NCBI RefSeq assembly: GCF_003428625.2
Contig: NZ_QVQT02000006.1
Location: forward strand, 372,001-436,000
Reading direction: 5' to 3'
DNA: 64,000 bases
Origin: Paracidobacterium acidisoli
GTDB taxonomy: Bacteria; Acidobacteriota; Terriglobia; Terriglobales; Acidobacteriaceae
Shown here: in pieces, positions 1 through 64,000 of the stretch
Position numbering within the stretch: the first letter of the stretch is position 1
Layout: every line of letters starts with the position of its first letter
Translations under genes and position numbers: made by a program
The notes under the pieces: model-generated
Seen by the model: only the letters and a program-made list of their open reading frames with translations
What the model was told of the DNA's origin: nothing
Databases searched by the model: none

Positions 1-2
1 AT

Positions 3-1208
3 TTATGCAGGAATCTCGAGCATGCGGTCCAGAGCCACGCGCGCCCAGTGCTTCACGTCGTCCCGCACCTGAATGCGGTTCACCACATGACCCTCCACCA
101 GGTTTTCGAGCGCCCATGCCAGATGCTGCGGGCTGATGCGGTACATCGTCGTGCACAGGCAGCCGGTGTCGTCGAGGGTGATGATCTTTTTGCCCTTCGG
201 CGCAAACTCCCTCGCCAGCCGGTTGACCAGGTGAATCTCGGTTCCGATGGCGAAGCTCGACCCCTCGGGCGCGTCGGCGACGAGCCGGATCAGCCGTTCC
301 GTCGAGCCCATCGCGTCGGCCTTCCGGCAGACCTCCCAGCGGCACTCCGGATGCACGATCACCTGCATCTCCGGATACTTCGCGCGCACCTTGTCCACGT
401 GCTCCGGCAGAAAGCGCTGATGCACCGAGCAGTGGCCCTTCCACAGAATGACCTTTGCCGCCCTCAGACGCTCCGGCGAAACGCCGCCGCCGATCTGCCA
501 GGGATCGTAGACCACCATCTCCTGCATCGGGATGCCCATCGCCCAGCCGGTGTTGCGGCCGAGGTGCTGGTCGGGCAGAAAGAGGATCTTTTCCGCGCGC
601 GCAAAGGCCCACTCGAAGGCCGTGCGCGCATTCGACGAGGTGCAGACCAGTCCGCCGCGCTCGCCGCAGAATGCCTTGATGGCCGCCGTGGAGTTCATGT
701 AGGTCAGCGGCAGCAGCTCGCTTTCCTTGAGGCCGGCTCCGAGCAGCGTCTCCCAGCAGTCTTCCACCTGGCCGATCTCGGCCATATCGGCCATCGAGCA
801 GCCCGCATTCAGGTCGGGCAGAATCACACGCTGCCCCGGCCTTTCCGCCGTGTCGGGACGCCCCAGCACATCGGCGCTCTCGGCCATGAAGTGCACGCCG
901 CAAAAGAGAATGTAGTCGGCCTCGCTGGCCGCTGCCGCCTGGGAGAGCTTGTAAGAGTCGCCGGTGAAGTCCGCAAAGCGAATCACTTCATCGCGCTGGT
1001 AGTGATGGCCCAGCAATACGGTGCTCGCGCCCAGCTTTTCGCGGGCGGCCGCAATGCGGTCATCCATCGTGTGGTCGGGGAGGACCAGATAATTCTCCAG
1101 AGAACACGTCTCTGCCTGTGGGACAACTTCCTCAAGTACGTTCAATGTATGCTCCGCCTTCAGCCCAACGGGAAGACCGTTCTCGATGGACGGGGATGTT
1201 GAAAGCAA
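3..1208 (-). CDS. nadA: Quinolinate synthase NadA
   Basis: Condenses iminoaspartate (from NadB) with dihydroxyacetone phosphate to quinolinate in cytosolic de novo NAD synthesis. The three expected [4Fe-4S] ligands are visible: Cys103 (LFCGVHFMAES), Cys189 (LVCTSSNA) and Cys350 or Cys352 (TGCLCTTMYR). The HHYQRDE motif near residue 70 is also typical. The frame opens with TTG at 1208, giving 401 aa, somewhat long for the family; an internal Met at residue 48 would give a more usual length, so the N-terminus is uncertain. The partner nadB lies 3.5 kb away on the same strand, separated by genes of the opposite strand, so the two are not one operon here. Identification is firm; only the start is open. 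Confidence 0.95.
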   Translation of the reverse strand: MLSTSPSIENGLPVGLKAEHTLNVLEEVVPQAETCSLENYLVLPDHTMDDRIAAAREKLGASTVLLGHHYQRDEVIRFADFTGDSYKLSQAAAASEADYILFCGVHFMAESADVLGRPDTAERPGQRVILPDLNAGCSMADMAEIGQVEDCWETLLGAGLKESELLPLTYMNSTAAIKAFCGERGGLVCTSSNARTAFEWAFARAEKILFLPDQHLGRNTGWAMGIPMQEMVVYDPWQIGGGVSPERLRAAKVILWKGHCSVHQRFLPEHVDKVRAKYPEMQVIVHPECRWEVCRKADAMGSTERLIRLVADAPEGSSFAIGTEIHLVNRLAREFAPKGKKIITLDDTGCLCTTMYRISPQHLAWALENLVEGHVVNRIQVRDDVKHWARVALDRMLEIPA

Positions 1209-1263
1209 TTCCGGCTGCAGTCGGCTCGCTGTGGCTTATGCCACCCAGTCGACGGGGATGTTG
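1189..1263. repeat. 13-bp direct repeat around the nadA start
   Basis: GACGGGGATGTTG occurs at 1189-1201, inside the first nadA codons, and again at 1251-1263, upstream of it. The copies are 62 bp apart, roughly six helical turns. A small hairpin GTGGC-TTAT-GCCAC (1231-1244) sits between them. This could be a regulator site for nadA or a chance duplication. The sequence alone does not decide. Confidence 0.35.
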
Positions 1264-1490
1264 CAACCACACCTTTTAGACGCGCCTCGTGAAAATCCGT
1301 TGCAAATTCGGTGAATCTCACCGGGCGGGCCCATCTGTTTCTGTAACTCATATCGTACACAAAACGGCGGCCGCACAACAGAGTTCCCCCGTGGCTGCCG
1401 TGAGGTTCAACTCTATCGATTTCCGGGCTTTGCCGGCGCCGGGAGCCCCTCATTTGTGGCCCCCGATGCTGGCGGGTATCATGGTCTTTC
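1209..1490. other. Divergent intergenic region nadA / tatB
   Basis: This 282-bp stretch lies between the divergent nadA and tatB starts and must hold promoters for both. Apart from the second copy of the 13-bp repeat and the GTGGC hairpin, I see no clear promoter boxes, no riboswitch-like structure and no convincing small ORF. Confidence 0.5.
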
Positions 1491-2072
1491 ATGCATCTTG
1501 GCGATTCCATATTCATCTTTCTGCTGGCCCTGGTACTCTTCGGCCCCAAACGCATGCCGGAAATCGCAAAGCAGATCGGCAAACTGCTGGCGGAGTTCCG
1601 CCGCGCCAGCAACGAATTCAAAATGCAGATCGATGAGGAGCTGCGGAACCTCGACCGCCAGGAAGAGCAGAAGAAACGCGAAGCCCGCCTGCAGCTGGCC
1701 GAAAACAGCCAGACACAGAGCAGCCAGACCGAGACTGAGACCCCGGCCGGCGAGCTGGCCTCCGGCGCCTCTTCCGAGACTGCAGAAACGGCTGCGGAAA
1801 CCCCGTCATCGGACACGCTGACGATCATGCCTCCCAGTAGCGGAACCACAGTGAGCGCGTCGTCTCCCTACATGGCCGCGGCTGAGACCGAGCCTTTTCC
1901 CGAGCCGTCCACCGCGATGCCGGCCGAGCCTTCCGATGCCCCGGCTGCGGGCCACCTCGAATCCTCCGAAACACCGCAGGCCGATGCTGCTCCCGCACCG
2001 GCCGCTCTGAACGGAGCCTCTTCCCATACTTCTGAACAGGAGCACGAGAGCACCTCTCTTCATCATGGCTGA
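1491..2072 (+). CDS. tatB: Twin-arginine translocase subunit TatA/TatB family
   Basis: Component of the Tat pathway, which exports folded proteins across the inner membrane. The N-terminus has the family form: a short hydrophobic helix (residues about 5-17), an FGPKRMPE hinge, then an amphipathic helix (about 20-60). The remaining 130 residues are a charged Ala/Glu/Pro/Ser-rich tail with little expected fold. At 193 aa it is much longer than a typical TatA, which favours TatB, but a bifunctional TatA/B cannot be excluded. The last codons overlap the tatC start by 8 bp, so the two are translationally coupled. I see no strong Shine-Dalgarno before the ATG. Confidence 0.9.
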   Translation: MHLGDSIFIFLLALVLFGPKRMPEIAKQIGKLLAEFRRASNEFKMQIDEELRNLDRQEEQKKREARLQLAENSQTQSSQTETETPAGELASGASSETAETAAETPSSDTLTIMPPSSGTTVSASSPYMAAAETEPFPEPSTAMPAEPSDAPAAGHLESSETPQADAAPAPAALNGASSHTSEQEHESTSLHHG

Positions 2073-2871
2073 TTTTGTCGATCGCGCCCGAACGGCGGTC
2101 ACGGAGCGCGCGGAACTGCCGGGCATGAGCCTCCTCGAGCATCTCGAGGAGCTGCGTCGGCGCATCGTGCGCTCGATCCTCTTTATCGTTGGTGGCTTTC
2201 TGGTGGCGTGGTTCTTCCACGAGAAGATTTACGCCTTTATGCAGGAGCCGATCACGCTGGCGCTGAGCAGGCATCACATGCCGACGCAGCTGGTCTATCA
2301 CAACCCCATCGATCCCTTTAACCTCTACCTCAAGATCAGCTTCATGGGCGGCTGCATTCTCGCCGCGCCCTTCGTTCTCTATCAGGTGTGGCTGTTCATC
2401 TCGCCCGGCCTTTATCAGAACGAGAAGCGGTACGTCGTCCCCTTCATGGCGGCCACCATCGGCCTGTTCCTGGCCGGAGCGTACTTCGGCTACCGCTGGG
2501 TCTATCCCGGCTCGCTCGACTTCCTGCTGACCTTCGACAAGGACTTCCGTCCGCTGATCGAGATCAACGAGTACACCGACCTCTTTCTGACCGTGATCCT
2601 GGGCCTCGGCATCACCTTCGAGCTGCCCATCCTCATCATGTTCCTCTCCATATTCGGCATCGTCAGCCCGCGCTTTTTATGGAAGAACATCCGCTACGCC
2701 ATCCTGATCATCTTCATCATCGCGGCCGTCATCACGCCGACGCCGGATGTGCTGACGATGTGCGTCTTCGCGCTGCCGATGCTGTCGCTCTATCTCATCA
2801 GCATCGCCGTCTCCTACATGGTTCATCCCGCGCAACGAAAGAAGCGCGCCGAAAAGGAGGCCGCGTCCTGA
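2065..2871 (+). CDS. tatC: Twin-arginine translocase subunit TatC
   Basis: Multispanning inner-membrane receptor for twin-arginine signal peptides. The 268 aa show the TatC pattern: a cytoplasmic N-terminus with the MSLLEHLEELRRRIVRS stretch, six hydrophobic segments, and the conserved Glu in GITFELPIL. The start overlaps the end of tatB. The C-terminus is Lys/Arg rich, consistent with a cytoplasmic tail. An AAAGGAGG sequence inside its last codons serves the next gene. Identification is firm. Confidence 0.96.
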   Translation: MADFVDRARTAVTERAELPGMSLLEHLEELRRRIVRSILFIVGGFLVAWFFHEKIYAFMQEPITLALSRHHMPTQLVYHNPIDPFNLYLKISFMGGCILAAPFVLYQVWLFISPGLYQNEKRYVVPFMAATIGLFLAGAYFGYRWVYPGSLDFLLTFDKDFRPLIEINEYTDLFLTVILGLGITFELPILIMFLSIFGIVSPRFLWKNIRYAILIIFIIAAVITPTPDVLTMCVFALPMLSLYLISIAVSYMVHPAQRKKRAEKEAAS

Positions 2872-2876
2872 AGCGG

Positions 2877-3782
2877 ATGCGGCAGATCCTCTGCGGCGCA
2901 GCCGCGGCGCTTTGCCTGCTGGCCGTGGGCGCGGCGTCAGCGGCCCCCGTGCAGAATCTGCCGCAGCTCGACGGCAGACGCGCCCTTGAATACACGCGCC
3001 AGTTCGTCGCCATCGGCCCCCGCTGGATCGGCAGCCCCGGCCACGCCAAAGCAGAAGCCTTTCTGAAGGATCACTTCCGGCACGACGCGCTCGAAGAGGA
3101 CACCTTCACTGCCAAAACGCCCGCAGGCAGCATGCAGATGCACAACTTCATCGTGCGCTTTCCCGGCAAAAAAGACGGCGTCATCGTATTCGCCACGCAC
3201 TACGAAACCAACTACTGGCTGCGCAACGTCAACTTTGTCGGCGCAAACGACGGCGGCTCGACCACCGGGCTGCTGCTGGCCATGGCCGACTGGCTCCGCG
3301 CCCATCCGCCGCAGGGCTACAGCGTGTGGCTGGTCTTTTTCGACGGGGAAGAGTCCATTCAGCCGCAGTGGTCCGACAGCGACGCGCTCTACGGCAGCCG
3401 CCATCTGGCGGAGAAGTGGCAGGGCGACGGCACGCTGAAGCGCGTGAAGGCCCTGATCCTCGCCGACATGCTGGGCGATAAGGATCTCGACATCGACCGC
3501 GATCAGAATTCGACCGGATGGCTCGAAGACCTGGTGCGTAATGCCGCCTCGAAGTATGGCTATCAGTCGTACTTCTTCGCGCGCGACAATCAGGTGGACG
3601 ACGATCACATGCCGTTCGTGCACCGCGGCGTGCCCTGCGCCGACATCATCGACATCGACTACGGCTACGAGAACAGCTTCCATCACACGGTCGAGGACAC
3701 GATGGATAAGCTGAGCGCGGAGAGCCTCACCATCTCCGGCGACGCCTTCCTCGAATCGATCAGCCTGCTCAACCAGCGATGA
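2877..3782 (+). CDS. Glutaminyl-peptide cyclotransferase-like M28 family protein
   Basis: Exported zinc enzyme of the M28 fold, closest in motif layout to animal-type glutaminyl cyclases, which convert N-terminal Gln/Glu to pyroglutamate. Residues 1-22 form a signal peptide ending in ASA. Candidate zinc and catalytic residues are Asp125 (GANDGGST), Glu158/Glu159 (FFDGEES) and His269/270 (SFHHTVED). The run FFDGEE followed by DALYGSRHLA is the hallmark of the cyclase branch rather than of aminopeptidases. The ATG at 2877 is 16 nt from the AAAGGAGG at 2853-2860. A CTG at 2868 would have a 7-nt spacing and overlap the tatC stop, so a non-canonical start is possible. It sits in the tat run, but its own signal lacks an RR motif. 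Confidence 0.82.
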   Translation: MRQILCGAAAALCLLAVGAASAAPVQNLPQLDGRRALEYTRQFVAIGPRWIGSPGHAKAEAFLKDHFRHDALEEDTFTAKTPAGSMQMHNFIVRFPGKKDGVIVFATHYETNYWLRNVNFVGANDGGSTTGLLLAMADWLRAHPPQGYSVWLVFFDGEESIQPQWSDSDALYGSRHLAEKWQGDGTLKRVKALILADMLGDKDLDIDRDQNSTGWLEDLVRNAASKYGYQSYFFARDNQVDDDHMPFVHRGVPCADIIDIDYGYENSFHHTVEDTMDKLSAESLTISGDAFLESISLLNQR

Positions 3783-4705
3783 TGCACGCCGGCGCAACCA
3801 CGACGTGGTGGGTATTCTTCCATGTGCTGGTTGTGGTTCTGCTGGCCGTGGACCTGGGCATCCTGCAGCGCGGCAAGCAGGCGGTTGCGCTCGGCACCGC
3901 CTGGGCATGGACCATCTTTCTGGCGGCGCTGGCCTTTGGATTCGCCATCTTTCTCTCGCACGCCGACGGACGGCAGCAGGGGCTCGAATTCTTCTCCGGC
4001 TACCTGATCGAGGGCTCGCTCAGCGTCGATAACCTCTTCGTCTTTCTGCTCATGTTCCGCTCGCTGCGCCTCGGCATCGAGGAGCAGCGCCGCGTTCTGC
4101 TGTGGGGCGTGCTGGGCGCGATCGTCATGCGCGCGCTCTTCATCGCCGTCGGCGTTACGCTGCTCAACCGCTTCGCGTGGATCGAATATCTCTTCGGCGC
4201 TTTTCTGCTCGTCGCCGCCGTCCGCCTGCTTCGTCACAAGGCCGACAAGGCGGAGGCCTCGGGCCTCGTTCGCTGGCTGCGGCGCTCGCGCATCGGCGGC
4301 TTTATTGAAACGGGAGGCCCCGATAATCCGACCATCCGGCTGGTCTTCCCCGCTCTCCTCTTTGTCATTCTGGCCGTCGAAGCCACCGACCTGATCTTCG
4401 CGCTCGATTCCGTTCCGGCGGTGCTGGCCATCTCGCGCAATCCCTTCGTCGTCTACACGTCGAATATCTTCGCGATTCTGGGGCTTCGCTCGCTGTACTT
4501 TGTGCTGGCCGGCCTGCTCGACCGGCTGCGGCTGCTGCACTACGGCCTCGCGGTGATTCTCGCCTTCGTTTCGCTGAAGATGCTGCTGCACCAGTGGATC
4601 GATGTGCCGGTTGCGATCTCGCTCGGCATCATTCTCGTCACGCTGGCCGTCTTCGCCATTGCCAGCCGCGTGATTCCCGATCGCAAAGCCGCGGCTAAGC
4701 TCTGA
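3779..4705 (+). CDS. TerC/Alx family integral membrane protein
   Basis: 308-aa polytopic inner-membrane protein of the TerC family. Members are linked to tellurite resistance and to manganese or other metal homeostasis. Conserved acidic transmembrane signatures are visible: SVDNLFVFLLMF in the first half and EATDLIFALDSVPAV in the second. The ATG overlaps the stop of the preceding cyclase gene (ATGA), so it is the last gene of the tat run. Its end overlaps the nadB end by 11 bp in convergent orientation. No yybP-type manganese riboswitch is possible immediately upstream because that sequence is coding. The substrate cannot be told from sequence. Confidence 0.88.
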   Translation: MMHAGATTTWWVFFHVLVVVLLAVDLGILQRGKQAVALGTAWAWTIFLAALAFGFAIFLSHADGRQQGLEFFSGYLIEGSLSVDNLFVFLLMFRSLRLGIEEQRRVLLWGVLGAIVMRALFIAVGVTLLNRFAWIEYLFGAFLLVAAVRLLRHKADKAEASGLVRWLRRSRIGGFIETGGPDNPTIRLVFPALLFVILAVEATDLIFALDSVPAVLAISRNPFVVYTSNIFAILGLRSLYFVLAGLLDRLRLLHYGLAVILAFVSLKMLLHQWIDVPVAISLGIILVTLAVFAIASRVIPDRKAAAKL

Positions 4706-6257
4706 ACCCGGTTCCCTGCCCTGCCTTCGTCACCGAATGCCGGGCAAACCGAAGGTCGTCGCGCTTCGGAAAATCATTGCGGTAGTGCGCGCCGCGGCTT
4801 TCTTCACGCGCCAGCGCTGAGCGCACGATCAGCTCGCCTACCCGCTGCAGATTGCGCAGCTCCAGCGCCGGCCGGCCGGCGTCCTTTGGAGCATCGCCCG
4901 AGAGCGTCTCCAGCTCGCGCATCGCCTCGCGCAGACCATCGCCCTCGCGCAGCAGGCCGGCCTTCTCCCACATCGTCCTCTGCAGCCTCTGCCGCAGTGC
5001 GGTGACATCTGTTTTCGGCAGCGTGTCTTCGCGTATTTCGACTGCGACGCCCGCAGCGATGGCCGCCTCCGCCTGCATGGCCTCTGCCGCGCGCGCGCCG
5101 AAGACCAGCCCCTCGAGCAGCGAGTTGCTCGCCAGGCGGTTCGCTCCGTGTACTCCGGTGCAGGCTACTTCGCCGGCCGCGTAAAGCCGCCGCAGCGAGG
5201 TGCCGCCATTCATGTCGCTGCGCACGCCGCCCATCAGGTAATGCGCCGCCGGACGTACCGGAATCCGGTCGCGCCGCAGCTCCAGCCCATGCTGCGCCAG
5301 GAAGCGCGAAATCCCGGGAAAGCGCTTTACCGGATCGATACCGGTGACGTGCCGCATGTCGAGATACACGGGCCGCTGCTCGCCGTCCGGTCCCATGCCC
5401 TCACGGGTGATGGCCCGCGCCACCACATCGCGCGGAGCCAGCTCCAGCAGCGGATGATAACGCTCCATGAAGCGCTCGCCGCGGTCGTTGATAAGGTACG
5501 CGCCCTCGCCGCGCAGCGCTTCGGAGATCAGGAACCGCGCCACGCCGGGCAGGCTCAGCGCGGTGGGATGGAACTGATAGAACTCCATGTCGGAGATCTC
5601 GGCGCCGGCGCGGTACGCCATCGCGATGCCGTCTCCGGTGGCCACAGCGGGGTTGGTCGTGTCACTGTACACCTGGCCTGCGCCGCCGCTGGCCAGCAGC
5701 ACGGCCCGGGCGCACACCGCATACTGCGAGCCGTCCGGACGCAGCAGCGTCACGCCGCTCACTTCGCCGTCCCCGGCGAGCAGGTCGACCGTCGGCGTCC
5801 ATTCTCGCAGCGTAATCCGCTCTTCGGAGCGGGCGCGCCGCAGCAGCGAGTGACCGATCTCGGCGCCGGTCGCGTCGCCGTTGGCGTGCAGAATGCGGTT
5901 GCGGCTGTGCGCTCCTTCGCGTGTGCGCATCAGCTCGCCGGCCTCGCGGTCAAAGCCCGTGCCCCATGCCAGCAGCTCGTCCACGCGGCGCGGACCCTCC
6001 TCTACCAGCACGCGCGCGGCTTCGCGGTTCACAAGGCCGTCGCCCGCGTTCATGGTGTCTTCGAGGTGCAGGGCCACATCTTCGTCGCCGCCCATCGCCA
6101 CCGCAATGCCGCCCTGCGCGTAATGCGTGTTCGACTCGTCCAGAGCTTCTTTCGTGACCACCAGCACGCGTCCCGCGGCTGACAGTCCGATCGCGGCGCG
6201 CAGCCCTGCAATGCCCGCGCCCACCACTATAAAATCCGTCTCTTCCACACCGGCCAT
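4695..6257 (-). CDS. nadB: L-aspartate oxidase NadB
   Basis: FAD enzyme oxidising L-aspartate to iminoaspartate, the first step of de novo NAD synthesis, feeding NadA. The dinucleotide-binding GAGIAG is at the N-terminus, followed by the HYAQGGIAVAMG substrate loop, the RGEGAYLIN segment, and the C-terminal FAD loop with GEVACTGVHGANRLASNSLLEG. I start at ATG 6257 (520 aa), giving a family-like N-terminus MAGVEETDFIVVGAG. A GTG at 6275 adds six residues; neither has a good ribosome site. It ends inside the last codons of terC on the other strand. Confidence 0.95.
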   Translation of the reverse strand: MAGVEETDFIVVGAGIAGLRAAIGLSAAGRVLVVTKEALDESNTHYAQGGIAVAMGGDEDVALHLEDTMNAGDGLVNREAARVLVEEGPRRVDELLAWGTGFDREAGELMRTREGAHSRNRILHANGDATGAEIGHSLLRRARSEERITLREWTPTVDLLAGDGEVSGVTLLRPDGSQYAVCARAVLLASGGAGQVYSDTTNPAVATGDGIAMAYRAGAEISDMEFYQFHPTALSLPGVARFLISEALRGEGAYLINDRGERFMERYHPLLELAPRDVVARAITREGMGPDGEQRPVYLDMRHVTGIDPVKRFPGISRFLAQHGLELRRDRIPVRPAAHYLMGGVRSDMNGGTSLRRLYAAGEVACTGVHGANRLASNSLLEGLVFGARAAEAMQAEAAIAAGVAVEIREDTLPKTDVTALRQRLQRTMWEKAGLLREGDGLREAMRELETLSGDAPKDAGRPALELRNLQRVGELIVRSALAREESRGAHYRNDFPKRDDLRFARHSVTKAGQGTGFRA

Positions 6258-6351
6258 AACGTTCCAGGCTATCACGTAACAGCGTTCAGACCTTTTAGAG
6301 TATGCCCAGGCGGCGAAGGGTTCAGCCCATCTGCGATACGATGAAGAGATC

Positions 6352-7479
6352 GTGCGAACGATACACGTTAAAACAGAATCGGCCGATTATCCGGTGTATG
6401 TCGGCAGCGATTTTCTGCCGCAGCTTTCGCGCCATCTCCGCAAACTGAGCGGCGATGCGCTGCCCCGGCTCTTTATTCTCACCTCGCCCGAGATCTGGGC
6501 GCTCTGGGGAGAGGCCCTGCTCTCCGGCCTGCCCAAAGAGCAGCATCCCTCGATCCTCTTTCTGCCGCCGGGCGAGCGCTACAAGCGCCTCGCGGAGGTG
6601 GAGCGCCTGGCCGGCGAGCTGGCCGCGGCGGGCGCGGACCGCTCCTCCGTGCTGATCGCCTTCGGCGGAGGCATCATCGGCGATGTCGGCGGATTTCTCT
6701 CCGCCATTTACATGCGCGGCATCGACTACATTCAGATGCCCACCACGCTGCTGGCCCAGGTTGACTCTTCGGTCGGCGGCAAGACGGGCACCAATCTCAG
6801 CGCGGGCAAAAATCTGATCGGCAGTTTTCATCATCCCCGCGCCGTCTTTGCCGACGTGGCCACGCTGCAGACGCTCCCGGCCCGCGAGCTGCGCGCCGGC
6901 CTCTTTGAGAGCATCAAGGCCGGCATCATTCGCGACGCGAAGCTCTTCCGTTTTCTCGAGCGCAATGCCGAGGCCGTGCTGCAGCGCGATATGGATGCGC
7001 TGAAATATGTGATCGGCGCGTCGGTGCGCATGAAGGCCGAAGTGGTCGGCATCGACGAGCGCGAGTCGGGCCTGCGCATGATCCTCAACTTTGGACACAC
7101 CATCGGCCACGCCATCGAGGCCGCCACCGGATACCGCAGGCTGCTGCACGGCGAGGCCATCGCCTGGGGCATGCTGGCCGCCCTGCAGATCGCGCTCGGC
7201 CGCGGCACCGTCACCGCGCAGGAGGCGGACCGCATCACGCAGACCATTCACGCCTATGGACCGCTGCGGCCCTTCCGCAGCAGCGCCGGACTGCTGCTGG
7301 GAGCGGCGGGACGCGACAAGAAGAACCGCGCCGGAAAGCGCCGCTTCGTGCTGCCGCAGGGCATCGGCGATGCGGTGGTCGTGGAAAATGTGACGGATGC
7401 CGAGATGCGCGACGCCGTCGAGTGGACACTGGCCGCTGCCCGCCAGTCCGAGCAGAAGACCGAGGCTCGCGGCCGATGA
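6352..7479 (+). CDS. aroB: 3-dehydroquinate synthase AroB
   Basis: NAD- and metal-dependent cyclisation of DAHP to 3-dehydroquinate, second step of the shikimate pathway. The 375 aa carry the NAD-binding [11 protein letters not shown], the [10 protein letters not shown] and [10 protein letters not shown] motifs, and the metal-ligand stretch [11 protein letters not shown]. The start is GTG. The stop overlaps the start of menG (ATGA), so the two are coupled. aroC lies at 13.8-15.0 kb in another operon. Confidence 0.96.
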
Positions 7480-8276
7480 GCTCCGCGCCGCAGAACATCG
7501 CCCGCGCCGCAGCGGCAGGCTCACGGCCCTCCGGAGCCGACAGCGAGCAAAGCTCCGCGCGCGCCGTGCGCGAGATGTTCGACAGCATCGCGCCGCGCTA
7601 CGATCTGCTGAACCATGTTCTCTCCTGCAATGTGGACCGGCTGTGGTGGTGGCGCACGGCGCGCCGCTTCCGGCATATTCTGGCGCGGCCCGAGGCGCGG
7701 GTTCTCGATATCTGCTGCGGCACCGGCGATATGACGCGGGCACTGCTGCGGCGCCGTCCCGCCGCTGCGCAGCCGGTGATGGCCGCGGACTTCTCGCATG
7801 CCATGCTGGTGCGCGGCGCGCGGAAGCTGGCGCAGGAGAACGTTTTTTTCGTCGAAGCCGACGCGCTGCACCTGCCGCTCGCCGGCAGCTCGCTCCACCT
7901 GATCACCACGGCCTTCGGCTTCCGCAATTTGTCCAGCTACCGCGCCGGTCTCGAAGAGTTCTTCCGGGTTCTGGCTCCGGGGGGTGAGGTCGGCATCCTC
8001 GACTTCAGCGAGCCTGGCGGCCTCCTCGGCCGTCTGTACGCGTTTTATTTCCGCCGGGTGCTTCCGGCCATCGGCTCCCGGCTCTCCGGCGTCGCCGGCC
8101 CGTATGCCTATCTGCCGTCGTCGGTGGCGAATTTTCCGCCGCCGCCGCAGATGCTCGATCTGATGCGCAGCACGGGCTTTACCCAGGTCTCATGGACGCC
8201 TTACAGCCTGGGCATCGCCGGGCTGTACCGCGGAATCAAACCTTCGGCGGAAGAGCTCTCCGGCCGCGTTTTTTGA
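7476..8276 (+). CDS. menG: Demethylmenaquinone methyltransferase
   Basis: SAM-dependent C-methylation of demethylmenaquinone, the last step of menaquinone synthesis (UbiE/MenG family). Key motifs are the N-terminal [20 protein letters not shown], the SAM-binding [10 protein letters not shown], and the TTAFGFRNL post-motif. The 266-aa product from ATG 7476 overlaps the aroB stop; an upstream in-frame ATG (7422) inside aroB is less likely. Menaquinone rather than ubiquinone is inferred from the taxonomic setting, so UbiE activity cannot be excluded from sequence alone. Confidence 0.93.
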
Positions 8277-8311
8277 TTTCAGGATACGCTGAAGATTCGG
8301 TGGAAGACCGT

Positions 8312-9742
8312 ATGCAGAATGCCTCCGCGACCATAAGCCCTGCCGCCAGCGCGGAAAAGCGCTCGGCTGCGCTGGTCTCCGTTGCCGCGGCCTGCGTGAT
8401 GACCGCCCTCAAGCTCTTTACCGGGCTGTTGACCGGCAGTCTCGGCATGCTGTCGGACGGAGCTCACTCGGCGCTCGACCTGGTCGGCGCGGCGCTCACT
8501 CTGCTCTCGGTGCGCGTCTCCGACAGGCCCGCCGATGAGAACCATCCCTACGGCCACGCCAAGGTCGAAAACGTCTCGGCCTTCGTCGAGACCTTCCTCA
8601 TGGCCGCATCGGCGGTATGGATCTCCGGCGAGGCCGTCGACCGCATCTTCTTCCACTCGGTCGCGATCCGCTACTCCGTCTGGCCGCTGCTGGTGCTGAT
8701 GCTCTCCATCACGGTGGACTACTGGCGCTCGCGCCATCTGCGCGCGGTCGCCAACCGCTATAAGAGCGAAGCGCTCGAAGCCGATGCGATGCACTTCGCC
8801 TCCGATATCTGGAGCAGCGTCGCCGTCTTTGTCGGCCTGCTGGCCTCGTGGACCGGCTCTCTGCTCCACATCGGCTGGCTGCGCTACACGGATTCGGTCG
8901 CCGCCATCGCCGTCTCGCTGATGATTCTCGTCTTCAGCTGGAGGCTCGCCTGGCGCACCGTTCGCGCCCTCACCGATTACATTCCCGCCGAGGTGCGCCA
9001 TCAGGTGCTCGATGCGGTACGGCACACCGACGGCGTGCTGGCCATCGATCAGGCGCGCGTGCGCCGCTCCGGCAGCTCGTACTTCGCCGATCTCACGCTG
9101 TCTCTCTCGCGCCAGCTCACCTTTCAGCGCACCGAAGAGCTGGTGCGCGACGCCACTGAGGCCGTGCAGCGCGTGCTTCCCGGCGCCGACGTCGTCATCC
9201 ACACCGTTCCGCGCTCCACCATCGCCGAGAGCATCTTCGACAAGGTGCGCGCCGTCGCCTCGCGCAACAACGTGGTGATGCACGATGTGAGCATCCAGTC
9301 CTTCGACGACGGGCTGCACGTCGAGCAGCACATCGAGGTGCCGGAGAACATGCCGCTGCGCTCGGCTCACGACTTCGTGCGCAGCATCGAGGAAGAGATC
9401 CGCACCGAGCTTCCCCAGGTCAGCTCCGTACTTACACATATTGAAAGCGAGCCCGCCACCATCGAGAACCGCGTGAAGGTGGAGCACGACCGCCGCATCG
9501 AGCGGCACCTGCGCGCCGCCGCCGTGCACTTTCCGGAGATCATCGACATTCACGACATCGTGATCGGCCGGGTGGGCGACCACATTCAGGTGTCGTGCCA
9601 CTGCACGCTGCCCGATGAGATGGAGATGCAGCGCGTCCACGAGGTGATCACGCTGCTCGAAGACCGCTTCAAACAGGAATGTCCTGAGGTGAACCGCATG
9701 CTGATTCATCCCGAGCCAGCCACCGATAATCACCATCGCTGA
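8312..9742 (+). CDS. Cation diffusion facilitator transporter with three C-terminal ferredoxin-like repeats
   Basis: Proton-coupled divalent-metal exporter of the inner membrane (CDF family). Residues 18-220 hold about six transmembrane helices with the paired metal site: DGAHSALD (Asp49, His52, Asp56) and DAMHFASD (His161, Asp165). CDF proteins are usually near 300 aa with one cytosolic dimerisation domain. Here the 476-aa chain has three consecutive segments with the same helix-strand layout, roughly residues 225-300, 305-378 and 388-466, each ending with a VxxHxxP or LxHxxxEP-like strand. The start at ATG 8312 gives a normal N-terminus; GTG 8300 is an alternative. Metal specificity is unknown. 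Confidence 0.9.
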   Translation: MQNASATISPAASAEKRSAALVSVAAACVMTALKLFTGLLTGSLGMLSDGAHSALDLVGAALTLLSVRVSDRPADENHPYGHAKVENVSAFVETFLMAASAVWISGEAVDRIFFHSVAIRYSVWPLLVLMLSITVDYWRSRHLRAVANRYKSEALEADAMHFASDIWSSVAVFVGLLASWTGSLLHIGWLRYTDSVAAIAVSLMILVFSWRLAWRTVRALTDYIPAEVRHQVLDAVRHTDGVLAIDQARVRRSGSSYFADLTLSLSRQLTFQRTEELVRDATEAVQRVLPGADVVIHTVPRSTIAESIFDKVRAVASRNNVVMHDVSIQSFDDGLHVEQHIEVPENMPLRSAHDFVRSIEEEIRTELPQVSSVLTHIESEPATIENRVKVEHDRRIERHLRAAAVHFPEIIDIHDIVIGRVGDHIQVSCHCTLPDEMEMQRVHEVITLLEDRFKQECPEVNRMLIHPEPATDNHHR

Positions 9743-9752
9743 GGGAGATTCG

Positions 9753-10187
9753 ATGATTGCCAGCACAGAATGGAAACCGGAAACCGGCGCGGAACAGGGC
9801 ACGCTTTACGACGGACACACCCAGAGCGGGCATACCATCCGCTTCGACAGCACGCCTGCGCACACCACCGGCCTCAGCCCCATGGAAGCCGTGCTGACGG
9901 CGCTCTGCGGCTGCACCTCGGTCGATGTGGTCAGCATTCTTCAGAAGAAGCGCGAGCCGATCACCGGCCTCACCGTCAGCGCCACGGCCGAGCAGTCGCC
10001 TGCGCCTCCGCGCGTCTTCACGAAGATCCATCTCACTTATCGCATTCGCGGCAACGTCACACAAAAGGCCGCGGAAGATGCGGTGTCGCTCTCCAAAAAC
10101 AAATACTGCTCGGTATCGAAGATGCTTGAGAAAGCCGCTGACATCACGTATTCGATCGAGCTCGACGAGGGAGCGGCCTCCGCTTGA
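9753..10187 (+). CDS. OsmC/Ohr family protein
   Basis: Small cytosolic thiol-peroxidase-type protein of the OsmC fold. The 144 aa contain the two expected cysteines, one in the helix LCGCTSVDVVSIL and one in NKYCSVSKML. Layout is closer to the YhfA/OsmC branch than to Ohr. It follows the CDF gene by 10 bp with a GGGAG site, and its end overlaps the next gene by 4 bp, so CDF-OsmC-PASTA are probably one transcript. A role in hydroperoxide defence is inferred from the family. Confidence 0.88.
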   Translation: MIASTEWKPETGAEQGTLYDGHTQSGHTIRFDSTPAHTTGLSPMEAVLTALCGCTSVDVVSILQKKREPITGLTVSATAEQSPAPPRVFTKIHLTYRIRGNVTQKAAEDAVSLSKNKYCSVSKMLEKAADITYSIELDEGAASA

Positions 10188-10945
10188 TCTCCTTCCTCCG
10201 CTTCGTGCTGATCGTGCTGCTGCTGGTGGTCGTCGCCATGACGTCAGCCGTCATCACCATGCACTTCGCCATTCACGGAGCGGAGGTCTCCATCCCCGAC
10301 TTCCGGGGCATGACCATCGCTCAGGCCGTACGGCGCGGCGTGGATCTCGATCTGAACCTCAACGTTGAAAATCACTTCTATTCGACGGAGACGCCCGCAG
10401 GCCACATCATGAACCAGTCGCCCGCGCCCGGCACCCTGGTGCGCAGCGGCTGGCATGTGCGCATCATCGAGAGCCTGGGTCCGCAGAGGGTCGCCATTCC
10501 CGACGTGACCGGGCAGCAGGAGCGCCTGGGCACCATCGAGATTCGCCGCGTGGGACTGCAGCCCGGCGTCGTCGCGCAGCTTCCGTGGGCAGGCGCGCAG
10601 CCCGGTACCATCATCGCGCAGAGCCCGCAGGCCAAAGCCTCGGGCGTCGAAAGCCCGGAGGTCAGCCTGCTGGTCGCCGAGCCCGGCGATGCATCGGCCG
10701 GCAGCTTCGTGATGCCCGACCTGACCGGCCAGATGTTTACCGCGGCGGCCTTCGCCATCACCCATGCCGGGCTGCAGCTTGCGCCGGTCAAAGATGCCCC
10801 GGTCGCCGTGCTTCCGGTGGGCAGCACCGCTTCGCCGCTGCCACCCGCGCCATCTTATCCGCCGGGCGCGATCCTTGCGCAAAGCCCCGCCGCCGGCGAG
10901 CGCGTCGATGCTTCCACACCTGTTGCTTTAACAGTTGCCCGCTAG
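10184..10945 (+). CDS. Membrane-anchored PASTA-domain protein
   Basis: 253-aa protein with one N-terminal transmembrane helix (residues about 5-27) and three PASTA units outside the membrane: from about 35 (VSIPDFRGMT), 105 (VAIPDVTGQQ) and 180 (FVMPDLTGQM). PASTA modules bind muropeptides or the cell wall. There is no kinase or transpeptidase domain attached, unlike PknB or PBP2x. The start is a TTG overlapping the OsmC stop (TTGA). It is convergent with rsmB, whose end is only 7 bp away. Confidence 0.86.
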   Translation: MISFLRFVLIVLLLVVVAMTSAVITMHFAIHGAEVSIPDFRGMTIAQAVRRGVDLDLNLNVENHFYSTETPAGHIMNQSPAPGTLVRSGWHVRIIESLGPQRVAIPDVTGQQERLGTIEIRRVGLQPGVVAQLPWAGAQPGTIIAQSPQAKASGVESPEVSLLVAEPGDASAGSFVMPDLTGQMFTAAAFAITHAGLQLAPVKDAPVAVLPVGSTASPLPPAPSYPPGAILAQSPAAGERVDASTPVALTVAR

Positions 10946-10952
10946 AGCCCCT

Positions 10953-12335
10953 TCACTCTTTTCGCTCAAACACGGCAGCGAAGAAACCATCACAGGGATG
11001 CACTCCGGGAATGGTGCGCAGGCAGCCGTTCGCCATCGCACTGGAAGCTCGCTTCGCTCCCTCAGCCGTCAGTGTTCCATCGGCCGATAGTGTGCCGAGA
11101 GGCGTCTCGACAGGCACGGCCCGATAAGCGGAGCCCGCGCCAGTCGCCCGCTCTGCCACCCGCTCATTCTCCTCCGGCTCGAGCGAGCAGGTGGAGTAGA
11201 GCAGCCGCCCTCCCGGCGCGAGCGCCTGCAGCGCCGCCGTCAGAATCGCCGTCTGCTTCGCCTGCTGACGCGCCAGCTCCGACGGGTCCACGCGGAAGCG
11301 AATCTCCGGATTCCGCGCAATCGTGCCCGTTCCGCTGCAGGGCACATCGCAAAGGATCAGATCGTACTTCGCCCGCGCTGCGATCTTCACCGCGTCGGCG
11401 AGCTCGAAGCGAATCCGTCCCGCCGGATCGACTGGCCGCAGAAAGTGCCGCATCGCATCGAGCCTGCGTTTGCTGATGTCGAGCGCCGTAATCTCGGCCA
11501 TGCCGTTGCGCTCCGCGAGAATCGCCGTCTTGCCGCCTGGAGCGGCACAGGCATCGAGAATGCGCTGCGCTCCCGGCTGCGCCGCGGCGGCCAGCTCGGC
11601 CACCAGCTGCGATCCCTCATCCTGAATCCGCACGCGCCCCGCGCGAAAGACCTCCGTGCGCGAGACATCGCCCTTTACCACGCGCCGCGCCGCATGCAGA
11701 AACTCGCCCGGCGTCAGCTCGATGCCTGCAGCGGACAGCTCGGCCTCGGCCCGTTCGTCCAGCAGACGGATCGCCACCGGCGCGGGCTGCTGATCGAAGG
11801 CGCAGACGGCCTGCGCCGCCTCCATGCCGTAAAACCGCGCCCAGCGCTCGACCATCCATTGCGGATGCGCAAAGTCATCAGCGGTCTGCCGCGCCGACGC
11901 CGTGTGCGCGGCCGTCTGAGCGCGCGGCTGCTGGCTGATCTTTCGCAGCACGGCATTCACCATGCCCGCGGCAAAGCGCTCGGGAGACTGCTTGACCAGC
12001 TCGACGCTTTCGCTGATGGCGGCATGCGGCGGAATGCGATCGAGGTACAAAAGCTGATAGGCGCCGAGGCGCAGCGCCGCCGCGGCCTGCGCGCTCAGCT
12101 CCGTCTCGGGACGCTGCAGCAGGGGCTGTATCCGCATATCGAGCGCGCTCTGCCAGCGCAGCGTGCCCAGCACCAGCGTTGTCGTCAGATTGCGGTCCTG
12201 CGCAGAGAGCGCATCGACCTCGGGCGAGCGCAGCAGCTCGTCGCTGTGCGCGCCGCGTTCCTCAATTTGTATCAATATCTGATACGAAACGGCCCGCGCC
12301 GGAGAGATCCTGCCCGTTTTGCCCATCCCGGTCAT
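10953..12335 (-). CDS. rsmB: 16S rRNA (cytosine-967-C5)-methyltransferase RsmB
   Basis: SAM-dependent methyltransferase of 16S rRNA C967 (Sun/Fmu family). A NusB-like RNA-binding domain covers residues about 15-140, followed by the methyltransferase with DACAAPGGKT for SAM binding and the two catalytic-cysteine motifs CDVPCSGTG and YSTCSLEPEENE. The ATG at 12335 overlaps the fmt stop. The open frame continues much further upstream, but that part lies over fmt out of frame and is not real. Last gene of aroC-def-fmt-rsmB. 460 aa. Confidence 0.94.
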   Translation of the reverse strand: MTGMGKTGRISPARAVSYQILIQIEERGAHSDELLRSPEVDALSAQDRNLTTTLVLGTLRWQSALDMRIQPLLQRPETELSAQAAAALRLGAYQLLYLDRIPPHAAISESVELVKQSPERFAAGMVNAVLRKISQQPRAQTAAHTASARQTADDFAHPQWMVERWARFYGMEAAQAVCAFDQQPAPVAIRLLDERAEAELSAAGIELTPGEFLHAARRVVKGDVSRTEVFRAGRVRIQDEGSQLVAELAAAAQPGAQRILDACAAPGGKTAILAERNGMAEITALDISKRRLDAMRHFLRPVDPAGRIRFELADAVKIAARAKYDLILCDVPCSGTGTIARNPEIRFRVDPSELARQQAKQTAILTAALQALAPGGRLLYSTCSLEPEENERVAERATGAGSAYRAVPVETPLGTLSADGTLTAEGAKRASSAMANGCLRTIPGVHPCDGFFAAVFERKE

Positions 12336-13297
12336 GATTCGCCGAGCTTCGTGCCGCTCTCGAGCGCGCGTCCGCGCAGAAAATCGGCCGCAGCCATGCG
12401 CTTTTTGCCTTCGAGCTGAATCTCCACCAGCTCCACCCAGGTCTTTCCCTCGCAGGCGGCAAACAGGCGGTCGCCGTTCTGATGCAACCCGCCCGGACCG
12501 GCAGATGCCCCCGAGACCTCGGTCGGAAGCATGCGATGCACGGTCAGCTTTTTGCCCTGCAGCGTGGTCCATGCGCCCGGCCAGGGCTGAAAGCCGCGCC
12601 AGCGGTTGTAGATGGTCATCGCGGGCTGCGAGAAGTCGATGCGCCCGTCGTCGCGCGTCAGAATCGGCGCGGGCGTGGCCAGAGCATGGTCCTGCGGACG
12701 CCGCTCGATCGTCCCCGCGCTTAGTCCGGCCAGCGTCTCCAGCATCAGGTCCGCGCCCATCTCGGACAGCAGCGGAAAGATATCTTCCGACGTCATGGAC
12801 GGAGCGATGCTCATGCCGCGCTGCAGCAGAATATCGCCGGTATCGAGCCCCTCGTCGAGGTGCATCGTCGTCGCTCCCGTCACCGGCTCGCCGTTCGCGA
12901 TGGCCCACTGGATCGGCGCGGCTCCGCGATACTTCGGCAGCAGCGACCCATGCAGATTCAGGTTGCCGTAACGCGGCAGATCGAGCATCCACTTCGGAAT
13001 GATGCGGCCATAGGCGACGACGAGGATCGCATCGGGCGCGATCGTCTCAAGCTGCGCACGGAACTCCTCATTCTTTTTGATCTTTTCCGGCTGCACCACC
13101 GGTAGTCCCGCATCGAGCGCGGTCACCTTTACGGCGGGAGCGGCAAGCTGCTGCCCGCGGCCCACCGGACGGTCCGGCTGCGTGACCACCAGCGCAACCT
13201 CGTGACCGGCGCGCACTACGGACTTCAGCGTGGGCACGGCGAACGAAGGCGTGCCGCAAAAGACCAGCTTCATGCGTCGGTTATCCGATTCCGCCAT
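12332..13297 (-). CDS. fmt: Methionyl-tRNA formyltransferase Fmt
   Basis: Formylates initiator Met-tRNA using 10-formyl-tetrahydrofolate. Motifs seen: VFCGTPSFAVPTL at the start, NLNLHGSLLPKYRGAAPIQWAI with the catalytic Asn-His, and HLDEGLDTGDIL with the catalytic Asp. The C-terminal OB-type tRNA-binding domain follows from about residue 210. 321 aa from ATG 13297, 6 bp after def; ATG 13273 (MKLVFCGTP) is an equally good start. Coupled with def, whose product removes the formyl group. Confidence 0.96.
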   Translation of the reverse strand: MAESDNRRMKLVFCGTPSFAVPTLKSVVRAGHEVALVVTQPDRPVGRGQQLAAPAVKVTALDAGLPVVQPEKIKKNEEFRAQLETIAPDAILVVAYGRIIPKWMLDLPRYGNLNLHGSLLPKYRGAAPIQWAIANGEPVTGATTMHLDEGLDTGDILLQRGMSIAPSMTSEDIFPLLSEMGADLMLETLAGLSAGTIERRPQDHALATPAPILTRDDGRIDFSQPAMTIYNRWRGFQPWPGAWTTLQGKKLTVHRMLPTEVSGASAGPGGLHQNGDRLFAACEGKTWVELVEIQLEGKKRMAAADFLRGRALESGTKLGES

Positions 13298-13303
13298 TGC
13301 GCT

Positions 13304-13813
13304 CTACCATTCGCCGGCCTTCTGCATCTTGCGAATCCGGCGCAGCACCAGGTCGCGCTTCAGCCCGCTGATGCGGTAGATGAAGAGCACGCCGTCCAGA
13401 TGGTCGATCTCATGCTGAAAGGCGCGTGCCAGCAGCTCTTCGCCATCGATCTCGAACCACTCGCCCTTCACGTCCTGAGCGCGCACCTTCACCTTCGCGG
13501 CGCGCGAGACCTTCTCGCGAATCTCCGGCAGGCTCAGGCAGCCTTCCTCCTCGTACTGCTTGCCTTCTTTGCGGATGATCTCCGGATTGATGAGGACGAT
13601 TTTGTCCCCGGGCTTCTCTTTAAAGCTGAGATCGATCACCGTCAGCCGCTTCGCGATGCCGATCTGCGGCGCCGCCAGGCCGATGCCCTTCGCCTCATAC
13701 ATCGACTCGAACATGTCGTCGACCAGGGTGCGCAGCGCTTCATCGAACTCAGTCACCGGTTCAGCCGGCGTCTGCAGCACCGGATCAGGAAATTTAACAA
13801 TCTCTCGAATCAT
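13304..13813 (-). CDS. def: Peptide deformylase
   Basis: Metal-dependent removal of the N-formyl group from nascent proteins. All three signature motifs are present: GIGLAAPQIG, EEGCLSLP with the metal-ligand Cys, and QHEIDHLDG with the two His and catalytic Glu. The start at ATG 13813 (MIREIVKFPDPVL) gives 169 aa and a family-like N-terminus; the longer frame would run into the aroC stop. Confidence 0.95.
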   Translation of the reverse strand: MIREIVKFPDPVLQTPAEPVTEFDEALRTLVDDMFESMYEAKGIGLAAPQIGIAKRLTVIDLSFKEKPGDKIVLINPEIIRKEGKQYEEEGCLSLPEIREKVSRAAKVKVRAQDVKGEWFEIDGEELLARAFQHEIDHLDGVLFIYRISGLKRDLVLRRIRKMQKAGEW

Positions 13814-13841
13814 CGAATCGAGCCACACCCCTGAAAAAAAT

Positions 13842-15023
13842 CTAGTATGCGCGAATCTGCTCCACGTAACCATCATAGTTACGTTTCAGCTCGCGCAGCG
13901 AATCTCCGCCGAACTTCTCCATCAACTGGCGCGCAAAGGCCAGAGCCACCATCGCCTCCGCCGCCACGCCCGCCGCGGGCACCACACAGACGTCGCTGCG
14001 CTCGTACGCCGCCTTCGTGGTCTCGCGCGTGTCGAAGCGCACCGACTGCAGCGGCCTGCGCAGCGTGGAGATGGGCTTGATATGGCCGCGCACGACCACG
14101 TCCTCTCCATTGGAGATGCCGCCTTCCACGCCTCCGGCATTGTTGTGCTCGCGCGTAAAGCGCGTGTGCGCGCCGTTCTCCGCCTTCTCTGCGTAGCCGA
14201 TGGCGTCATGCACCTCTGAACCGAAGGAGATCGCCGCCGTCACGCCGCGCCCGATCTCGACCGCCTTGACCGCCTGCAATGACATCACCGCCTGGGCCAG
14301 AATGCCGTCCAGCCGCTCGTCCCAGTTGGCGCAGGTGCCGATGCCCGCCGGCGCGCCGTGCACCACCACTTCAAAGACGCCGCCGACCGTGTCTCCGGTA
14401 CGCAGCACCTGATCCACTTCGGCCTTCATGCGCGCCTCGGCCTCTTCGTCCACGCAGCCCAGCAGCACTTCCTCTTTTGCCCGCAGCGCCGCGATCTCTT
14501 CCCACGTCACATCGCGCTGCAGCTCGGCATGGCCCACGCGGATGACGTGGCTGGCCACGTCGATGCCCAGCTCGAGCAGCAGCGATTTCGCAATCGCGCC
14601 GGCCGCCACGCGCGCCGTCGACTCACGCGCCGAGGCCCGCTCCAGCACATACCGCGCGTCGGGAAAATCGTACTTCAGCGCGCCCGCCAGATCGGCATGA
14701 CCGGGCCGCGGAGAGGCCACCGCCTTGTGCTTCGACGGGTCGCCCGTCTCGACCGGCAGAATGTCCGTCCAGTTCTTCCAGTCGCGGTTGGCAATCTCCA
14801 TGGCGATGGGCGAGCCGATGGTTTTGCCATGCCGCACGCCGCTCAGAATATGCGCCGTATCGGTTTCGATGCGCATGCGCCCGCCGCGCCCGTACCCCTG
14901 CTGGCGGCGCCAAAGCTCGCGGTTGATAAAGGTTTGATCCACCGGAACGCCCGCGGGCATCCCCGAGACGAGAGCAATCAGACTCTCGCCATGCGACTCA
15001 CCTGCTGTAGAGAAACGAAGCAT
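13842..15023 (-). CDS. aroC: Chorismate synthase AroC
   Basis: FMN-dependent last step of the shikimate pathway, making chorismate from EPSP. The 393 aa begin with the conserved FSTAGESHGE motif. They also contain GYGRGGRMRIETD, an Arg-rich FMN/EPSP site around RPGHADLAGALKY, and the C-terminal RFDTRETTKAA. First gene of a minus-strand operon with def, fmt and rsmB. The 277 bp upstream (15024-15300) hold no gene that I can support. Confidence 0.96.
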   Translation of the reverse strand: MLRFSTAGESHGESLIALVSGMPAGVPVDQTFINRELWRRQQGYGRGGRMRIETDTAHILSGVRHGKTIGSPIAMEIANRDWKNWTDILPVETGDPSKHKAVASPRPGHADLAGALKYDFPDARYVLERASARESTARVAAGAIAKSLLLELGIDVASHVIRVGHAELQRDVTWEEIAALRAKEEVLLGCVDEEAEARMKAEVDQVLRTGDTVGGVFEVVVHGAPAGIGTCANWDERLDGILAQAVMSLQAVKAVEIGRGVTAAISFGSEVHDAIGYAEKAENGAHTRFTREHNNAGGVEGGISNGEDVVVRGHIKPISTLRRPLQSVRFDTRETTKAAYERSDVCVVPAAGVAAEAMVALAFARQLMEKFGGDSLRELKRNYDGYVEQIRAY

Positions 15024-15300
15024 GATCTTTCAGCTTCGATTGTAGTTGATTACAGGAGTGTGAGCGTAGCGGCCAGACAACGCGGCAGGAGATCAGTCCG
15101 AACCCTCGGGTCGAATCGCCAGCTTTCCGAACTGCCCGCGATCCGGGGAGAATCTGCAGGAAAAACAAACTGCTTCCCATAAGCCGACATATCGGTACTG
15201 ATCCGAACCTCGTTGCCGTCGAGTCTGCATTGGCGGCCCGTACTGAAAGTGGCAAACGTTTATCTATTGCCAGGATGGCTGTTTGTTTATTCAGGTTGAA

Positions 15301-15735
15301 TCAATGTGAGATACCTGTCTGCTCAATCCCACACTGTATTGCTGCTTTGAGAACATCCACTTTTATGTCTGCCAGGGTCCTGAACCTGATGCAATACCCC
15401 GTCACGCTTGCTTTGCCGAGATCCGGCCCGAATGTCTGCGCAAGGTACTTCCTGTCTTCGATTCCAAGGATGTAGACGGAAATACCCGTTGTGTTGGCAC
15501 TCATGCCTGTTTGGTAGAACTCCCTGGTTTTTCCGCTGGCATATTGAATGCTTCGAGATCCGTATCCAATGTTTGGGTTGGAGACGATTTTTCCTTTCTC
15601 GTCTTTTCCATCGAGGAACCACAACTGACAAGCCGGCATCAATGCCAGCATCATGTCATGCAGCTCTCGCATTTCGCTTTGCTTTGGTTCCGGTTGAGCG
15701 GCAATGTACTGCTCGATTTGTTCCTGCACCGTCAT
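15301..15735 (-). CDS. DUF1801 domain protein
   Basis: 144-aa protein of the DUF1801/YdhG-like fold; function not known. The ATG at 15735 has the best ribosome site of the region (AAGGAGAT, 6 nt spacing), so the longer upstream frame is discarded. Typical features are the N-terminal helix with EQIEQYIAAQPEPKQSEMREL, an aromatic core LWFLDGK, and the strand YILGIEDRKYLAQTF. Base composition is clearly lower in GC than both neighbours (one 60-bp stretch at 15541-15600 is about 40% GC), suggesting later acquisition. Confidence 0.8.
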   Translation of the reverse strand: MTVQEQIEQYIAAQPEPKQSEMRELHDMMLALMPACQLWFLDGKDEKGKIVSNPNIGYGSRSIQYASGKTREFYQTGMSANTTGISVYILGIEDRKYLAQTFGPDLGKASVTGYCIRFRTLADIKVDVLKAAIQCGIEQTGISH

Positions 15736-15962
15736 GTTGATCTCCTTGGCGCAGCGGTAAGCCAGTGTTCCAGGAAAACCAGATTGTTTGGGCATTAGAA
15801 CCGGTGTCAATCGATGAAAATCGATAGCCGAGCATTGTGACCAATACCAAAAATCGCCTGAACTTTCAGGCCAAACACACTTTGACCTGCCGTTGGCTGC
15901 GACGCGGTTGATTCCCGATAAACGCCGTTCTCACCACGTAGCCAGGCTTTCAGATAGAGCCC

Positions 15963-16340
15963 TTACTCAGCAAGCCAGGCATACTGCGCGTCCGTCAGCG
16001 GAACCACCGACAGGCGCGCCTGATTGACCAGCGGCGAGCCGGCAAAGAGGCTGTTCGCTTTGATCTCCGCCAGCGTGTGCGGCGTCTTTACCGGCCTGCC
16101 GGCTTTGATGCGCACCACCGGCACCTTCGGATCGCTCGCATCGACCGAGACGACCTTGGCCAGGCCTCTCGCCGTCTTCTCGTCGCCCGTGTGATAGATC
16201 ACCAGCTTGTCGCCCGGCTTCATGCCGCGCAGAAACTTCACCGCGGCCGGCGCGGTGACGCCATCCCATACCGTTTCGCCGTCGCGCGTCAGGTCATCCA
16301 TCGAATAGACGCTGGGCTCAGTCTTCAAAAGGTAAGACAT
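15963..16340 (-). CDS. EVE domain protein
   Basis: 125-aa protein of the EVE fold (thymocyte nuclear protein 1-like), related to PUA/YTH modules that bind modified bases. Seen: N-terminal MSYLLKTEPSVYSMDDL, the WDGVTAPAAVKFLRGMKPGD segment with the conserved Trp, and VIYHTGDEKTARGLAKV. It overlaps the preceding HD nuclease gene by 23 bp, a link to RNA or modified-nucleic-acid metabolism by context only. The nucleic-acid target is unknown. Confidence 0.86.
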   Translation of the reverse strand: MSYLLKTEPSVYSMDDLTRDGETVWDGVTAPAAVKFLRGMKPGDKLVIYHTGDEKTARGLAKVVSVDASDPKVPVVRIKAGRPVKTPHTLAEIKANSLFAGSPLVNQARLSVVPLTDAQYAWLAE

Positions 16341-17379
16341 TGTCGCTCTCCGAAGCCGTCTTCACCGGCTCCCCGCCAGCATACCCGACCTCATCGGGAA
16401 CCGGCATATTCGCCGCCAGATAGCGCTTCGAATCGAGCAGCGGACGATCGAGAGCGCGCACCCAGTCGGTCACCTGCCCGGCCGGCCGGCCGGCCGCCTC
16501 GTTGCGGGTCAGCTCGCTGCGCACCGTCTGCATCTTGGCATCCATGTCGTCCAGATAGTGCAGCAGAATCGCCTCAGGGATCATGGGCAGCTTCGGCGAT
16601 CCGTACTCGTAGCGCCCATGATGGCTGAGCACCAGGTGCTCCACGAGAATGCGCTTCGCCTCGGGAAAGTCCGGCAGCGCGGCAATCTTCTTCTCGATCA
16701 GCCCGATACCGATGGTGATGTGCCCGAGGAGCTGCCCTTCGATCGTGTAGTCGAAGCTGGTTCCCCAGCGCAGCTCGCGCAGCTTGCCGATGTCGTGCAG
16801 AAACGCGCCGGTCAGCAGCAGATCGCGATTCACTTCCGGATAATGCTGCGCCGTGATCCGGCAGATGCCGAGCAGCGAGACCACATGCTCCAGCAGCCCG
16901 CCGATCCAGGCATGGTGCATGCTCTTGGCCGCGGGAGCCTCGCGCAGAGCCCCGGCGATCTCCTCATCGTCGAGAAAGGCGCGCAGAAGCGCCTGCAGGT
17001 CGGGGTCTGCAAAGCTCGCGACGAAGCTGTTCAGCTCCGCCCAAAGCTCCTCGACATCGCGCCCCGTCTTCGGAACGAAATCGCCGAGGTCGTACTCCTC
17101 CGGACGCGCCGGACGCAGCTTCTTCACCACCATCTGCAGCTTGTCCTGATAGCGGCCGACCTGGGCCTGAATCTTGACGACATCGCCTGCGGCAAAGTCG
17201 GCCACACCGTCGGCCTCCCACAGCCGCGCCTCAAGCTGCCCGGTGGCATCGCACAGGCTGAGAGCCAGATATGGCGCGCCATCTCTGCGATTGCGCACCT
17301 GCTTCGATCCGGCGACGAAGAAGCCGGTAATCTCCTGGCCGTCGTACCGGGCCAGGTCGGCGATCATCGGATGCTTCAT
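16318..17379 (-). CDS. YhaM-like 3'-5' exoribonuclease (OB fold + HD domain)
   Basis: 353 aa: an N-terminal OB-type nucleic-acid-binding domain (about 15-100) and an HD metal-dependent phosphohydrolase domain (about 155-290). HD motif residues are visible in MHHAWIGGLLEHVVS, GAFLHDIGKL and LVLSHHGRYEYG. The layout matches B. subtilis YhaM, an Mn-dependent 3'-5' exonuclease active on RNA and DNA. It begins 19 bp after the PPIase gene and overlaps the EVE gene. Activity is inferred from family layout. Confidence 0.87.
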   Translation of the reverse strand: MKHPMIADLARYDGQEITGFFVAGSKQVRNRRDGAPYLALSLCDATGQLEARLWEADGVADFAAGDVVKIQAQVGRYQDKLQMVVKKLRPARPEEYDLGDFVPKTGRDVEELWAELNSFVASFADPDLQALLRAFLDDEEIAGALREAPAAKSMHHAWIGGLLEHVVSLLGICRITAQHYPEVNRDLLLTGAFLHDIGKLRELRWGTSFDYTIEGQLLGHITIGIGLIEKKIAALPDFPEAKRILVEHLVLSHHGRYEYGSPKLPMIPEAILLHYLDDMDAKMQTVRSELTRNEAAGRPAGQVTDWVRALDRPLLDSKRYLAANMPVPDEVGYAGGEPVKTASESDNVLPFED

Positions 17380-17398
17380 GCCGGATCGGGTCTTTCCG

Positions 17399-19279
17399 TT
17401 ACTGCTGGGGAGCGGCCGGAGCAGGCGCTGCGGGCGCTGAAGGAGCCGCAGGCGTCTGAGTCGTGCTGTCCGTACCCGCTGCCACCGTCTTCTTCCTGTC
17501 CTCGTCCGTCATGCGGCGCTTGGGACCGCTCTTCGCCGGGTTCGGCTTCTTTTTGTGCAGCGTGTCGCCCTGCAGCCCGAGCGGCGTGGACTGCTCGCTG
17601 CGGTCGGCCTCTTCCTCAGTGGTTACCGGCAGCGGAGCAAACGGGTTGATCTTCGCCTTTTCGCTCTTGTCCTTCGGCAGACGGGCGCGATCTTCAAAGC
17701 GAGACTTCTTCTTCGGCGCAGCAGAGTGCTCTTCCAGAACGGAGCCGTCCGGGTTCGTTATCTGCATGCCGGCGGGCACATTGCCGGACGCGACCTCGGT
17801 GTTCTGATTCTCGGCGTTCTGATTCGGCGCGTTTCCGGCCGGAGCGTTTCCGGCGCCGGCATCTTCCACCGCCGTCTGCGCCGGAGGCAGCGTCTCACGC
17901 GGCGCCTGGCCGAAGCGGATCTTTTCCTTCTTGCCCGGCTTCTGCGTGTATGCCTGCGCGCTGGCCTGCTGCTTCGTCCCGCTGTTCTGCGCCGCATTCA
18001 CCTTGTCGAGGGTCGGCACGCCGCTCGGAGGCGCCGGAGCCTTTGTGTTCGCGTTCGCCGTCTCCGTCGTCTGGCTCATCCGGCCACGGCGATGGGTCAC
18101 CTGACGGTAGCGCGTCCGCTGCTCGCGCTTCTTCTTCTTGCTCGGCGGAACATAGGCGCTGTACACCGGCTTCTGCTCATCCGGGCTCGCGCCGGAGTCC
18201 ACATAGCCGGGCTTGATATCGATATAGGCGTCGTCGCGCAGCTTCGTCAGATAGGCGCGCAGCGCCGGCTGCATCTTCGAGTAGCCGATCTGCTCCTCGA
18301 TCTGATTCTCGACATCCTTCTCCGGAGAGAGACCGCCCTCGGTATGCTGCATCACCTTCAGGATGACGAAGCCCTGGCGCGTCCGAATGGGTCCGGTGAA
18401 CTGGTTCTCCTTCAGATCGAAGGTCTGGTCTTCCAGCACTTTGGCCAGCTGGCCGCGCTTGAAGTCGCCGAGATCGCCGCCCTGCGCCGCCGTCGGTCCG
18501 CCCGAGCTCGATTTGGCCAGCGTTGCGAAATCGCCGCCCGCCTTCAGCTTCGCTTCCACATCGTCGGCCTTCTTCTGCGCATCGGCCACCTGCGTGGAGT
18601 CGTCCGGATTGGCCGTCGGAATCAGAATCTCGCTCAGATGCACCTGCTCCGGCTTCTCGAACTCCTTCTGATGCGCGTTGTAGTAGTCCTGAATCTCGTT
18701 CGGACTGATCTGAATGTGGCGGCTGACCTCCTGGCCGATCACGTCGGAGGTGATGATGTTTTCGCGAATCTGCTCCTTGAAGTCCTCAAACGAGACGCCC
18801 TGCGACTCGGCGGCCTTCTGCAGCGCCTCCATGCTGTCGAGGTGGTTCTGTTTGCGGATCTCGTCGAGACGGCGCACCAGCTCGGCATCGGGATCGACGT
18901 TGAGCTGCTTGCCCCGCGAGAGCAGAAGCTGCTTGTCGACCAACCCGCGCAGCAGATCGCGCTGCTGCTCCATCAGCTGCTGCGGCGACCATCCCTGCTG
19001 CCGCGCCTCCGACTGAAGGTCCTGCTGGGCGCGGTCGTAATCCGACCGGCTGATGATCTGGTCGTTGATCCGCGCAATGATGTCTTCGACCACGGCGCCG
19101 TGATACGGGGACTGCTGCTGCGCCGCCGCATTCGAGGAGCGGGAACTCTGCCCCCATACAGGGAGGACGGCGAGGGTCACTCCGGCGAGCAGTGCGGTGA
19201 GCCGCGAACCCCGGAGGAGCAGACTGGCAGGCCGGGGCGACGAATACAGCGAAGGTCGAAGCATCATGTTGATAGACAT
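17399..19279 (-). CDS. SurA-like periplasmic peptidyl-prolyl isomerase with long disordered tail
   Basis: Exported folding factor for outer-membrane or periplasmic proteins. A signal peptide is followed by a SurA N-type chaperone domain (first third; VVEDIIARINDQIISRSDYDRA) and one parvulin rotamase domain (QVHLSEILIPTAN to GPIRTRQGFVILKVMQHTEGG). The last ~230 residues are Lys/Pro/Ala/Asn-rich, with a KKKKREQR patch, and look unstructured; this tail is unusual for SurA. I start at ATG 19279 (626 aa); ATGs at 19267 and 19264 leave the same signal peptide. Confidence 0.87.
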   Translation of the reverse strand: MSINMMLRPSLYSSPRPASLLLRGSRLTALLAGVTLAVLPVWGQSSRSSNAAAQQQSPYHGAVVEDIIARINDQIISRSDYDRAQQDLQSEARQQGWSPQQLMEQQRDLLRGLVDKQLLLSRGKQLNVDPDAELVRRLDEIRKQNHLDSMEALQKAAESQGVSFEDFKEQIRENIITSDVIGQEVSRHIQISPNEIQDYYNAHQKEFEKPEQVHLSEILIPTANPDDSTQVADAQKKADDVEAKLKAGGDFATLAKSSSGGPTAAQGGDLGDFKRGQLAKVLEDQTFDLKENQFTGPIRTRQGFVILKVMQHTEGGLSPEKDVENQIEEQIGYSKMQPALRAYLTKLRDDAYIDIKPGYVDSGASPDEQKPVYSAYVPPSKKKKREQRTRYRQVTHRRGRMSQTTETANANTKAPAPPSGVPTLDKVNAAQNSGTKQQASAQAYTQKPGKKEKIRFGQAPRETLPPAQTAVEDAGAGNAPAGNAPNQNAENQNTEVASGNVPAGMQITNPDGSVLEEHSAAPKKKSRFEDRARLPKDKSEKAKINPFAPLPVTTEEEADRSEQSTPLGLQGDTLHKKKPNPAKSGPKRRMTDEDRKKTVAAGTDSTTQTPAAPSAPAAPAPAAPQQ

Positions 19280-19508
19280 CCCAAAAGGCGCCGCCGAAGC
19301 CGTCCCCGGCTCCGGAAAAACCGGCATACCGCAACTGGCCTGTACCGGCGCTGCTGCCATTCTAAACACCCGCCGCGTCGAATTGCCAACGCGGCTCGCG
19401 CCGCCGCCTGGCGAGGCTGCGGCCGGAATACCCGGTGCTATACTTCAGGCTGGAGATTTCCCGTATTCTTCGCCTGGCCCGGGAACTCCCTGAAGGATTT
19501 TTTTCAGA

Positions 19509-21122
19509 ATGTCTACGCGTACCCGACGCACGTTTTTCTCGCTCATCGTCTTCTTCTCTGCCTGCTGCCTGGGCGGCATGCTCGTCAGCCAGCAGGTCGG
19601 AGCGCAGTCCAGCACCGATGAGTCCAGCTTTCGCGACAGTCTCAAATCCTTCAGCAATGTGTACGACGTTATTGCGCAGAATTATGCCGAGCCTCTGACC
19701 GGCGACATGCCTGACAAGGTGATCTACGACGGCGCCATCCCCGGCATGCTGCGCACCCTCGATCCGCACTCGAACTTCTACGATCCCAAAGCCTATGCCC
19801 GCATGCGCGAGGACCAGCACGGCAAGTACTACGGCGTGGGCATGGTCATCCAGCCGCAGAACGGCAAGATCGTCGTCGTCTACCCCTTTGAAAACACCCC
19901 GTCCTACCGGGCGAAGATTCACCCCGGCGACATCATCATCGCCGTCGACGGCAAGCCGACCGCCAATCTGGGCTCCGATGCCGTCGCCAACATGCTCAAA
20001 GGCCCCAAGGGCACACACGTCCAGGTCACGGTCACCCGCGAGGGAGCAGCCTCGCCGCTCACCTTCGATCTCATCCGCGATGAGATTCCGCACCCCAGCA
20101 TCGACCTGAAATACGAGATCCGGCCCGGCGTCGGCTACATTCACATCACGCAGTTTCAGGAGACGACCGGCCGCGAGTTCGATGACGCCGTCGCCAGCTT
20201 CGGCGATCTCAAGGGTCTGGTGCTCGATCTGCGCAACAACCCCGGCGGCCTGCTGACCGAAGCCGTCAGCGTCTGCGACCGGCTGCTGAAGCGCGATCAG
20301 ATCATCGTCTCGCAGCGCGGCCGCGCTTACCCGGAACAGGTCTACCGCGCCACCCACGGCAACGGCGGCGAGAACTTCCCCATCGTGGTGCTGGTCAATC
20401 GCGGCACGGCCTCGGCGGCGGAGATCGTCTCCGGCGCGCTGCAGGATCATGACCGCGCCCTGATCGTCGGCGAGACCACCTTCGGCAAGGGTCTTGTGCA
20501 GACCGTGTATCAGCTCTCCGACAATACCGGACTGGCGCTGACCACCTATCACTACTACACGCCCAGCGGACGGCTCATCCAGCGCAACTACAACGGCGTT
20601 TCGCTCTACGACTACTACTACAATCACGATCATCCGACCGACCTGAAGGATCGCGAAGTCCGGCTCACCGATTCAGGACGCACGGTCTACGGCGGCGGCG
20701 GCATCACGCCCGACTACAAGGCCGAGGCACCAAAGTCGAACCACTTCGAAGACCTGCTGCTGGCCCACTATGCCTTCACTCACTTCGCTCCGCACTATCT
20801 GGTCAATCACACCGTGACGAAGGATTTTCAGGTGGACGATGCGGTGATGAGCGACTTCAAACAGTTTCTCGGCTCGCAGAACGTCGCTTACAGCGATCAG
20901 GACATCAACAGCTCTCTGGACTGGATCAGGACCAACATCAAGGCCGAGCTCTTCACCATCGTCTTTGGTCAGACCAACGGCATCGAGGTTCGCGCCGACT
21001 GGGACCCGATGATCCAGCAGGCGCTGACCTACCTGCCTGCGGCGTCGCAGCTCGAGCAGACGGCGCTCAAGGCCGATGCGGAAAAAGAGGCGGCCCTCAG
21101 CAAGACTCCGGTCGGACACTGA
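19509..21122 (+). CDS. S41 family C-terminal processing protease
   Basis: 537-aa secreted or periplasmic tail-specific protease (CtpA/Prc family). Residues 1-33 form a signal/anchor. A PDZ domain follows (GVGMVIQPQNGKIVVVYPFENTP, GDIIIAVDG), then the S41 catalytic domain with the strand LVLDLRNNPGGLL, the nucleophile Ser in NRGTASAAEIVSGAL and the general base Lys in GETTFGKGLVQT. A clear intrinsic terminator follows at 21143-21171. It is divergent from the SurA-like gene, so two envelope quality-control factors share an upstream region. Confidence 0.93.
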   Translation: MSTRTRRTFFSLIVFFSACCLGGMLVSQQVGAQSSTDESSFRDSLKSFSNVYDVIAQNYAEPLTGDMPDKVIYDGAIPGMLRTLDPHSNFYDPKAYARMREDQHGKYYGVGMVIQPQNGKIVVVYPFENTPSYRAKIHPGDIIIAVDGKPTANLGSDAVANMLKGPKGTHVQVTVTREGAASPLTFDLIRDEIPHPSIDLKYEIRPGVGYIHITQFQETTGREFDDAVASFGDLKGLVLDLRNNPGGLLTEAVSVCDRLLKRDQIIVSQRGRAYPEQVYRATHGNGGENFPIVVLVNRGTASAAEIVSGALQDHDRALIVGETTFGKGLVQTVYQLSDNTGLALTTYHYYTPSGRLIQRNYNGVSLYDYYYNHDHPTDLKDREVRLTDSGRTVYGGGGITPDYKAEAPKSNHFEDLLLAHYAFTHFAPHYLVNHTVTKDFQVDDAVMSDFKQFLGSQNVAYSDQDINSSLDWIRTNIKAELFTIVFGQTNGIEVRADWDPMIQQALTYLPAASQLEQTALKADAEKEAALSKTPVGH

Positions 21123-21142
21123 TTCCCGATCGATACGGATTC

Positions 21143-21171
21143 AGGCCGGAGGCGCTGCCTTCGGCCTTTTT
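21143..21171 (+). terminator. Rho-independent terminator after the S41 protease
   Basis: The stem AGGCCG-g-AGGC pairs with GCCT-t-CGGCCT around a GCT loop, followed by five T. It starts 20 bp after the protease stop. Confidence 0.85.
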
Positions 21172-21218
21172 CTCTGCCCGATTTCACTCCCGGCGGAGAC
21201 GCAGAACAGGACACCCGG

Positions 21219-21707
21219 ATGGAAATTCGTTTTGCTGAAGAACGGGACGTGGAAGCGCTGAGAGAGCTTATCAACCAGGCCTTCCGCGTCGAGAGCTTTT
21301 TCAAGATCGGTGACCGGCTCGATGCACAGTCCGCACAGGCTCTCTTTCGCACCGGCCGATTTATGGTCGCCGAAGAAAACGGCGCTCTCGCGGCCTGCGT
21401 CTATGTGGAGATCGGCGGCCGGCGCGCCTATCTTGGCCTGCTCTCCGTCGATCCCTCGCGTCAGCGCTCCGGTTTAGGACGCCGCCTCATCTCCGCCGCA
21501 GAGGAGTTCGCCCGCGAGATGGGCGCGCACTTTATGGATCTGCGCGTCGTGCATCTGCGCACCGAGCTGCCTCCTCTGTATGAAAAGTACGGCTACACCG
21601 TCTCGGGCACCGAGCCCATCCCCGAGGCGATGAAGGCGCTGGTCAGCATGCCCTGCCACTTCATCCGCATGTCCAAGCCGCTCGGCTGCCCCGGTCCGCG
21701 CCCCTGA
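21219..21707 (+). CDS. GNAT family N-acetyltransferase
   Basis: 162-aa acetyltransferase of the GNAT fold. Motif A, which binds acetyl-CoA, is seen as LGLLSVDPSRQRSGLGRRLISAAEEFAREMG, i.e. a Q/RxxGxG/A loop with RSGLGR. The C-terminal PLYEKYGYTVSGTEP is the usual end of the fold. Lies between the protease terminator and the outer-membrane barrel; no partner suggests a substrate. Confidence 0.87.
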   Translation: MEIRFAEERDVEALRELINQAFRVESFFKIGDRLDAQSAQALFRTGRFMVAEENGALAACVYVEIGGRRAYLGLLSVDPSRQRSGLGRRLISAAEEFAREMGAHFMDLRVVHLRTELPPLYEKYGYTVSGTEPIPEAMKALVSMPCHFIRMSKPLGCPGPRP

Positions 21708-22026
21708 CCGCACTTTCTCCGCAGAACTTCAGCAAAGAACCGCCTGCCGGCACTGTGACTCCACCTTTTGGCGGAGAGAAAAACCCATCTGTCGCATCAC
21801 GACATATGCTGTGACCGGCCTCGATAATGGTCCGCGCAGTCTGCTGTAACCCATGCGGGCACTTTGGCGGAATCTTCGCGGCGCGTTTGCCGCGGTCTGC
21901 TCCGCCTGAACAAAACATCCGCACGGAGACTGCTCATTTCATCTTTTTGACGAGGCCTGCTCATTGAATTCTGATTTCGCTCGCACCTCCGCCTTCAAAC
22001 CAACCTCAGCACAACATAAAAACAGG

Positions 22027-23108
22027 ATGCGGCTTCTGCCGGGGCTCTTTGCGGCTCTGGCTGCGGCGCTGCTTTTTCCTCTTCATCTGCATGCGCAGGG
22101 CTGCATCGTGGCCCGCTCGCCGGAGCAGGTGCTGCCGGGCATCGACCAGAACGGCCTGCCCACCAGCCAGGGCGGTTATCTGCAGCCCGGACACGTTCAG
22201 GTCACCATCGGGGAGCGCCACCAGTTCTCGTATCAGCACTACGTCGGCGACGCATATCAGGAGTACCGCGCGCAGCAGCACACGCAGGTCGAGAACCGGA
22301 TCAACATCGTCACCGCGGACCTGATCTACCAGTGGACGCCGCGCATCAGCTTCGAGCTCAATGCGCCCTTCCTCTTCGCTTCGCGGAAGTCGCAGAGCTC
22401 TCCGATTGAGTACCAGGCCTCGGGCATCGGCGACACCATTCTCGCCGCGAATGTCTGGCTCCTGAATCCGAAGAAGAACTTCCGGGGCAATTTCCAGGCG
22501 GGTATCGGCATCATGATGCCCACCGGCAACGACGATGTGCTGAACACGACCAGCAGCACCAGCAGCGCCGGCGTCACCACAACCACCACCGCTCCGGTCG
22601 ACTACTCCATTCAGCCCGGCAATGGCGGCTGGGGCATGGATGTGCAGTGGCAGGGATTCCGCGCCGTCGGCAGCCACCTTATCTTCTACACCGACGGCGA
22701 TTACATCGCCTCGCAGGGCGACACCAACGGCGTGCAGCGCAGCTCCAGCACCACCACGCCGCTCGACAACTACGTCGCCCCTCCGATCAGTATCTGCTTG
22801 AGGCCGGCGTCTCCATTCCCATCGACCAGGTCCGCGGCCTCACCATCACCTTCGGTCCGCGCGACGAAGGCGTTCCCGCGAAAAACCTCTTTCCCAACAG
22901 CAACGACGGCTTCCGCCGCCCCGGCTTTGCCGTCTCCGCCGGTCCCGGCGCCGAATACGCTCGCGGCTCAAATATCTTTTCTGCCAGCGTCTTCAAGGCC
23001 GTTCACCGCGACCGCACGGTGAGCTATCCCGATGAGGTGTACCATGCTCATGGCGACGCGGCCTTCGCGCAGTATGTCTGGCTGGCCAGCTTCACGCACC
23101 GCTTCTGA
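22027..23108 (+). pseudogene. Outer-membrane beta-barrel protein, frameshifted
   Basis: Two overlapping frames together make one outer-membrane transporter-like barrel, similar in feel to the MetA-pathway phenol-degradation family. A signal peptide from ATG 22027 is followed by barrel strands (QFSYQHYVGDAYQEYRAQ, RISFELNAPFLFAS, GNFQAGIGIMMPTGNDD). The frame is sensible until TPLDNYVAP at about 22780 and then turns to Ser/Pro-rich nonsense. The next frame resumes at SDQYLLEAGVSIPI and runs to a barrel-type end THRF at 23108. One C restored to the four-C run at 22778-22781 rejoins them. An upstream TTG at 21964 would lengthen the N-terminus. Real mutation, phase variation or sequencing error cannot be separated here. 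Confidence 0.75.
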
Positions 23109-23124
23109 ACAGCACGCGGGTACC

Positions 23125-23150
23125 CCCATGTCCGGAGATCCGGACATGGG
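23125..23150. repeat. Perfect 12-bp inverted repeat between barrel gene and tlpA
   Basis: Left arm CCCATGTCCGGA (23125-23136) and right arm TCCGGACATGGG (23139-23150) are exact complements with a GA spacer. It lies 16 bp after the barrel stop and 82 bp before the thioredoxin start. There is no T-run, so it is either an mRNA-stabilising hairpin or a protein-binding operator. Confidence 0.7.
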
Positions 23151-23232
23151 CATCGGCGACAGAAGCATGCCGCCGCGCAGCAGCTTCTCAAACAAGATTC
23201 ACACCAGCAGAAGTTACACATACGGAACGACC

Positions 23233-23757
23233 ATGAATCCTCTTCGCCGCATCCTGATCGTTTCTCTGCTCGCGCTTCTTCCTTCCGCCGCATTCGCCGG
23301 AAAGACCCCGAACCTGTCTCTGAAGGATCTCAGCGGGCAGACGCAGAAGCTCTCGTCGCTGAAGGGGCAGATCGTCGTGCTCAACTTCTGGGCCACGTGG
23401 TGCGGTCCCTGCCAGGAAGAGCTGCCGCGCCTCTCCGCGATGGCGCAGAAATATGCCGGAAAGAATGTTCACTTTGTCGCTGTCTCCATCGACGCGCCCA
23501 AAGACCGCTCTAAAATCGAGCCGCTGATTCATAAGCTGAATGTGAATCTCGATGTCTGGTCCGGCGCCGACGCCGATACGCTCGACCGCTTCGGCCTCGG
23601 CAACATCGTGCCCGCCACCATCGTGATCGACGACCAGGGAAAGATCGTTACCCGCATCATGGGCGAAGCCCGCAATGAAGACGTAAGCACCACCGTCGAC
23701 TGGCTGCTCGGCGGCCGCTCCGGCGCGGCGCCCGAGGCAAAGATCAAGCGCTACTGA
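23233..23757 (+). CDS. TlpA-like thioredoxin-fold protein
   Basis: 174-aa exported disulfide-exchange protein. Signal peptide at residues 1-23 ending in AFA, then a TlpA/AhpC-type thioredoxin domain with the active site WCGPC in FWATWCGPCQEELPRL, the cis-Pro in NIVPATIVID and the strand FVAVSIDAPKDRSK. The predicted place of action is the periplasm, reducing cytochrome or envelope thiols. The ATG at 23233 is chosen because the upstream frame is low quality and the signal peptide begins here. Confidence 0.88.
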   Translation: MNPLRRILIVSLLALLPSAAFAGKTPNLSLKDLSGQTQKLSSLKGQIVVLNFWATWCGPCQEELPRLSAMAQKYAGKNVHFVAVSIDAPKDRSKIEPLIHKLNVNLDVWSGADADTLDRFGLGNIVPATIVIDDQGKIVTRIMGEARNEDVSTTVDWLLGGRSGAAPEAKIKRY

Positions 23758-24098
23758 TCTCCGCCTGCATCGCCGGAGCGGCGCAGGCCGCGCCTCGTCT
23801 ATCCGCGGCCCTTCGGAGTAAGGCCGGTCCGGCGCAATCTGCGTCCAACCGGGCATGGTGCGGTATCGGCCCCTGTACGCCGGCCTGGCGTACTCTCAGA
23901 AGAAGGAATCTCTTTCCGGATTCGAATCAGAATTCTCAGTCGCCACTCGCTGGCTGGACTCCGTTACCGGTCTGCCGGTTACAGTACGAACAGGCCGCAA
24001 CCGGGAGGGTTTCCACCCGCAAACGGCATACAGCCCCCGGACGACACTCCATTTGGCGTGCCTCGACATCCTCTCCATTTCCGCACGGGAGTAACGCT
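23758..24098. other. 341-bp intergenic region, tlpA to hydratase gene
   Basis: No convincing gene. An open frame of 79 codons on the plus strand (23855-24094) has no recognisable domain and no good ribosome site. There is a GC-rich imperfect stem just after tlpA and an imperfect GTTACCGG/CCGGTTAC hairpin near 23960-23985. A GGGAG ribosome site at the right edge serves the next gene. Confidence 0.5.
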
Positions 24099-24905
24099 AT
24101 GATCGGCTTCACATCAAAAAATCCGAACCACCTCTCCACACCCGACCTTGACCGTCTGCGCCAGGCCACCGAGCCGCTTCTTCGCGCGCGCCGCGACGTG
24201 CGCCCCATCCGCGAGCTTCCCGAGGCCGTGCGCCCGCACTCTCTCGAAGAGGCCTACGCCCTGCAGGATCTGATGGCCGAAGCCCTCGGCCCCATCGGCG
24301 GCTGGAAGATCGGCGCGCTCTCACCGGAGGCCACGCCGCTCTACTGCCCCATGCCGCTCTGGGGCGGATTCGCAAGCTCCGGCTCCGTGATTGCCGAACC
24401 CCTCCGCCGCCTGCGCGGCATCGAGGCCGAGATCGCCTTCCTGCTCGGGCAGGACCTGCCGCCGCGCGTCCAGCCGTACTCCCGCGAGGAGATCGTCGCC
24501 GCCATCGCCAGCGCCCATCCCGTCATCGAGCTGCTCGAATCGGGCTACGACGATCCGGATACGGTCGAGCGCTTTTCCTTCCTCGGCGATCTGCAGATCA
24601 ACGGCGGCTTCGCCTTCGGTGAAGCTATTCCGGACTGGACCACGGTCGATCTCTCCCGCGAATCGGTCACCGTTACCGTCGACGATATGGTGCGCTTTGA
24701 AGGCACCGCCTCGAACAGTGCGGGCACCGATCTGCTCCGTCTCGTCGAGTACCTGGCCAACCAGGGCTCGGCCCGCACCGGCGGTCTTCTCGCCGGACAG
24801 TGGGTCACCACCGGAAGCTGGTCGGGCAAAACGCACGCCGCCGCCGGCTCCACGGTCGAGGTGCGCTTTTCCACCTGCGGCTCCGTACACCTTCGCTTCG
24901 CCTGA
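24099..24905 (+). CDS. 2-keto-4-pentenoate hydratase-like protein (FAH/MhpD family)
   Basis: 268-aa cytosolic hydratase/hydrolase of the fumarylacetoacetase superfamily, MhpD-like branch, which adds water to 2-hydroxypentadienoates in aromatic breakdown. Metal-binding acids are in GIEAEIAFLLGQDLP and VIELLESGYDD, and the substrate-site Lys in GGWKIGALSPEATPLY. The ATG follows GGGAG by 7-8 nt. No other aromatic catabolism genes are near, so the pathway is open. Confidence 0.8.
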   Translation: MIGFTSKNPNHLSTPDLDRLRQATEPLLRARRDVRPIRELPEAVRPHSLEEAYALQDLMAEALGPIGGWKIGALSPEATPLYCPMPLWGGFASSGSVIAEPLRRLRGIEAEIAFLLGQDLPPRVQPYSREEIVAAIASAHPVIELLESGYDDPDTVERFSFLGDLQINGGFAFGEAIPDWTTVDLSRESVTVTVDDMVRFEGTASNSAGTDLLRLVEYLANQGSARTGGLLAGQWVTTGSWSGKTHAAAGSTVEVRFSTCGSVHLRFA

Positions 24906-24948
24906 TCTCCGGCAGCGCGATCTCCGGCGGCCGACAGACAGACCACGC

Positions 24949-24970
24949 GGCAGGGATGGGCTCCCCTGCC
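24949..24970 (+). terminator. GC-rich hairpin after the hydratase gene
   Basis: GGCAGGG (24949-24955) pairs with CCCTGCC (24964-24970) around an 8-nt loop, 44 bp after the stop. The T-run is weak, so this is only a possible terminator. Confidence 0.4.
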
Positions 24971-25012
24971 TTGCCGCGCCGTCTCCGCCGGAATCCCTGT
25001 CCGTGAAGCAAC

Positions 25013-25045
25013 ACATTAGTAACTCGCCCTCCGCGTTACTAATGT
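25013..25045. promoter_or_regulatory. Perfect 11-bp AT-rich inverted repeat upstream of tonB
   Basis: ACATTAGTAAC (25013-25023) and GTTACTAATGT (25035-25045) are exact complements separated by 11 nt, one turn between facing ends. The arms are AT-rich in a GC-rich setting and lie about 65-95 bp before the TonB start. This fits a dimeric regulator operator better than a terminator. Confidence 0.6.
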
Positions 25046-25108
25046 CTGAGGTTCTCCCTACCGATACATACCTCATGAAGCGACTCTCTGCTCTGCCGAG
25101 GTATACCC

Positions 25109-25474
25109 ATGCATAACTTTGCCCGCTCGAACTCTGCTCCCGTGAAGCGGCCGGCCAGGGGACGCAGGCCAGGCCTGCTGCTGGCTGTGGCCGTTCTGCT
25201 GCTCTGCACTCTTCCGCTGCACGCCGATGACCGCCACGTGCAGCGCCGCGTTCCCCCGGTCTATCCGGAGCTCGCCCGGCGCATGCATATCGGCGGCATG
25301 GTGCGGGTCTCCGCAACCGTCGCGCCGGATGGCTCGGTCACGAATGCGAGGGCCACGGACGGAAACAAGCTTCTGACCACTGCCGCCGAGGATGCGGTCC
25401 GCAAGTGGAAGTTCGCGCCTGCCGACGGGGCCACGACGGAAGTCATCGACGTGAACTTCGAAGTCGGCAATTAA
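25109..25474 (+). CDS. Short TonB C-terminal domain protein
   Basis: 121 aa: a hydrophobic segment at about 20-38 (signal or anchor) followed directly by a TonB-type C-terminal domain ([30 protein letters not shown] to VRKWKFAP). It lacks the usual long proline-rich periplasm-spanning region, so it may not energise outer-membrane receptors like a classical TonB. The ATG follows a GAGG site by 9 nt. It precedes the chemoreceptor gene by about 40 bp, so the two may be co-transcribed. Confidence 0.82.
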
Positions 25475-25517
25475 CCCTGCAATATCGTTCGCCACAAAGC
25501 TAATGAGGATGACGGCT

Positions 25518-27236
25518 ATGGTAAATCTGCGCCTTGCGCATAAACTGCGCATCAGCACCGCTGTGCTGATGCTTTTTGTCCTGATGGGGTCGCTGGCCGC
25601 GTACTGGAAGATCCGCCAGGCCAGCGAGCTCTCGGTCGATCTGTCGACGCGCCAGCTTCCGGCCATGCTGGCGATGCGTGATCTGCGCCTGCATGCCGTC
25701 GAATCGTCGACCGCGCTCAAATCGTATCTGCTCTTCGGCGTGGACCCGGCGATGGCGGCCCGTTACCGCGGGCAGTTCGACCGGGCGCAGCAGGAGGGTC
25801 TGACCTCGGTGCAGGCTATCGAATCCGCCCGCTCCTCGCTCGCGCGCAACGTCGACATGACCAGGCTCGACGCGATGCTCAGCGAGTATCACATCTACGA
25901 GGAGAAGCAGAAGACGGTCGCGCAGATGGCCTTCGGCCAGGGCAGCGACTCGACCGGCAAGGCCTTCGACCTGCTGCAGGGCGAAACGGCGCAGCACTAC
26001 GACCGGCTCTCCAGCCTGATGACGACCGTGCTCGACCAGCAGGTCGCAGCCTCCGGCCACAGCCTCGAGGAGACGGTGCATCTCAGCCATCTGGAGGCCA
26101 TTTACATGTGGCTGGCCACCTTTGCCGGCGGCCTGCTCGGCCTGCTGCTCTCCGAGGTGACCATCCGCCGCATCGTGCGCTCCATCGTCATGGTCGCCGA
26201 CCGCGCGCAGTCGATCGCCGAGGGCGATCTGATGAGCGAGGCGCTCAGCCTGGACTCGAACGACGAGGTCACCGGCCTGGCGCGCTCCGTGAACCAGATG
26301 CAGCAGAACCTGCGCGAGATGATCGGCACCATGGGCGAGATCGCCGCCACGGTCAACCAGGACGCGCTGGAGCTGACCCGCTCCGCCGCCGACTCCTCGC
26401 GGCGCACCAAGGAGCAGAGCCTGCAGACGCAGCAGGCCGCCGCCGCCATGCAGGAGATGTCGATCAGCATCGCCGAGGTCTCGCGCCACGCGCAGAACTC
26501 GGCCGCCAATGCCCGCCAGGCCGCGGCCACCGCGCGCGAAGGCGGCTCGATCGTCGATCAGATGCTGGTCAGCATGCAGTCGATCGCCGACTCGGTCCGC
26601 AACACCGCCGACACCGTGCAGCGCCTCGGCCGCGAGTCCGAACAGATCATTCGCATCGTCAACGTCATCGAGGAGATCGCGCAGAAGACCAACCTGCTGG
26701 CCCTCAACGCGGCCATCGAGGCGGCCCGCGCCGGTGAGCAGGGACGCGGCTTCGCCGTCGTCGCCGGAGAGGTCCGGCGTCTGGCCGAGTCGACGCGTAA
26801 CGCCACCAGCGAGATCGCTCAGATGATTCAGGGCATTCAGGGCCACACCCGCGGCGCCGTGCAGGCGATGGAGACCGGCACCGCGACCGTCAGCGAGGGC
26901 GTCGAAACCACGCGCCGCGCCGGCGAATCGCTGGCCCGCATCATCCAGGCCTCCGATCAGGTGGACTCGATGATCGCGCAGATTGCCACGGCGGCCACAC
27001 AGCAGGCCGAAGCGGCCCGCCAGTCGAGCGAAAACGTCGACGTCATCAACCGGCTGGGCGAAGAGAGCGCGGCGGCCATCCCCGCGATGAACACCATCGT
27101 CCATTCTGTCGAATCGGGCGCGCAGCGGCTGCAGCAGCACATCGGCAAATTCCGCATCGAGGAAAGCCGCGCCATCCTGCGTCCCGGCCTCTCCGTGCAT
27201 CCGGGTCCGCAGCCGGTTCCGGCCTACGGCGATTGA
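25518..27236 (+). CDS. Methyl-accepting chemotaxis protein
   Basis: 572-aa transmembrane chemoreceptor. TM1 is at about residues 10-30, then a periplasmic four-helix-bundle-type sensor (about 31-195), TM2 (about 196-216), a HAMP domain ([17 protein letters not shown]), and a long coiled-coil signalling domain. The hairpin tip reads [26 protein letters not shown], with [18 protein letters not shown] after it. No C-terminal NWETF-type tether is present. ATG 25518 follows GAGG by 9 nt; ATG 25503 is possible. No che genes are in the window, so its signalling array lies elsewhere. The ligand is unknown. Confidence 0.93.
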
Positions 27237-27259
27237 TCCTTTTTGCGCGCAGGAACAGA

Positions 27260-27296
27260 AAAGGGCAGAGCCAACCCGCTCTGCCCTTTCTCTTTT
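27260..27296. terminator. Bidirectional terminator between chemoreceptor and secA
   Basis: A perfect 12-bp stem, AAAGGGCAGAGC (27260-27271) with GCTCTGCCCTTT (27278-27289), has a 6-nt loop and a following CTCTTTT. The A-rich left flank gives a T-rich tail on the minus strand as well. It separates convergent genes. Confidence 0.9.
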
Positions 27297-27323
27297 GCCT
27301 CAGTTCCCTGCTCTTTGCCGCGA

Positions 27324-30320
<2,997 letters not shown>

Positions 30321-30413
30321 AGCAGAATTTCCTCACTTTATAGTGTAAATGGTCCGGAGGAAGGGCGGCTTTTCGCCCGGCCCGGCAGGCAACACGATGA
30401 AATTCTCTCTTTT

Positions 30414-31124
30414 TTACCAGCCCATCTGGCGCATCCGCTCAAGAATGATCGCGCTGTAGCGATTCATGCGCTCGGGCCGCCGCTTCAGCGGAGCCGGCAG
30501 AATAGCGGCGAGCCGTGACGCCTTCTCCCGGTCGATGTTCCGCGCATCGGTTCGATACCAGGCATGCGATGCGGGCTCCGCGCCGTAAATCCCCGGACCC
30601 CATTCCACGACATTGAGGTAAAGCTCCAGAATGCGCCGCTTGCCGAGAACCAGCTCGGCCACCGGCACCAGTGTGAACTCCGCGCCCTTGCGAAGGATCG
30701 AGCGGCCCGTTCCGAAGAACAGGTTCTTCACCAGTTGCTGCGTAATCGTCGAGCCGCCGCGAATCCGTCCGCCCTCCATATCCTCTCCGGCTGCAAGCTC
30801 GATCTGGTGCCAGTCGAACCCGTGGTGCTGGTAGAAGCGCGCGTCCTCCGCCGCAATGACGGCGTGCTGAAGGTTAAGCGAGATCTGGCCGAGCGGAATG
30901 AATTTGTACCGCTCATGATAAGGCCGGTGTTGAACCCAGGCCTGCACGCGGCGCTGCATGTGGACCGCTGTTGTGGGCGGATCGACCCACCGGAGAGCCA
31001 CCAGCATCAGCGAAGCCAGCAGCCAGAGAGCCCCTGCGCCGATCCCAAACCATCGGGCCGCGAGAAGAAGACGATTCTTCTTTCGGGAGCGGGCTCTGAC
31101 GGATGTGGCAGGAGTTTCAGTCAT
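30414..31124 (-). CDS. mtgA: Monofunctional biosynthetic peptidoglycan transglycosylase
   Basis: GT51 enzyme that polymerises lipid II into glycan strands at the outer face of the inner membrane. 236 aa from ATG 31124: an N-terminal basic segment, one transmembrane helix (about 20-42), then the GT51 domain with the catalytic Glu in AVIAAEDARFYQHHGFDW, the GGSTITQQLVKNLFF motif and KRRILELYLNVVEWG. No transpeptidase domain. Lies about 90 bp upstream of secA on the same strand. Confidence 0.94.
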   Translation of the reverse strand: MTETPATSVRARSRKKNRLLLAARWFGIGAGALWLLASLMLVALRWVDPPTTAVHMQRRVQAWVQHRPYHERYKFIPLGQISLNLQHAVIAAEDARFYQHHGFDWHQIELAAGEDMEGGRIRGGSTITQQLVKNLFFGTGRSILRKGAEFTLVPVAELVLGKRRILELYLNVVEWGPGIYGAEPASHAWYRTDARNIDREKASRLAAILPAPLKRRPERMNRYSAIILERMRQMGW

Positions 31125-31152
31125 GCTCCAGAATAATTTGCCACAGACCGTC

Positions 31153-31596
31153 CTACCCTTCCACAAATGCCTTCAGCCGGCCCAGTGCCTCGTCCCACTG
31201 CGCCGAAACGAAGTCGAGATACTCGCGCATCTCCCGCACCGGCTGCGGGGCAAATTCAAAGAGGCTCTCGCGCCCCTGGCGCACGCAGCGCACCATCCGC
31301 ACACTCTCCAGCACGCGCAGATGCTTCGTCACCGCCTGCCGCGTCAGCCGCGAGCCTTCCGTAAGCTGCGAGATCGAGCAGCGCTGCCCGCGGCTCAGCG
31401 TTGCCAGCAGCGCCAGCCGCGTCTCGTCTCCCAGCGCCGCAAACACAGGCGCGGCGGAAGCGTTTGGCACCGGCCGCCGGGCAGCCCGAAACCTGCCCTG
31501 AGCCTGTCGAAAGACCGGCCCGTTTTTGGTCAGTATGCGGACCGATGCGGGTTTACCGCCCCTCTCCGCCGCGGTCTTACGGCCTCTTTGCGACAT
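31153..31596 (-). CDS. ArsR-type transcriptional regulator
   Basis: 147-aa winged-helix regulator. The domain from about residue 48 (APVFAALGDETRLALLATL) to about 130 contains the recognition helix region GSRLTRQAVTKHLRVLESVRMV. No CxC metal site is visible, so it is the non-metal ArsR branch that often pairs with SRPBCC proteins. It overlaps the upstream SRPBCC gene by 20 bp. The N-terminal 45 residues are basic and partly encoded by a REP-like repeat (31492-31513). A GTG at 31470 could start a 105-aa form without it. Confidence 0.86.
   Translation of the reverse strand: MSQRGRKTAAERGGKPASVRILTKNGPVFRQAQGRFRAARRPVPNASAAPVFAALGDETRLALLATLSRGQRCSISQLTEGSRLTRQAVTKHLRVLESVRMVRCVRQGRESLFEFAPQPVREMREYLDFVSAQWDEALGRLKAFVEG
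31492..31513. repeat. REP-like repeat inside the arsR coding sequence
   Basis: The minus strand reads CTTTCGACAGGCTCAGGGCA within the arsR N-terminal region. This core (TTCGACA-G-GCTCAGG) is a widespread intergenic repeat in many bacterial genomes, recalled from general knowledge. Here it is translated as FRQAQGR-type residues without breaking the frame. Confidence 0.6.
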
Positions 31597-32029
31597 ATTC
31601 CCGAATATTCTCCATCTGCTGCGCCCACCCGCCGTCGTTCATCCGGAAGGCCTCCAGCCGCCGCTCCGCCGGAATCTTCTCAAAGCCCGACTCGGTCACC
31701 GTCAGCAGCGTTCCCTCTTCCGTCTTCTTCAGATGGAACTCGACCAGCGTCGGCGTCTCCTGCGAATAATCCTTCTTCGCATCCACCGCGTACGGGTGCC
31801 ACGTATACGAAAAGTAGTGCTCGGGCTCGATCTTCTGCACCACCACCTCCATTCGCATGTGCTCATAACCCGGCCAGGTAATGTAGCCGCCCGCCGTTTG
31901 CCCCGCAACGAACGGGCCCTCCAGCTTTACGCGAAACCACTCGCCAAACTGCTCGTGATCCGTCAGCGCCTTCCATACCCGCGACACCGGCGCCTTCAGC
32001 TCAATCCGCTTCTCAATGCGATGCTCCAT
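31577..32029 (-). CDS. SRPBCC (AHSA1-like) domain protein
   Basis: 150-aa helix-grip protein of the AHSA1/START-like group, which forms a hydrophobic ligand pocket. Seen: IEKRIELKAPVSRVWKALTDHEQFGEWF at the N-terminus and the C-terminal helix GGWAQQMENIREYVAKRP. The start is ATG 32029; the longer frame to 32053 would lie inside the candidate operator. First gene of a two-gene unit with the ArsR regulator, which probably controls it. The ligand is unknown. Confidence 0.88.
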   Translation of the reverse strand: MEHRIEKRIELKAPVSRVWKALTDHEQFGEWFRVKLEGPFVAGQTAGGYITWPGYEHMRMEVVVQKIEPEHYFSYTWHPYAVDAKKDYSQETPTLVEFHLKKTEEGTLLTVTESGFEKIPAERRLEAFRMNDGGWAQQMENIREYVAKRP

Positions 32030-32046
32030 CGTTACGCAACCTCTGT

Positions 32047-32093
32047 GTTGCATATTAGGCCAACCGACTTTCGATATGCAACCATTTTGTTGC
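32047..32093 (-). promoter_or_regulatory. Candidate ArsR operator upstream of SRPBCC-arsR
   Basis: GTTGCATAT (32047-32055) and ATATGCAAC (32074-32082) form a 9-bp inverted repeat. The second arm also starts a tighter one, GCAAC-6 nt-GTTGC (32078-32093). The overlapping GCAAC/GTTGC half-sites just upstream of the unit fit autoregulation by the downstream ArsR protein. Confidence 0.55.
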
Positions 32094-32159
32094 CTGTTTA
32101 GATCTTTGCTTCTGCCGCACCACTACAGGGCAGAAGTCCTGCGCAGATGCCGTCGAGAG

Positions 32160-33131
32160 CTACTTCGCGCGGGGGTGGGTGCGGTCGTAGACCTCGGCCA
32201 CCTGGCCGACGGTGAGCTGCGTATAACGCTGCGTCGTCGAGAGCCGCTCGTGCCCCAGCAGCTCCTGAATGGCGCGCAGGTCCGCGCCCTCCTCCAGCAT
32301 GTGCGTGCCGAAGGCGTGCCGCAGCGTATGCGGATGCACCTCCGACGGCAGCCCGTGGGCCAGCGCAATGCGCTTTACGATGCGGCCCACGCTGCGCGTC
32401 GTCAGCCGCAGCTGCGATCCGTTCTTTGAGCCCTTCAGCCGCGCATTCAGCAGCAGCGCTTCGCTCGATCGATGTGTTGCCGCAGCCGCTTTCCCCGCCG
32501 CCAGCTTCGCTTCCCGCAGGGGCAGGTACGCGCGCAGAGCCTGCGCCGCCGCATCGCCCAGCGGAACATAGCGCTCCTTCCGCCCTTTGCCGCGCACCAG
32601 GATCGCCTCGTTCGCCCAGTGAATGTCCTTCAGGTCCAACCCGACCAGCTCCGCATTGCGGATGCCGCATCCGTACAGCAGCTCGAAGATCACGCGGTCG
32701 CGCTCCGGCCACGCCGTGGCTTCGGTATCGGCGGTTCCATCGACGGCGCGATTCATCTCCTCGATCGTGGGCACGCGCGGCAGATGCTTCGGCAGCTTCG
32801 GCGTGGCGACAAGAGCCGCCGGGCTCTGCTCCACCTCGCCCTGCCGCGCCAGCCATTTGAACCACGAGCGAATGGACGCCAGCGCACGCGCCACCGAGGC
32901 TTTGGAGAGCCCGCGCTGATACAGCTCGCTCAGATACGCGCGAATGTGCGGGTGCTCGATCTTCCGTACAGAAAAATCTGCTCCATGCGCGGCAATGAGA
33001 AACGCGGCAAAGCCGTGCAGCTCGCGCTCGTAGGCCCGCAGCGTGTGCGCAGAAGCGCCGCGCTCATGCGCCAGCGCGGCAAGAAAGCGTTCGGTGAGCC
33101 GCACGATCTCCGGCTTTATCGCTTCAGACAT
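32160..33131 (-). CDS. xerC: XerC-like tyrosine recombinase
   Basis: 323-aa site-specific recombinase. N-terminal SAM-like core-binding domain (about 10-100), then the catalytic domain with Arg in [12 protein letters not shown], Lys in [12 protein letters not shown], the [14 protein letters not shown] box (His/Arg), and the His and Tyr nucleophile in [15 protein letters not shown]. Longer than E. coli XerC, mostly through an insert around [17 protein letters not shown] second Xer gene lies 0.5 kb upstream on the same strand, and these are probably the XerC/XerD pair for chromosome dimer resolution. Which is C and which is D is by similarity only. Confidence 0.85.
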
Positions 33132-33624
33132 GGCGCTTTCGCCTCGCAATCACGGCATCAAGGGTCCACCGGTCATATGCCGCGCAGGCCGCCAGGAGCC
33201 AGGACCCCGCGACGTAAACGAAAACGCCATAGTTGAGCGGATCGTGGATGCCGAGCACCGCCGTCATCGACAGGCCGAAGGCCAGCGTCAGCAGGCCGCT
33301 GAGCAATGCCGCGGCACGAAGCATGAGACCGGTCACCAGCAGAACACCCAGAACCGTTTCTGCAAACGTCGCGATCCACGCGAGCGCGGGAACCATCGCG
33401 GCCGGACTCCAGGGATTGAGCGTGGCTGTATAGGCCACGAAGTTGTGAAAGTTTCCCCACGCGACCGATGAAGTTCCCAGCGGTCCCCAGATTCCAAAAC
33501 GGTCGGCCACGGCGGAAAGAAACCCGGCGCCCAGCGACAGCCTCAGAAGGAGAGACGCGAACTCGAACTGCATTCGATGGCCGCGCGGCATTTCATCTCT
33601 TTCATTACGACTCCCGCTGGCCAT
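33124..33624 (-). CDS. DoxX-family membrane protein
   Basis: 166-aa inner-membrane protein with four hydrophobic helices, DoxX/DoxD-like: [20 protein letters not shown] near the N-terminus, then [21 protein letters not shown] and [25 protein letters not shown] 33624 has an AGGAG site 5 nt upstream and abuts the xerD stop (TGATG), so it is coupled to xerD. Its end overlaps the xerC start by 8 bp. The role is unknown; the position inside a xer pair is odd. Confidence 0.82.
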
Positions 33625-34547
33625 CACGGCTCCTGCGGGCTTCGCTTTGCCCGGGGATGATGCTCGCGGTGCACGGCCTTCAGCCGCCCCAGCGCGAGAT
33701 GCGTATACACCTGCGTCGTCGCGATGTCGGCGTGGCCCAGCAGCGTCTGCACGGTGCGCAGATCGGCTCCGCCCTCTACCATGTGCGTGGCGCAGCTGTG
33801 CCGCAGCATATGCGGGCTTGCGTGCCGGTCGCTCTGCTTCACCAGCTGCCAGATCCACTGCCGCGTCAGCGGCTCGCCGCGCACGGAAAGAAAGAGCGTC
33901 ACGGCAAGGCTTGATGACTTTGCCAGAGCCGGGCGTCCCTGCTTCAGATAGGTCTCCAGCGCCTCGACCGCGGCGCGGCCCAGAGGAACAATGCGCTCCT
34001 TGTCGCCCTTGCCCCGCACCAGCACCCGTCCGGCATCGAGCGAGAGATCGGCAACGTGCAGCCCGGTCAGCTCCGAGACGCGCAGGCCGCCCGCGTACAG
34101 CAGCTCCAGAATGGCGCGGTCGCGCAGCGCAATCGCATCCGCCTCGGGATGATCGGCGGCCATACCGGCCTGCTCCAGCATCGACTTCACTTCGCTCTGC
34201 GCCAGCGACTTCGGCAGCACCTTCCACGCCGACGGCGAATCGAGATTCAGCGTCGGATCTCTGTCGATCTTCTTGTCCAGCAATAGCCAGCGATATAAGC
34301 CGCGCAGACACGACAGCTTGCGCGCTGCCGACCGCGACTCGACGCCATGCTTTCCCAGATGCTCCAGAAAGCCCGAGACGTGCTGCTGCCGCGCGTGGAG
34401 AAAGACCGTATTCTCCAGCTCCAGAAACTCGGCAAACTGCAGCAGGTCGCGCTCGTACGCCTCGATGCTCAGCGGGCGCAGCCCCTTTTCGATGCGCAGG
34501 TACGCCAGATACTCGCGCAGAATCTCGGCATTGCCGGGCACACTCAC
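33624..34547 (-). CDS. xerD: XerD-like tyrosine recombinase
   Basis: 307-aa site-specific recombinase with the usual XerD length. Core-binding domain at residues 5-95, then catalytic Arg in GGLRVSELTGL, Lys in GKGDKERIVPLG, the box HASPHMLRHSCATHM, and His plus Tyr in LLGHADIATTQVYTH. First gene of xerD-doxX-xerC. The spacing of catalytic residues fits XerD better than the 323-aa neighbour. The target dif site is not in this window. Confidence 0.9.
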   Translation of the reverse strand: MSVPGNAEILREYLAYLRIEKGLRPLSIEAYERDLLQFAEFLELENTVFLHARQQHVSGFLEHLGKHGVESRSAARKLSCLRGLYRWLLLDKKIDRDPTLNLDSPSAWKVLPKSLAQSEVKSMLEQAGMAADHPEADAIALRDRAILELLYAGGLRVSELTGLHVADLSLDAGRVLVRGKGDKERIVPLGRAAVEALETYLKQGRPALAKSSSLAVTLFLSVRGEPLTRQWIWQLVKQSDRHASPHMLRHSCATHMVEGGADLRTVQTLLGHADIATTQVYTHLALGRLKAVHREHHPRAKRSPQEP

Positions 34548-34622
34548 ACTCTGATTATCCGCAATACGGCTGATTGAAAACAGCGCGGAGGAACCAGACT
34601 CATCAGCCCCCAGGCATCCGCC

Positions 34623-36764
34623 TCACGGCTGCGGAGCGACCGGCAGCTCGATGTGCGAGCCGGCGTAGATGCGCTGCCCGGCGGGCTTAAAATCCGCGGG
34701 CTGCGCTTCCATGATGTTCGGCACGAAGGTCTGCGGGTTGCGGTCGTAGAGCGGGAACCAACTGCTCTGCACCTGCACCATAACGCGGTGGCCTTTCAGA
34801 AAAACGTGGTCCGCGCCGTGCAGGCTGAATGTGTACTCCTCCGGCTGGTTCGCCGGAATGGCTTCTGGATGCGCATAGCCTTCGCGGTATCGGCCGCGAA
34901 AGATCTCGTCGACGATCATCAGCTCGTAGCCGGACATCTTTCCCAGGGAAGGGTCGTCCGGGTACTCGTCGATCAGCTTCACCACCCAGTCGCTGTCCGT
35001 GCCCGAGGTCGACGCCGTCAGATCGGCCACCACATCGCCCGTAATGGTCAGATCGTGATCGAGCGGCGCCGTCGTCCATGAGGCGACATCCTTCCGGCCG
35101 TTGAGAAACCGCTGATCCTGCACCAGCCACGTGTACCAGCCTGAGCCGGCCGGCGCATACGTCGCCTCGATGGGGCGCCTGCGATAAGGCACCGGATCTG
35201 CCGGATCGGAGGTATACGCGACAAAAGCCTTTGTATCGGCCGGCATGCTGAAGCCGAGAGAGCCATCGGCCTGCAGATAAAGATCGCGCTCCTTCACGTT
35301 CTTTGGAGGCCACTGGTCGTAGCGCATCCAGCGGTCGCTGCCCGTCTGAAAGGCGGCCGTATTCTTCACATCGAATCCCGGCTGATCCTTCAGGTAATAC
35401 GCGAAGAAGGGCGCCTCGATCTGCGCACGATACTCATCGCCCACCGGAGCGCCAAAGTCCAGCGCGCCGAGATGCCGCGTGGTCTGCGACCAGCCGCCGT
35501 GACGCCAGGGCCCGAGCGCGAGAAAGACGCGATGCATCGGATCGCCGGGCTGGTTGTGAGGCTCAAGCACAGCATACTGCTCCTGCGGCCCCCACATATC
35601 TTCCTGATCCCACCAGCCACCCACTTCGAGCGTCGGCACCGTCACGGAATTGAGGTGATACTGCACCGCGCGCGATCGCCAGAACTCGTCGTACGACGGA
35701 TGATCGAGGAAGGCCTTCCACGTCGGCAGATCAGAGGAGCCGGAGATCTTTCCCGCCTGGGCAAACGATCCGGCATGCAGAAAATAGTCGTAGGCGTCTT
35801 CGTTCAGCCAGCCGAAGGTTGCCTGCTTACTGCTCTCCATGCCCAGCACATAGTCGTAGCCGTAACTCTGGCGAAAGGCTCCGTTATGAAAGAAGTCGTC
35901 GCCGATCCACACATCGGTCATGGGAGCCTGCGGCGAAATGGCCTTCACCGCGGGATGAGGATCGATACCCGCCTCCGCGGCCAGAAACCCCGGATACGAG
36001 ATGCCCAGCACCCCGACGCGTCCATTGTTGCGGGAAACGTGTTTGAGAAGCCACGCCACCGTGTCATACGTGTCGGTGCTTTCATCCACCGCATGCGGAT
36101 CGTGATGATCCACAATCGGGCGCATCATTACGAACGTGCCCTGCGATCCATAGCGGCCGCGGATATCTTCCATCACAAAGATATAGCCGCTCTGCGCCAG
36201 CTCCGTATTTTCCGCGTTGATGCTGTCCGAGGCCGCCCAGTCCACTCCGTACGGGGTTCTCTGCATCAGAAACGGCAGTGGCGCCTGCGTGTCTTTTGGG
36301 CGAAGAATGATGGCGTGCAGCCTGACCCCGTCGCGCATCGGGATCATCACCTCTTCCCGGTCGTAGGGGCGGAAGTGGTTCGGCTCAGGACGGCCGTCGA
36401 TCCTTGGATCGAACGACTCCTGCTCGTCCGCGATGCGCCGGACGCCGGTCACTTTGCCTGCGGCATCTTTTTCAAAGCGGTAATGCACCGAGCCGCCGCC
36501 CGCGGTGAAGGTATCGGAGGACTGCGCCGTCAGATCGAAGCGTGGGGAGCGGGCCGATTCAACGTAGAGGTGATCTCCGTCCTCGAAAAACGAGAGGATG
36601 ATGTCCGGCTCATCCTGCGAGCGATACCGGCCGGCATAGCTGCGCAGCGTAGCCTTGTCCACATGGACCGGATCGGCAGTTGCCTGCTGCGCGCAGCACG
36701 CCGCGATGGAAAGAACAGCGCCCGCAAGCAGAACAAGTGGGGCAGCAACGCGCGAACAGAGCAT
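34623..36764 (-). CDS. CocE/NonD family hydrolase (S15-like)
   Basis: 713-aa exported serine hydrolase. A lipoprotein-like signal ends at LSIAAC (about residue 24), then an N-terminal beta domain of DUF3471 type (about 30-115) precedes the CocE alpha/beta-hydrolase core. The nucleophile is in GISYPGFLAAEAG, and DIRGRYGSQGTF lies just before. The C-terminal jelly-roll (XPD C-terminal domain) runs from about 490. Possible activities are acyl-amino-acid or X-Pro peptide hydrolysis; the substrate is not predictable. ATG 36764 has AGGAG 11 nt upstream. Lies downstream of the CRTAC1 gene on the same strand. Confidence 0.87.
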   Translation of the reverse strand: MLCSRVAAPLVLLAGAVLSIAACCAQQATADPVHVDKATLRSYAGRYRSQDEPDIILSFFEDGDHLYVESARSPRFDLTAQSSDTFTAGGGSVHYRFEKDAAGKVTGVRRIADEQESFDPRIDGRPEPNHFRPYDREEVMIPMRDGVRLHAIILRPKDTQAPLPFLMQRTPYGVDWAASDSINAENTELAQSGYIFVMEDIRGRYGSQGTFVMMRPIVDHHDPHAVDESTDTYDTVAWLLKHVSRNNGRVGVLGISYPGFLAAEAGIDPHPAVKAISPQAPMTDVWIGDDFFHNGAFRQSYGYDYVLGMESSKQATFGWLNEDAYDYFLHAGSFAQAGKISGSSDLPTWKAFLDHPSYDEFWRSRAVQYHLNSVTVPTLEVGGWWDQEDMWGPQEQYAVLEPHNQPGDPMHRVFLALGPWRHGGWSQTTRHLGALDFGAPVGDEYRAQIEAPFFAYYLKDQPGFDVKNTAAFQTGSDRWMRYDQWPPKNVKERDLYLQADGSLGFSMPADTKAFVAYTSDPADPVPYRRRPIEATYAPAGSGWYTWLVQDQRFLNGRKDVASWTTAPLDHDLTITGDVVADLTASTSGTDSDWVVKLIDEYPDDPSLGKMSGYELMIVDEIFRGRYREGYAHPEAIPANQPEEYTFSLHGADHVFLKGHRVMVQVQSSWFPLYDRNPQTFVPNIMEAQPADFKPAGQRIYAGSHIELPVAPQP

Positions 36765-36887
36765 GAATGAAGGGCTCCTGGCAACGGAAGGTCTGCACCA
36801 GTGTAGCCGCACTGCAATGACGGCGCCCCGAAATTTCGCCTCTGTATCTGCCCTGCCGCATGCCCCCGGCGACGACAGCCGCGCCGG

Positions 36888-38759
36888 TTATTTCGCCGCG
36901 GCAACCTTTGCGTTCTGCCCGCACGCGGTGCAGAGCGCTCCGGTGATGCCCTTACCCTGCTCGACGGTGTAAATGCGATCCACCGCCGGAAGCTTCACCT
37001 TCTCCACCGCGCCGCCCGGCCAGTGAATCTCCACGCTGTCCACGGTGGTCGCAGTTCCCAGGCCGAAGTGCACACGCTGGTCGTTCGACGACATGTAGCT
37101 GCCGCCGCTGAGAACATCGTCGCGCTGGCGCATTCCATTCGCGGTAAGATACACGGCCGCTCCCACCGCGTCCCGCGGCCCCTTCGGACCGCCTTCCAGC
37201 TTCAGCTCCACCCAGTGATGATGGTCGTCGCTTACGTTGCGAAAGAGGACCGGGTGATGATCCATCACATTCACGACCACATCGATCTTGCCGTCGTTGA
37301 AGAGATCGCCAAAGGCCGCGCCGCGTCCGGGAATCACGTCGGCCAGCGCGGTGCCCTTTACTGCCGGAACATACTCGAACTTCTGCCCCTGAATGTTGTG
37401 GAACAGCAGCGGCCGCTCTGCGAAGGTGGTGCCCCAGTCATGCTGGTCCACCTGCGGATACACGTGGCCGTTGATCATCATAATGTCTTTCCAGCCGTCG
37501 TTGTCGTAGTCCAGAAAGCCCACGCCCCAGCCAAGGAAAGGAATGCTCACCTGCGCAATGCCCGCGTGATAGCTGACGTCGGTAAAGTTGGCGTCGCCGT
37601 CGTTGTGATACAGAACCTTGTAATCGTCGGAAAAGTCCGTCGTCACCAGATCGAGACGCCCGTTGTTCTGATAATCGCCGACGCCCAGACCCATCGCGGC
37701 AATCTCGCGTCCGTCCTGGTTCAGCGCAAACCCCGACGCGTAGCTGTCGTCCTCAAAGGTGCCGTTGCCCTTGTTCAGATAGAGATAGTTGGGCGATGAA
37801 TCGTCGGCCACCACCAGATCGACCTTGCCGTCGTTGTTCAGATCGGCGAAGACGGAGGTGAAGCCGTAGTAGCCGTTCGGATCGCTGACGCCCGCCTTCA
37901 CGCTTACATCCGTAAAGGTTCCGTCTCCGTTGTTATGGAAGAGGTGATCATGCTCGCCCGGCAGTCCGCGCGGACCGCACATGGTCGGCACGCCGCGGAA
38001 CTGGCATCCGGCAAAGGCCACGGCCCTCGTGCCCGGCACCGGCGGGTGATCCACATCGTAGTGAATGTATCCCGGAACGAAGAGGTCGAGCCGTCCGTCG
38101 CCATCATAATCGCCAAACGACGCACCCGTCGACCAGTTGCCCAGCGTGACTCCGGCCTTTTCGGCCACGTCGGTAAAGGTGCCGTCGTGGTTGTTGTGGT
38201 AGAGACGGTTCTTTCCGAAGTTGCTGACATAAATGTCGGGCCAGCCGTCGTTGTCGTAATCTCCAATGGCCACGCCGAAGCCCCAGCGGTCGTTGGTCAC
38301 GCCGGCCTTTGCGGCCACATCGGTAAATGTGCCGTCATGATTGTTGTGAAAGAGCGCGGCATGCGGCGGAGTCGTCTTTCCGCTCAGAGCGTCGTAGGTC
38401 GAGCCGTTGACGATATAAATGTCGAGCCAGCCATCGTTGTCGTAGTCGATCAGGCCCACGCCGGAGCCGTTCGTCTCGATAATGAACTGCTTCTGCGGCG
38501 TGCCCATCGTGTGCGTCCAGCTCGTCAGCCCGGCCTGCTGGCTCACATCCTTAAAGATCACCGGGCCCGAATCGACGAATCCGCCTGCCGTAATCGGGCG
38601 ATTCTCCGCGTCATGAATCGCGGTGTGCACCCCTCCGGTGCTGCTGCCGCCCATCGGCTGCTGGTCCGGAGCCTGAGGAGCCTGCGGCGTCTGAGCCGCC
38701 GAGAATAGTGTCAGAGAAAAAGCGGCAAGCCATACTGCTGCGAAACGTCGAAATAACAA
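36888..38759 (-). CDS. CRTAC1-type FG-GAP repeat and ASPIC/UnbV protein
   Basis: 623-aa secreted beta-propeller. At least seven Ca-binding FG-GAP/VCBS motifs follow one another (DYDNDGWLDIY, DYDNDGWPDIY, DYDGDGRLDLF, DLNNDGKVDLV, DYQNNGRLDLV, DYDNDGWKDIM, DLFNDGKIDVV), then an ASPIC/UnbV domain in the last 110 residues (GAAVYLTANGMRQRDDV, VHFGLGTATTVDSVEIHWPGG). TTG at 38759 is chosen: it has AGGAG with 8-nt spacing and starts a signal peptide. The frame stays open well upstream without a better start. Function unknown; it neighbours a LacI regulator and a multihaem cytochrome. Confidence 0.9.
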   Translation of the reverse strand: MLFRRFAAVWLAAFSLTLFSAAQTPQAPQAPDQQPMGGSSTGGVHTAIHDAENRPITAGGFVDSGPVIFKDVSQQAGLTSWTHTMGTPQKQFIIETNGSGVGLIDYDNDGWLDIYIVNGSTYDALSGKTTPPHAALFHNNHDGTFTDVAAKAGVTNDRWGFGVAIGDYDNDGWPDIYVSNFGKNRLYHNNHDGTFTDVAEKAGVTLGNWSTGASFGDYDGDGRLDLFVPGYIHYDVDHPPVPGTRAVAFAGCQFRGVPTMCGPRGLPGEHDHLFHNNGDGTFTDVSVKAGVSDPNGYYGFTSVFADLNNDGKVDLVVADDSSPNYLYLNKGNGTFEDDSYASGFALNQDGREIAAMGLGVGDYQNNGRLDLVTTDFSDDYKVLYHNDGDANFTDVSYHAGIAQVSIPFLGWGVGFLDYDNDGWKDIMMINGHVYPQVDQHDWGTTFAERPLLFHNIQGQKFEYVPAVKGTALADVIPGRGAAFGDLFNDGKIDVVVNVMDHHPVLFRNVSDDHHHWVELKLEGGPKGPRDAVGAAVYLTANGMRQRDDVLSGGSYMSSNDQRVHFGLGTATTVDSVEIHWPGGAVEKVKLPAVDRIYTVEQGKGITGALCTACGQNAKVAAAK

Positions 38760-39058
38760 CCGTGGCACTCCTGTCCGAGGGATTCGGCGCAAGGATAGCA
38801 GAATCACCGGCGCTGCTGCCCGCCTTTTCGACGGCTCCACTGCTTTGCCGGCATGCCTTTGCGCTTTATGCACACGGCTGTGCAGAAAATGAAATGCGGG
38901 TTGAAAACGCCTGCGCAGCCAAATACTATACAAACCGCAGCCGCGGAGCCTCGGTCCACCGCATTCCCGACTTCGCTGCGTGGCTCACAGCGCCTCCCGG
39001 GAACCTGTTCCCGCGCGAGGACGACCGCCCGCAACGCAGAAGGATCTGACGGAAACGC
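38760..39058. other. Divergent region CRTAC1 gene / lacI
   Basis: About 300 bp hold the promoters of both genes. A TGCACA-CGGC-TGTGCA hairpin lies at 38869-38884, and an AT-rich TACTATACA stretch near 38932-38940 could be a -10 region. A TTGAAAACGCC sequence resembles half of a LacI-type operator, but the other half is poor. No gene seen. Confidence 0.45.
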
Positions 39059-40072
39059 ATGAATATCAGGGAAGTTGCACAGCTGGCCAAAGTCTCCACG
39101 GCAACCGTATCGCGCACCATCAACGGCTCGAGCAAAGTCACTCCGGAAACGGCCGAGCGGGTGCGCCGCGCGATCGAGCAGCTCCGCTTCTACCCCAACA
39201 CCAACGCGCGCGCCCTCGGCTCCGGCAAAAGCAGCCTGTATGGGCTCATCATCTCCGACATTACCAATCCGTTCTTCCCCGAGCTGGTCAAGAGCTTTGA
39301 AGACATCGCCGTGCAGCACGGGCAGGAAGTGCTGGTGGCCAACACCAACTACGACCCGGCCCGCATGGAGATCTGCGTCAGCCGTATGCTGCAGCGAAAG
39401 GTCGACGGCGTCGCCATCATGACCTCGGAGATGGACGAAAAGTTCATCGACGAATTCAACAGCCGCGGCATTCCTCTGGTCTTTCTCGACACCGGCAAGC
39501 CGCAGAAGCTGATCAGCAATATCGTCATCGACTATGCGGCGGGAGTGAACGCGGCGGTCGAGCACCTGATCGGTTTCGGCCACACGTCGGTCGGATTCAT
39601 CAGCGGTCCCATGTCGCTGGCCTCCGCGCGCATTCGCCGCAAGGCCTTCGTCAGCAGCCTGAAGCAGAAGGGCGTTCGCCTCGATCCTTCCATGATCGAA
39701 GAGGGCAACCACCGCGTCGACGGCGGACACGACGCCATGGCCCGGCTGCTGAGCAAGCGCATTCGCCCCACGGCGGTGCTGGCATCGAACGACATGACGG
39801 CCATCGGCGCCCTCGGCGCCATCCACGAACGCGGACTGCGGGTTCCGGAAGATATCTCGCTGGCCGGCTTCGACGACATCGAGATCAGCTCGTTCACGCA
39901 GCCTTCGCTGACCACGGTGAAGCTCTCGCGCAACGATGTGGCGAAGGTCGCCTTCCGCTCGCTCTACGACATCAACGTGAACGCCGGGAAGGGCGGCGAG
40001 TACCGGATTCAGCCGCTGCTCGTGGTTCGCCGGTCGACCGGACCTGCGCCGGTAAAACCGGGAAAGCGCTGA
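39059..40072 (+). CDS. LacI family transcriptional regulator
   Basis: 337-aa repressor-type protein. The N-terminal HTH and hinge (MNIREVAQLAKVSTATVSRTIN) are followed by a periplasmic-binding-like effector domain (LYGLIISDITNPFFPELVKSFED to the C-terminus), with PTAVLASNDMTAIGAL and ISLAGFDDIEISSF as usual signatures. The effector is probably a sugar. It lies between, and convergent or divergent with, the cytochrome and CRTAC1 genes, so either could be a target, as could the FucP-like transporter further on. Confidence 0.92.
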   Translation: MNIREVAQLAKVSTATVSRTINGSSKVTPETAERVRRAIEQLRFYPNTNARALGSGKSSLYGLIISDITNPFFPELVKSFEDIAVQHGQEVLVANTNYDPARMEICVSRMLQRKVDGVAIMTSEMDEKFIDEFNSRGIPLVFLDTGKPQKLISNIVIDYAAGVNAAVEHLIGFGHTSVGFISGPMSLASARIRRKAFVSSLKQKGVRLDPSMIEEGNHRVDGGHDAMARLLSKRIRPTAVLASNDMTAIGALGAIHERGLRVPEDISLAGFDDIEISSFTQPSLTTVKLSRNDVAKVAFRSLYDINVNAGKGGEYRIQPLLVVRRSTGPAPVKPGKR

Positions 40073-40105
40073 ACGCCTCCGGCCACAGGCTGAAGCGGAA
40101 GCCAC

Positions 40106-40145
40106 GCAGCCCGGGCTCGATGCCCTGAACTTCAGGCTGGGCTGC
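40106..40145. terminator. Inverted repeat between convergent lacI and cytochrome gene
   Basis: GCAGCCC (40106-40112) pairs with GGGCTGC (40139-40145), with an inner CCTGAA-C-TTCAGG hairpin. It sits in the 80-bp gap between converging genes. The T-run is weak, so termination is a guess. Confidence 0.45.
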
Positions 40146-40152
40146 CCTGTTC

Positions 40153-42363
40153 TTATTTCCCTCTTGCGACTGCAGGACCAGGCTCGGCAGTCTGCGTGGA
40201 ATGCAGATGCCACGGAACGCTCTCTTCTGAGAACTCCGGATTCTTCTCCAGATACTCGAGCGTGTTCGTGCTCGCCATCGGATCGTCCTTCTCATCGGCA
40301 AAGCGTGCCGCTTCCTGCGCGGCCAGATCTTTTTTGCCCAGCCTGCGGTAGACGATCGCCAGGATATAGTGCGCCGGCAGAGCATCGGGATCGATGCCCT
40401 GCAGTATCTGATACTGCTTCTCGGCCAGCTCGTATTTGTGGAGCTGGTAGTAGCTGAAGCCCAGCTCGCGGTGCGCATCGGGCGACTGCGGGAACTCGTC
40501 CGCCACCTTTTCCAGATCGGTGATCGCGGCCGAGAGCTTCCCTTCATTGCGATAGACCAGCGCCTGGTAGTACAGAGCGCGCGGGTTGCCGGGGCTCATC
40601 TCCAGCGCCTTCGCAATCTCTCTGTCGGCGGGCTCGTACTTCTCCCACTGGTAATAGGCCAGGCCGAGATTGGTGCGCGCATCGGCGTAATCCGGACGCA
40701 TCTCCGCAACATGCGTGAAGGCGTCCACCGCCTCGGCGTACTGCTGCGCGTCGAGCAGACCGATGCCGAAGTTGTTCCAGCGCATCCAGTCGGGATTGTC
40801 CTGCTCCGCATGGGCTTCTGCGGGATTATGACCGATCACGAACGTCCGCGTCCGCGACGCCATCTCCGTCACCGGATACGCCGGATGCTTTTTGCCCAGG
40901 ATAAAGTCCGTGAAGGGCTCGTTGAAGTGCCGGTAGTTCACCTTCGCCGTAACCGTGAGCGGCCCCGTCGCGCCGGCGGGAATATGGAACTGATACCGCA
41001 CCACCGACGAACGGCCGGAGGCGATGGTGGTGTCGCTCGCATTCGTGTGACGCAACCACACCTCGTGTTTGATCAGCAGCCGGCCCTTGTCATCCAGCAT
41101 GCGGGTCACGAAGCTGTGCGCCTCGGGATCGAGCGTTCCGTCCGGCTGCACCGCGCCGCTCTCAGCGATCACACGGCCGCGCGCATCCTTCACCGTAAAC
41201 TCCACCCAGGCTTCGAAGATGTCGCGCTGCTCGGGGATCAGTGTGTGGCCGATTCCCTTGTTCTGAATCACCACCGCCGTCTCGACATTGTCGTTCGGCT
41301 TCAGATCGAAGGCCGTCGCGCCCAAGGGAGCGATCCACGGACCGCCCGCAGTGCGGCGAATCGCAAACAGATCGACATTCAGCCGGTCCTTCTGGAGAAA
41401 CTCCTCGGTCCGCTGCACCTGATCTTTGTACTTAAAGTAGTAGGGCACCGCGGTGTTGCCGGCCACCCAGCGATGCGAGGCGATCTTGCCATCCTTTACA
41501 GCGTAGTCGCTCAGCGTCGCCTTCTCTTCCGGCATGTGGCAGTCCTGGCATTTGGTGAAGGGCTTCGAATAGAAGGGCAGCGGCGAGCGGTGCGAGAAGG
41601 ACGAGGCCTGCCACTCGTCGTACAGGCCGATCGCGCGCAGCCACTTATAGTTGTTCAGCGTGCCGGGAAGATTGGCCTTATGACAGGCTCCGCAATACTC
41701 CGGCGTGCGGTAAAAGTCCTTCATCACCGCGGCCACATGGCGGTCGGTGTGCGCCAGAATCTCACTGTACGGCACCTCGCCCGGAATCGGCTTGCCGTTC
41801 GCATCGACGATGACCGCCGGCACGCCCATCACGTAAGAAGCCACGCCGTATGACGGCTCCAGCTTCTGGATCGAGTGACAGACCGAGCAGGTGACGCCGT
41901 CATTATCGAAGTGACGGTCTTTGATGAAGGGCTTCGAGGTCAGAGCGCCGGAAAGCAGCGCCACCGGGTCATGGCAGCCCTCGCAGTGGCGGGAGAAGGC
42001 GATGCCCTGCGTGGTGTTCAGCAGCTCGACGTTCTTTTTGTAAAACGGCTCACGGAAGGAGTTGGCGTGCAGCGACTCGCGCCACTCATGGTAAGTCTCC
42101 TTGTGGCAGTGGCCGCAGTACTGCGCCGTGGGAAAGGCGCTGGCCGGGATAAATTCACCGGTCGAGGTCTGCGCATTGCTGGGTAAAAACATCTGCTCTT
42201 TGCCGAAGGGCAGATCGTAGTTCTGCAGCACGTGAGCCGTGTAATCTTTTCGGTCCAGATCGGGCCCCGAGCCCGCATACACGCTGCGAAGACAAAGCCC
42301 TGCTCCAGCAATGGCCAGCAGGCTGAAAAGAACGATCCGTAACCTTGTTTTTGAGAGCCGCAT
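40153..42363 (-). CDS. Five-haem cytochrome c (C554-like) with TPR domain
   Basis: 736-aa exported electron-transfer protein. A signal peptide at 1-30 is followed by five CxxCH haem sites: Cys83-His87, Cys127-His131, Cys159-His163, Cys224-His228 and Cys272-His276. A beta-rich middle (about 300-500) and at least four TPR units (about 515-690; FGIGLLDAQQYAEAVDAFTHV, GLAYYQWEKYEPADREIAKAL and similar) follow. The haem part resembles cytochrome c554/NrfA-related proteins; the redox partner is unknown. It sits across lacI from the CRTAC1 gene. Confidence 0.9.
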   Translation of the reverse strand: MRLSKTRLRIVLFSLLAIAGAGLCLRSVYAGSGPDLDRKDYTAHVLQNYDLPFGKEQMFLPSNAQTSTGEFIPASAFPTAQYCGHCHKETYHEWRESLHANSFREPFYKKNVELLNTTQGIAFSRHCEGCHDPVALLSGALTSKPFIKDRHFDNDGVTCSVCHSIQKLEPSYGVASYVMGVPAVIVDANGKPIPGEVPYSEILAHTDRHVAAVMKDFYRTPEYCGACHKANLPGTLNNYKWLRAIGLYDEWQASSFSHRSPLPFYSKPFTKCQDCHMPEEKATLSDYAVKDGKIASHRWVAGNTAVPYYFKYKDQVQRTEEFLQKDRLNVDLFAIRRTAGGPWIAPLGATAFDLKPNDNVETAVVIQNKGIGHTLIPEQRDIFEAWVEFTVKDARGRVIAESGAVQPDGTLDPEAHSFVTRMLDDKGRLLIKHEVWLRHTNASDTTIASGRSSVVRYQFHIPAGATGPLTVTAKVNYRHFNEPFTDFILGKKHPAYPVTEMASRTRTFVIGHNPAEAHAEQDNPDWMRWNNFGIGLLDAQQYAEAVDAFTHVAEMRPDYADARTNLGLAYYQWEKYEPADREIAKALEMSPGNPRALYYQALVYRNEGKLSAAITDLEKVADEFPQSPDAHRELGFSYYQLHKYELAEKQYQILQGIDPDALPAHYILAIVYRRLGKKDLAAQEAARFADEKDDPMASTNTLEYLEKNPEFSEESVPWHLHSTQTAEPGPAVARGK

Positions 42364-42387
42364 TCTTTTTTTGCCCGGAAGCCTTAG

Positions 42388-42403
42388 AGAGCGCAGGCGC
42401 TCT
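42388..42403. repeat. Short hairpin upstream of the cytochrome gene
   Basis: AGAGCGC (42388-42394) and GCGCTCT (42397-42403) with a 2-nt spacer lie in the 179-bp gap between the ilvA stop and the cytochrome start. A seven-T run at 42366-42372 is on the plus strand, so it does not make a minus-strand terminator. Nothing else is seen in this gap. Confidence 0.4.
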
Positions 42404-42542
42404 GAAAAGCCTCCGCAGTCGGTACTCTACTGCAACGAAAAGAGGATGCTCAACTGCGAACTGCCGTTTTGCGACAAATCCGCCAGAAGTCGTGGCCCGG
42501 TCTCATACTTTTGGTGGAGTCGGCGCTCCGGAGGATCGGCTC

Positions 42543-43754
42543 TCAATCGATGCGCTCATGGCGGTATCCCTGCGCCGCCAGCTCATTGCGAATCTCGGTA
42601 ATATGCTCCGCGCCGCGCGTCTCGAGGGTAAAGTCGATGACCGTATCGCCCAGGTTGACGCCGTAATAGGCGCGGTCGTGCGAGGTCTGCACGATATTCG
42701 CTCGCGCTTCGGCGATGATCTTCGTCAGCTGGTGCAGCGCGCCGGGACGGTCGGTCAGGTGTACCCGCAGGCGGGTCCGCCGTCCATCCTTGACCAGGCC
42801 GCGCTCGATGATACGGGCCAGCAGGCTCACGTCGATGTTGCCGCCGCAGACCAGCACCGCCGTCCGCTGTCCGGTCAATGAAGTCTTCTTCTGCAGCAGC
42901 GCAGCCAGAGCAGCCGCGCCAGCGCCCTCGGCCAGCGTCTTCTCGCGCTCCAGCAGAATCATGATGGCGTTGGCAATCTCCTCCTCGTCGACCGTCACCA
43001 GCTCATCCACATAGCGGCACACCAGCGGCAGCGTGCGCTCGCCCGCGCGGCGCACGGCAATGCCGTCGGCGATCGTCGCCTCGGCGGGAATCATCACCGG
43101 CTTTCCGGCCTCGCGCGCGCGCACCATCGAAGGCAGCCGCTCGGTCTGCACGCCTACTACGCGAATCTTCGGATCGGACTCCTTGATCGCGCAGGCCACG
43201 CCGCCGATCAGTCCGCCGCCGCCGATGGGAACCACCACCGCTTCCAGCTTCGGAATCTGCTCCAGCAGCTCGAGGCCGATCGATCCCTGCCCTGAGATCA
43301 CATCGTCGTCATCGAAGGGATGCAGAAAGGTCAGCCCGTCGGCCTCGCCCTGGCGCAGCGCTTCCGCATACGCTTCGTCGTAGTTGGCGCCGTGCAGCAC
43401 CACGTCGGCGCCGTAGTTTGCCGTCGAAGAGACCTTCACCAGCGGCGTCATCAGGGGCATCACGATCCGCGCCCGAATGCCGCGCTCGGTCGCATGATAG
43501 GCCACCGCCTGGGCATGGTTGCCCGCGCTCGCCGCGATCACGCCCCGCTTCCGCTCCACATCCGTCAGCGTAAGAATCCTGTTCAGCGCGCCCCGCTCCT
43601 TAAAGGCTCCGGTGCGCTGCAGGTTATCCAGCTTGAGAAACACCTGCTGGCCGGTCATCTGCGAAAGCGCAGCCGAATGCGGCGCAGGAGAGCAGTAGAT
43701 TACGTCGCGGATACGCTGCCGCGCGGCCTGGATCGATTCGAGTGTGACGCTCAT
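42543..43754 (-). CDS. ilvA: Threonine ammonia-lyase (threonine deaminase)
   Basis: PLP enzyme converting threonine to 2-oxobutyrate, the committed step to isoleucine. 403 aa: a catalytic domain with the PLP Lys in RTGAFKERGALN, the SAGNHAQAVAYHA loop and the glycine loop PIGGGGLIGG, then one ACT-type domain from about 325 (RLRVHLTDRPGALHQLTKII). A single ACT domain resembles the short TdcB/IlvA class. The ribosome site GAGAGGAAG is directly before the ATG. An Ile-rich leader ORF and terminator precede it, which supports a biosynthetic rather than catabolic role. Confidence 0.93.
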   Translation of the reverse strand: MSVTLESIQAARQRIRDVIYCSPAPHSAALSQMTGQQVFLKLDNLQRTGAFKERGALNRILTLTDVERKRGVIAASAGNHAQAVAYHATERGIRARIVMPLMTPLVKVSSTANYGADVVLHGANYDEAYAEALRQGEADGLTFLHPFDDDDVISGQGSIGLELLEQIPKLEAVVVPIGGGGLIGGVACAIKESDPKIRVVGVQTERLPSMVRAREAGKPVMIPAEATIADGIAVRRAGERTLPLVCRYVDELVTVDEEEIANAIMILLEREKTLAEGAGAAALAALLQKKTSLTGQRTAVLVCGGNIDVSLLARIIERGLVKDGRRTRLRVHLTDRPGALHQLTKIIAEARANIVQTSHDRAYYGVNLGDTVIDFTLETRGAEHITEIRNELAAQGYRHERID

Positions 43755-43771
43755 GGAACTTCCTCTCGTGC

Positions 43772-43809
43772 AAAAGAAAAGCCACCTTCCGCTCCCGGCG
43801 GTGGTGGCT
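43772..43809 (-). terminator. Attenuator hairpin in the ilvA leader
   Basis: On the minus strand AGCCACC (43809-43803) pairs with GGTGGCT (43786-43780), with an inner CCGC/GCGG pair around CGGGA, followed by TTTCTTTT (43779-43772). It lies between the leader ORF stop and the ilvA ribosome site. Read-through is needed for ilvA expression. A GGCGG at 43855-43851 could pair with CCGCC at 43801-43797 as an alternative, antiterminating fold. Confidence 0.8.
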
Positions 43810-43832
43810 GCTTTCTGCGATGTCTCTACTGC

Positions 43833-43946
43833 TTAACTTCGCTGCTCTGGCCGCCCCGCTCTGCTGGGTATCCCAATCATGGGCGTAATAATTCGCACAT
43901 CAATCATGATGGCGCGAATGGCGGAGATGAACAGGACCGAACGCAT
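43833..43946 (-). CDS. Isoleucine-rich leader peptide of ilvA
   Basis: A 37-codon ORF starting MRSVLFISAIRAIMIDVR and ending with TAA 24 nt before the attenuator hairpin. Eight of 37 codons are Ile (ATC, ATT and one ATA), including a tandem pair, plus several Val/Leu. The clustered end-product codons, the following hairpin with T-run, and the downstream gene for the first isoleucine enzyme match ribosome-stalling attenuation of ilv operons. An in-frame ATG at 43961 would add five residues. No strong ribosome site is seen. It begins 25-40 nt after the hutI stop. Confidence 0.72.
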   Translation of the reverse strand: MRSVLFISAIRAIMIDVRIITPMIGIPSRAGRPEQRS

Positions 43947-43985
43947 GACGAATGCTGGCATGAGAACAGAGCGCCGCCCGCAAAG

Positions 43986-45212
43986 TCAACTTTCGGCCAC
44001 GCGCACGCCGGCAGCGAAGACCGCGCAGCCGCCCGCGCCGAAGAAGTACGGCAGCTCGCGATAATCTTCCGCCTCGTGAATCGCAAAGTCCGCCGTCTTG
44101 CCCGCTTCGAGCGAGCCGATCTCGTGGCCGCGCCCCAGGCTGTGCGCCGCATTGATGGTGGCCGCCGTCAGTGCCTCCGCCGGCGTCATCTTCATCTGCG
44201 TGCAGGCCAGCGACATCACTATGCGCATCGACGGAGTAGGCGAAGAACCTGGGTTGAAGTCCGTCGCCAGCACCACAGCCAGCCCGGCTTCGATCATCGC
44301 CCGCGCCGCCGGATACTTCTGCGATCCGATGGCGTACACCGAGGCCGGCAGCAGCACCGGCTGCACGCCCGCGCGCTTCAGCGCCTCGATCGACTGCTCT
44401 CCGGACTGCTCCAGATGATCGCAGGTCGCCGCGCCCAGCTCCGCAGCCAGATCGGACGCGCCAAAGGCGGTGAACTGATCGGCATGCATTCTCAAACCCA
44501 GGGCATGCCGCTTCGCCGCCGTGAGCACGCGCCGCGCCTGCCCGAGCGTAAAGACTCCCGTCTCGCAAAAGATGTCGCAGTACTCCGCGAGTTTTTCTTC
44601 CGCGACACGCGGCAGCATCTCTTCGATCACCAGCCGCACGTACTCGTCGGCCTGTCCCGCATACTCTTCCGGAATTTCGTGCGCGCCGAGAAAGGTCGGC
44701 ACGCAGCGCAGCGGCGTTGTCTCACCGACGCGGCGAATCACGCGCAGAATCTTCAGCTCATCCTCGACCGTAAGCCCGTAGCCCGACTTCGCCTCGACCG
44801 TCGTCGTGCCGCCAGCCAGAAACCATCGCGCATACCGCTCGGCGCTCGCCGCAAGCTCCGCCTCCGAGGCCGCACGCGTGCGGCGCACCGTGGAGCAGAT
44901 CCCTCCGCCCTCCGCGGCAATCTGCCGGTAGGTCATGCCCGCGCAGCGCTTCTCAAACTCATCGGCGCGGTTCCCGGCAAAGACCAGATGCGTATGCGCA
45001 TCCACAAATCCTGGCGTTACGATGCGTCCTCCCGCATCGACGATCTCCGGATGCTCCGTCTGCGGCTCCATCTCCGCGAGCATACCCACCGCGGCGATCC
45101 GACCGTCGCGCACCAGCATCGCGCCGCCGCCAACGATGCCCAGCTCGCGCATCTCGCCGCCGGTTCGCGCCCGCGCCGGTCCGGCCAGCGTCACCACCTG
45201 CGCAGCATTCAT
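43986..45212 (-). CDS. hutI: Imidazolonepropionase
   Basis: Third step of histidine degradation: hydrolysis of imidazolonepropionate to N-formimidoylglutamate. 408 aa of the amidohydrolase superfamily; metal ligands in [10 protein letters not shown], His in GAHEIPEEY and MHADQF, and Asp in [13 protein letters not shown] start at ATG 45212 ([12 protein letters not shown]), like other HutI; GTG 45215 is close, and the frame is open further up to 45283. Last of hutH-hutU-hutI; it is followed on the same strand by the ilvA leader. Confidence 0.93.
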
Positions 45213-45286
45213 CACCAGCAGATCGCCCTTGTGGCGATGCGTGACGCCTCCGGCACGCTCTTTACGGTCTTCGGGCAATCGCACGC

Positions 45287-46957
45287 TCACTTCCCGGCCT
45301 CGCGCATCGGAATGCGAATGCCGTTCGCTTCGGCGAAGGCAATTGCCTCGGCGCAGCCCGCGTCCACATGGCGCAGCACGCCTGTGCCGGGATCGGTCGT
45401 CAGCACTCGCTCCAGCCGCTGCGCAGCCAAGTCCGTTCCATCGGCCACCACCACCATGCCCGCATGCTGCGAGTAGCCGATGCCCACGCCGCCGCCGTTG
45501 TGAATACTCACCCACGACGCGCCCGCCGCCGTATTCACCAGCGCATTCAGCAGCGGCCAGTCGGCTACGGCGTCCGATCCATCCGGCATCGCCTCCGTCT
45601 CGCGATAGGGCGACGCCACCGAGCCGGCATCGAGATGATCGCGCCCGATCACCACCGGCGCGCTGATCTCGCCGCGCCGCACCAGCTCATTCATCGCCAT
45701 GCCGAACTTCGCGCGCTGCCCATAGCCGAGCCAGCAGATGCGCGCCGGCAGACCCTGAAAGTGAATTCGCTTCTGCGCCAGCCCGATCCAGCGGCGCAGG
45801 CCCGCATCTTCCGGAAAGAGCTCGAGCGCGAGCCGGTCCGTGCGGTAAATATCCTCCGGATCGCCCGACAGCGCGACCCAGCGGAACGGCCCTTTACCCT
45901 CGCAGAAGAGCGGACGAATGTACTCCGGCACAAAGCCGGGAATGTCATACGCACGTGCCACACCTGCGATCTTCGCCTGCGTGCGCAGATTGTTGCCGTA
46001 ATCGAAGGTCACCGCGCCGCGCTGCTGCAGCGCGAGCATCGCCTCCACGTGCCGGCCCATCGCCGCCATCGAGCGCCGCGTGTACTCATCGGGATGTTCC
46101 TCACGCAGACACAGCGCCTCCGCCAGGCTCATTCCATTCGGCACATAGCCGTTCAGCGGATCGTGCGCGCTGGTCTGGTCGGTCAGCACATCGGGCACGA
46201 TGTTGCGGCGAATCAGCTCCGGCAGCGCATCGGCCGCATTCGCCACCAGTCCCACGGAAATCGCCGCACCGCCTGCGCGCGCCGCTTCGAGAATCTTCAG
46301 CGCCTCATCGAGCGTGAACGCGATGTGATCGCAGTATCCGCTCGCCAGCCGCTTCCTGATCCGCTCCGCATCCACGTCGATGCCGAGAAAGCACGCACCG
46401 TTCATCGTCGCAGCCAGCGGCTGCGCGCCGCCCATTCCGCCCATGCCGCCGGAGACGATCAACCTTCCCGCAAGCGATCCGCCGAAGTGTCTTCGCCCCG
46501 CCTCCGCAAAGGTCTCGTACGTGCCCTGCACGATGCCCTGGCTGCCGATGTAGATCCATGAGCCGGCCGTCATCTGGCCGTACATCATCAGCCCTTTGCG
46601 CTCCAGCTCGTGAAAGTGCTCCCAGTCCGACCATCGTCCCACCAGGTTCGCATTCGCCAGCAGCACACGCGGCGCCGCTTCATGCGTGCGCAGAATCCCC
46701 ACCGGCCTGCCCGACTGAATGAGCAGCGTCTCGTCATCGGCGAGCGAGCGCAGCGCGCGAACGATGGCGTGGAAGGCCTCCCAGTTGCGCGCCGCCTTTC
46801 CGGTCCCACCGTAAACGACCAGCTCTTCCGGCCGCTCCGCGACCTCGGGATCGAGGTTGTTCATCAGCATCCGCAGAGCCGCTTCCTGCTGCCAGCCACG
46901 GCAGCTCAGCACGCTTCCCCGCGGAGCACGAATCACAGGCGCTTCCGTCTGCAGCAT
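45287..46957 (-). CDS. hutU: Urocanate hydratase
   Basis: NAD-dependent second step of histidine degradation, urocanate to imidazolonepropionate. The 556 aa show the family hallmarks: [18 protein letters not shown] near the N-terminus, the NAD-binding run [13 protein letters not shown] with the following [11 protein letters not shown], and the active-site region [23 protein letters not shown], which continues into a [19 protein letters not shown] segment. Full length and central in the hut operon. Confidence 0.96.
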
Positions 46958-46992
46958 CGCATCCTCCTCTCGCGCAGCTTCACCGGCGGCTC

Positions 46993-48540
46993 TCAGCCGC
47001 GCCAGCGATCGAAGCCTCCCGCGCGAATCTTCGCCGCCAGCCCTTCGATCTCCGGCGACAGCACACGATCTTCGCCAAGCGGCGCGACCTGCTCGCGCAG
47101 CAGCCCGACCGCCAGGCCCACCTCTTTCGCAGGACGCAGCGGCAGCCTGTACTCCAGCCCCTGCGCCGCCGCCATCATCTCAATCGCGAGCACATGCCCG
47201 GCGTTCTCCACCACCTGCCGCAGCTTCAGCGCCGAGGTCATGCCCATCGACACATGATCCTCTTTTCCGCCCGAGGTCGGCACGCTGTCCACGCTCGCCG
47301 GATGCGCCAGCACCTTCGCCTCGTTCAGCAGCGCCGCCGAGGCGACGTGCGCCAGCATCAGCCCCGAAGAGACTCCAGGCGTCCGCGACAGAAACGGCGG
47401 CAGCCCCTCGTTGATATCCGGATTCACCAGCCGGTCGATCCGCCGCTCGCTGATGCTCATCATGTCGGTCAGCGCGATCGCGGCGTAATCGAGCGCGAGG
47501 GCCAGCGGCGCTCCATGAAAGTTGCCGCCGGAGAGAATCTCCCCGTCGCCGTTCTTCGCGCCGTCCTCCGCCCCGTTCCCCACAAAGATCAGCGGATTGT
47601 CCGTCGCCGCGCCGCTCTCCACCTCGATCACCTCGCGGACATGCGCCAGCGCTCCCCGCGCCGCGCCGTGCACCTGCGGCATGCAGCGCAGACAGTACGC
47701 ATCCTGCACACGCGGATCGTTGTGCCGGTGCGACTCGCGAATCTCGCTGTCTTCCAGCAGGGCGCGCAGATGCTTCGCCGCAGCCATCTGTCCCGCATGC
47801 GGACGCGCAGCATGAATCCGCGCATCGAAGGGAGTCGGCGTGCCGCGCAGCGCTTCGAGCGACATGGCTCCGGCCAGATCGAAGAGCTCCACCACACGCA
47901 GCGCACGCGCCACCGCCAGGCCGCCCACCGCCGTCATCGCCTGCGTGCCGTTCAGCAGCGCCAGTCCTTCTTTGGCCTGCAGCACCAGCGGCTCGATGCC
48001 CGCCAGCCGCAGCGCCCGCTCCCCCGCCATGCGCTCGGCGCGGAAGAAGGCCTCGCCCTCGCCGATCACCACCAGCGCCAGATGCGCCAGCGGAGCCAGA
48101 TCGCCGCTCGCGCCCACCGACCCACGCGCCGGAACCACCGGATGCACGCCGGCGTTCATCATCGCCGCCAGCGTCTCGATCAGCAGCGGGCGCACGCCGC
48201 TCAGCCCCTTCGCCAGAACATTGGCACGCAGCAGCAGCATGGCGCGCACCTCATCCTCCGGCAGCGGCTGGCCTATGCCGCACGCGTGGCTTCGCACCAG
48301 ATTGTGCTGCAGCTCCTCCAGTTGATCCGGAGGAATATGTACGTCGGAGAGTTTGCCGAAGCCGGTGTTGATGCCGTAGGCGGTCTCCCGGCTGGCCAGC
48401 AGATGATCCACCACGGCGCGCGATGCACGCACCGCAGTCATTGCCTCCGTTGCGATGGTGACGGTGCAGCGCCCGCCGACCACAGCGGCGATCTCTTCAA
48501 TGGAGAGCGGACGTCCTGAAAGTTGCAGCGAAGAAGCCAT
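46993..48540 (-). CDS. hutH: Histidine ammonia-lyase
   Basis: First step of histidine degradation, histidine to urocanate plus ammonia. 515 aa; the Ala-Ser-Gly triad that cyclises to the MIO prosthetic group is in [15 protein letters not shown]. Other conserved parts are [22 protein letters not shown] and the C-terminal [14 protein letters not shown]. First hut gene; a hutG-type gene is not present in the window. An RNA hairpin precedes it (48583-48615). Confidence 0.96.
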
Positions 48541-48582
48541 CGCCCAACAGCTTAACCGCGCGCGGGTGAAAGGCGATACGGC

Positions 48583-48615
48583 GAATCACCGCAAAGCGTG
48601 TCTCTGCGGTGATTC
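48583..48615. terminator. 11-bp perfect hairpin between fucP-like gene and hutH
   Basis: GAATCACCGCA (48583-48593) and TGCGGTGATTC (48605-48615) flank an 11-nt loop, starting 5 bp after the transporter stop. The T-run (TTTTTT) is on the plus strand, while genes here run on the minus strand. It would therefore stop antisense transcripts well but the sense transcript less well. Confidence 0.6.
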
Positions 48616-48619
48616 TTTT

Positions 48620-49921
48620 TTATGACGGCAGAATGACTTTGCTGCCCTTCCATCCGTAATACGCGATGAAGAGATAGCACAGCACCGGAATAACGAACGC
48701 ATGATGAATGCCGATGCGGTCGGCCAGAATGCCCTGCAGCTCGGGAATGATCGCCCCGCCCACGATGGCCGTCACCAGCAGTCCCGAGGCTTCGCCCGTC
48801 AGCGGCCCCATCTCCGCAATGCCCAGCGTGAAAATGCTCGGGAACATGATGGAGTTGAAGAGGCCCACCAGCAGAATGCTCCAGACCGCAATGTGCCCGA
48901 AGGTCAGCATCGAGATCAGCACCAGCACCGTGGCCACGCCTGCGCACAGCGTCAGCAGCGGGCCGGTCTTCACCTTCTGCAGCACACCCGATCCGATAAA
49001 GCGCCCGACCATTGCACCGCCCCAGTAGAACGGCACCAGATTCGCCGCCGCCAGCGCGCTCAGCCCGGCAATGTACGACTGATTGAAGTAGTTGATCAGG
49101 AAGCTGCCGATCGAGACCTCGGCGCCCACATACAGAAAGATCGCCACCGCGCCCAGCACCACATGCGGATAGCGCCACATGCTGTGACCCTTTTCGCCCG
49201 TCTGCGCCGGCCGGTAATCCTTCGTCGTATCCAGCCGCGGAAATTTGTAGAACGCAATCGCCAGCGCCAGCACCACCAGCGCCAGAGTGATCGCGAGATA
49301 CGGAACCTTCACCGTGGCCGCCTGCTGAATCCGGTAGGCATGCAGCGCCGCCGTGGACATGCCGGTCGTATTCTCGAGCGTCTTCTCCGCGCCCTTCAGG
49401 ATCAGCCAGCCTCCCAGCGGAGGCCCGATCGTCGTACCCAGAGAGTTGAACGCCTGCGTCAGATTCAGACGGCTCGATGCCGTCTGCGGCGGACCCAGCA
49501 CCGTCACATAAGGATTCGCGGCCACCTGCAGCGCGGTAATGCCCGCGGCCAGGATGATCAGCGCGGCCAGGAACAGCGGAAACGACGGCGTATTCGCCGC
49601 CGGAATGAACAGGATGGCGCCCGCTCCCATCGTCAGCAGCCCCACTACCATCGTCCGCTGGTAGCCGATCCACTCCACCACCTTGCCCGAGGGAATGCCG
49701 AATATGGCATACGATGAAAAGAAGGCGAACTGCACCAGCATGACCTTCGTATAGTCCAGATCGAAGATCGCCTTCAGGTGCGGAATCAGAATGTCATTCA
49801 GCGAAGTAAGAAAGCCCCACACGAAAAACAGTGTGGTCACCATCGCGAATGCGCTTCGATAGCTGCCGCCTGATCCTGCGGAAACCGTGGCTGTGTTACT
49901 GCCGGTGTTTGCTATTGCCAT
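48620..49921 (-). CDS. FucP-like sugar:proton symporter (MFS)
   Basis: 433-aa inner-membrane transporter with about 12 helices, of the FucP/GluP branch of the major facilitator family. Indicators are FFVWGFLTSLNDILIPHLKAIFDLDYTKVMLVQFAFFSSYA at the first two helices (Asn-Asp conserved) and LQVAANPYVTVLGPP with SSRLNLTQAFNSLGTTIGP. The substrate is likely a hexose or 6-deoxyhexose, not histidine, despite the hut neighbours. A LacI-type half-site upstream fits sugar control. Confidence 0.88.
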   Translation of the reverse strand: MAIANTGSNTATVSAGSGGSYRSAFAMVTTLFFVWGFLTSLNDILIPHLKAIFDLDYTKVMLVQFAFFSSYAIFGIPSGKVVEWIGYQRTMVVGLLTMGAGAILFIPAANTPSFPLFLAALIILAAGITALQVAANPYVTVLGPPQTASSRLNLTQAFNSLGTTIGPPLGGWLILKGAEKTLENTTGMSTAALHAYRIQQAATVKVPYLAITLALVVLALAIAFYKFPRLDTTKDYRPAQTGEKGHSMWRYPHVVLGAVAIFLYVGAEVSIGSFLINYFNQSYIAGLSALAAANLVPFYWGGAMVGRFIGSGVLQKVKTGPLLTLCAGVATVLVLISMLTFGHIAVWSILLVGLFNSIMFPSIFTLGIAEMGPLTGEASGLLVTAIVGGAIIPELQGILADRIGIHHAFVIPVLCYLFIAYYGWKGSKVILPS

Positions 49922-49980
49922 ATCTTTGAAAAGGCCCCTGCACTTTGTGCGCTGCAGTGTTCATCTTCGGACACTCGCAG

Positions 49981-49994
49981 TGTAAGCGTTTCCG
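49981..49994 (-). promoter_or_regulatory. Possible LacI-family operator
   Basis: TGTAAGCGTTTCCG has the central CG and left half of LacI/CcpA-type operators (TGTAANCGNTTACA), about 60 bp upstream of the FucP-like start. The right half is degraded, so the call is weak. Confidence 0.3.
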
Positions 49995-50085
49995 TCTGTC
50001 GTGCCATTGGTGATGATATCGCGCCAGTTGATGAACCGCCCGTCATCTTTCGCTGCGGGCATGATGGAATGAAAAGAGACGCGAG

Positions 50086-50098
50086 CTTTGTAACAAAG
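50086..50098. promoter_or_regulatory. CTTTGT-A-ACAAAG palindrome upstream of the DUF5666 gene
   Basis: 6-bp arms around one A, about 120 bp before the start, followed by a second GTAAC. A possible operator for the DUF5666-receptor unit; no regulator gene is adjacent. Confidence 0.3.
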
Positions 50099-50215
50099 TG
50101 TAACTAACGCAGTTTGAAGCACTTTCCTCTGAAACTTTCACCCTCTGCGCGCGTCTGTGAGGTTAAAGACAATATGTTTTCGCGACACTTTTCCGAGGAC
50201 ACAAAGGCACCCTGT

Positions 50216-51406
50216 ATGACTGCAGCCATACGTATGCATCTTTTCCCTTCAGCGGCTTTGCTCCTGGCGATTCTCGCCGCTCCGTTCTGCGCTGCTCCGG
50301 CATTCGCAAAATCTCCCGCGCCCGCCGCAGCCCAGGCCGCCACAGGAACATCCAGTCACGTCATCGGCACGGTTGCATCCATCAGCGGCAACACGCTCAC
50401 GCTGAATACAGGCAACGGGGCATCCACATCCGTGACCGTGAGCGACAGCACCCGCCTGCTGCGCACCGAGCCTGGCCAGAAGACGCTGGCCGGCGCCGCG
50501 AAGATTGCGCTCACCGATCTTGCCGTCGGCGATCGCGTGCTGGTTATGTTCACGCCTTCGTCCGACAGCTCTCCGGCTGCGGCCACGGCCGTCATCGCGA
50601 TGAAGCAGTCCGACATCGCGCAGAAGCAGCAGGCCGAGCGCGCCGACTGGCAGCGCCGCGGCGTCGGCGGTCTCGTCAAATCGGTGGACTCGACGGCGGG
50701 CAGCATCACGCTCATGTCCGGCTCGCGAGTCATCACCGTGAAGGTGGCTCCTGCGACGACGATCCTCCGCTATGCTCCCGACTCGATTCGCTTCACCGAT
50801 GCGAAGCCCTCCACGCTCGATCAGATTCACGCCGGAGATCAGGTCACCGCACGCGGCGATCACAGCGCGGATGGAGGCGAAGTCACGGCTGAAGAGATCG
50901 TCTCCGGCTCGTTCCGCAACATCGCGGGCACCATCGTCTCGATGGACGCGGCCTCCAGTTCACTGACCGTGAAGGACCTGCGCACGAAAAAGCAGGTCGT
51001 CATCCACACCACCGCGGATTCACAACTGCATCGCCTTGAGCCCACGATGGCGCAGATGATTGCAGCGCGTCTCCGCAGTGGAGGCGCCTCGCCCGCCGAA
51101 GCACCCTCGGGCGCGGCACCCGCACAGCATGCTGCCGGTGGTCCGAATGGACAGGGCCGCGCAGCAGGAGGCGATCTGGCCAGGGTCATTCAGCGTGCCC
51201 CGGTCGTTCAGCTCTCCGATTTACATAAAGGCGACGCCATCATGATCGTCGCCACCCAAGGAACACCCGATTCGGCAACGGCTGTCACACTGCTGGCCGG
51301 GGTGGAACCCATGCTTGAGGCCTCAGCAAGCGCCAGCCAGAACATGTTCTCCGCCTCGTGGAACCTCGGGGGCGGCTCTGCAGGCGGCGAAGAAGGCACT
51401 CCGTAG
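50216..51406 (+). CDS. DUF5666-repeat exported protein
   Basis: 396 aa with a signal peptide (to about AFA, residue 32) and three OB-like DUF5666 units: IGTVASISGNTLTLNTG, GLVKSVDSTAGSITLMSG and IAGTIVSMDAASSSLTVKD, each with a GDRV or GDQV loop. A low-complexity Ala/Pro/Gly stretch at about 285-315 precedes the end. ATG 50216 has AAAGG with 9-nt spacing. It sits 64 bp before the TonB receptor start in the same direction. Function unknown; the pairing suggests an outer-membrane or periplasmic accessory. Confidence 0.83.
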   Translation: MTAAIRMHLFPSAALLLAILAAPFCAAPAFAKSPAPAAAQAATGTSSHVIGTVASISGNTLTLNTGNGASTSVTVSDSTRLLRTEPGQKTLAGAAKIALTDLAVGDRVLVMFTPSSDSSPAAATAVIAMKQSDIAQKQQAERADWQRRGVGGLVKSVDSTAGSITLMSGSRVITVKVAPATTILRYAPDSIRFTDAKPSTLDQIHAGDQVTARGDHSADGGEVTAEEIVSGSFRNIAGTIVSMDAASSSLTVKDLRTKKQVVIHTTADSQLHRLEPTMAQMIAARLRSGGASPAEAPSGAAPAQHAAGGPNGQGRAAGGDLARVIQRAPVVQLSDLHKGDAIMIVATQGTPDSATAVTLLAGVEPMLEASASASQNMFSASWNLGGGSAGGEEGTP

Positions 51407-51470
51407 TACGTCAGCACGTCCGCGGGTACGAACAGACCGAACGCGGCTCTTATCGATTTTGTGGGGAATT

Positions 51471-54335
51471 GTGAACAAAAAAGTCTTCATACGCTCGTTG
51501 TGTCTCTTTGTGGCGCTCCCGTTTCTCTGCGCTGCGTCTCTTCTCGCGCAGAACGGAACCGGACGCCTTCGCGGACAGGTTGCCGATCCCAGCGGCGCCG
51601 TCATTCCCAATGCTTCGGTCACTGTGACCTCCGCTGCGGGCAAGGTTGCCGGCACTGCGACCTCCAATGGCGGGGGCGCCTATGAGGTGCGCGGCATCGC
51701 GCCCGGCACTTACAACGTCGATGTCACCGCAAGCGGCTTTGCGCCCTTTCACGCCGCCAGTGTCACCATCGCCGCAGGCCAGTCCAAAGATCTGAACGCC
51801 GCGCTCGCCATCGAGATGCAGGAGCAGAAGGTGCAGGTCGAGGCCGAGGCCACGCAGGTCGATACCAGTCCGGACAGCAATGCCAGCGCCATCGTCATCA
51901 AGGGCAAGGATCTCGATGCTCTCTCCGACGATCCCGACGAGCTGCAGAATGAGCTGCAGGCGCTCGCCGGTCCCGCTGCCGGTCCGAATGGCGGCGAGAT
52001 CTATATCGACGGATTCACCGGCGGCCAGATGCCGCCCAAATCTTCCATCCGCGAAATTCGCATCAACCAGAATCCCTTCTCGGCCGAATTCGACCGCCTG
52101 GGCTACGGGCGCATCGAGATTCTTACCAAGCCGGGAACCGACAAGATGCACGGGCAGATCGAGGCGCGCGGCAACTACTCCGCCTTCAACAGCCAGGACC
52201 CGATCCTGCACAATACCTCCGAGCCCGGCTACTACTCCTGGGACTCGCACGCCGATCTCGGTGGCCCGATCACAAAGACCTCGTCGTTCTTCTTCAGCGC
52301 CTTCGCACGCAGCACGCTCAACCAGAACATTATCGACGCCATCGATCCCACGACGGTTACTGTCAACACAGACGGCACAGCGGCGACCGCGGCGTCACTC
52401 AACGAAGCCTTCGGCAACTCCTCATCGCGCCTCGACATCAACCCGCGAGTCGATATCCAGCTCGGCCAGGCCAACACGCTCACCGTCCGGTATGAGTTTT
52501 ACCGCGCCGTCACCTCCAATGGCGGAGTCGGCGTGCTGACGCTGCCCTCGCAGGCCACCGACTCCACCAACATGGAGCATCAGCTTCAGATCTCCGACAG
52601 CCTGGTGCTCAGCAAAAACCTGGTCGACGACATCCGCTTCCAGTACCGGCACATTCACAGTCAGGAATCGCCTGTCTCGACGCTTCCGTCGGTCTCCATT
52701 CAGGGCATCGTCAACTTCGGCGGCAATAACTCGCAGACGGTTAAGGATCAGCAGAACGACTTCGAGCTGCAGGATTACTTCTCCGGAGCGCTGGGCAGCC
52801 ACTCGCTCAACTTCGGCGCGCGGCTTCGCTCCTACGACGATCTGAACTTCACCAACGGCGGCAGCAACGGCTCTTATACTTACGCGTCTCTTCTGGATTA
52901 CGCGAACAATACCCCTCAGCAGTACAGCCACACGGTGATCAACAATCCCAATGCCAGCGCCATTCTCTTCGACGCGGCGCTCTTCTATCAGGACGACTGG
53001 AAGGTCAGCCCGCGTCTGACCTTCAGCTACGGCCTGCGCTGGGAATCGCAGAACCGTATCCACGACAAGAGCGACTGGGCGCCGCGCTTTGCCGTCGCCT
53101 ACGCTCTCGGCCGCGCCGCCGATAAAAAGCCCGCGAAGACCGTGCTGCGCGCCGGTTATGGCTGGTTCTATCAGCGCTTCACGGTGCCCAACAGCTTCGG
53201 CTCGGCGGCAGGAACTCCCTATGTCGTGCAGGCCATTCACCAGAACGGCATCAACGAGCCGCAGATCATTCAGACCACTGCCGGAACCAAAGCGCCGACC
53301 GTCTACTCGATCGATCCGCACTTCCGCGCCGCGAATGACATGGAGGCGGCCATCGGCATCGATCGTCAGATCGCGAAGTCGATCACCGGCAACATCACCT
53401 ATGTCTACAGCCAGGGCACGCATCAGTACCTGACCAACAACATCAGCGCCGAAAGCCTCTTCCCCACCGACGGCACCTATCCCGGCGCTCCCGTCACCGA
53501 ACCGCTTGAGAACAATCTTCAGTATCAGTCGGGCGGCTTCTACCGCGAGCACCAGGTGATTCTGTCGCTGACCGCGCGCTATCGCCGCTTCAGCCTCTTC
53601 AGCAACTACACGTACAGCAACGCCAAAGGCGATACCAGCGGCGTCACGTATGTGCCGTCCGTGTCCAGCGATCCCGGACTCGACTTCGGACGCACCTCCT
53701 TCGACATCCACAACCGTTTCCTGCTCTTTGGAAACTTCACGCTGCCGTGGCAGATCTCAGCATCGCCCTTCATGGTCGCCAACTCCGGCACGCCGTTCAA
53801 CATCACCACCGGAACCGATCTGACCGGCAACAATCAGTTCAATGCCCGTCCCACCTGGGCGGCAAACTGCGACGAGACCGACTCCAATGTCGTTCAGACA
53901 CCTTACGGCTGCTTCGATAAGGCGCCTTACGGCACAAATGAGAAGATCATTCCCTTCGGCCTCGGCACCGGACCGGCTAACATCAGCGTCAATATGCGGC
54001 TCAGCAAGGTCATCGGTATCGGGCCGCGCGTCGAAGGTGGCCGGGGACCAGGCGGTGGCGGCGGTGGCCGGCGTGGCGGGCCTTCAGGACTGGGCGGCGG
54101 ATTCAGCGGCAGCCGCGGCGGACCGGGGCGTCTCGATGCGGTCACGCCTCACAAGTACAACCTGACGCTCTCCGCCTTCTCGACCAACATCTTCAACCAC
54201 ACCAACCTCGGAACGCCCAACGGGGTTTTGGGTTCACCATTCTTCAACCAGTCGCAGTCACTGGCATCCGGATTCTTCGCTCCGAGTGCCGGCTCAAACC
54301 GCTACCTCGCTCTGCAGGCCTCCTTCAACTTCTGA
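51471..54335 (+). CDS. TonB-dependent outer-membrane receptor, Oar-like
   Basis: 954-aa outer-membrane protein. After a signal peptide (to SLLAQ) comes a carboxypeptidase-regulatory-like Ig domain (LRGQVADPSGAVIPNASVTV to AALAIEM), a plug domain (IYIDGFTGGQMPPKSSIREIRIN), and a large barrel ending in the aromatic SFNF. A loop near residues 850-890 is extremely Gly/Arg rich. GTG 51471 is used, with GGGGA just upstream. Typical of the expanded Oar-like receptors of Acidobacteria; the ligand is probably a peptide or oligosaccharide but unknown. Confidence 0.92.
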   Translation: MNKKVFIRSLCLFVALPFLCAASLLAQNGTGRLRGQVADPSGAVIPNASVTVTSAAGKVAGTATSNGGGAYEVRGIAPGTYNVDVTASGFAPFHAASVTIAAGQSKDLNAALAIEMQEQKVQVEAEATQVDTSPDSNASAIVIKGKDLDALSDDPDELQNELQALAGPAAGPNGGEIYIDGFTGGQMPPKSSIREIRINQNPFSAEFDRLGYGRIEILTKPGTDKMHGQIEARGNYSAFNSQDPILHNTSEPGYYSWDSHADLGGPITKTSSFFFSAFARSTLNQNIIDAIDPTTVTVNTDGTAATAASLNEAFGNSSSRLDINPRVDIQLGQANTLTVRYEFYRAVTSNGGVGVLTLPSQATDSTNMEHQLQISDSLVLSKNLVDDIRFQYRHIHSQESPVSTLPSVSIQGIVNFGGNNSQTVKDQQNDFELQDYFSGALGSHSLNFGARLRSYDDLNFTNGGSNGSYTYASLLDYANNTPQQYSHTVINNPNASAILFDAALFYQDDWKVSPRLTFSYGLRWESQNRIHDKSDWAPRFAVAYALGRAADKKPAKTVLRAGYGWFYQRFTVPNSFGSAAGTPYVVQAIHQNGINEPQIIQTTAGTKAPTVYSIDPHFRAANDMEAAIGIDRQIAKSITGNITYVYSQGTHQYLTNNISAESLFPTDGTYPGAPVTEPLENNLQYQSGGFYREHQVILSLTARYRRFSLFSNYTYSNAKGDTSGVTYVPSVSSDPGLDFGRTSFDIHNRFLLFGNFTLPWQISASPFMVANSGTPFNITTGTDLTGNNQFNARPTWAANCDETDSNVVQTPYGCFDKAPYGTNEKIIPFGLGTGPANISVNMRLSKVIGIGPRVEGGRGPGGGGGGRRGGPSGLGGGFSGSRGGPGRLDAVTPHKYNLTLSAFSTNIFNHTNLGTPNGVLGSPFFNQSQSLASGFFAPSAGSNRYLALQASFNF

Positions 54336-54339
54336 AGAG

Positions 54340-54353
54340 GGGCCTGCAGGCCC
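54340..54353. terminator. Palindrome between TonB receptor and DUF1634 gene
   Basis: GGGCCTGCAGGCCC is a perfect 14-bp palindrome, extendable with GU pairs and a CTTT tail, in the 20-bp gap between converging genes. Likely a shared terminator. Confidence 0.55.
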
Positions 54354-54355
54354 TT

Positions 54356-54730
54356 TCAGTGATCGAAGAACAGGCTGTACAGCAGAATGGCGAGCACGAT
54401 AGCGCTGACGATCACATACAGGTGATCCTTCTCAAACCAGAAGCCGGCGACGCACATCCCCACGCGCGCCACCGGCGTCGCAATCAGAATCAGCAGTCCA
54501 AGCTGAATCAGTCCACGCGCGTCGAGCGCCCAGGCCCTGTGAGCAATACCGGAAGGACTCCGCAGCGCCTGGGGCTCGCCGTGAAAGTGCGTATAGTCAT
54601 TTCGCGGGCCGTGCGACTGCGCCACATAGAGAACGCCGCCGGCCAGCACCACAATCGCCGCCAGAAATACGCCGGTACGCAGCATGCGCGCCACGTAGAT
54701 CTCGATCCGCAGATCGTCCCAGGCCTTCAC
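54356..54730 (-). CDS. DUF1634 membrane protein
   Basis: 124 aa with three hydrophobic helices (about 15-35, 70-90, 100-120) and DUF1634 character. GTG 54730 overlaps the TSUP gene stop (GTGA), so the two are coupled, an arrangement common for this family. It may be a partner subunit of the TSUP permease. No catalytic motif. Confidence 0.83.
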   Translation of the reverse strand: MKAWDDLRIEIYVARMLRTGVFLAAIVVLAGGVLYVAQSHGPRNDYTHFHGEPQALRSPSGIAHRAWALDARGLIQLGLLILIATPVARVGMCVAGFWFEKDHLYVIVSAIVLAILLYSLFFDH

Positions 54731-55560
54731 AGCTTCCCCGCCATGCTGTTGTAGATCATCTCCACGCCCAGAGCGACGATCACCACTGCAAACACCACGC
54801 GCAGCGTGTGCACCCTCGCTTTCACCAGCAGATGCGACCCCGCGAGCGAGCCCGCCAGCACTCCCAGCATCACGGGCATCGCCAGCCCCGGAGAAATGTA
54901 ACCGCGGCTGAGATAAATTCCGGCGCTCGCCGCCGCCGTCACGCCGATCATGAAGTTGCTGGTCGTTGTCGACACCTTGAACGGCAATCGCATCGCCTGA
55001 TCCATGGCCAGCACCTTCACCGCGCCCGATCCGATCCCCAGCAGCCCCGACAGCGTTCCCGCCGCAAACATCAGTCCGAATCCCGCGGGCACGCGATGCG
55101 CCAGATACTTCTCCGGACCATTCTCGCCCGGAAAACAACCGCTCAGCTTCAGCTTCAGAGCCAGCGCGTCCGGCTTTGCGTCCAGATGATCGTGCCTTGC
55201 CCTGAGCGAGCTGTATGCGGAGTAGAGCAGCACCACGCCGAAGAGGATGCCGATCGTATGCGTCGTCACCTTCGCCGTCAGCCATGCGCCCAGCAGCGCT
55301 CCCAGCGTGGTTGCGATCTCGAGAAACATGCCGATGCGGATATTCGAGAAGCCTTCGCGCACATAGGCAGCGGCCGCGCCCGACGAAGTGGCGATCACCG
55401 AGACCAGCGAGGCTCCGATGGCGTAGCGAATATCGATGTGAAAGAGAATGGTGAGCACCGGCACAATGACCACGCCGCCGCCAAGTCCCGTCAGCGCTCC
55501 CAGCAGGCCAGCCAGCAGCGAGCTGAGAAAGATCCATCCGGAAAATGCCATCGTATCCAT
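54727..55560 (-). CDS. TSUP family permease (TauE/SafE-like)
   Basis: 277-aa inner-membrane protein with two homologous halves: LAGLLGALTGLGGGVVIVPVL and LSGLLGIGSGAVKVLAM are the repeated signature helices. The family exports sulfite, sulfoacetate or other organosulfur anions. Coupled to the DUF1634 gene downstream. No sulfur-metabolism gene nearby to fix the substrate. Confidence 0.88.
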   Translation of the reverse strand: MDTMAFSGWIFLSSLLAGLLGALTGLGGGVVIVPVLTILFHIDIRYAIGASLVSVIATSSGAAAAYVREGFSNIRIGMFLEIATTLGALLGAWLTAKVTTHTIGILFGVVLLYSAYSSLRARHDHLDAKPDALALKLKLSGCFPGENGPEKYLAHRVPAGFGLMFAAGTLSGLLGIGSGAVKVLAMDQAMRLPFKVSTTTSNFMIGVTAAASAGIYLSRGYISPGLAMPVMLGVLAGSLAGSHLLVKARVHTLRVVFAVVIVALGVEMIYNSMAGKL

Positions 55561-55651
55561 CGCGCGTTTCTACCAATGTACGATGAGCGGCTGTGCGCGG
55601 AGCAACAGGAAAGCGCCTGCGCGTACCCGACCGTACACGCGTGCAGAGGCT

Positions 55652-57388
55652 TTATGCGCGCTCGACCGCAATCGCAACCGAATCCTGCGGCAGACGAAGC
55701 CTTCCCTGATCGAGCGTGACTGCAGCGTCAGACTGCAGCGCCAGATGCGCATGCTGCGGCACCGCAATCTCACTGCCCGCCGGGTTCAGCGTAAACGCCA
55801 CATGCACTCGTCCATGCTGCAGCACCAGCCACTTCGCCTCTTCGTCAAAGCGCACCTGCACCTCGCTCAGATTGCCGTTGCGAAGCTCCGGCATCGAGCG
55901 GCGAAAGGCGATCAGATCGCGGTGCCACTGCAGCAGCTCCGCATGCGGCGGCCGCTCCCGCTCTGCCCACTGCAGCTTCGACCGCTCGAAGGTCGCCTCA
56001 TCCTGCGGATCGGGGATCTCCTCCGGGCTCCACCCGAATGCGGCAAATTCCTTTTTGCGCCCTTCGGAGACGAGCCGCCCCAGCTCGCGGTCCTCGTGAT
56101 CGGTGAAGTACTGAAAGGGCGAGGACGCGCCCCACTCCTCGCCCTGAAAAAGCATCGGCACAAACGGCGAAGCCAGCACCAGCGCCGCCGCAATCTTCGC
56201 CCGCCCCGCGCTGGTCAGATGTATCAGCCGCTCGCCCTTTGCGCGATTCCCCACCTGATCGTGATTCTGCGCGTATCCCAGAAAGCGCCAGCCCGGAAGC
56301 CCCGGCACTGCGCGGCCATGCATCCGGTCGCGATACGGAGAGAACCGTCCGTCGTAAACAAAGACCTCTTTCAGCGACTTCGCCAGATCGGCCATCGATC
56401 CGAAATCCGCATAGTAGCCGCTGCGATCGCCGGTCAGCACCGTCACCAGCGCGTGATGAAAGTCGTCGCTCCACTGCGCGTCCATTCCATAACCGTTCTC
56501 CTCGCGCGGCGTCACGATGCGCGGATCGTTCAGGTCGCTCTCCGCGATCATCAGACCATGCCTGCCCGTCTCCGCTTCCAGTGCGTGCGCTTCGCTCGCA
56601 ATCTGTTCCATAAAGCGAATCGCCGACCGGTCGAGATACGCATGCACCGCATCGAGGCGCAGTCCGTCGAAGTGATACTCTCCGAGCCACATCCGCGCGT
56701 TGTCGCAGAAGAACCGCCGCACCTCGTGGCTGCCGCGATCCTCCAGATTTACTGCGTCTCCCCACGGCGTATGGTGCGCGCTCGTAAAGTACGGACCAAA
56801 TTTGCCGAGGTAATTTCCGGAAGGCCCCAGATGGTTGTAGACCACGTCCAGCACAACGGCCAGCCCTTGTGCATGACAGGCATCCACCAGCCGCTTCAGT
56901 GCCTCCGGTCCGCCGTACGGCTCATGCGGAGCAAACAGGTCCACTCCGTCGTAGCCCCATCCATGCTTTCCCGGAAACGAGGCCACCGGCATCAGCTCGA
57001 CATGCGTGACGCCCAGCTCTTTCAGATATCCAAGCCGCTCACGCGCCGCATCGAAGGTTCCCTCCGGCGTAAAGGTGCCGATGTGCAGCTCGTAAAACAC
57101 CGCATCCTGCAGCGCCGGAGCCTGCCATCCGTCATCGGTCCAGCGAAAGGCCGCGTGATCCGGAATCCGCGAAGCGCCATGCACGCCATACGGCTGCCAC
57201 GGTGAGCGCGGATCGGGCAGCGCCAGATCCTCTTCGTCGAGAAAGTATGCGTAATCGCTGCCTGGTCCCGCATCGTTCACGCTGGCTTCCCACCAGCCCC
57301 CCGGCAGCGGAGCCAGCGCATGTTTCGCGCCCTCGACCTTCACTTCGACAGTCTTCGCCTTTGGCGCCCAAAGCAGAAATCGGTGCAT
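55652..57388 (-). CDS. treZ: Malto-oligosyltrehalose trehalohydrolase
   Basis: Releases trehalose from malto-oligosyltrehalose (GH13). 578 aa: an N-terminal CBM48-like domain (1-95), then the barrel with VVLDVVYNHLGP, the nucleophile Asp in FDGLRLDAVHAY, the acid Glu in LMIAESDLNDPR and the stabilising Asp in YAQNHDQVGNR. The TreZ-type HELHIGTF-like start is YELHIGTFTPEGTF. AAGGATG precedes ATG 57388. The usual partners treY and treX are not in the window. It is 26 bp after the GH15 gene. Confidence 0.92.
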   Translation of the reverse strand: MHRFLLWAPKAKTVEVKVEGAKHALAPLPGGWWEASVNDAGPGSDYAYFLDEEDLALPDPRSPWQPYGVHGASRIPDHAAFRWTDDGWQAPALQDAVFYELHIGTFTPEGTFDAARERLGYLKELGVTHVELMPVASFPGKHGWGYDGVDLFAPHEPYGGPEALKRLVDACHAQGLAVVLDVVYNHLGPSGNYLGKFGPYFTSAHHTPWGDAVNLEDRGSHEVRRFFCDNARMWLGEYHFDGLRLDAVHAYLDRSAIRFMEQIASEAHALEAETGRHGLMIAESDLNDPRIVTPREENGYGMDAQWSDDFHHALVTVLTGDRSGYYADFGSMADLAKSLKEVFVYDGRFSPYRDRMHGRAVPGLPGWRFLGYAQNHDQVGNRAKGERLIHLTSAGRAKIAAALVLASPFVPMLFQGEEWGASSPFQYFTDHEDRELGRLVSEGRKKEFAAFGWSPEEIPDPQDEATFERSKLQWAERERPPHAELLQWHRDLIAFRRSMPELRNGNLSEVQVRFDEEAKWLVLQHGRVHVAFTLNPAGSEIAVPQHAHLALQSDAAVTLDQGRLRLPQDSVAIAVERA

Positions 57389-57414
57389 GCAGCATCCTTA
57401 CGTTACGTTGTGGT

Positions 57415-59265
57415 TCAGCGCTCCGGCCCGGCATCGGCTGTCGAAGGCACAGGCTCACCGGCTCCCTGAGCATGGCTGCGATGCGAGCGCTTCTGCACGC
57501 GCTCGCTGCCTTCGAGATCGAAGGCCGCATTCACCAGGGAAATGTGCGAAAAGGCCTGCGGAAAATTGCCCACCTGCCGCTTCAGATTCACATCGTACTC
57601 TTCGGCCAGCAGGCCCACGTCGTTGCGCAGCGTGAGCAGGCGCCTGAACAGCGCGCGCGCATCGTCTTCCCGTCCAATGCCCTTCAGCGCGCTCACCATC
57701 CAGAAGCTGCACGCCAGAAAGACTCCCTCGCCCGGCGGCAGACCGTCCTCCACCTGCGTCGAGTCATAGCGCAGCACAAAGCCATCCCGCGTCAGATGGC
57801 GCTCGACAGCCTCTACCGTGCCGCGCACCCGCGAATCGCTCCACGGCAGAAAGCCGACCATCGGCATCAGCAGCAGAGACGCATCCAGATCGCTCGAACC
57901 ATAAGACCGCATAAAGCTGTTGCTTTTCGCGTCAAATGCCTTCGCGCAGATCTCCGCATGGATCGCGTCCCGCACCGTCTTCCACTTTTCAACCGGAGCG
58001 TTCTCCTGGTTCAGCTTCTCCGCCAGCATCACCGCGCGGTCAAAGGCGACCCACGCCATCACCTTCGAATACGTGAACTGCTGCGGACCGCCGCGCGTCT
58101 CCCAGATGCCTTCGTCCGGCTGCTGCCAGATATCGGCCAGGTGCTCGACCAGTCCCTGCAGCGCCGGAAAATCCTTCGCGCAGCGCCGCCGCATGCCGTG
58201 CTGCGAGTGGAAAAACGCGTCGAGAACCTCGCCGTAAATATCGAGCTGCGTCTGCAGCGAGGCGCCATTCCCCACCCGCACCGGCGCCGAGCTCTCATAC
58301 CCCGGCAGCCAGCTCACCTCCCACTCCGGCAACTGGCGGTTGCCCGAGATACTGTACATAATCTGCACCTGGTCCGGACTTCCGGCCAGCGCCCGCAGCA
58401 GCCACTCCTGCCACGCCGTCGCCTCTTCGTAAAAGCCCGCATTCATCAGCGCCAGCAGCGTAAAGGTTGTGTCGCGCAGCCAGCAGTAGCGGTAATCCCA
58501 GTTACGCCTGCCGCCCAGGCACTCCGGCAGCGACGTCGTCACCGCCGCGACCACGCCGCCCGTCGGCCGGTAGGTCAGCGCCTTCAGCGTGATCAGCGAG
58601 CGCTCAATCGCATCCGAGCACTCGCCGTCCAGCCAGGCTCGCGAGATCCACTTATTCCAGAAGCGCTCCGTATCGCGCAGCGCCTCTTCCACATCGATTG
58701 GTTTTGGATCGGGCCTGTGCGAGGCCCCGTAGGTCAGCGTGAACCACTCCCGGTCTCCCGGCCCGACGGTAAACTCCGCCACCGTCGTCAGGTCTTCTCC
58801 GTGGGTCTCGACCGAGCCATGCAGAACCGTCAGCGCCGGTCCCGCCACGGCGCGTATTCCGTCCTCGATGCGCGTCACCCAGGGCAGAATGTGGCCGTAA
58901 TCGAAGCGCAGCGCCAGCTCCATGCGCATCGGCACCTGCCCGCGCACGCCTTCGACGATACGCACCAGATCGGAGTTGATGCCCCGGATCGGCATAAAAT
59001 CGATCAGCCTGACCGCGCCCTGATCGCTCTCGAAGGTGGTTTCGAGAATCAGCGTGTGATCGACGTATCTGCGCGTCGTCGTCCACTCGCCTTCTGTCGG
59101 TGAGATCTTCCAGTAGCCGTTCTCTTCCGACCCCAGCAGTGCGGCGAAACATGCGTCCGAGGCAAAGTCCGGCCAGCAGAGCCAGTCGACCGATCCATTC
59201 CGGCCCACCAGCGCCGCAGTCTCGCAATCTCCAATGACAGCGTAATCTTCTATCTTCTGCGCCAT
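57415..59265 (-). CDS. Glycoside hydrolase family 15 protein (glucoamylase or trehalase type)
   Basis: 616 aa. An N-terminal beta-sandwich (1-250; IEDYAVIGDCETAALVGRNGSVDWLCWPDF) precedes the (alpha/alpha)6 barrel with NWDYRYCWLRDTTF and a C-terminal catalytic Glu region LLAEEYDVNLKRQVGNFPQAFSHISLVNAA. Cytosolic, no signal peptide. GH15 bacterial members include glucoamylases and trehalases; coupling to treZ favours a role in trehalose or maltodextrin turnover. Start ATG 59265 rather than 59295. Confidence 0.9.
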   Translation of the reverse strand: MAQKIEDYAVIGDCETAALVGRNGSVDWLCWPDFASDACFAALLGSEENGYWKISPTEGEWTTTRRYVDHTLILETTFESDQGAVRLIDFMPIRGINSDLVRIVEGVRGQVPMRMELALRFDYGHILPWVTRIEDGIRAVAGPALTVLHGSVETHGEDLTTVAEFTVGPGDREWFTLTYGASHRPDPKPIDVEEALRDTERFWNKWISRAWLDGECSDAIERSLITLKALTYRPTGGVVAAVTTSLPECLGGRRNWDYRYCWLRDTTFTLLALMNAGFYEEATAWQEWLLRALAGSPDQVQIMYSISGNRQLPEWEVSWLPGYESSAPVRVGNGASLQTQLDIYGEVLDAFFHSQHGMRRRCAKDFPALQGLVEHLADIWQQPDEGIWETRGGPQQFTYSKVMAWVAFDRAVMLAEKLNQENAPVEKWKTVRDAIHAEICAKAFDAKSNSFMRSYGSSDLDASLLLMPMVGFLPWSDSRVRGTVEAVERHLTRDGFVLRYDSTQVEDGLPPGEGVFLACSFWMVSALKGIGREDDARALFRRLLTLRNDVGLLAEEYDVNLKRQVGNFPQAFSHISLVNAAFDLEGSERVQKRSHRSHAQGAGEPVPSTADAGPER

Positions 59266-59389
59266 TCTTCGAGCAGCTCCGCGCTCTCCAGCCATTCAGG
59301 ATAACTTCTTCCCATTGGATGCACAGATTCGCCACAGAACTGCTCGCGGCCATCGAAGAGAGCGCAGGCTCCCGGTTCCGAAGCCTGAT

Positions 59390-59427
59390 TCCGGAGCCGG
59401 ATTCCTGTCTGAAATTCCGGCTCCGGA
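59390..59427. repeat. Perfect 12-bp inverted repeat upstream of the GH15 gene
   Basis: TCCGGAGCCGGA (59390-59401) and TCCGGCTCCGGA (59416-59427) with a 14-nt loop. The arms share the CCGGAG unit of the hexamer tract in the neighbouring gene. No T-run. Confidence 0.6.
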
Positions 59428-59465
59428 CGCGACCCCGCAGGGCCGTTATGAGCCCGTTGCTGCGA

Positions 59466-59870
59466 TCAGTTCTTTGCCACAGCCGGAGCCGGAGCCGGAG
59501 CCGCAGCCGATGCCGTGGCCGTGGTTGCGACAACGGCTGGTTTACCGTTCAGAATCGCAATCGCCTGCTCGACCACCGGAGCCAGCTTCTTAAAGTCGCT
59601 GATCAGCGTCAGAAACTCCGAATACACCCTGGAATCGGCGGGAAAGTTAAGCCCGTCCGCGCTGACCGCGCTCTCCGATGCTGAAATCAGCGCCTCCACA
59701 TCGGCCATCACCGTCGAAAGCCCCGCGACAAAAGGGGCCTCCAGCGGCTTCTCCGCCTTCAGAATCGTCTCGATCTTCGTTGCAAGATCGACCACGCCCT
59801 TCACCGCATCGGCAACCCACTTCCCCACATCGGCGATGCCCACTCCCAGCTTCACGAAAATGTTGCTCAT
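59466..59870 (-). CDS. Small unknown helical protein with Ala-Pro tail
   Basis: 134 aa, not recognised. ATG 59870 has AAAGGAT with 6-nt spacing, so translation looks real. The first ~110 residues look helical and amphipathic (IFVKLGVGIADVGKWVADAV, KIETILKAEKPLEAPFVAGL), with no Cys and no signal peptide. The tail is Ala/Thr/Pro, encoded in part by a GCCGGA hexamer tract (59482-59506). It is bounded by a terminator upstream and the GH15 unit downstream. The pattern faintly recalls phage structural or holin-like helpers, but no prophage is present. Confidence 0.68.
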   Translation of the reverse strand: MSNIFVKLGVGIADVGKWVADAVKGVVDLATKIETILKAEKPLEAPFVAGLSTVMADVEALISASESAVSADGLNFPADSRVYSEFLTLISDFKKLAPVVEQAIAILNGKPAVVATTATASAAAPAPAPAVAKN

Positions 59871-59925
59871 AGCTATCCTTTGCATGCTTTCGGATCAGAA
59901 GCCGCCTCACCTCTCCGGAAAATAA

Positions 59926-59952
59926 AAAAGGCCCGCCAGGGGCGGACCTTTT
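59926..59952 (-). terminator. Terminator after the GH18-CE4-GT2 gene
   Basis: The stem AAAAGG-C-CCGCC pairs with GGCGG-A-CCTTTT around an AGG loop. On the minus strand it is followed by TTTATTTTCC. It sits 140 bp beyond the fusion gene stop. Confidence 0.85.
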
Positions 59953-60092
59953 GTGAGGCTGCTTCTTTCCCTCTATTTTAGTGAGCCGCGCAAAACTGCA
60001 TGCCAGTTTTCACCGGCGCTGATCGCATGTAAAAACAATCAGTTACCGGGCAGGATCAGCTTCGGGACACTTGACAGAGAAAACGCGGGCCG

Positions 60093-63000
60093 TCAGTCGC
60101 CTGCCGTGATCTTCTCCGTCGCGCGCGACATCGTCGCCGTCCGCTCCAGCTTGTCCCAGTTGAACGGCCTGCCGTCGATGGCCCGCTTCAGCGTCTTGAA
60201 CAGCACGATCGAAAAGAGCTGACGATAGCTGAATCGCTGCAGCCAGATGTGGAAGAGCAGCCATCCGTCGCCCTTGCTGGCCGGATGACGCCGCTCCAGG
60301 CTGAAGGCCAGCGCCGACGTCAGGAAATCGATGACCAGAAACGCGAGGAAGTAGGTCAGCAGCTTCTCGAAGCTCGCCGCGCTCGCCGTCTGCGGATGGA
60401 AGTGCCGGTCCGCCAGGTAATGAATCAGCCCGGCAACGAACATCAGGTCGATAAACGGTGAGACCAGCGGCAGCAGAATCTGGAAGATCACGATATTCGG
60501 CAGCGCGAACAGTCCCATCGCGCGGTTCGTGCGGAAGGCGTGCTTGTGCTTGAAGACCGCCTGCAGCGTGCCGAAGGACCAGCGGAAGCGCTGCCGCATC
60601 AGCCCGCGCGCATTCACCGGAGCCTCGGTGAACGCCAGAGCCTTGTCCTCGTAGATCACCTTGTACTCCTGCTCCAGCAGGTTCATCGTCAGATCGGCAT
60701 CCTCGGCGACCGTATTCACCGGATACATCCCGCCCCGCATCACCGGCGCCGTGCGCCATGCGCCGATCGCTCCCGGCACCACCGTCACCACGTTGAACAG
60801 GTCCAGCGCGCGCCGCTCGAAGTTCTGGCTCGTGATGTACTCGAGCGCCTGCCAGCGCGTCCACAGGTTCACGCGGTTGCCCACCTTCGCATTGCCCGCC
60901 ACCGCGCCCACGCGCGGATCGGCAAAGTGGCAGACCAGCTTCGAGATCGCATCCTGCGCGATCACCGTATCGGCGTCGATGCCGACATATATCTCCTCAT
61001 CCAGCTGCTGCAGCGCAAAATTCAGCGCCTCGGCCTTGCCCGCGTTGGGCTTGGTCATCACCGTCAGCCGGCCTTCGGCAATCTCCTTCGGATACGCCGC
61101 GCGCGCCGTCTCGCAGGTGTTGTCCTTCGAGCCGTCGTCGACAACAATCACGCGGATATTCGCGTAATCGGATCGCAGCACCGAGCGGATCGTCCGCACA
61201 ATCACCGTCTCTTCGTTGTAGGCCGGAATGATCACGGCCACGCGCGGCTCATAGACTCCCGGAGGAACGCGGCGCTTTCTGATGCGGTCGATCAGCGCAA
61301 AGATCCCCACCAGAATCAGCCGGGCGCTCATCAGCACGTCGCCCAGGAAAAAGACATCCACCACAAAGTGCCCGAAGAAGGCGAAGAGGAAGAAGGCCAC
61401 CGCGTCGATGCGCGCCTGCCACCGCATGCGCGGCGCAATCGGCGGCATCACCTCCGCCGTGGTCTTGCCCATCAGCGCGGAGACGGGCACAAAGGTATAT
61501 CCCCGGCTGCGCAGCGTGGTAATCAGCATGGGCAGCGCGGCCACCGTGGCCGCGCGGTCGCCGCCGCCGTCGTGCATCAGAATGATGCTGCCCCGCTTCC
61601 ACGAAGCGGTCTTCATGTCGGCGAGCTGCTGCAGAACGCTGTCGGTGATCTCCTGCGGCGTCTTGCGCGGATGCTCGTTCCAGTCATCGGTGTCGATCTT
61701 GTTGCCGATGATGGTGTAGCCCATCTGCTGAATGCGATAGGCCGGCGCCGCTTCCTCGGTCGTCTCCGGCTCTTCGTCGATATCGTAAGGCGGCCGGAAG
61801 TAAAGCGGCTGCACGCCCAGCTCCGCCGCAAACAGCCGCTCCGTCCAGTTCAGCTCCAGCTCAAGCTGCCGCGGCGAGACCTCGCTGATGTCCGGATGCG
61901 TGAAGGTGTGGTTGCCGATCTCATGGCCTTCACGAACGTAGCGCTTCAGCAGGCCGATATTGTCCTGCGCCTGCTCGCCGATCACCATGAACGCGCCCTT
62001 GACGTTGTACTGCTTCAGAATGTCGAGGATCTTCGGTGTCCACTTCGGATCGGGCCCGTCGTCAAAGCTCAGCGCCACTTCGTTCGGATGGTACCCGTAC
62101 TGCTGCACCGTATAGGAGTGCGGGAGCTGGTCCATGCTCTCATCGGTGATGGTGTCGTTATCCGCATCCATCTCGATGCTGCGCCGCCCGCTTTGCGGCA
62201 GCTCGGTGATGCGCAGAATATCGCCCTCGCCCTCCGCATCCACGTCATGGCCAGGCGGAACAATCTTCAGCAGATTCGGCGCGTCCTTCGCGCCGGGATG
62301 ATCCCACACCGACCACAGCGAGCCGTCTTCCTCGCCCAGCCGCCACAGCGCAAAGGTTCTCAGCCCAAGCTGCCGCCCGGCGCGCATCTCATTCAGGCCC
62401 GTCACGCCATCCAGAAACCACACCTGATGGCGCACGTGCGCGTCCTCGTCGTCGTAGGCAAAGTGCGGATTCAGCGTATCGCCTTCGAGGTGAACATCCG
62501 CGCCGGCATCGGAGGCCCGCTGCCACGCCTCCTGCACCGTCAGGTCCTCCACATCCAGCACTTTGTCTGAGGGCTTCTTTCCCTTCTCCGGCAGCGGCAC
62601 CGACCAGTCGAACCCATAGTTGCCGAGGCCGCAGATCAGCTTCGACTTCGGCACCACCTTCAGCACGTGAGCCAGGTTCGCCTCAAACCAGGGCTCGCTC
62701 GCAATCGGCCCCGGATCGCTCTCCTCCTCGTGCTCGTCATAGTTCATCAGGATGATGCCATCGCTGCCCGCCGCCATATCGTGCAGCAGCGCATCGTCGG
62801 CGCTCACCTGCACGTTCACGTAAATGCGCAGGTTCTTCGCGTGGAGGTCGCGATGCAGCTCGGCGATCCAGTCGGTGTAGAGCTTCTCATCCTTATCCGG
62901 AACCTGCTCGAAATCGAGGCAGATGCCGTGATACCCAGGATTGGCCGAGAGAAACTTATCCAGCTCCACGTGCAGGCGCTCGCGCGCGGCCGGATTCTCC

Positions 63001-63596
63001 AGCATCTTTCCGATGGTCTCGCCATTCCACTTGCCGGCAATCGCGTTGAAGTCGTTCAGCATGGGAAAGACTTCCGTGTCTTCCTTCGCCGCTTCAATCG
63101 CGTGGCGTACTTTGTTGTCCGGGTCCACTCCATGCACGCCCGCCGCGTCCACAACGCTGTACATATGCACGGGGAACAACGGCGTCGCCGATACCAGCTC
63201 TCCATCGGTCGAGATCACATGGAGCCAGTCCGGAAAGAGCATATCGATCTGGTGAATATGCGCCTTGAGCGCCGAATAGCTGGGCGGATCGTTCACGTAG
63301 AACGCCGCGCGCAGCCCTTCGTCCTGGTTCAGCGTCAGCTCCGAGGCTCTGCGGTGGGTTCTGCGCCGCGCTGTCCGCGCCGCCGCTCTCTTCAGATCGT
63401 TCTGCTGCGCCGTCCGCAGCGCCCGGTAATTGCGTTTCTGCGCGGGCAGCAGCAGCTCAGGCAGCGTCTGCCGCGAGATCACGCTGAAAAAGAAGACCAC
63501 CAGCACAATCGTCAGCAGCGCCGCCGAGACGTCGATAATGCGCCGGAGCCGTTTCCAGCGTTTGCGCTGCGGATCGTAAAAAATCTGTTTCATCAT
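60093..63596 (-). CDS. GH18-like / NodB deacetylase / GT2 fusion protein
   Basis: 1167 aa in one chain. A basic N-terminus and TM helix (about 20-42) are followed by a GH18-like domain (about 90-440; GICLDFE at 224-230, ILMNYDEHEEE, FALWRLGEEDGSLWSVW). Next is a CE4 NodB domain (about 500-705) with LSFDDGP, the metal pair HTFTH (563-567), FRPPYD and ILMHDGG. Then come TM helices (about 733-770), a processive GT2 domain with AYNEE, DADT (874-877), AEDAD and QRFRW (1002-1006), and C-terminal TM helices. The layout equals PgaB plus PgaC joined: synthesis, export and deacetylation of an amino-sugar polymer such as poly-GlcNAc. Whether the GH18 part is active is unclear. Confidence 0.88.
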   Translation of the reverse strand: MMKQIFYDPQRKRWKRLRRIIDVSAALLTIVLVVFFFSVISRQTLPELLLPAQKRNYRALRTAQQNDLKRAAARTARRRTHRRASELTLNQDEGLRAAFYVNDPPSYSALKAHIHQIDMLFPDWLHVISTDGELVSATPLFPVHMYSVVDAAGVHGVDPDNKVRHAIEAAKEDTEVFPMLNDFNAIAGKWNGETIGKMLENPAARERLHVELDKFLSANPGYHGICLDFEQVPDKDEKLYTDWIAELHRDLHAKNLRIYVNVQVSADDALLHDMAAGSDGIILMNYDEHEEESDPGPIASEPWFEANLAHVLKVVPKSKLICGLGNYGFDWSVPLPEKGKKPSDKVLDVEDLTVQEAWQRASDAGADVHLEGDTLNPHFAYDDEDAHVRHQVWFLDGVTGLNEMRAGRQLGLRTFALWRLGEEDGSLWSVWDHPGAKDAPNLLKIVPPGHDVDAEGEGDILRITELPQSGRRSIEMDADNDTITDESMDQLPHSYTVQQYGYHPNEVALSFDDGPDPKWTPKILDILKQYNVKGAFMVIGEQAQDNIGLLKRYVREGHEIGNHTFTHPDISEVSPRQLELELNWTERLFAAELGVQPLYFRPPYDIDEEPETTEEAAPAYRIQQMGYTIIGNKIDTDDWNEHPRKTPQEITDSVLQQLADMKTASWKRGSIILMHDGGGDRAATVAALPMLITTLRSRGYTFVPVSALMGKTTAEVMPPIAPRMRWQARIDAVAFFLFAFFGHFVVDVFFLGDVLMSARLILVGIFALIDRIRKRRVPPGVYEPRVAVIIPAYNEETVIVRTIRSVLRSDYANIRVIVVDDGSKDNTCETARAAYPKEIAEGRLTVMTKPNAGKAEALNFALQQLDEEIYVGIDADTVIAQDAISKLVCHFADPRVGAVAGNAKVGNRVNLWTRWQALEYITSQNFERRALDLFNVVTVVPGAIGAWRTAPVMRGGMYPVNTVAEDADLTMNLLEQEYKVIYEDKALAFTEAPVNARGLMRQRFRWSFGTLQAVFKHKHAFRTNRAMGLFALPNIVIFQILLPLVSPFIDLMFVAGLIHYLADRHFHPQTASAASFEKLLTYFLAFLVIDFLTSALAFSLERRHPASKGDGWLLFHIWLQRFSYRQLFSIVLFKTLKRAIDGRPFNWDKLERTATMSRATEKITAGD

Positions 63597-63739
63597 TACC
63601 GGGATTCGTCCGAATCAAAAAAGCAGGATGACGGGAAATATCCAAAACAGATTTCCGCTTTCCTTAAATCCTACGCCATTCCGCGCTCTTCTCTGCATGA
63701 CCGTGGTGCCCTTGTTACGCGCCTGTATCATTCATCTCA

Positions 63740-64000
63740 ATGTCCGCCGCGCTCTCTCGTAAAGGATGCCTCGTACTGCTCGCGCTGGCCTGCGGCGCCG
63801 CGCTGCGCCTCTGGTTTATCCACGCTTACCCCGAGGTACAGGGCGATCCGCTCCTCTACGGCGACATCGCAAAGAACTGGATGCTCCACGGCATCTATGG
63901 CCTCTCCGGCGGCTCCGGCATTCATCCCACGCTCATCCGCCTGCCCGGATATCCACTCTTCCTCGTCCTCTGCTTCCGCCTCTTCGGCATCGAGCATTAC
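63740..64000 (+). CDS. GT39/ArnT-like membrane glycosyltransferase, 5' part
   Basis: 87 codons are visible before the window ends. A first TM helix (LVLLALACGAALRLWFIHAY) is followed by the acidic loop PEVQGDPLLYGDIAKNWMLHGIYG and a second helix start RLPGYPLFLVLCFRLFG. This is the N-terminal pattern of polyprenyl-phosphate-sugar-dependent glycosyltransferases (PMT/ArnT family), whose first periplasmic loop holds the catalytic Asp. Divergent from the GH18-CE4-GT2 gene across 143 bp, so possibly part of a surface-glycan locus. Product and length unknown. Confidence 0.75.
   Translation, partial: MSAALSRKGCLVLLALACGAALRLWFIHAYPEVQGDPLLYGDIAKNWMLHGIYGLSGGSGIHPTLIRLPGYPLFLVLCFRLFGIEHY

Follow-up and report, generated by a model that had tools for sequence, protein, structure and literature searches.

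In the window, a stretch of 64,000 nucleotides of Paracidobacterium acidisoli DNA (contig NZ_QVQT02000006.1), the gene for threonine ammonia-lyase, ilvA, lies on the minus strand after hutI, and between the two we located a short leader ORF, a candidate promoter and a putative intrinsic terminator (Table 1). The leader translates as MRSVLFISAIRAIMIDVRIITPMIGIPSRAGRPEQRS, and the first bases of its isoleucine codons are at 43928, 43919, 43910, 43904, 43892, 43889, 43877 and 43871. An alternative in-frame ATG at 43961 gives a 42-codon ORF, but this codon coincides in part with the -10 hexamer of the likely promoter, which makes the 37-codon ORF the likelier of the two. A GC-rich hairpin (AGCCACC-N16-GGTGGCT, 43809-43780) begins 23 nt past the leader stop, with the T-run directly 3' of it; the ilvA ribosome site, AGAGGAAG, and then the ilvA ATG follow downstream of the terminator.

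Table 1. Positions of the leader elements and flanking genes at the ilvA locus, in window coordinates.
Feature	Position	Strand	Basis or remark
hutI stop codon	43988-43986	minus	end of hutI at 43986
-35 element TTGACT	43984..43989	minus	sequence; overlaps the hutI stop codon (43988-43986)
-10 element TCTCAT	43960..43965	minus	CTCTG before it (TG-extended); 18 nt after the -35
Leader ORF, 37 codons, 8 Ile	43833..43946	minus	ATG 43946; stop TAA 43835-43833
CGAATTA motif, read CGA-ATT-A (Arg-Ile-x)	43889..43895	minus	in 38/43 promoter-defined loci, all in frame
Antiterminator left arm GCGGGGCGGC	43850..43859	minus	folding; within the leader ORF, 5' of its stop
Antiterminator right arm	43798..43808	minus	folding; overlaps terminator left arm GCCACCACCGC
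Intrinsic terminator, AGCCACC / GGTGGCT hairpin and T-run TTTTCTTTT	43772..43809	minus	sequence; conservation with compensatory changes
ilvA, threonine ammonia-lyase, controlled gene	42543..43754	minus	NF005600 (PRK07334) 497.7 bits and TIGR01127 491.5 bits, both above cut-off

A strict promoter and terminator scan of the locus found neither the promoter nor the terminator of the ilvA leader, because the -10 element has no A at position 2 and the hairpin loop is longer than 8 nt. Both predicted elements are recognised through conservation, not through consensus. Elsewhere in the window, two nadA riboswitch (RF03013) aptamers lie in tandem on the minus strand at 1156-1268, with scores (63.0 and 42.7 bits) that exceed the gathering score.

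The genes leuA, leuB, leuC, ilvD, ilvB, ilvN and ilvC form a separate cluster in the same genome, beside a divergent LysR-type gene. No leader was seen when we searched at the leuA/ilvD/ilvB cluster and at the aspartokinase gene of this genome, and no citramalate synthase was found there above its cut-off. Given that the leu-ilv cluster lies elsewhere and has no detectable leader, ilvA appears to be separately controlled, at the isoleucine-specific step.

Conservation of the leader in related genomes

The ilvA loci of relatives came from two sources, 80 from named genomes and 80 as upstream regions fetched out of 200 genomes of the family, and were pooled into 138 distinct ilvA upstream sequences. 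The members of one alignment, A1, were chosen on CGAATTA, and many of them are closely related; motif conservation within A1 is circular given this selection, a circularity that selection on the promoter only (TTGAC, 17-18 nt, TG-extended -10, TCTG) avoids. That selection gave 43 regions, with near-identical copies removed. CGAATTA was present in 38 of the 43 and was in frame with the leader ORF in 38/38, and at these promoter-selected loci the first ATG past the -10 element shared the motif's frame in 37 cases and lay in a different frame in none. Neither promoter nor motif was present in 84 of the 138 upstream regions, so the element, though common in the family, does not occur throughout it. 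The same predicted arrangement of leader and terminator recurs in dozens of related species.

The spacing between the -35 and -10 elements was 17 or 18 in 39/39 leaders, with -10 elements mostly resembling TCTACT, TTTGAT or TTTCAT. This conserved promoter precedes the leader, and does not lie 3' of the terminator, in 39 of 40 leaders; no promoter was found for the remaining one. The leader start codon lies 6-14 nt from the -10 element in 36/39 leaders, the window among them with 13, and 24 nt from it in the other three; for the former, a start site taken as about 7 nt past the -10 predicts a 5' UTR of 0-7 nt. A Shine-Dalgarno-like string was present in 3/39. With the promoter so close to its ATG, the leader is probably translated in leaderless or near-leaderless fashion from this predicted start site, without a ribosome binding site. 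In Acidobacteria, about 13% of genes are leaderless by the estimate of a computational survey (PMC3160421).

At the isoleucine frequency of ilvA genes, 8 Ile in 36 codons of the window leader has a probability of about 0.004, so composition alone is only suggestive, and it is conservation that settles the reality of the leader. Ile accounted for 15.6% of codons in the leader frame of leaders selected on CGAATTA and for 1.8% and 1.2% in their other two frames; the figure for ilvA itself is 7.5%. Leaders also preferred ATT and ATA to ATC relative to ilvA (odds ratio 3.3, p 2e-12, conserved codon excluded), and Ile codons beyond the motif were enriched as well (p 9e-13), these p-values being optimistic for related sequences. 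Leader peptides are otherwise free to vary, sharing Ile richness and Arg-Ile. The leaders of some lineages (e.g. L152, L047) hold only 2-3 Ile codons, so that isoleucine specificity is weaker there.

The terminator was kept, with compensatory changes, in 41 sequences. An RNAalifold consensus on A1 recovered the terminator alone, since the antiterminator registers differ between lineages and were left unaligned by MAFFT; support for the antiterminator was instead taken from a per-sequence shuffle test, in place of a formal covariation count. Its arms co-vary between lineages, as GCGGGT/ACCCGC, GCGGGA/TCCCGC and GGGAGC/GCTCCC. The sequence-only reading had described a 37-codon ORF with eight Ile codons, followed by a hairpin with a T-run and by the ilvA ribosome site, and its coordinates and description hold on sequence and on conservation; the check that it proposed, on the Ile codons and the hairpin in relatives, was run, and both are conserved.

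Ribosome position and the two competing pairings

The antiterminator in the window pairs GCGGGG.GGC (43859-43850) with GCC.CC.CCGC (43808-43798), and since its right arm overlaps the left arm of the terminator, the two structures are mutually exclusive. A competing GGCGG/CCGCC pairing had been read from the sequence beforehand; it is real, and longer than was claimed. In nearly all sequences the antiterminator arm lies on, or slightly 5' of, the leader stop codon, within range of a ribosome that terminates there, and the Ile codons are situated 5' of the arm.

For 41 sequences we folded the RNA 3' of the ribosome up to the terminator loop, taking it as free from 13 nt past the A-site codon, the textbook ribosome footprint. 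A ribosome placed on the conserved Ile codon allowed capture of the left arm of the terminator at a mean of 0.72 over the 41 sequences (0.80 in the window), compared with 0.23 (0.04 in the window) for one placed on the leader stop codon. The window pairing of 0.80 compares with 0.52 for shuffles (p 0.016), and pairing exceeded the mean of the sequence's own dinucleotide shuffles in 40/40 sequences (0.74 vs 0.48, Wilcoxon p 2e-12), with an individual p < 0.05 in only 20 of the 40. As shuffles of the released stretch give 0.48, capture does not come merely from more RNA being available. A stalled ribosome leaves the arm free at 93% of Ile codons compared with 77% of all codons; the last Ile codon of the window leader, at 43871, sits 12 nt from the antiterminator arm.

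When the complete terminator was folded at equilibrium, it was preferred in many sequences even with a stalled ribosome, reaching in the window 0.98 when the conserved Ile codon was the stall site and 0.65 when it was the last Ile codon. The switch therefore requires the antiterminator to form first during transcription, as is usual for attenuators. With no ribosome, the terminator was favoured in the window (antiterminator 0.32).

Probable attenuation and its rivals

The anatomy of an attenuator is present in front of ilvA, and it is conserved. We consider that the element is very probably a ribosome-mediated transcription attenuator sensing charged Ile-tRNA; the switch was modelled, and we infer translation, stalling and the response in vivo. 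Transcription would start from the dedicated promoter over the hutI end, a few bases 5' of the leader ATG. With ample Ile-tRNA, the ribosome would get to the stop codon and cover the left arm of the antiterminator, or release past it; with this arm masked, the terminator would form and transcription would end before ilvA. Under a shortage of Ile-tRNA, the ribosome would be held up at one or other of the eight Ile codons; the antiterminator would then form first, and RNA polymerase would read into ilvA. On this model ilvA would most likely be expressed only under isoleucine shortage. The sequence-only reading had proposed just this, attenuation by ribosome stalling in which Ile-tRNA charging controls a stand-alone ilvA, and the conserved Ile leader, the antiterminator, the terminator and the in silico response to ribosome position support it. 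Its further suggestion, that hut read-through would also be filtered by Ile-tRNA charging, is not supported as a design feature: hutI is upstream of ilvA in only 3/80 relatives (L005, L006, L009), and the leader has a dedicated promoter that shares sequence with the hutI stop codon, so any such filtering would be incidental. The probable lack of a ribosome binding site in front of the leader ORF had escaped that reading.

The hut neighbourhood also underlies a different account, in which the hairpin is the terminator of the hut operon, the ilvA promoter lies further downstream and the Ile-rich ORF arose by chance. The hairpin does lie directly 3' of hutI, the strict scan sees no consensus promoter, and the Ile richness of the single ORF in the window is only at the p level of about 0.004 given above. 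However, relatives that have no hut gene upstream keep the entire arrangement, the conserved promoter lies 5' of the leader, and the leader frame and motif are conserved as well, which leaves this account exceedingly improbable; its hut-terminator part we rejected, as contradicted by conservation without hut. It is also very improbable that the leader ORF acts mainly through translational coupling, or as a small functional protein, and not through attenuation. Leader ORFs near genes can raise translation by reinitiation (PMC4833913), but here the leader stop is about 80-130 nt from ilvA, not 10-11 nt, with the terminator between, and a functional protein is at odds with peptides that vary so freely outside Ile richness and Arg-Ile.

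The motif invites another alternative, a metabolite riboswitch, a T-box or a protein-binding RNA with CGAAUUA as its recognition element and the ORF secondary. CGAAUUA is indeed constrained beyond what an Arg-Ile codon pair needs, and it is found in the leaders of different operons. Yet a scan of the locus against Rfam 15 gave no T-box or other RNA family match at the gathering score (at a relaxed threshold, ctRNA and isrD matched the terminator hairpin, both below the gathering score and chance-like), the alignment shows no conserved RNA structure besides the terminator, the motif never occurs out of frame, and the Ile enrichment extends to codons beyond it. We judge this alternative very improbable, and return to the attenuator as the best explanation of the locus.

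Only one feature, the conserved CGA-AUU-A, has no explanation in the classical attenuation model. Its pairing with the spacer 5' of the terminator gained a mean of 0.6 kcal/mol over shuffles, mostly not significant, and its pairing with the upstream leader was weakly above shuffles, with p < 0.05 in 7/41. As a 1:2 protector hairpin, these pairings are suggestive in some lineages but not general. A tentative idea, which we hold to be possible though doubtful, is that CGAAUUA is a shared cis-signal of phylum-wide, near-leaderless Acidobacteriota attenuators (ilvA, cimA-like, aspartokinase), in which the stalling of the ribosome or the pausing of RNA polymerase is timed by the codon pair CGA-AUU, or by the RNA itself, through a mechanism for which enterobacterial attenuators offer no known example.

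Related leaders and known attenuators

A covariance model of the element matched ilvA leaders and also related leaders elsewhere in the family and class; several of these matches rest largely on terminator similarity, and their assignment comes from inspection of each leader and the gene behind it, not from statistics. Among the branched-chain leaders, one (L169) precedes a citramalate-synthase-like gene, three (L188, L199, L204) precede ilvD-type and two (L200, L202) ilvB-type genes. Leaders of aspartokinase genes (L185, L190-L197, L201, L203) are rich in Thr, Ile and Met, several with one or two CGAATTA (Arg-Ile-Thr), and the motif is also found in cimA-like leaders. Terriglobia also have Cys-rich leaders with TGT runs (L189, L205, L207, L208, L214), which stand in front of siroheme synthase, nitrite/sulfite reductase-like and other genes probably related to sulfur. 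In the P. acidisoli genome itself, a Cys-rich leader ORF, MTNFASICPYMCRCCCDHRTCGCE, with a terminator lies directly 5' of a peroxiredoxin gene (L166, G000:C9:194370-194491), and from its sequence this looks like cysteine-responsive attenuation.

With the ilvA leader, the phylum Acidobacteriota gains a concrete, testable attenuator that matches no Rfam family. It suggests that the committed isoleucine step is under isoleucine-specific control, separately from the leu-ilv cluster, and draws attention to a broader group of leaders (branched-chain, Thr/aspartokinase and Cys) missed by gene callers. The CGA-AUU motif, together with likely leaderless translation, raises the question of how ribosome and polymerase synchronise on such leaders. 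We found no description of the ilvA leader attenuator in the open-access literature; the comparative study of attenuation by Lopatovskaya et al. in 2010 (cited in PMC4833913) may contain acidobacterial cases. In a survey of the same year, hardly any predicted attenuator of Acidobacteria could be linked to a function (PMC2965389).

Judged by those features that could be tested, the ilvA leader belongs to the ribosome-mediated transcription attenuators, a known kind. The attenuators of E. coli ilvGMEDA (ilvL) and thrABC consist of a short ORF with control codons and an antiterminator overlapping the terminator, and the position of the ribosome decides between them. The ilvA leader shares the control codons, the overlapping structures and the ribosome-position logic; it differs in preceding the single gene ilvA, in being Ile-rich and not an Ile/Val/Leu leader, in being probably leaderless and in having the conserved CGA-AUU-A motif. 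It is also like the described uORFs rich in branched-chain codons before branched-chain amino acid genes, which have been attributed to attenuation, but the gene here is ilvA and the leader looks unrelated, its identity having been checked only via the Rfam scan of the locus, with no match. A precedent for a leaderless leader ORF is trpL of Sinorhizobium meliloti, where the transcript starts at the leader ATG and the leader peptide may come from leaderless mRNA (PMC7298713); there, however, the codons are Trp and the operon is a different one, and the start site of the ilvA leader is only predicted. In Actinobacteria, leader ORFs with Cys codons precede cys genes, the mycobacterial cases lacking conserved terminator hairpins (PMC1262725); the Cys-rich leaders before Acidobacteriota sulfur genes resemble these, with the difference that the acidobacterial ones have a terminator hairpin.
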